A program made the position numbers and the translations under genes. The notes under the pieces were generated by a model. The model ran no database searches. It was given only the letters and a program-made list of their open reading frames with translations, and had not been told where the DNA came from. A stretch of DNA of 29,897 nucleotides from Syncephalis fuscata (taxonomy: Eukaryota; Zoopagomycota; Zoopagomycetes; Zoopagales; Piptocephalidaceae): positions 1-29,897 of the forward strand of contig JAHLTZ010000089.1 of the NCBI GenBank assembly GCA_025786725.1, given 5' to 3'. Shown one piece after another: positions 1 through 29,897 of this stretch. The stretch's first letter is position 1; each line of letters starts with the position of its first letter.

Positions 1-381
1 AAAATAGAAAATACTGTTTTATTAAACAGCTAAGGCAACCAATCTTTATGTTTAAATGCTACAGCCTGCTAATGGCTAATCAGTTGAAATTAGCGTTTTA
101 TAGGTGTTTACAATGTTTGTTAAAGTTGATGAGTTTATATTGCCAAGACAGCTACTAGCGCGTTTTTAGTATAATCAGTGGCCTTGCGTAAAGATAAAAT
201 TAATTTGGATAAAGATTTATCCAAAAGTAAAGGTCCTTCATAACTACCAAGATCTGGCTGCAATATATCTTTGAACGTGTATCTTAATTTTTGATATTCC
301 TTAAATAAGATGTGGATTTTTATTAATAGATACGAGTACGGAATCTAGTGTAATAAAAAAATTCTTGTTTTAAAACCATTT
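1..381. other. AT-rich non-coding stretch at the window edge
   Basis: I see no convincing coding region, RNA gene or repeat here. It lies 3' of the small minus-strand reading frame at 382-669 and probably holds that gene's 3' region. Confidence 0.5.
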
Positions 382-669
382 TTAATTGTTGATAGTGTTT
401 TTAGCTGAGGCTTCGATGCTTGATTTTGCCAAGAAGCGACGAGAGAGGCGAGCACAGTTCAAACAAATGTGTTGCAATCTATCTTTTGATAAAACTTCAC
501 GTGTCTCTATAGGTGGTAGAGAAGTAAATTTTGCAATGGTGCAGAGTCCTAAATCTTGAACTAGCTCATTTGCTGCTATTGGACTTGCCATGGCGTTGAA
601 TAAAGGTAGTAATAATTGGAAAGTCAGATGACCAGTAAATAATTTAACTAAATAATAACTAATGATCAT
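382..669 (-). CDS. Possible small secreted protein, 95 aa, family not recognised
   Basis: This is an uninterrupted 95-codon frame. The first ~33 residues are hydrophobic (MIISYYLVKLF... LLLPLFNAMASPIAA), resembling a signal peptide with small residues near a possible cleavage site. The rest is a balanced, polar sequence with three cysteines (LGLC and HICLNC) and a basic tail, unlike random translation of AT-rich DNA. An internal Met (MASPIAANEL) is an alternative start; it would remove the hydrophobic part and give a cytosolic protein. No domain is recognised and no neighbour suggests a function. It could also be a chance open frame or one exon of a larger gene. Confidence 0.35.
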   Translation of the reverse strand: MIISYYLVKLFTGHLTFQLLLPLFNAMASPIAANELVQDLGLCTIAKFTSLPPIETREVLSKDRLQHICLNCARLSRRFLAKSSIEASAKNTINN

Positions 670-1408
670 GTTGGGTTGATAGATGCCAAGTCAGCCAATG
701 TTTCAAAAATAAATAACTAAGCATATTGTTTGAATAGCGGTTTAGAAATGCTAACAATGACTTGGGAGACAAGGATAACAAAGAAACAATCAAAATACCT
801 AGAAAAGCTAAGAGCAGACTGTGTTTTATTGTCTAAAGCAACGTATGCGTATGTATTATCCGCAAACGTTTCAAATTTTATGCAGAAACTACAAATTTGT
901 TTAAACTTTCTGATTGTCTTTGACTATTTGCCTTATCAGTAGCAATCCACCGCACAAGTGTAAGCAATTCTAGAAATCTTTTATAACAATATCATTTGGG
1001 TATATAAATAAGCTATACAAATTGCTGAATATACTATATCGTGTTTAGTACACGATAGAATACTGCATTCAATACTTATTGAGTCATCTGAATTGATTGG
1101 TCAAGTATTTGCTAATTCAGCTTTTAATATCAGCTTTAAAAACAAGATAAAAATAAATAAATAAATAATCATTAGGCGACTAATAAAGTAACAATATCTT
1201 GCCTAAGTGGTTATCAATTATTAGGAACATTTAGACTATTCTTGTTTAATGTACTATTGGATAGCAAAACAATTATTCATTTTACTTGTACCTTTAAAAG
1301 ACTAATATTAAACATTTGATAATTATTTATTTGTATGATTATGTATATTGTTTAGCTAAAAGACAATCGTGTTTTGTTGCTATTTTCAATAGTTTATAAG
1401 CCTTGCTA
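670..1408. other. AT-rich intergenic region
   Basis: This separates the 382-669 frame from the pseudokinase gene, both on the minus strand. A short plus-strand frame at about 748-942 is the only open stretch. It has no recognisable domain and I do not call it. Short AT repeats such as the AAATA run near 1150-1165 are ordinary for this DNA. Confidence 0.5.
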
Positions 1409-2587
1409 TTAGTATATGATTGTTGAATAATCACCAATCTCTTTAAACAGTCTTTCAAAACCACCACTAGAACCAGCTGTATCTTCGGGAACCTTTCTCC
1501 AAGCAACGTTTTTTTCTACATATTGATTCATCAATGTATTTAGATATAAATAATTAATCATGTTTTCCGGACTGCTGCTGAATTTCAATGTTTTTGGATC
1601 ATAAACCTTGGTAAAATATTCATTGATGATCTTTCCAGAACCGTCGTCATTAAATGGTATTTTACCAATAAGTATGAAATATAAAGACACACCAATTGTC
1701 CATGCATCAAGCATACGAACATCGGAGTTTCCACTAGAGTACTCGGGTGCACGGTAGTTGAAGGCACCTCCCAACGGCATTTTCTTTGGGTCGGACAAAA
1801 AGTACACAGAGTATTCAAGGTTGGCCAGAATTGCTCTTGGTTTACTCTTTGGATCAACATGATAAATCAAAATATCTGAAAAGTATCAATTAATACGACG
1901 TAAACTAAAATCAATCGGCAACTTACTGTCTAGATTTATATTTCCGTGCGTCATTTTGCGATTATGAAGAAACGACGTGGCTGTTTGACAAGTATTAGTA
2001 TATACTAGTTTATACAATTCAAATCACTAATTACTTACCAGTTACCACTTGTAAAAATATTTGCTTAATATATTCAGTTTTTTTTACTGCTTCAAGCTTA
2101 TTCACATAGACACTTAAAGGAATTAATTTTTTTGCCGAAGCCAGAATGGTGCAGTACATGCCGTTGCCTACGTCAACACTATCATATCGCGGTAGGAACA
2201 TTTGATTGAATACGCTCATGTGATGCTCGTTATTTCCAGCAATACTATATATATTCTGTCAAATAGGTTAGCTCTCATATGCAATATTTTAATGACGACA
2301 CTTACTTTGTATGCATTATTTTCATTTATGTAATCTGCCTTCTTGTCGGTACACTTGACGGATACGGGCCGTGTTTCTACTTTTTCATTAATTCTTACTG
2401 GTAACTCTTTTTCTAACCAAACGATGCCGGTCGTTTTGGCAATATTTAGCGATTCCAAGTAGATTTTTTTTAAATCAGGCAAAAATCCTTCATTATTATT
2501 TCGTCTAATGACTGATCCAAACGAGCCATTTATCAAGAGCGCAGTAGCGGATGCGGTAATAAATTGAATAGTAAGTAGTCGTACCAT
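1409..2587 (-). CDS. Secreted or ER-luminal pseudokinase-like protein, 339 aa, four exons
   Basis: Exons by inspection: 2587-2306, 2255-2039, 1980-1927 and 1875-1409. The three introns are 50-58 nt with GT-AG ends, and the frame is kept throughout. The start at 2587 gives an N-terminal MVRLLTIQFITASATALLI segment, a probable signal peptide; a Met 17 codons upstream is possible. A kinase fold follows: VSVK with Lys78 as the likely beta3 lysine, a catalytic-loop segment MTHGNINLDNILI (H178-G179-N180), an activation-segment start NLE (203-205) in place of DFG, and YRAPE (225-229) followed by DAWTIGVSLYFILIGKIPF, typical of helix F. Both catalytic aspartates (HRD and DFG) are replaced by Asn, so phosphotransfer is unlikely by family knowledge. 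A binding or decoy role is inference. Possible 5' UTR intron donor near 2705. Confidence 0.8.
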
Positions 2588-4402
2588 TTTGATGAAGTAG
2601 AAGATGATTGTCGGAATATCGAGTTGGCAGTTGTACAAATTTTGCAGCTATTTATTGTTAAAGTATTTGGTGACAAGCTATAGACAGTTAACCTGTCACC
2701 TCTTACCAGTGCCCCCAATTATGTAAATGTAGCTTGTACAGAAACGTGGTTCTACGCCATCGTATAGACTGCTATAATGCTAAATTAGTGTTTTTCAAAC
2801 ACAGTTCACTCGAGTTGCCATATGCATGTGAAACTACCAGCATATAATGCAATTCTTCTTATAGAAGTGGAGTATTGCATTGGAAAAGACCGTGTAATTC
2901 TACTTAACAGCGTAAAGTAAACAAAAAAGCATATTCGTGCATTTCACACTCTTAGAATATTGCCTGGTTTAGAAAAGTAATTTTATGCTGAGAAACTGAT
3001 GTACATACAGTAGATGGTTGGTTTAATTATGTACAGTCGAGGCCTGTTAGTATGAATGATGGCTAGCAGCTGGCAGGTCGCTTCTTGGTACTGTTGCTGT
3101 TTCATAATGACACGTTTCGCAAGATAATAGCAAGTTATTTACCGCAAGCTAGTTGGCTACTGCTAGACCCTTGCGACATTCGGATGTGTGGGGTTGCTTC
3201 CCCATAGAAAAACAAGTTTTCCCCGCCTTTTGTTTTACCATGCCATTCTATATTTTCAGTATATTCCTGAATGATCAGAGTAACTGCATGTGAGATACAT
3301 TTATAGATGAGCATGTGCTATTATTTTTATGAAACAACGCAATTAAACTACTTATGACTCTTCACTGCTATGTATTAATCCAAGCGATGTACTATTGCAA
3401 TAGAAGCTTGTTATTGTATCAATAAACTGGTTTGTATACTACTAATTACAGCAAAAAAGGTTTTGGTATACCACTGCTAGTTACTGCGTGCATTATTAAC
3501 TTCATTGCCACATTTACCATTACATTTAATACATTTTAAGAGAAAATAGCTAATAAAATATTGCTATACGCATTTTAGTGTATTTCGGTTTATCTAATCT
3601 TTCCTATCATTTATTAGCGTATAAACGCTATCAATACTGTATAATCATATAAACAATGATTGATTTACAAACAAACAACTGATTACCACGTGCCAACAAG
3701 CAGTGTCAAGGAATACATTTATTGAATGATTGGCGATAGCAATGCATGTTTTATCTTTTAAAATTATGACTGATTAATTTATTTATAGCTTCGTGCCACC
3801 GTTCTTCTCCGAGCCGATTTGCATATGCCAAATATCAATATTACTAATAATTGCAAGTGCTTTGATCCAAATCATGTACTAACATTTTACATTTATTTAT
3901 TTATCCTACTCAAACTATTGCTATAAACATTGTAATAGACGTAAGCTAGAAATGATTTTTTATAAATACTTAAAGCATACCCAGCTAATTATTATAAAAT
4001 TTATCGTAAGTAATCAACATTTACATTTATTACCTTTAAATTGTAAGAATAATCATACCAATGTACTGATTAAAATAAACCCAATTAGTAATATCAATCG
4101 CTGAAAATGTTAGCGAGTTCAATTCAAATGATCAATATGTGTTTTTATGTTATAAAACAGCTTAACGAATACATTTATGATTATCTATTCAATCTTGAAC
4201 TAGTTATCTGTTTAAATCGATGGCCAAGGCAGGATGCATAAAAGTTACAATGCTTTCTTTTAACGAAGACAGTGTTACACTCACCGTGTAATCACTTGGT
4301 TTAATGCGGAAATACCACCACGTGTTGGCCTTAACGCAATATCAAATTCATTCTGTTCGCCGTTTTTTATTGCTGTTGTTTTGGTACTAGTACCAGTTTA
4401 TT
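2588..4402. other. 1.8-kb intergenic region between divergent genes
   Basis: This lies between the pseudokinase (-) and the F-box gene (+), so it should hold both promoters. About 3030-3240 is less AT-rich than its surroundings and has a GGGG-TTGCTT-CCCC inverted repeat near 3190-3205. A short open stretch beginning with ATG at 3952 and ending at a GTAAGT donor (4006) could be a first exon, but I found no continuation. No RNA gene or mobile element is recognised. Confidence 0.45.
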
Positions 4403-6280
4403 ATGAAAAAGCAAGCCGTGTCAAAATTACGGTCAACTTCTGAGAAAAGTGAATACAGAGGATTGGGTCGATTGTTCCGTCGACAAAAATCGGCTACTGA
4501 TATAGCCACAAAAGCTGGCCATAAGGCCTCTAAATTTATAAAGCTACCCGTTGAGCTGCTATTACAAGTGGCCAAGTATGCTGACCAAGAAAGCTTACTG
4601 CGACTTATTCTCACATGTCGCCTAGTCTACTGGCAATTGACGAACATCTACGACTGGAAACAGCGCTATGCTATCGACTATCCCATCAGCAACCGACGAG
4701 AACTAACTTGGCTGCGCCAACATGCCCGTCGTTTAATGACACCTGGCTTGTCGAAACAACCGTTAAAGACATCTGCCGAATGGTTTTCCGCCTATTGTAG
4801 ACGGCGTACGACAGAAGAAAACATGCTTCATAACCGATGTGTTGAATATTCCTTCTCGCTACCCACTGCTTTGTCGGTAGGGGGGAAAGGACTTCGCAGT
4901 GTGGGGAAAAGTAGCTACAGTGTGAGGAAAGGTAACGACAGTGTGTGGACAGTAATGGCGGCCGATGCACGGCGTACGGTCTTTTACCAGCGTATCAGTC
5001 ATCGAATATTTGTTGTACGTGCCGATATTCCCAATAGCGATCATTCAGATGCACAATCACAATCACTAATGGCGAAACGGCGGTGTTGGGAATTAAAATG
5101 GCCCATCGAGCCACAGCTCGTCAATATCATGGCAATGGATGACACTTTTCTTGTGGCAGAGTGTCGGTCACGTTATAAAAAAACATCATTTCTATGCATT
5201 TGGTCCCACCGAGGCTCGTTTGTGGTGTCTAATCCCAATACATCAATAAATCTTGTTGTAGTACACGGCTGCTGGCTGCTGGCACAGTTGCCTGATATGA
5301 ACGGCTCAATTTATGGATGGAGTCGCTTTCAAGTGTATAATCTTATTACAAGACGATGGTGTTCCGGGGCGATTGTTCTACGTCGATATCAACGACCATG
5401 TCTTCTTGACATTGATGAGCAAACGGCGTACGTACACGTTTGCTTTACGCGAAGCAGCGACACAACCGTGCAATGGCAACTATGGGAATTCAGCGTATAT
5501 CATCCAGCTCGCTGTATTAACACAGGTGAATTTCCTCGGCCTTTACTTGAAATGCAAATTTTGGAAACCGAAAGTTATAGTGACAGCGAAGAATTGCGCA
5601 GACCCGAGTCAATCACAGAGGGTATACGCTACTGCTATAGTGAATCATATGATACAAACTCTATTATCTACGACATTGCAATATATGCAGTTAAGTCATA
5701 TCACATTATAGCGCTACAGCATATTAGCCGAGTGCCTCGGGACAACAAAGAATCTGTTCGCTGGCAATTATGCGTGCCTGGCCATGTTGATCTTGTGGGA
5801 ACACTTAAATCATCCAAATTATTACTACTCCATTGTCGCGAACATTTCAAATTGTTATCGATGAAGGATGGATCGCTTGTTTATTCTTATGCACTTAGTC
5901 ATGCAAATTACACTGCTCCTGTACTTGGCAATGCCTGCGCGCTATTTTATCAATCTGGCAATCCTCACCAGCTGTACAATGCCATGACTAGCAAGAAATG
6001 CCTACCGTGGACAACAGAAGATGGTGGCCAAATTGCATTGTATGGATGGCGACAACTGTCGGTAACACATCTTGTTGCCAAACGAGGAATTCAACCAGTA
6101 ATTCTTGATTACTTGCCTATAGATAAACAAGGGCACTGCCTATCAACTAATTTATATCCGTACGCGCACAAACAGTCCAATGATATTGCAAATCTATTAC
6201 CGCTTCGCGTCAAGGATTACATTACAACATTTACCGCATGGAAAAATAGTGCAATTACAGATAATAAAAACAGAAAGTAA
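4403..6280 (+). CDS. F-box protein, 625 aa, single exon
   Basis: One uninterrupted frame. Residues 46-92 (IKLPVELLLQVAKYADQ, then SLLRLILTCRLVYWQL and DWKQRY) match the F-box consensus, the Skp1-binding part of SCF ubiquitin ligases. The N-terminus is basic and rich in Ser/Lys. The remaining ~500 residues are beta-rich with scattered Trp and short hydrophobic strands, compatible with a divergent beta-propeller, but I see no clear WD or Kelch repeats. By family knowledge this part would bind the substrate; the target is unknown. Residues ~159-182 carry a short seven-residue tandem repeat (DNA 4877-4948). The gene is intronless, whereas most other genes here have introns. The start is the first ATG of the frame and lies close before the coding-like sequence. 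Confidence 0.85.
   Translation: MKKQAVSKLRSTSEKSEYRGLGRLFRRQKSATDIATKAGHKASKFIKLPVELLLQVAKYADQESLLRLILTCRLVYWQLTNIYDWKQRYAIDYPISNRRELTWLRQHARRLMTPGLSKQPLKTSAEWFSAYCRRRTTEENMLHNRCVEYSFSLPTALSVGGKGLRSVGKSSYSVRKGNDSVWTVMAADARRTVFYQRISHRIFVVRADIPNSDHSDAQSQSLMAKRRCWELKWPIEPQLVNIMAMDDTFLVAECRSRYKKTSFLCIWSHRGSFVVSNPNTSINLVVVHGCWLLAQLPDMNGSIYGWSRFQVYNLITRRWCSGAIVLRRYQRPCLLDIDEQTAYVHVCFTRSSDTTVQWQLWEFSVYHPARCINTGEFPRPLLEMQILETESYSDSEELRRPESITEGIRYCYSESYDTNSIIYDIAIYAVKSYHIIALQHISRVPRDNKESVRWQLCVPGHVDLVGTLKSSKLLLLHCREHFKLLSMKDGSLVYSYALSHANYTAPVLGNACALFYQSGNPHQLYNAMTSKKCLPWTTEDGGQIALYGWRQLSVTHLVAKRGIQPVILDYLPIDKQGHCLSTNLYPYAHKQSNDIANLLPLRVKDYITTFTAWKNSAITDNKNRK
4877..4948 (+). repeat. 21-bp tandem repeat, ~3.4 copies, inside the F-box gene
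   Basis: The units begin at 4877, 4898 and 4919, and a partial copy begins at 4940. Each resembles AGTGTGGGGAAAAGTAGCTAC. The period is a multiple of three, so the protein carries a seven-residue repeat of the type S-V-(G/R)-K-(G/S)-x-x. The copies differ at several positions, so it is not a fresh expansion. Confidence 0.75.
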
Positions 6281-6921
6281 GCATATTTTGTATGGTTGTG
6301 CTTTTGGCATCTCATTACTTTTGTTAATTACATAATATTCATGTAACATCTACTATAAATAATAATAATTCTGGATTTCTATCAAACCACGCTTGCGTTA
6401 TTTTTAATTTAAACTAAATAGCTTTAAATATAAACTTATTAGTATATAAAAACATAATTTATAGTCTTTGCTTTATTATTTAAAGTCTATGGCAATACAT
6501 TATTTCAGTATAAATGCTTAGGACTTAATGTGATATACGTACCAAGGCGCCTTTACAAAGTCAATGACTACATGCATAATGCGTGTGATTCACCGTTGAA
6601 TTATGTCATAGCTTTGCAGTACGAAAATACGAGTCAATCGTAATCTAGACTTGCCCCAAAACTATGCTGTGTTTAAGATACATCAATCATTATTACGCCA
6701 CATAAATACACGCCTTTGGAATTTGCAGTTTTGCACGTTCAAGCAAATGGCACTATGCTTTAAATACTGCGTAATAAACACACGTTAGATCAAAATATGT
6801 ATTCATTTTGTTAAATTGGCTGTCTTTTTATCTTGCTTGACTACTTTGCTTCCTTTACATGTTTGATTAAACCTCTACTATCAACATAAAACATTCTACT
6901 TTGATTGTCTATATTTCCTGC
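6281..6921. other. Intergenic region upstream of the microexon locus
   Basis: AT-rich, no long reading frame. From about 6790 to 6931 there is a pyrimidine-rich stretch with no AG dinucleotide, as expected just upstream of a 3' splice site or inside a promoter or first intron. A mini-frame starting at ATG 6747 and ending at a GTAATA donor (6771) is a weak candidate for the first exon of the microexon gene. Confidence 0.4.
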
Positions 6922-9308
6922 ATGGTAATAAGTATTGCCATGATTTCGGTGGAAGCAGGCTCAACTCCACAGCCTCAAAGTATGGGAAACCATCTTACAT
7001 TGTACAGAAATTAAAACTGCGTTATTATAACAAAATTACGATTAGCCGACTGGAGTAAGTTTCAAAATTAAATGCCTACTATTCACAACGTATTTAATAA
7101 ATTCGCAATAATACCTTTAGGTACATTACTTTCAATAAAACAAATTATACTAAATAAGCCTGATGCTGATTTATTACATCTAAACATAATTTTGATAAAC
7201 TACATTTATAGGTTTTGGTATGTCGAGAAGCATGCACCACACAACTCGGCTAAATTCTGTTTTTTAATAGGTGGTAATTAGCATACTTTAAAAACTGCAC
7301 TTATGTTGGCCTAATTCACATCTTTTTACCATTGTTATTCAACTACACCAATTGACTTCACTAATATTACTAAATAGTAAGTTGTACACTAGATATTTAT
7401 ATAAATGTAATGTTACTTGGAATGCTAACCAATAACGGTTTTAGTTCATAATTGGTCTATTTATTAAATGGCAAGCTATTTTAATATACAAATAATTATA
7501 AATAAATATGTTGGGAAATTAACTGCAATATTTTTTGATATTGGCGTTGACAAACCAGCATTTATAGGCTTATATAAACCATATATTATGCTTAACTTTA
7601 TTACAATATCTATGTTAAATATTAAATCTGCTGTTTTCTACTTACTGATTCTAATGAATCAATTTATAGGAAGTATGTCGTAGCTGAGTTTTACTGTCCG
7701 TTCAAACTGACCTGTGGCTAATTTTGTATTAATCAACATTTATAGGAGGTAGGTTGCACATCAACATACACAGTTGATTCGTCAGTTTTAACATGCTAAT
7801 TATGCGCTTTTTAACCTTATGCCTTAGCTCCAAGTGAGCTGGTTATTTAAATAATAAGATATAAGCTGATCCAAACGTTGATTATCAATAATGGTAGATG
7901 GAAGTAAGTTGCGGTCTAAAACTATGACATGAAAACAAGCTGTCATTGACCATGCATTATTGTCTATGCATCATGTATAATGAATTGGTATTGTAGAACG
8001 TAATAAATTATTTTGTATTTTGTTTTAAAAAGCTAATCGTTATTTAATGGTTCATATGTTATCAATAGCACCATTTATGTTAAGTTTTGAATTACTGTGG
8101 ATAACCTTTTTAGACATAATACTAATCTTATAATGCTGCCACTCTTGCGCTGTTCTGTTTATAAATAACATAGCAAATGGCAAGTTGTAAATCTAAACGT
8201 GCATTGCTAAATTTATTGTGTAATAATATTAATGTTTAACTCAAACTAAATCAAATAGATAGTAAGCTAAATATAAATATTCATTGCAATTTTTTAAACT
8301 AATACTAACTGTGCTTATCTGATACTACTTCTTACTATATTGTATGACAACAAATGGTGAGTTGCCAATTTTTATTATTGTGCTTAAATTACACTAGTTT
8401 GCCATTATTGATTTTAATACTGATTTAATAACAATATGTTATTAGGTCTAGGTAGGCTGTGTAATCAAATAATAACTGCGTGGTGGTTATTATCAAGTTA
8501 TAACTAATCGGCATTTTTGGCATTTTATTGCCATACTCAATAATAGGAAGTAAGTTTTAGACTACAATATATTTAATTGTAACTGGTAGCAACCAATCAA
8601 TCAATTGTTTACGCAAATAATATTAACATTAACAGGAGGTAGGCTGCAAATAACCTACTCGTGTATATAATGATTTTATTAAACAATGTAAACCACTTGT
8701 TGTCAAATAAACGACACGTTCAACATTTGGTTATTAATAGCTCCAGGCAAAGCACAAATGTGCGTATTAACATATTAGCAATCGTATTTATACTATACCT
8801 TAACGCAATGTTAACAGGCGGAAGTAAGTTATATATATATATGAACTGATTTAGCACAATTATTTGTTAACTTTTAGCTACTTTCTTAACTTAATACATC
8901 AACTTTAATAGCAAGACGTAAGGCAATTATTGAATTATTGTATTCTAAACAATCAATTTTAAAATTAATCATTTTACGTTGATTGTTGCTATCTCAATGA
9001 TTAATTAACGAAATAATCAAAACAGGCTAGTGTAAGTTTTAGAATCCAATAGTCATTTATTGCCCTGTATGAATTATACTGTTTGTGCAATTTTTGTTAA
9101 AACTATACCTGATACATCAATGCTGACCAAATGTAAGTTGTGAATTTTTAATACGATATTTAAGCAAGAATATATTTCAATCCAACGCGATCTTTACTGT
9201 GTTTAGGATTTTCGCCATAAAGAAGTGAAGAGAACCAATATTGATACAAGTTTGTTCCACTGTCACAAAACATTCAGCAATGGTTCCATCAATAGTCGGA
9301 TTCACTAA
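6922..9308 (+). CDS. Candidate microexon gene: at least 17 exons of 3, 6 or 9 nt
   Basis: Seventeen short segments each follow an AG acceptor and precede a GTAAGT/GTAGGT/GTGAGC-like or GC donor: 7046-7054, 7212-7217, 7271-7273, 7670-7672, 7746-7748, 7828-7833, 7898-7903, 7997-7999, 8174-8179, 8259-8261, 8446-8451, 8547-8549, 8636-8638, 8741-8746, 8818-8823, 8912-8917 and 9026-9031. All lengths are multiples of three (84 nt in total). The possible 5' exon is 6922-6979 (MVISIAMISVEA, hydrophobic) or only 6959-6979; the terminal exon starts at 9207. Read in phase 0, the chain gives a helical Glu/Gln-rich peptide (VEELQMEN, EELQAEQDAS) leading into a 33-codon final frame, but exon 8446 (GTCTAG) would put in a stop. 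Phase 1 avoids that stop and ends inside 9026-9031. The start, phase and coding status are therefore unresolved. The function is unknown. Confidence 0.5.
7670..7903 (+). repeat. Microexon block A: GAA, GAG, CTCCAA, ATGGAA
   Basis: Four successive candidate microexons at 7670-7672, 7746-7748, 7828-7833 and 7898-7903. They match block B (8547-8823) in order and length and in 15 of 18 exon bases. The donor after GAG is also kept (GTAGGTTGCA here, GTAGGCTGCA in B). The introns between them do not align by eye. Confidence 0.6.
8547..8823 (+). repeat. Microexon block B: GAA, GAG, CTCCAG, GCGGAA
   Basis: This is the second copy of the four-exon series, at 8547-8549, 8636-8638, 8741-8746 and 8818-8823. 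In phase 0 the copies encode E-E-L-Q-M-E (A) and E-E-L-Q-A-E (B), with CAA/CAG a synonymous difference. The third exon is followed by a GC donor (GCAAAG), where block A has GTGAGC. Confidence 0.6.
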
Positions 9309-9761
9309 TGTATTCGTGTGCAAACTTCATGTTTCAATTTTTAGTATGCTTTACTCGAGATTCAGCCTACAGTGATATTTAGCAAGTTGTTCAGCATCTG
9401 ATCCTGCTTATTAATCAGCAAGCATGGTATCAAATAAACACGCTTTATTATTGTAATCACTTTTATCTTATTGTTTTTGACTTTTGTCGGCTCCAAAGCA
9501 TCTGTTTTTTATCTTAAAAAAATGTTTTAGCATTTGCTATAAATCTAAATTATTTGATAGCTAATTTTTCAACTACTTTCCAGAGAATTTTTTTTAAAGT
9601 TTACATAAAATGCTTTAATTATAAACAGAGTAACAATGTAAAACACTAACTGCAAACTAATTGCTTTGAAACTTAGCATGTAAAACTAGCAAAGATTAAC
9701 ATCGCACTGATAAATGGGAACAAATAAAAATAAATTAATAGTATGTTGAAAATGTAGCGTA
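9309..9761. other. AT-rich region between convergent genes
   Basis: This lies between the 3' end of the microexon locus (+) and the stop codon of the polysaccharide deacetylase gene (-). It presumably holds both 3' untranslated regions. I see no coding sequence or structured RNA in it. Confidence 0.5.
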
Positions 9762-10715
9762 TTACGTTGTATACGCTGTTCCAGGCGCACCAAGACATTC
9801 ATCCATGCGTACAATTTTTTTCCCTAAAGATTCTGCGTAACGAACTACCCTTTCAACATAGGCAGCATTTGTTGCAGCATGAATATCATGCTGTAGCCCA
9901 ATAAATGAGGCATCCTTTGGTGCACTTTTCATTGCATTAAAATAGCTTTGAAATGAAGCATCGCTGTCCGTTGGATGCTTCCTGTAATAACAATAATAAT
10001 AATGGTTTGTGCTATGTTAATTACAGTGGTACAAGTAGATGAAGAAAACTTACCAATCATTGGTATCTACATTCCAAATGATTATTTTGTAATTGAGATC
10101 ATTAAGCACGTTAAAAGCAAGATCATTGAGTCTGCCATAAGGCGGTCTCATATATTGGGGGCGAACACCAATGATGTCGTACAATACGTCATTGAGCAAA
10201 TTCATTTCGTTTTTGATTTCCATGGCGTTCAGCCTTCTAAGATCGTGGTGTGAGAACGTATGTGATGCAATTTGATGTCCTGTATTAAACGCTTTTTTGA
10301 CCAGTGATGTTTCTGATGGCCGAGTGATATCCATATGTGTTTTGCCATTGACAAAAAATGTTCCTTTGACGCCCAGTTCATTCAGCTTGTCAATGATCCC
10401 TTCTGTATTCTAATAAATCAACAATAGAAAATAGGTTAGTTATGCCAAATGTTGCACTTATTATAATATTACATTGCCTGGTCCATCGTCAAATGTCAAT
10501 GCTACAACGTTGGGTACCTTACATTCATACCAAACATGCTGAACCCATCTAGGTTCTTCCATGAAATAATTCGCAACAGCTATTAGAATATACAGTCCTG
10601 TTGCCACAGTAAGTAACAAAGTTGTATATTTTAAATATCCTTTGTTATAAATAAAGCTTTTTTGGTTAGCGTTGCTTTTTTTATTGCTTCGCGCTATTTC
10701 TTGATAGAACTTCAT
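9762..10715 (-). CDS. Membrane-anchored NodB polysaccharide deacetylase (chitin deacetylase type), 272 aa
   Basis: Exons 10715-10473, 10409-10054 and 9981-9762, with GT-AG introns of 63 and 72 nt. A short basic N-terminus is followed by one hydrophobic helix (about residues 31-50), giving a type II signal anchor. The NodB domain has all expected motifs: TFDDGPG (74-80; D76 catalytic base and D77 metal ligand by family knowledge), HTFSH (131-135, metal-binding His), RPPYG (169-173), WNVDTNDW, and LQHD near the C-terminus (catalytic His). The family removes acetyl groups from chitin oligomers or other N-acetylglucosamine polymers at the cell surface, making chitosan in fungal walls. The protein is short, with no chitin-binding module or GPI signal visible. 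Chitin is the most likely substrate in a fungus, but the sequence alone does not prove it. Confidence 0.9.
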
Positions 10716-11136
10716 GGTTAGAAAGCGTACCTGACAACAACTAGAGCAAAAGGAAAAGAGATAACTAATTGCACTGCACCGTGGGATGGACTTGGCTATG
10801 GGTTTGTGCTAATGTGGCAGACTATCAAATTACGTGGGTACATTTTTGTGCATCTCATTAGCCGCTGGCCTTTGTATAGGCCTGTACCATGGGTATTAAT
10901 GGACGTATTTGGTATATGTCATCCGACTCAGTTCTAATTTAGTTATTACTGATTAGTAATTAATAAATAGTGCACATGTTTAAAGAGAAAAAATATTGTT
11001 TAATGCAAGTGTATTAGGTGAACAGAAAATAAGGATTTTGACCTCGTAATAATGAATAAATGGATTTAGTCATAAAAACTAAATGATAATAATAAACAGC
11101 AGAAAATGGTGCTAATATGGTGTAAAATACACAATA
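10716..11136. other. Intergenic region, likely promoter of the deacetylase gene
   Basis: About 420 bp between the 3' end of the first PX-PB1 gene and the start of the deacetylase gene, both on the minus strand. No reading frame or distinct motif is recognised. Confidence 0.45.
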
Positions 11137-13959
11137 TTAAATGCAGGCTAGAGTAACCTTGCCACGGCATTGTTTAAAGGCGTTGTTGACTGCGTCATCG
11201 TCCGTCAATGGAATGTTTGTGCCATCTGGACAACGGAATACCAATGTGCGTCCAGCAAGTGCTTCGGCCGGCAACTTTTCGCGAATTAGTGATCGGAATA
11301 CAGCTGCTTTCAACGTGCTATAGTCAGCATCCTTTTTAACACGGAAGCGAACTGCTTGTGTCGTTTCATCTTCAGTAATGGACTGTGATGTTAAGCTTGA
11401 TTTGCGAGTATAATTAACCTGCTTATTAGCATCATTAGCAGTGATGGAGGAGGAGGGTACAAATGCTGCTGCAGCTGTAGCCGCCATAAGTCGTTTGCGT
11501 CGATGTGCTTCAAAGCCACTCGTAGCCATCTTCAAATTGTTATCAAAGGTCAGACCAACTGTGCTAGGTGTAGTCTTTGTTATCGACAATCGTCTATTGC
11601 GTTGAGTAGCTTTGCGTGGTGGTGCAGCCTTTGAAGCTATAATAATCGAGCTTGGTCGTTCAACGGTCACTGGCCTTTGTGACTGTTTATATTTTAAAGC
11701 GGCTACAGTTGGCGATGGTGACAATGGCACAGCAATAGCCTCAATAATCGATTGAGCTGTATTAACTGCCGTCAATTGAGCTGGATCAATATTGCAGAGC
11801 GGCTCATTGCTAAGAATAGTTTCAAGTTTTGTAGGAATAGATGGCCGACGTCCTTGAGGTAGCCCCGTTACAAAAGGCTTAGGCTTTGAGATGTAATGCG
11901 ATTTCATACCAACTTCTTCCATCTGTTCAATAGGTGTTTGGCGCCAACGTGCCTGTTTGGGTGGTGGACCAACAACCGGCACAGAACGAGAACGGCGGTG
12001 TTCACGCGGCTGAGCATAGGAGATTTCACAGCGAAGACGAAGTTCACCATTGCATAGCTCAATCTCTTTGCTTAGTGTACGATCGCCGAGTACACGCTTT
12101 GGTCGACTATTTTCAGATGGTATTGTCCATATCATAATGCGGCTATCATCGGCGTCTCTTTCAATAAAGTTACGCTTGCGTAATTCAAAATCAATAACAT
12201 CATACAATGTAGCGTAATCAATGTCAAACGGTACAAAAAGCTGCAGCGGCTTTTTGAAACGCCACTGCACAACGGATATCTTCAAAGGAACCTCATCAAT
12301 ACTAGCTATCGATTGAACGGTACTGGGTCGGCTGCTTAATGAAATGGCAGTATGTGTTAATGGCGTCAATAGCTCTTCAATTGTTGTCCCTGGCTCACGA
12401 TTCTTTAGTGGCGCATATAAATCCAACAAGTCAGAAAATTCTGTGGACCGTGTGGCGGCCGAATTTGGCAAAGACATAGAATCGCCTTCGTATGAATCGA
12501 CAGATGATCGGTCCAATGAAGAGTCGGACATTTCAGCTGGTAGCGCCTCCATGGGCGCATCGGCACTATCACTTTGCAGTGCATGTACTGTTTTATTGTC
12601 TTCTTGTAAACTAGGCACTGGTGGTAATTCCTTATCAAGCGACTTTATCGTAAGATTAGGCTGGCTTTTAGTAGCTTGCTTCAGATTACCAAGAGGTGGT
12701 GATAAGTTGTTGATGTTACCCTTTTCACTAGTTAGGTTAGAGCTGCTATGGCTGCTAATACTGCCGCCAATATTGCTTGGTACTGACGGTGCGCCATTGA
12801 TTGAGTTCCTTCTTGACACAAGCTTGAATTCATCTAGGCCTAAATCGATATCAATCGATATATCATCCAAGTATGAATAGTTGCCAGCAACTTCTGGTAC
12901 ATTCTGAGATGCAACAGAAGGCACAGTAGGATTGTTAAGCGCATTAGTTGCCCAAGCAATGCCATCATTTGAATTTTGTCTAAATAGATTATTGCTTGCA
13001 TCGTCAATGGGCCGGCTTCGGTGCAATGCACGTGCCAAACGGCCACTAATAGCATTAAGCGAATTCGGCTTAGTATGAATGGCCAGCATGGTTGCTTCGC
13101 CACGACGTAATCCTGTAATATCGGCTGACGATACAACAAGCTGAGGGAGCCCAATCTTGTTGGCTTGAACATAACGACGTGAACGATTGTTACCGACACC
13201 TTGCCCGTTGGTGGCTGACATCACGGTCTCACGGTGCTTTCGTGGCCGAAGTAGCATGCTGGCTCGCTGCATCCACGGCATTGGCTCATTGTTTGCCGAT
13301 TGAGAGCGTCGGTGCGCCCTTAGGCTTGGATGGTCAACGTTACGCTGGCTCGACGATGCGTCGTCACTGCCATTGTTAAAAGCAACACAATTGCCGCTTG
13401 CCTGTAAATCAGATGGCCAGATACCGAAAAATTCCATCGAAGGACGTGCATCCAACACTAAAACAGGTAGTTTCAAAAGACCGTCCACAAACTGTTTCAA
13501 GTCATCCTGAATGTTTGGTAACGAGAAGTTGTTCCCCGGATCATTACAGATGGTCGTATCAGCTAGTCTTGAAATTTGTTGCAATAGCGCTGAATTGTCG
13601 CTGAAGAAAGCACAGAGTAAACAGCCATAGGAGCGGAAATCCATAAAACGACGACGAATTGTGTAGCCACGAGGTCCCGACTGTGACGGAGATGATGTCA
13701 GTTTTGTAGCATTTTCCTTCGCACTTGGTACAACACTAAATGTGAACCAAACTTGGTCCAGTGGCGGTGACGCTTGATTGCTGCCAATAATCTCGTATTT
13801 TCCCTGCTGTATATCAGCAAAAGGGCCGTTCAAGGTATCTGATACCGAGCCGTGTGAAGATGGAGGTGACTTTTCATGCATCATCGACTTGGATGCAGCA
13901 CTTTTAGCGATAGTAGTAGTAGTAGTAGTAGTAGTAGCAGTAGTATAGGCCATTTTCAC
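11137..13959 (-). CDS. PX and double PB1-like domain scaffold protein (paralogue 1), 940 aa
   Basis: One uninterrupted frame. The N-terminus has a poly-Thr run (residues ~6-16) from an ACT triplet repeat. Residues ~65-185 form a PX domain: YTIRRRFMDF holds the Arg/Arg/aromatic phosphoinositide-contact motif, and SMEFFGIWP closes the fold. A PB1-like domain lies at ~558-648 (LKISVVQWRFKKPLQLFV), and a second at the extreme C-terminus (~868-940, VRFRVKKDADYSTLKAAVF). Long Ser/Pro-rich disordered linkers join them. PX domains bind membrane phosphoinositides and PB1 domains pair with other PB1s, as in fungal polarity scaffolds such as Bem1/Scd2, but no SH3 domain is visible. A role in polarity or oxidase signalling is inference. 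Its paralogue lies 2.4 kb upstream on the same strand. Confidence 0.85.
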   Translation of the reverse strand: MKMAYTTATTTTTTTTIAKSAASKSMMHEKSPPSSHGSVSDTLNGPFADIQQGKYEIIGSNQASPPLDQVWFTFSVVPSAKENATKLTSSPSQSGPRGYTIRRRFMDFRSYGCLLCAFFSDNSALLQQISRLADTTICNDPGNNFSLPNIQDDLKQFVDGLLKLPVLVLDARPSMEFFGIWPSDLQASGNCVAFNNGSDDASSSQRNVDHPSLRAHRRSQSANNEPMPWMQRASMLLRPRKHRETVMSATNGQGVGNNRSRRYVQANKIGLPQLVVSSADITGLRRGEATMLAIHTKPNSLNAISGRLARALHRSRPIDDASNNLFRQNSNDGIAWATNALNNPTVPSVASQNVPEVAGNYSYLDDISIDIDLGLDEFKLVSRRNSINGAPSVPSNIGGSISSHSSSNLTSEKGNINNLSPPLGNLKQATKSQPNLTIKSLDKELPPVPSLQEDNKTVHALQSDSADAPMEALPAEMSDSSLDRSSVDSYEGDSMSLPNSAATRSTEFSDLLDLYAPLKNREPGTTIEELLTPLTHTAISLSSRPSTVQSIASIDEVPLKISVVQWRFKKPLQLFVPFDIDYATLYDVIDFELRKRNFIERDADDSRIMIWTIPSENSRPKRVLGDRTLSKEIELCNGELRLRCEISYAQPREHRRSRSVPVVGPPPKQARWRQTPIEQMEEVGMKSHYISKPKPFVTGLPQGRRPSIPTKLETILSNEPLCNIDPAQLTAVNTAQSIIEAIAVPLSPSPTVAALKYKQSQRPVTVERPSSIIIASKAAPPRKATQRNRRLSITKTTPSTVGLTFDNNLKMATSGFEAHRRKRLMAATAAAAFVPSSSITANDANKQVNYTRKSSLTSQSITEDETTQAVRFRVKKDADYSTLKAAVFRSLIREKLPAEALAGRTLVFRCPDGTNIPLTDDDAVNNAFKQCRGKVTLACI
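13911..13945. repeat. (AGT)n triplet microsatellite encoding poly-Thr
   Basis: A nearly perfect AGT run on the plus strand, read as ACT (Thr) codons at the N-terminus of paralogue 1. One CAG interrupts it. Confidence 0.85.
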
Positions 13960-16339
13960 GTAAATAAACGCAAATTATAACATATATTTGACTACAGCGT
14001 GAGCGTCAATGTAATCTAGAGTAAAACCAAGAACCAGCTTGTAATAGTAATAGGACGCGTTCTTCAAATAAAAATAGATAGAACAAAAGAAATAAGCTGA
14101 AATAATAGTAAAAAGGAGTTTTGTTTAACGGTCAAAGAGGCGAAGAAAAGGAACACCAGCAAATAGGTATACGAAATAATGGATACTGCCCAGCAGTCAA
14201 GAATAGAGTACGGAAGTTGAAAGAGTCAGAACTATGCAAAAATATTGAGAAAGAACACAAGTACTATAATGTGTGCACAATTCAAGAGATACCGATAATA
14301 AATGAATTAAAAATGAAAGAAGTACTTCGATGCTAGCTGCATGTCATATGAACTATAACTACAACACCGAGTGCCGTGGTCCCGCTTTGCTTAGTACGGG
14401 GTAATGTTGTCGCAGCCGCACAGCGGCTCTCAATCACACTGTCTGTGACAAACAATATACAGGAAGTGTAGCAAAGCATGGAAACAATGTAAGAAGTTTT
14501 ACTGACAAAAAACTGGATCATAAGGAGTTTTATTACTTATTTAGGCCAGACAGATTAATAAAGAAAAAAGGGGAGACTGTTTCGCTAACAAGCCGCATAA
14601 GTGCATAGCAATCCATACACGCGGTACTTGTCGATGGATCACATTATACAAGTGCTATAGTGGAATTAGTATTCTAAATATAACTTGCATGCTTTTACGT
14701 ATCAGGAGCTAAACGGATGTTGCACAGTTATTTGATTTGTACATTCTAAACAATCGAGCTAGAGTCATTTGCCGATAATGGACATAAATACAAACATCGA
14801 ACATTCTTTACAAAGTCTTCGTTAAATTACGAATCAATAAACAATGCTACTCCTAAGATAGTCACCATTCAAGGCTAACACGATACATTGCTACAGCCAT
14901 TTTTAAGGGTCATTCGCTAGGATGCGTGTTTTTTATTCGACGCTTATTAATGCTAAATGATATAGATGATATAGATGAATGAGTTGGTTGACATTTACTT
15001 TACGTTTTCTACTTTTTTTCCACCATTCTCTACTTTTGCGCAGTAATTTTTTTTTACAAAATCGATCGTAATGACAAGCCGATTAAATTGGTTTATGTTT
15101 AAATTACTATTTGTCATTTGCATCCATTTTATTACACTTTCCGCTTTCACTTTGTCAGAGTTTGAATTTTGCCTGACTATTCACACGTCACATCCAATAA
15201 CTAGTAAAAATGTGGCATCACAACTTTACAATAAGTATTGACCATGTGAATTGACATACAACATAACACATAAGCTATACCGATGTACATCATTATCGTT
15301 ATCGCCATAATATGCCATTGCTATTATATTGTCACTATTATGCTAAATAAATATTTAGTATATAAACCGGCCTATTTTATTAATCAAATAAACACTATTT
15401 TAAATTTCAATCCATATACCTGTAAAGCAGTGTAATACATGGATATGCAGTTTAAGCCAATGTTTAGCTGTTTAGTAAAGCCTATAGAATAATAAAAAGA
15501 TAATAGAATATTTGTTAAATAATAATATAGAATAGGTAATTAAGCGGCTATATTACTGCTTGGCCATGCTGCAATATAATTATTAGTTAGATTACTAAAC
15601 GATTAATGCTCGCATTAGAACAACAACTGCATTAATAATAGATACATTTAGTTATGTATAATATTATATAAAATTGGCTGCAATCGTAGCAATAACTTTA
15701 CATATAATTGAATAAATTATATGATATTTTGCACGAATATGCTTATGACATATAGATAGCTGTTGGCAAAGCATACCGTAATTTTATTGTGCGGTAGTAT
15801 AATGGTTGCAATAATACGCTAATAAATGTACAAAAATAACAGTTTTATACTATTTATGGCTCATATAAGTAAAATACAGCAAAACGGTCGCCGAATTTGA
15901 ATCCTCCATGCTTAGCTGCACAAGTTGATATAAGAAATAGAACACTAATTTTTGCAGCAAAAATTAGTCAAAAATGCAATCTGAATAAATCTATGTTGAC
16001 AAAATCTGTCATATGTGTTTATAACATAAATTGTCACTGTACATCAATATTTCTGCATACTAGATTGCCGTTATGCTTGTTTTAGCACTATAGAATGCCT
16101 TAGATTTACTTTACACCAAATTTCATTTTCAATATTAGAATCTTTAAAATTCTAAAACTTTGATTGCTCTTTGTTAACTAATTTATACGTAAATTACATT
16201 TTTGACTAATGGTATTTTGCTACTACCAAATAAGTGAATAAATTTATTAATTAAATAGCATATTTTATTATAATAGAGAAATGATAAAAAGAGAAAGGCA
16301 CATTTATGTGCGTTGTGTAATTGGTGATGATTATAATAA
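13960..16339. other. 2.4-kb spacer between the PX-PB1 paralogues
   Basis: This holds the promoter and 5' UTR of paralogue 1 and the 3' region of paralogue 2. Most of it is AT-rich with many stops. A GC-richer island at about 14370-14440 contains a perfect inverted repeat, AGCCGC-ACA-GCGGCT (14414-14428), and a 62-codon minus-strand frame (14333-14521) with a hydrophobic start. That frame is not convincing enough to call. No tRNA or mobile element is recognised. Confidence 0.45.
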
Positions 16340-19300
16340 TTAAATACAATGGAATACTAAATGGCTATTGCCCCCATCAAGACAGTCATCGACTGCTTCA
16401 CGTAGTGGTCCATCGCCACTCACAGTCAATTCACCGTGTGTGCCACGATAAACTAAAGCCTTGCCGGCAAATAACGTCTCGGGCATTTGACGACGAATAA
16501 GTTCGGCCCAAATAGATGCACGTAATGATGCGTACTCAACATTACGCATTGCCTGTAACAAAAAGTGTTGTCTATCATCGAGTTGCACGGTAATGTCAAG
16601 TCGACTTGTATCTGGTGCTTGTTTAGTAACCAATAAACGTGATTCAGAACGCATTTTGTGTAAAAGACGACGTGCACCACTTGTTGGTGCTGCTTCTTCG
16701 CTTGCTGCTGCAGTGGCTGTATCTGTCCCTTCTGCTTGATCGGCCAGTGCCGCTTCAGCCTTTAATTGTTCCTCTTCCTCTACTTGTGCTTGTCTTAATT
16801 GTTCAAGGAAGCTACGCTTGTTCTTTAGCTTTTGGGCCTTGGTTAATTCTTTCTTCTTGCCATCGGCCGGTTCCATATTGGTTTTGCTCGATAGACGTGG
16901 TGGCGGTACTACCGTAACTGATTCAGCCACCATTGCGTCCGTTGCTACTGAGCCATGATTAGTGGATGATGTAGCAATAGCCGTTGCTGCAGTAGTAGTA
17001 GTGCCATCTGTCGTTGTAGTCTCTGCAGCAGTATTGCTTGTATCTCCTTCTGAAGTACCCGCTTTATTGCGTGCCATACTCATCAAACTATTGGCACGGC
17101 GAATGCTGAAACTACTTACAAATCCACTCGCAGCCGTTTGGAATCGCGTCTTAAATGTGCTATCATTACCATCAACGGCCAACGATTGATTATCGGTATC
17201 ATTTTGTTCTTTGTTTGACATGAACGAAAAAGCACTAGAGAAGCTACTTGTCATTCGATTAGCAACTCGATCCTTTGGCTGTTCTGTCACCGCTGTAGTA
17301 TTGTCACTAGTTGATAACGAATCCTGAGAAACATTATTTAATCCAAGCTTGTGTGCAAGATCTGGATCCATCCATGGAGCAGTCAACGAAGGCGATACAA
17401 TTGATGAATCAGCACTAGCCGTACGTGATACTGGTGTAATTGTCAATGTAATATCTTCATTGTCATTAGTAGTAGTAGTAGTAGTAGTAACAGCATTAGA
17501 CGGTGTAGGGATGACTAGTGTTGGTTTAGTAGCTGGCTGATCAGCCAATTCAGCCGTTGATTTGTCAATATCAGCATTATTTGGTAACACTGCAGCTGAT
17601 TCAAGTGTAATTGATGGGCGACGATCAGTAGATGTTACTAATTCTTGTTTATCACCAGCTACATCCAGTGTATTGTTAACAGTATTCGATTCTAATACAG
17701 CATCTGATGGTAACATCGTTACCTTATTCAATGTATTCATTACATCTGATTCAATAACAGTAGCTACATCTTGATCAATGGACACAGGTACATCAATCTT
17801 TACTGTAGTAGCTTCTTCTTCTTCTTCATTATCTACTTCTTCATCGTCATAAATGTAACTTTCAAGATGTTCTGAAAGACGATACCATGAATTGACAGGT
17901 GGGGAAACTGGTGTTTCTGGTGTATCCATTTCCAGTAATGGAATACGTGATGGTGGTGCCAACGCTGATTGCTGTGCCGATGTAGATGACATAAGTGAAA
18001 ATGAACCACGCGGTAAACTCAATTGTAACTGTTCAATTAACGCCGGTGTTAATGGCACTTCACTATTAGATGGAATGGATACTTTTCGAATAGTTGTCGC
18101 CTGTGGTGGTGATGCAGGTGTTGGTTTTGTGGCATTTAAATCCTTCATGGCCTCTTCCATCAATGTCGTCTTTGTTTCTTCTAAGCTGTCATCTTTAGTA
18201 GGTGGCATTGGTAATGGTTTGGTCTTATTCGATTGATCTTCACTTTGATTACTAGAAGTTGACTTGGTGCTATTACTATCACTTGATGTAAATGCTGATA
18301 TAATTTTGGCAAATGCTCCTTTTCCCTGGCTACGTTTTGGTGGCAATGGTGATGGTGGCAATGGCTTATTTTCAGTAGGCTGCGATATTTCAAATGATGG
18401 TATAGTTGGCAAATCTGCATTAATATCCTTTCCCGCATTTGCAGTAGTAGTAGTAGTAGTAGTAGCTGGCTTATTATTACTAGTGGTCTTTGAGCAATAA
18501 AGTGCAATTTCATCATTTGTAACTAGTGCCATAACACGTTGAAGTGCATTATCATTTACTACACGAATAGGTTGACCATCTGGCTGATTTGGATCATTGC
18601 ATAGTAATAAACGTCCACTCATGCGTTCAGCCAATCCAGGAATACGCGACACTTCTTTCCATAGTGCATTGCGTAATTGTGCAAATTGTGCATTACGTAC
18701 TAAGCGTAAACGTACTTCGCGTGTTGAATCTACTCGTACAATAACAATAACATGTTGTGCATCAGATGATGACTGACTATGACTGGGTCCATTGTTGACC
18801 GTTAAGTTGTTATTTTGACCATTGGTAACTAGCGCTGATCGTCTAGCATCTGTACCACCTCGCTGTGGAGATCTTTCTGGAATAGGCGTAGCATGAATAC
18901 TACCAGTAAATGAATTATCTCTTCTATGATTGCCAGCAGATCTAGAACGAGCCATAGGCACGCCATGGCCTCCATTAATTGTCAATGCCGCCGTCATAAC
19001 TGTAATGGCTTCACTGCCCAAAGAGGCTGGCTGAAAGCTGTTTATATCGCTTTTACCCGTAAAAATAGATCCATTACTATTGGTCATTGATTTACGCCGA
19101 GTACCAATACTTTGTCTACGCTGTGAAGCATCAAATTTAAACGAAGCAGTTGACGAGGCGGCCGATGAGACATTAGAAGAAAGATGTGGTGTTGAAAGAT
19201 TGCCTAAACTTTGTACAGGTGAATTGCTACAGGACTCTCTATGGGCGGCTGCTTGAGCCAGGAAACGGGCCAATGTACTGGTTGATCCACTATTCGTTGA

Positions 19301-20654
19301 TTGACCTCCTAGTGGCGAAGTAGTATTGGTGGACCGTTTCATTGAAGAAGGCAAATATTGATCAAGTCCAGATGAATTGAGATCGACTGATGAGTTGTTA
19401 CTGCCCTTCCCCTTCTACGATCACTGTTGTGATGTAATATATCGGCAAGAGACGGTTCTCCTTGAGCGATGTTACATTATTTTGTTGAAATATGGCAGTA
19501 AAATCTGATAATAATTCACTATTCTGTTTGGTATCCAAATCCGGCAGCTTAAAATCAGTGGGTAGTCCATATGGCAATTGAGTATCTAATTAATGTATTT
19601 AGTGATTAGGTATATTTATATATATAATTTACCTACCTTCATTTGGTGTAGACATTTGATGCTGACCTGAAGAAGTACGTTTTATCGCTAGCGCTGATCC
19701 TTCAGAGCCACGTCGGCTATGACGCGAACGTCTACCGCCACTGTTACCACCATCATTACTTTCTTCATCACCACCTGATCGCTTGCCAGTAAATAAAGAG
19801 CTGACCCGTGTACGCACATGAGTAAATGAACGTACTTTACGCATACGTGCTTTGGATGGCTCTTCATCCGCCGATACATTACCATTGTCTAGATTGGACA
19901 AATTAAAAGGTGGCAATAGTCCATGGCTGCCTCCACCGCTACTCATCAGTCCACGTCACCTTCGCTACTTTGTCGACTTAATGAAATAATACCACCATTC
20001 GAACTGCCACTCTTAGAGGTGCGATGTCCTTGTTGAATGGTTTGGTCTTTGACATTGGCTTATTGAGCATCTGTGCAGCATGTTGTTTCATCGCCGATCT
20101 AAGTCATTAAGCGAACGTGCTCGTTGATTGCGGGGTCGGCGCATTTGGTGTAAGGCCTGTTTGCCACGCAAGGATAGATCGTCATCTGTGTGCCAGCGAC
20201 CAAGAAATTCCATGACAGGCCGTGATGTCAGTACAATATGCGAGGTTTCAAATAACTGAACAAGAAATGTGCCTAAATCCTCTTGTCGTTGTTCTTGCGT
20301 AATATTCTGGTCGAATTCATTGTCAAACGCCGCACCGATACATGTCGATAACTGGCGCAATAAATCCGAGTGCTGTTCAAATTCCTCGCACAGTTGATGC
20401 GTGAAACATTGAAAATCCTCATATCGGCGATAAACTGTGTACGGTTTACGCTGAAAAGAGACAGTTTGTGCATGCTTTATCACTGTGACCGGTTTTGGCT
20501 GGACTACCACCTGATACCAAACTTCCTCATCAATCAATTCATGCGTTACAAGTTGAGCATGCGACAGAGGCGGTGCCAGTTTAATGCCTTCATACTGCGC
20601 AGCAGATATGAGATCATCCCGATTGGACGTATTTGGACTTTTTGTGGTCATCAT
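16340..20654 (-). CDS. PX and double PB1-like scaffold protein (paralogue 2), reading frame broken
   Basis: Same domain order as the 11137-13959 gene. The PX exon starts at Met 20654 (MMTTKSPN); YTVYRRYEDF carries the PX binding motif and VMEFLGRW ends the domain. A frame rich in Ser/Gly follows, with an intron at 19636-19586 (51 nt). Then comes a long frame (19354-16340) with a PB1-like domain at 18754-18491 (VIVIVRVDSTREVRLRLV), acidic Ser/Thr linkers, a coiled-coil segment (near 16860-16740), and a C-terminal PB1-like domain (16597-16343, LDITVQLDDRQHFLLQAM). Between the PX exon and the long frame, coding-like sequence changes frame five times, each needing one extra base, with stops at 20088, 19978, 19946 and 19398 in successive frames. 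This could be consensus error or early decay; the long intact frames favour a working gene. The hydrophobic frame upstream of 20654 is probably untranslated. Confidence 0.75.
17466..17489. repeat. (AGT)n triplet microsatellite encoding poly-Thr
   Basis: About eight AGT units on the plus strand, read as ACT (Thr) codons in the linker of paralogue 2. They encode the Thr run between VIPTPSNAV and NDNED. Confidence 0.85.
18441..18465. repeat. (AGT)n triplet microsatellite encoding poly-Thr
   Basis: About eight AGT units, read as Thr codons just after the first PB1-like domain of paralogue 2 (before NAGKDINADL). It is the same unit, on the same coding strand, as in paralogue 1. Confidence 0.85.
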
Positions 20655-22701
20655 CTTGGCAATATAAAGTAAGTAATTCGTACAAACGGCAGCGGTAACT
20701 ATTTGAGTATTGTAAAGAAGAAGAATAAGTGTAGTAGTAATAAGAGTAATAAGAATAAGCGATAAAAACGAAGCCAGCACTACAGTTTACAGTAGTATAA
20801 AACCAAGTGCTTAATAGAAGGAATAAACGTCACGTTTGACCAGTCAACGTGCTGTGTTAATAGTAAATAGTATTGCTGTATCAATTGATATGAAAGGTAG
20901 TATGCGAATAGTAGTAGAGTGTATATGATGTATAGTAAAGCGAACGTGTAAACGTGCGTAGTTTGTAATAGCAAGTAAATACCAAAACATCAAATAGAAA
21001 GCGGCAAATAATATGTCTGTACCATGTATATTCACTAGACAAAGACAATACAACAAATTTGTAATACGTGCACAAGTGCTAACAATTTGAACCAGGATAT
21101 GGTTTAAATAAAAAATGCAACCAAATAATGGTCAATAAAGAAAACAGAAGCACGGCGATAGAAGAGAAGAACTAGAACGAAAGCGAGAAAGAAGAAGTAC
21201 GGCGATTGGTGAAACAAAGATGCCGTTCAAATGCTTAATTGTCGTTGTCTATGTTGTGTGTGTGTGTGTGTGTGTTATGTTGGTTGTACAGCACTTGACC
21301 GGTTTACGTTCTTCATATAGATTGAGTGAGTGTATGAGCGAGTAAGAGGAAATTGAGGCCACACTGTGTTGTCGTCTCCTTCAAATAGTCACTCTTCACT
21401 CATATCCACACCTTGTTGGTACAAGCATCACGGAGTAAACAACAATAAATAAATTCAAACTGAGTTTTAAATAAATTAACCACACATTTGATCACAGTTT
21501 GACTTTACAAGGCGACCATGTGCACGCATATCGTACACATAAAAGTGCAGCTTGTTGTTTAAAAAGCCATGTGAATTGCATCTGAGTGCTTCTTTATTCT
21601 TGAATCAAGTCGTATACTTACACCAAACAAGGGAAACCGTCCTTGTAATTAACGGTTACTTGCTTTGTTACTATTATGATTGTTATAACCGTTATTACTG
21701 TTCACCTTGTTGCTATTGTTGCATATTATTATTATTATTATTTATATAATTGCTATTATTACACATTATTGTTATTTGTATTTATATTGTTACAAAACTA
21801 GTAATACAATGGTGAAACGTTGACCAGGCAAACGAGTAAGGAGAGAAATATAGGGGATAGTTTGGTCGAATGTTTTGATATCAATCCAATAAGATTATTA
21901 CTACTATTAATGGCAAGTAACTTTAAGTTTCAAGTACACCTCAAACCAACAAACTTATAATAAAATGCATAACTGTATAAATTTAACAATAGTTAAATAA
22001 AATTGGTGTAAGAATATATATATTATTATTTAAGTAACAGTATGATGTATTTATAATATTGATAAAGCTCTAATAAAAATTACAAAGCTAAAAAATCCCT
22101 GATGGAAAAAACAAAGCGCAATGATACAAAGCTTAAATTAAAACTCCGTTTATTGATGTAATTTAGTAAATATAAAATTATGATTGCTATTATTACGCAT
22201 TATTACAAACATTCACACGATAGAGTTTATTACATTACTATTGATATTCAAACAATTGTTATTATTACACAGTAACTGATGTTATCTAATATTATTTAAT
22301 ATATATTTGGAACAAAGTTGACGGAGATACAAATAAATCAAGTGATACAATGATGCCATATAATTTATACAGCAATTCATCCATTTGCCTCTATATAAAG
22401 ATATTTATGCCTATTTAAGCAAGTAATTAAAAAAGACAAAAATGCTATTCTATGAATATGCCATCCAATGATAGTAATTAGATATATGATCCACGGAAAT
22501 AAAGTATAGAATGGCTAGTCATTTAAGTGTCGTCCTATAGTATAAATATCAATTAAGCACTAGCGGTAGACAAATAGATAATTTCCTAGCCCGATGTCGG
22601 CTTATTACTATCCATTTGTCTAGTGTGGGTCGTGGTCCAATTGATCAAGTGATCTATAAAACAAAGGTTACATAATTAGAATCTACTATAAAAATGGTGT
22701 T
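20655..22701. other. 2-kb intergenic region upstream of paralogue 2
   Basis: AT-rich DNA with a purine-rich part (about 21130-21210) and several trinucleotide ATT/TAT runs (about 21715-21775). It should contain the promoter and 5' UTR of paralogue 2 and the 3' UTR of the MYST gene. Only short unconvincing frames are seen, including the hydrophobic one immediately upstream of the PX exon. Confidence 0.5.
21255..21275. repeat. (TG)n dinucleotide microsatellite
   Basis: A pure alternating TG run of about 21 bases in the intergenic region upstream of paralogue 2. Confidence 0.9.
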
Positions 22702-25437
<2,736 letters not shown>

Positions 25438-26256
25438 CGATGGCCACAGAAGCTCACTCGCCCAATACTTATAATATAATCTTGTAGTAGTTCTGCTGCC
25501 TAATAGTAAGACAGGCCTCGCGCGCGTGCGCGTACAGATAGAAAGATAAAGAGATACTAAGAGGCGTCACGACAGGTGTATACGTCCACCACCACAGAAC
25601 GGTAGAATAAAGAGAGCAACAGACTACTAATAAGTCATGAAATAACACGGTAAACACCTTCACAACTACTACTACTGTTGCCGTAGCCGTCGTGATTCTC
25701 GAAATGCTTTAAACTACAAGCAAACAGAAGATCCGTAAGGAGCGTGTAAGAGAGAGAGAGAAAGTTATTTGTGTGTTAAAGTGGCGTGAGTCCGTGTGTG
25801 TGTGTGTTTGTATTTGAAGAGATAGAAATCACGGATAATTTAGTCATCATATAAATATCGATTGGCCATGTTTTATTATTGTAATCCAATGTTTATCATT
25901 CAATCTATTTCACTAAATACCACTACTATTTACAAGGATGTTTTTTATTTTATTTATTAACTGATTAGTATTAATTATCATCATCATTATTATTACTGAT
26001 TAGATCTATATATTACTATTTTTGGCTAGTTCATTAGATAGCTATCCTTGGTGACCAGATATATCATCTGATTGCCAAGTAACTTCATATTATTGCGTTA
26101 ATTACTTATCCAATTTATTGTGCTGCTTTAGCTACTGACATTATTAATACTAGATATCATGCCGCCCTGTTAAGCAAATGGTTATAAATAGTAGTGCTAT
26201 TTAACATGTCATTACACTTATTACATACAGGTCACAGCCTACTATTTGTATTAACC
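25438..26256. other. Shared upstream region of the MYST and Lys-rich genes, with simple repeats
   Basis: Divergent promoter region of about 820 bp. It carries a CG-alternating tract (25518-25535), an (AG)n run (25749-25762) and a (GT)n run (25794-25808), followed by AT-rich DNA. The simple repeats lie within 400 bp of the MYST start and may be promoter or 5' UTR sequence. No gene is seen here. Confidence 0.55.
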
Positions 26257-26467
26257 ATGCCTAAGAAAACCGATGCTCCCAAGGAACAACACGCCAATCC
26301 AATGGCGAAGGTGGATAAACATCGACCCAAAACCAAGGCTGACAAGAAGGAAGAAAAGGCGAAAAACAAAGCCAAAGTATGTTAAAATTGACATTTTGTA
26401 ACCTTGTATTAACAATCGTCATACTATTAAATAGCGAGCCGAGAAACAAAAAGAGCGTATGCAATAA
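26257..26467 (+). CDS. Small Lys-rich protein, 50 aa, two exons, function unknown
   Basis: Exons 26257-26376 and 26435-26467, joined by a 58-nt GTATGT...TAG intron in phase 0. The product begins MPKKTDAPKEQH and ends AEKQKERMQ. About a third of the residues are Lys, with Glu and Ala and no hydrophobic core, so it is probably disordered or a charged helix. Met 26257 is chosen because upstream in-frame sequence (MLFNMSLHLL...) is of a different, AT-rich type. Clean splicing and even charge patterning support a real gene. I do not recognise the family; small basic ribosome- or RNA-associated proteins look like this, but that is only an analogy. It lies 260 bp upstream of the glucosidase gene on the same strand. 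Confidence 0.65.
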
Positions 26468-26727
26468 ATCATTTTATTAAAAACACTATTCGTATACATT
26501 TGTTTAAATGATTTGCTATATTTGAGTATATAAAACACTTATAATACCTAATTATAGAAGGGATTGTAATAATAGAACCATCTATAGTACAATACGAACC
26601 GTTATTGGTTAGTCAATAAGGAAATACACGTCTCGCCTTTATCGATTCTACTACTGCTATATCCATAGCTTACTCTCGCTTGTATTTCTCGCCTGCTTCC
26701 TTCTTCCTCCGGTTTATTACTATCCGT

Positions 26728-29700
26728 ATGCCGCGTGCCAATACAGACGCTGGCACCACTGCTTCTTATTTACCACTTCATTCGACTGATCTAACCACCG
26801 CAGCCGCCACTCACCTAAACACAGCCACCACTTCGTCTCTGACCCGAGCATCCAATCGGCCTGCTAGTGATAGTAGCCATAGTGCCAGCATGATGACGCG
26901 GCAAGCGGCCACGGGCCGTCCTACGCCATTTACATGGCTACTACTAATGGTCAATTTTGGTCTCTTCCTTATATTTATTATTACGTCGACGCTTCCTCAA
27001 TATGCCGAATCGGTCCACTCGCTTGATCACGAATTGCTCGAACAGAAAATGAGCGCAGAACGAGCTGCTAACAACACGCTGTTCTGGGGCACTTACCGTC
27101 CCAATCTCTACTTTGGTACGCGGCCCCGTCTACCCCAGTCGGTAATGACCGGGCTTATGTGGTTTAATATGGACGATTATTCAGGCTTTCGTCGTAAGTG
27201 GCCACACTACTAATAATAAGCACTCAGTTATATTTTGTATTAACTACTATGTATTATTATAGATATTCGACATACTTGCGAACATGGAGATCAATTTGAA
27301 CGTTATGGCTATCTAAAACATGATGGACGGTTCTTTGGTATGCAGGAACTGGTCGACAGCGGTGTTCGCTACACACTAAAGACGGAATTTGTAAAGCGAC
27401 CAGGCGGTGAACATGGCACGTATACATCTACTCGTATTTCCTGCTATTAAACAAACAAGTATTAATATATCTATGCTATTAGGTGGCGATTGGTCGGTTC
27501 GTATTAGTGGCCAGCCAAATGCCACAGGTAATGCAATATAGCTCCTTAATTAATAAGATATAATAACATGTATATAATGGATGTTAATAGACAGTACACC
27601 AGCACATATATCTGTACTATTCTATGTGGGATTTGACGGTATTGGTGAACTAGATTTCCGTAATAAAGAAAGTGAAAAGGTATTTTTGTAATTAGCTGAT
27701 TGACTAAACAACCATCTAATAAATAATCAATTGAAGGGATACACCAAACCAATTGTATTACAAGGCGATACAGAAGGATTAGGTAAATTCAAGATTAATA
27801 TTGCCGATGGTAAGTAAATTAAATTTATTTAAAAAGTGTATATTTACACCATTCATTTAAACATCAATTTGATAATTAGGACCGAATTCAAAGGGTACTT
27901 CCCACGTATGGGGCTCACGTATTACAGATGGCAATACATGGCGTGCTAAAGGTAATTAGACCATTCAACGCATATACGAATAGCAACTAAAGCGATGTTT
28001 AGAACTATTTGAGAAATACTTGATGTCACAAATTGAACGACTTGTTCCTAGAGATGCAGATGAACTACCTGATCCCAAATTGCTATTTACTATTAAGGAT
28101 CATATTAGCGAAGGTGCCAATCTCTATTTTATACAAAAGACATTTAAAGGAGAATTTCAGGTAAATGACATTTAAGTAATGATTAGTCAGTAGGTTATTA
28201 ATGTTGTTTAATTAATTTGATAATAGTTTGATGTGTCATTTAAATCGGCTTCATCGCCATCTTATAAAGGTACGATAGTCATATGATAACTATAGACAGC
28301 CTAATTATAATAAAAATACTAGGTGGTGTTGATATGGCTATTCAAGATGCTTACAAATCATTTGATGCACGATTTGAACGTATTTTCAACTTGACAGGCA
28401 AAGGCTATTCAAAACGCCATGTTGAATTTGCCCAAGCTGCATTAAGTAATTTATTAGGCGGTATTGGGTATGTGAATCAATATATGCCTTAATAATAGTA
28501 TTTATAATAGTCATATACATATATGTATGTATGTATGTATGTATATAGATATTTCCACGGTGATAGTATTGTAGATCGTACTCCAGATGAACAAGCTGAT
28601 CGCGATGAACTGGATGAAGAAGAATTCCCAGTGGCCACCACATCCTGAGAAAACAAAGCCTTCCTCGTTATTCTCTGGTACACCATCGCGTTCATTTTTC
28701 CCTCGAGGATTCCTTTGGTATGACACTAAGTGATTACAAATTAATTATTTATGCATATTAATGCTTGTTATAGGGATGAAGGCTTTCATCAAATGTTAAT
28801 TGGACAATGGGACAATGATTTAAGGTAAAATAAATTAAGCGACGATAATAGAAATTGCATCGGCTTTTATATTGACCATCTACTAGTCTGGATATTCTAC
28901 GTTCATGGTTTGCTCAAATGGATGACAATGGCTGGATTGCTCGAGAACAAATTCTTGGCGATGAAGCACGTAGTAAGGTAAGCCATAACGGCCACTATTC
29001 ATTGTCCAGTGTATAACTTGCGTTAATAGGTACCGGAAGAGTTTCAAACACAATTTCCCCACTATGCCAATCCACCCACTTTGATTATGCCAGTGCGTAT
29101 GTTTATGGAACGTCAAATGGCTTATGAAAAAAGCTTGGAAACTAAAGTACATGAAGAAGGTAAGTATTTAATAGATGTTTGTTATATTTATTAATATATA
29201 TGTGTGTGTGGGTGTGTAAAATTATGTCATTTAGTAAACGATAAGGTTGATCCTGTACGTCAGCGCATTAAAACATCAGAGGATCCGGAAGTAGTTCGCA
29301 ACCGGCATTTATTAGAACCACAACTAGGCACTGACTATTTATTAAATCTTTATCCGTATATTCGTCGATTTTACCACTGGTTCCGTCGAACACAAAAAGG
29401 AGAGATTAAACGATGGGGACGCAGTGCACCGAACAAAGAAGCATACCGGTGGCGAGGCCGTACACTTAACCATACACTAACTTCAGGTATAATGGTTTAT
29501 TAGACTATTCGGCAATTTAATTTCTCTAATCTATATATATATTATATCATTTGTATTCGTTAGGATTGGACGACTATCCACGAGGTGCACCACATCCAGG
29601 TGAACTGCATCTTGATCTACTATCCTGGATGGGCTACACTGCAAAGACATTGCGTATGATGGCAGAACGATTAGGCGAGCAAGATGACGCCGATGAATAT

Positions 29701-29897
29701 GAACAAGAATATCAGAATATTGTAGCCAATCTTGATGGTAATACAATTAATTAGTGCTAATAGTTTAAATAGCCATTTTTAACGATTTATATAATCATTA
29801 TAATTCATTAGCACTTCATTGGGATGATAAAGAAGAAATTTATTGTGATTTAACTGTCAACCATGAAGGTTAGTAGCACTATCACATTACACTACAA
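26728..29897 (+). CDS. Mannosyl-oligosaccharide glucosidase I (GH63), 3' part outside the window
   Basis: This ER enzyme removes the terminal alpha-1,2-glucose from Glc3Man9GlcNAc2 on nascent glycoproteins, the first trimming step. Exons: 26728-27193, 27263-27433, 27483-27527, 27591-27679, 27737-27809, 27880-27951, 28003-28160, 28227-28269, 28323-28467, 28549-28717, 28774-28824, 28887-28977, 29030-29159, 29235-29486, 29564-29737 and 29812-29868. The gene continues past the window. A Thr/Ser-rich cytosolic tail precedes one membrane helix (about 67-88), making a type II protein. Hallmarks are FWGTYRPNLYFGTRPR, GGDW, SRSFFPRGFLW-DEGFHQ, NGWIAREQILGDEARSKVPEEF and LDDYPRG. Exon 10 has an in-frame TGA at 28646-28648, and the conserved sequence continues only in the +1 frame. 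Exon 2 may instead end at 27415 with a GC donor; both choices keep the frame. Confidence 0.93.
28521..28548. repeat. (GTAT)n microsatellite ending at a splice acceptor
   Basis: GTAT repeats in intron 9 of the glucosidase I gene run directly into the TATAG acceptor at 28548. This intron (81 nt) is the longest of the gene seen here, so repeat growth probably lengthened it. Confidence 0.75.

Follow-up and report, generated by a model that had tools for sequence, protein, structure and literature searches.

The window analysed here is a 29,897-nt stretch of Syncephalis fuscata DNA (contig JAHLTZ010000089.1) that carries several protein-coding regions together with an array of candidate micro-exons. 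The F-box protein encoded in the window matches BDF19DRAFT_451443 of S. fuscata, a member of the Zoopagales in NCBI taxonomy, at 99% over its full length. A gene on the minus strand has open frames in 1409-2647; its 1409-1885 part partially matches a protein kinase (E 2e-6, under the Pfam cut-off), and an upstream frame has a hydrophobic start that could be a signal peptide. Several long open frames occupy 11137-20786 of the same strand, with a PX domain in 20088-20786 and no Pfam match in 11137-13974 or 16340-19414. An ordinary GH63 gene lies near 27 kb, and five of its ordinary introns, picked by eye, are 63-75 nt long.

The array lies on the forward strand (Table 1), where all 17 sites of the original prediction, each consisting of AG, 3, 6 or 9 nt and a donor, are present in 7046-9031. 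Successive sites are separated by 53-184 nt in 15 of the 16 gaps and by 396 nt in the remaining one, as had been noted. The sites had also been credited with good donors, which is correct for 12 of the 17; the other five are weak (GTAATT at 7274, GTGAGC at 7834, GTAATA at 8000, GCAAGT at 8180 and GCAAAG at 8747). Three further donors within the array, at 7377, 8357 and 9133, are good but lack a usable AG close by; in the case of 7377, AG and GTAAGT share their G. All 17 sites are real as sequence and, in our judgement, about 15-16 are convincing as exons, given the weak donors, the loss of the GC donor at 8180 in a second copy of the locus (L049) and the donors lacking an AG.

Table 1. Predicted features of the micro-exon gene in the window
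Feature	Coordinates	Strand	Details
Candidate first coding exon	6922..6979	+	MVISIAMISVEAGSTPQPQ; phase 1 end before GTATGG
Upstream extension of first exon	frame open to ATA at 6886	+	IKHSTLIVYISC...
Micro-exon 1	7046..7054	+	9 nt CCGACTGGA; donor GTAAGT
Micro-exon 2	7212..7217	+	6 nt GTTTTG; donor GTATGT
Micro-exon 3	7271..7273	+	3 nt GTG; weak donor GTAATT
Micro-exon 4	7670..7672	+	3 nt GAA; first repeat block
Micro-exon 5	7746..7748	+	3 nt GAG; first repeat block
Micro-exon 6	7828..7833	+	6 nt CTCCAA; weak donor GTGAGC, backed by repeat block
Micro-exon 7	7898..7903	+	6 nt ATGGAA; first repeat block
Micro-exon 8	7997..7999	+	3 nt AAC; weak donor GTAATA
Doubtful micro-exon 9	8174..8179	+	6 nt CAAATG; GC donor, absent in copy L049
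Micro-exon 10	8259..8261	+	3 nt ATA
Micro-exon 11	8446..8451	+	6 nt GTCTAG; second repeat block
Micro-exon 12	8547..8549	+	3 nt GAA; second repeat block
Micro-exon 13	8636..8638	+	3 nt GAG; second repeat block
Micro-exon 14	8741..8746	+	6 nt CTCCAG; weak GC donor, backed by repeat block
Micro-exon 15	8818..8823	+	6 nt GCGGAA; second repeat block
Micro-exon 16	8912..8917	+	6 nt CAAGAC
Micro-exon 17	9026..9031	+	6 nt GCTAGT; in-frame stop TAG 9028-9030 in spliced frame

A neutral count of such sites, which used a stricter list of donors and paired each donor with the closest AG upstream, gave 14 sites in 7001-9206. The mean was 2.6 (maximum 8) in 1,000 dinucleotide shuffles of the region and 3.4 in 103 other same-sized windows, with both strands counted. 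The minus strand of 7001-9206 has 6 sites. The multiple-of-three rule, originally stated without exception, held under this stricter rule for 12 of the 14 sites, the remaining two having an alternative 6-nt reading, and sites that are multiples of three averaged 0.9 (maximum 5) in the 1,000 shuffles. The richest of the 103 other windows, with 10 sites of which 7 are multiples of three, is the GH63 gene. Chance AG/GT pairs as the source of the sites are thus ruled out by the shuffles and the other windows.

The predicted splicing of the first exon, read from the ATG at 6922, with the 17 pieces produces one open frame, MVISIAMISVEAGSTPQPQTDWSFGGRAPNGKPNDSLGRAPGGTRR, which ends inside the last micro-exon and remains open with or without the doubtful micro-exon 9; the other two frames contain stops. 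The exons GAA, GAG, CTCCA(A/G) and (AT/GC)GGAA occur twice in the same order, so that GRAP(N/G)G is encoded twice. The introns between these repeated exons align weakly, with scores of 5.5, 6.0, -1.0 and 5.5 including the splice sites (shuffled means -2.3, -3.4, 0.2 and 1.7; s.d. 3.2-3.9), and recurring exons amid weakly aligning introns are the pattern expected from selection on the peptide. Over 2,800 bp, the second copy, L049 (C228), shows 21 substitutions and one gap of 5 bp; we saw none of these differences inside micro-exons except at the doubtful exon 9. The true start codon is uncertain; there is no ATG at the expected place, and L049 is identical in this region; the frame that runs back to ATA would complete a longer signal peptide. 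L049 is the only relative of this gene in the S. fuscata genome, and no homologues occur in the collections searched.

The frame-keeping reading of the array is supported by the same genome, which contains a large family of genes with 3-nt exons, an open frame and uninterrupted paralogues. A genome search with TAGGAAGTAAGTT, allowing one mismatch, returned 91 + 119 matches against 18 + 21 for the control, and the 100 places listed among these matches are clustered. We analysed 40 stretches, comprising 20 fetched for motif clusters and 20 obtained only through a match to the first exon with its donor, a search in which all 40 scored of 285 candidates matched; the first 20 loci were chosen by the micro-exon motif and the tested genes are kin, so that the resulting counts are not independent. 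Across the set, 35 of the 40 stretches contain 37 genes with a first exon like MKLSIAVVCTIVVALVAVTTMVDAKPALVRR. Such a first exon is present in 16 of the second twenty stretches, and all 16 bear micro-exons (6 to 47 placed). Of the five remaining stretches, L047 is a contiguous gene, and L032, L033, L034 and L024 have lesions in the first exon. The common plan comprises a secretory exon (MKLS...KPALVRR), commonly 15-42 exons that are nearly all 3 nt long, and a last exon. The first exon is mostly 94-97 nt long and ends in phase 1, and the array unit of about 81 bp reads ...TAATATTAATAG, then three variable bases, then GTAAGT.... Array introns are mostly shorter than 110 nt and vary from 57 nt up. 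The N-termini of both the family and the window gene are hydrophobic by inspection and represent putative signal peptides. Pfam gave no family above the cut-off for four products. A search of solved structures gave a single match (E 1.3) that is not meaningful.

The length of the exons is sharply restricted. In the whole genome, ATTAATAG-N3-GTAAGT occurs 1,727 times (control 0), against 8 occurrences with a spacing of 1-2 nt (control 3), 4 with 4-5 nt (control 1) and 4 with 6 nt (control 0). A splice model that allowed exons of 1-12 nt with no length preference, using thresholds set by the analyst, assigned 1,070 exons to the 37 genes: 1,028 of 3 nt, 28 of 6 nt and 14 that are not multiples of three (five of 2 nt, five of 4 nt, two of 10 nt and one each of 1 and 5 nt). 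Four of the five 4-nt calls come from L011 and L018, a pair of genes in which the same position can also be read as a 6-nt exon. The donor is GTAAGT in 937 of the 1,070 exons. Scaling the exact cores (1,727 x 2.14) suggests that the genome probably contains some 3,700 3-nt exons, haplotype copies included. Tandem duplication alone could maintain a length of 3 nt, but intron lengths in the same arrays vary.

The frame was evaluated in 25 of the 37 genes, after 12 with an exon that is not a multiple of three or a first exon not in phase 1 had been dropped. The predicted frame has no stops in 705 codons, and the other frames have 6 in 705 and 57 in 680; shuffling the order of micro-exons within genes produced a mean of 40.8 stops and a minimum of 26 over 1,000 rounds. 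Cysteines number 117 in the predicted frame of these genes against a shuffled mean of 59.5 and a maximum of 80. A count of one cysteine spacing, present in 8 of the 25 tails, was too rigid a measure for use. A last exon was placed in 24 of the 37 genes, 15 of which belong to the 25 evaluated; in 14 of these 15 it gives a stop at its first or second codon, and the exception, L015, has no early stop. The predicted product of L043, for example, is MKLSIAVVCTIAIALVAVTTMVDANPALVRRGAKECKECVKNCLNANSTDSKPTADYCWDKCRQCYS. Three genes (L012+, L027 and L035) look broken.

Uninterrupted members of the family carry the same plan in contiguous form. One spliced product, obtained from a cruder exon caller that misses exons, was compared with 5.8 billion proteins and returned nine matches with E up to 1, all from S. 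fuscata. Among them, P0001 (BDF19DRAFT_453325) follows the plan of the split genes, ...NPALVRRGPKNPAKCKECINECEGVPKPSMKEKCNKPGRCKAECA, but the genome encodes its tail without interruption, as a single open frame, joined, by our reading, at the array start (CGTCGTG) and the array end (CATAATCGATG). Nine comparisons between three split and three contiguous genes gave identities of 82-88% over about 250 bp of promoter and 82-94% in the first exon, and the four possible comparisons of the 3' flank gave 80-85%. The shared promoter and 3' flank show that the twins did not arise as retrocopies inserted elsewhere. Among 313 candidate matches to P0001, 150 were scored; 105 of these end at or before residue 38, as expected of a split tail, and 45 extend further. 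Both counts are minimum values with haplotype copies included, and an early end may also mean a different tail. When spliced tails were compared with two contiguous tails, 7 of 25 genes beat all or all but one of 500 shuffles and 13 of 25 stood at 25 or fewer of 500 shuffles; 12 of 25 fail this test.

The public S. fuscata gene models that we examined lack the micro-exons. In two of them, P0004 (BDF19DRAFT_453770) and P0005 (BDF19DRAFT_436981), the tails KLYCILTDYALIACYLL... and KLYCALNFYSLIICHAL... look, by reading, like translation through an array intron. Two other annotated proteins, P0007 and P0008, have the same signal-peptide start and quite different tails; it seems that a constant secretory start is joined to tails of several kinds. 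At L050, L051, L052 and L024 there are additional arrays of 3-nt exons, whose first exons are of other types and whose intron consensus departs somewhat from that of the main family, which points to more than one subfamily. A scan of eight loci that the splice model had not covered found arrays in three of them (L050, L051 and L052), where 66 of 69 exons are 3 nt long and the others are one each of 2, 6 and 8 nt. L050 holds the 2- and 8-nt exons and therefore does not read through; in L051 and L052 the predicted frame covers 28 codons free of stops, and one of the two other frames is likewise open. The L012 stretch (C13:607000-616500) contains two divergent arrays, one on each strand, whose first exons are separated by about 1.5 kb; the plus-strand copy has a stop in its first exon.

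Some array introns are enlarged by other elements. Array introns longer than 400 nt number 15 (12 genes), and 13 of them contain elements of about 410 bp that are related to one another. Comparison of L009 (1729-2222) with L010 reveals an insertion with the flanking 16 bases repeated at both ends; one end of it, by eye, we take to resemble a tRNA-derived SINE. The 894-nt intron of the minus-strand gene at L012 holds two copies of the element. L011 and L018 have introns of 902-903 nt, which match one another and not the element.

Paralogues differ in an unusual pattern. Across 11 pairs, the sites that differ amount to 0-3% in donors, 0-11% in acceptors, 3-28% in introns and 2-58% in triplets. 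Triplets differ more than introns in 9 of the 11 pairs, by up to 4.5-fold, which is the reverse of the usual pattern; in L009/L010 and L021/L022 they differ slightly less. Indel events between paralogues number 158, of which 130 affect intron sequence away from the splice sites and 3 affect micro-exons, the remainder falling in acceptor stretches (17), donor stretches (6) and first exons (2). In flank-matched units, an intron difference of 0.087 corresponds to a triplet difference of 0.60 (random 0.715), and an intron difference of 0.017 to one of 0.08. This implies very strong selection on the triplets or, alternatively, introns that have been homogenised or were inserted separately from them.

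Several known gene classes offer partial parallels, of which the micro-exon genes (MEGs) of Schistosoma mansoni are the nearest in function. As described in the cited parts of PMC10526429, MEGs have a signal peptide and a variable secreted product, both of which are putative in the S. fuscata genes, and share with these consecutive very short exons that are mostly multiples of three; they are likewise hard for automatic annotation. The original prediction had drawn this parallel, which is sound for short frame-keeping exons, present in both the family and the window gene, and does not extend to exon and intron sizes. MEGs are reported to have 10-20 short exons, mostly of 15 bp with a range of 6-81 bp (3-81 in the abstract), and introns of 0.1-5 kb (PMC10526429), whereas the S. 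fuscata genes commonly have 15-42 exons, nearly all of 3 nt (1,028 of 1,070), most introns shorter than 110 nt, tandem units and contiguous twin genes, and belong to a fungus. We saw no homology to MEGs: all nine protein matches are from S. fuscata, and four proteins are without a Pfam family above the cut-off. The bicycle genes of aphids are similarly rapidly evolving putative effectors with many small exons in one prevailing phase, averaging about 17 exons with almost all internal exons in phase 2 (PMC9168663, in the parts cited), while those of S. fuscata are in phase 1 with 3 nt per exon. Introners resemble the arrays in comprising many near-identical introns (PMC9860276, as excerpted) and differ in that copies of the one S. 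fuscata core tested are restricted to micro-exon arrays with a spacing of 3 nt and are not spread among many unrelated genes. Isolated 3-nt exons, one or two per gene, are described in Drosophila homothorax (PMC7392893, in part) and in lipS of Dactylellina haptotyla, which has two (PMC5639578, in part); S. fuscata has dozens in a row. A fungal microexon in Xlr2 of Trichoderma virens serves as a regulated switch in one transcription factor gene (PMC11121469, in the text cited). The assertion that no comparable fungal locus was known agrees with our searches of open PubMed Central papers, which showed none, nor any gene with runs of one-codon exons. Generously counted, the S. fuscata genes are an extreme of the micro-exon gene idea, and what we regard as new is the codon-length exon unit and the building of whole tails from it.

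Our best reading of these sequences is that they would be one-codon-per-exon genes for diversifying, cysteine-rich secreted peptides, produced by predicted splicing. The window gene is very probably a member of this S. fuscata class, with almost the whole mature part of a small secreted peptide built from consecutive micro-exons. The first exon would encode the signal peptide, to which the large family adds the dibasic KPALVRR stretch. Each unit would then supply a strong donor on the intron side, an ordinary-sized intron with a branch-site-like TTAAT near its AG, and one 3-nt exon, and the last exon would give the final two bases of a codon and the stop. Because the exons are multiples of three, codons span the junctions, and units could be gained, lost or skipped without a frameshift. 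The introns could be recognised without reference to the exon, since donor information lies on the intron side and the branch-site-like motif beside the AG; the intron definition originally suggested fits array introns about as long as ordinary introns in S. fuscata. Two splice sites separated by 3 nt are unlikely to be bound at the same time, so the introns probably leave sequentially.

Other accounts of the arrays fare poorly against the same data. A period of about 81 bp with many similar units is what a non-coding satellite with fortuitous splice-like motifs would offer, yet a satellite would not be expected to carry a common promoter, a signal-peptide-like exon, a stop exon and contiguous twins, and the window introns compared barely align while following the same grammar. 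The stop-free frame (0 of 705 against 40.8 after shuffling) and the cysteine excess led us to reject this account, to which we give practically no credence. The triplets might instead mark recursive splice points, mostly by-products or often skipped, with an mRNA that joins the first exon to the last. The ratchet points of flies have 0 nt between AG and GT, and the 3-nt spacing of AG and GTAAGT comes near this arrangement without being the direct AG-GT junction; a direct join of first to last exon would also be in frame. The triplets nevertheless form a cysteine-rich open frame that shuffling destroys, and contiguous twins encode such a tail, which makes ratchet splicing highly improbable. Decay is apparent in some copies, with exons that are not multiples of three, first-exon lesions and internal stops, so that the arrays might be formerly coding pseudogenes. 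Against this stand the 25 genes free of stops and the nearly invariant donors of paralogues whose introns differ, and we consider general decay very improbable.

How the arrays arose is a separate matter, on which two histories lead to the same present-day structure. Most likely, the arrays grew by tandem duplication of an intron-plus-codon unit, the codons then diversifying, and the uninterrupted twins would be explained most simply by replacement of an array with its own cDNA. The acceptor core ATTTAATATTAATAG adjoins NNN followed by G in 599 of its 608 genome-wide copies; the unit is therefore hardly used outside arrays, which favours growth within them. An introner acting alone was rejected for this reason, as hardly any copy of this one tested core lies outside arrays. 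Alternatively, introner-like elements may have been inserted at every codon, with the twins as the ancestral form. Introns that are 91-92% identical carry almost unrelated triplets (difference 0.56-0.65 against 0.715 for random), as expected if introns had been inserted into existing codons. We know of no insertion mechanism that yields an exact 3-nt spacing, and this, together with the confinement of the one core to arrays, leaves insertion a tentative and rather unlikely origin, even though introner-like elements exist in fungi (PMC4457414, PMC9860276, in the parts cited).

The products of the arrays would be processed, secreted, cysteine-rich peptides. Syncephalis is a parasite of other moulds, and this life, the putative signal peptide, the dibasic site and the variable tail suggest an interaction with host or rival fungi, toward which the peptides may diversify. 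It is possible, although rather unlikely, that the arrays act as a codon-by-codon diversification device, in which near-identical introns serve as recombination handles and 3-nt exons as single-residue cassettes. Exon skipping would then rewrite the codons that straddle junctions while keeping the frame, and one gene could both evolve unusually fast and yield many cysteine-rich peptides by splicing.

An exon of 3 nt is generally regarded as almost impossible to define. Should RNA confirm the predicted splicing, these genes would be more finely cut than known micro-exon genes, and a single organism would allow direct tests of how small an exon can be, in which order introns are removed and how intron definition operates, with paralogues that have or lack introns under similar promoters as a natural control. 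Confirmation would also reveal secreted proteins of a class overlooked by gene finders.
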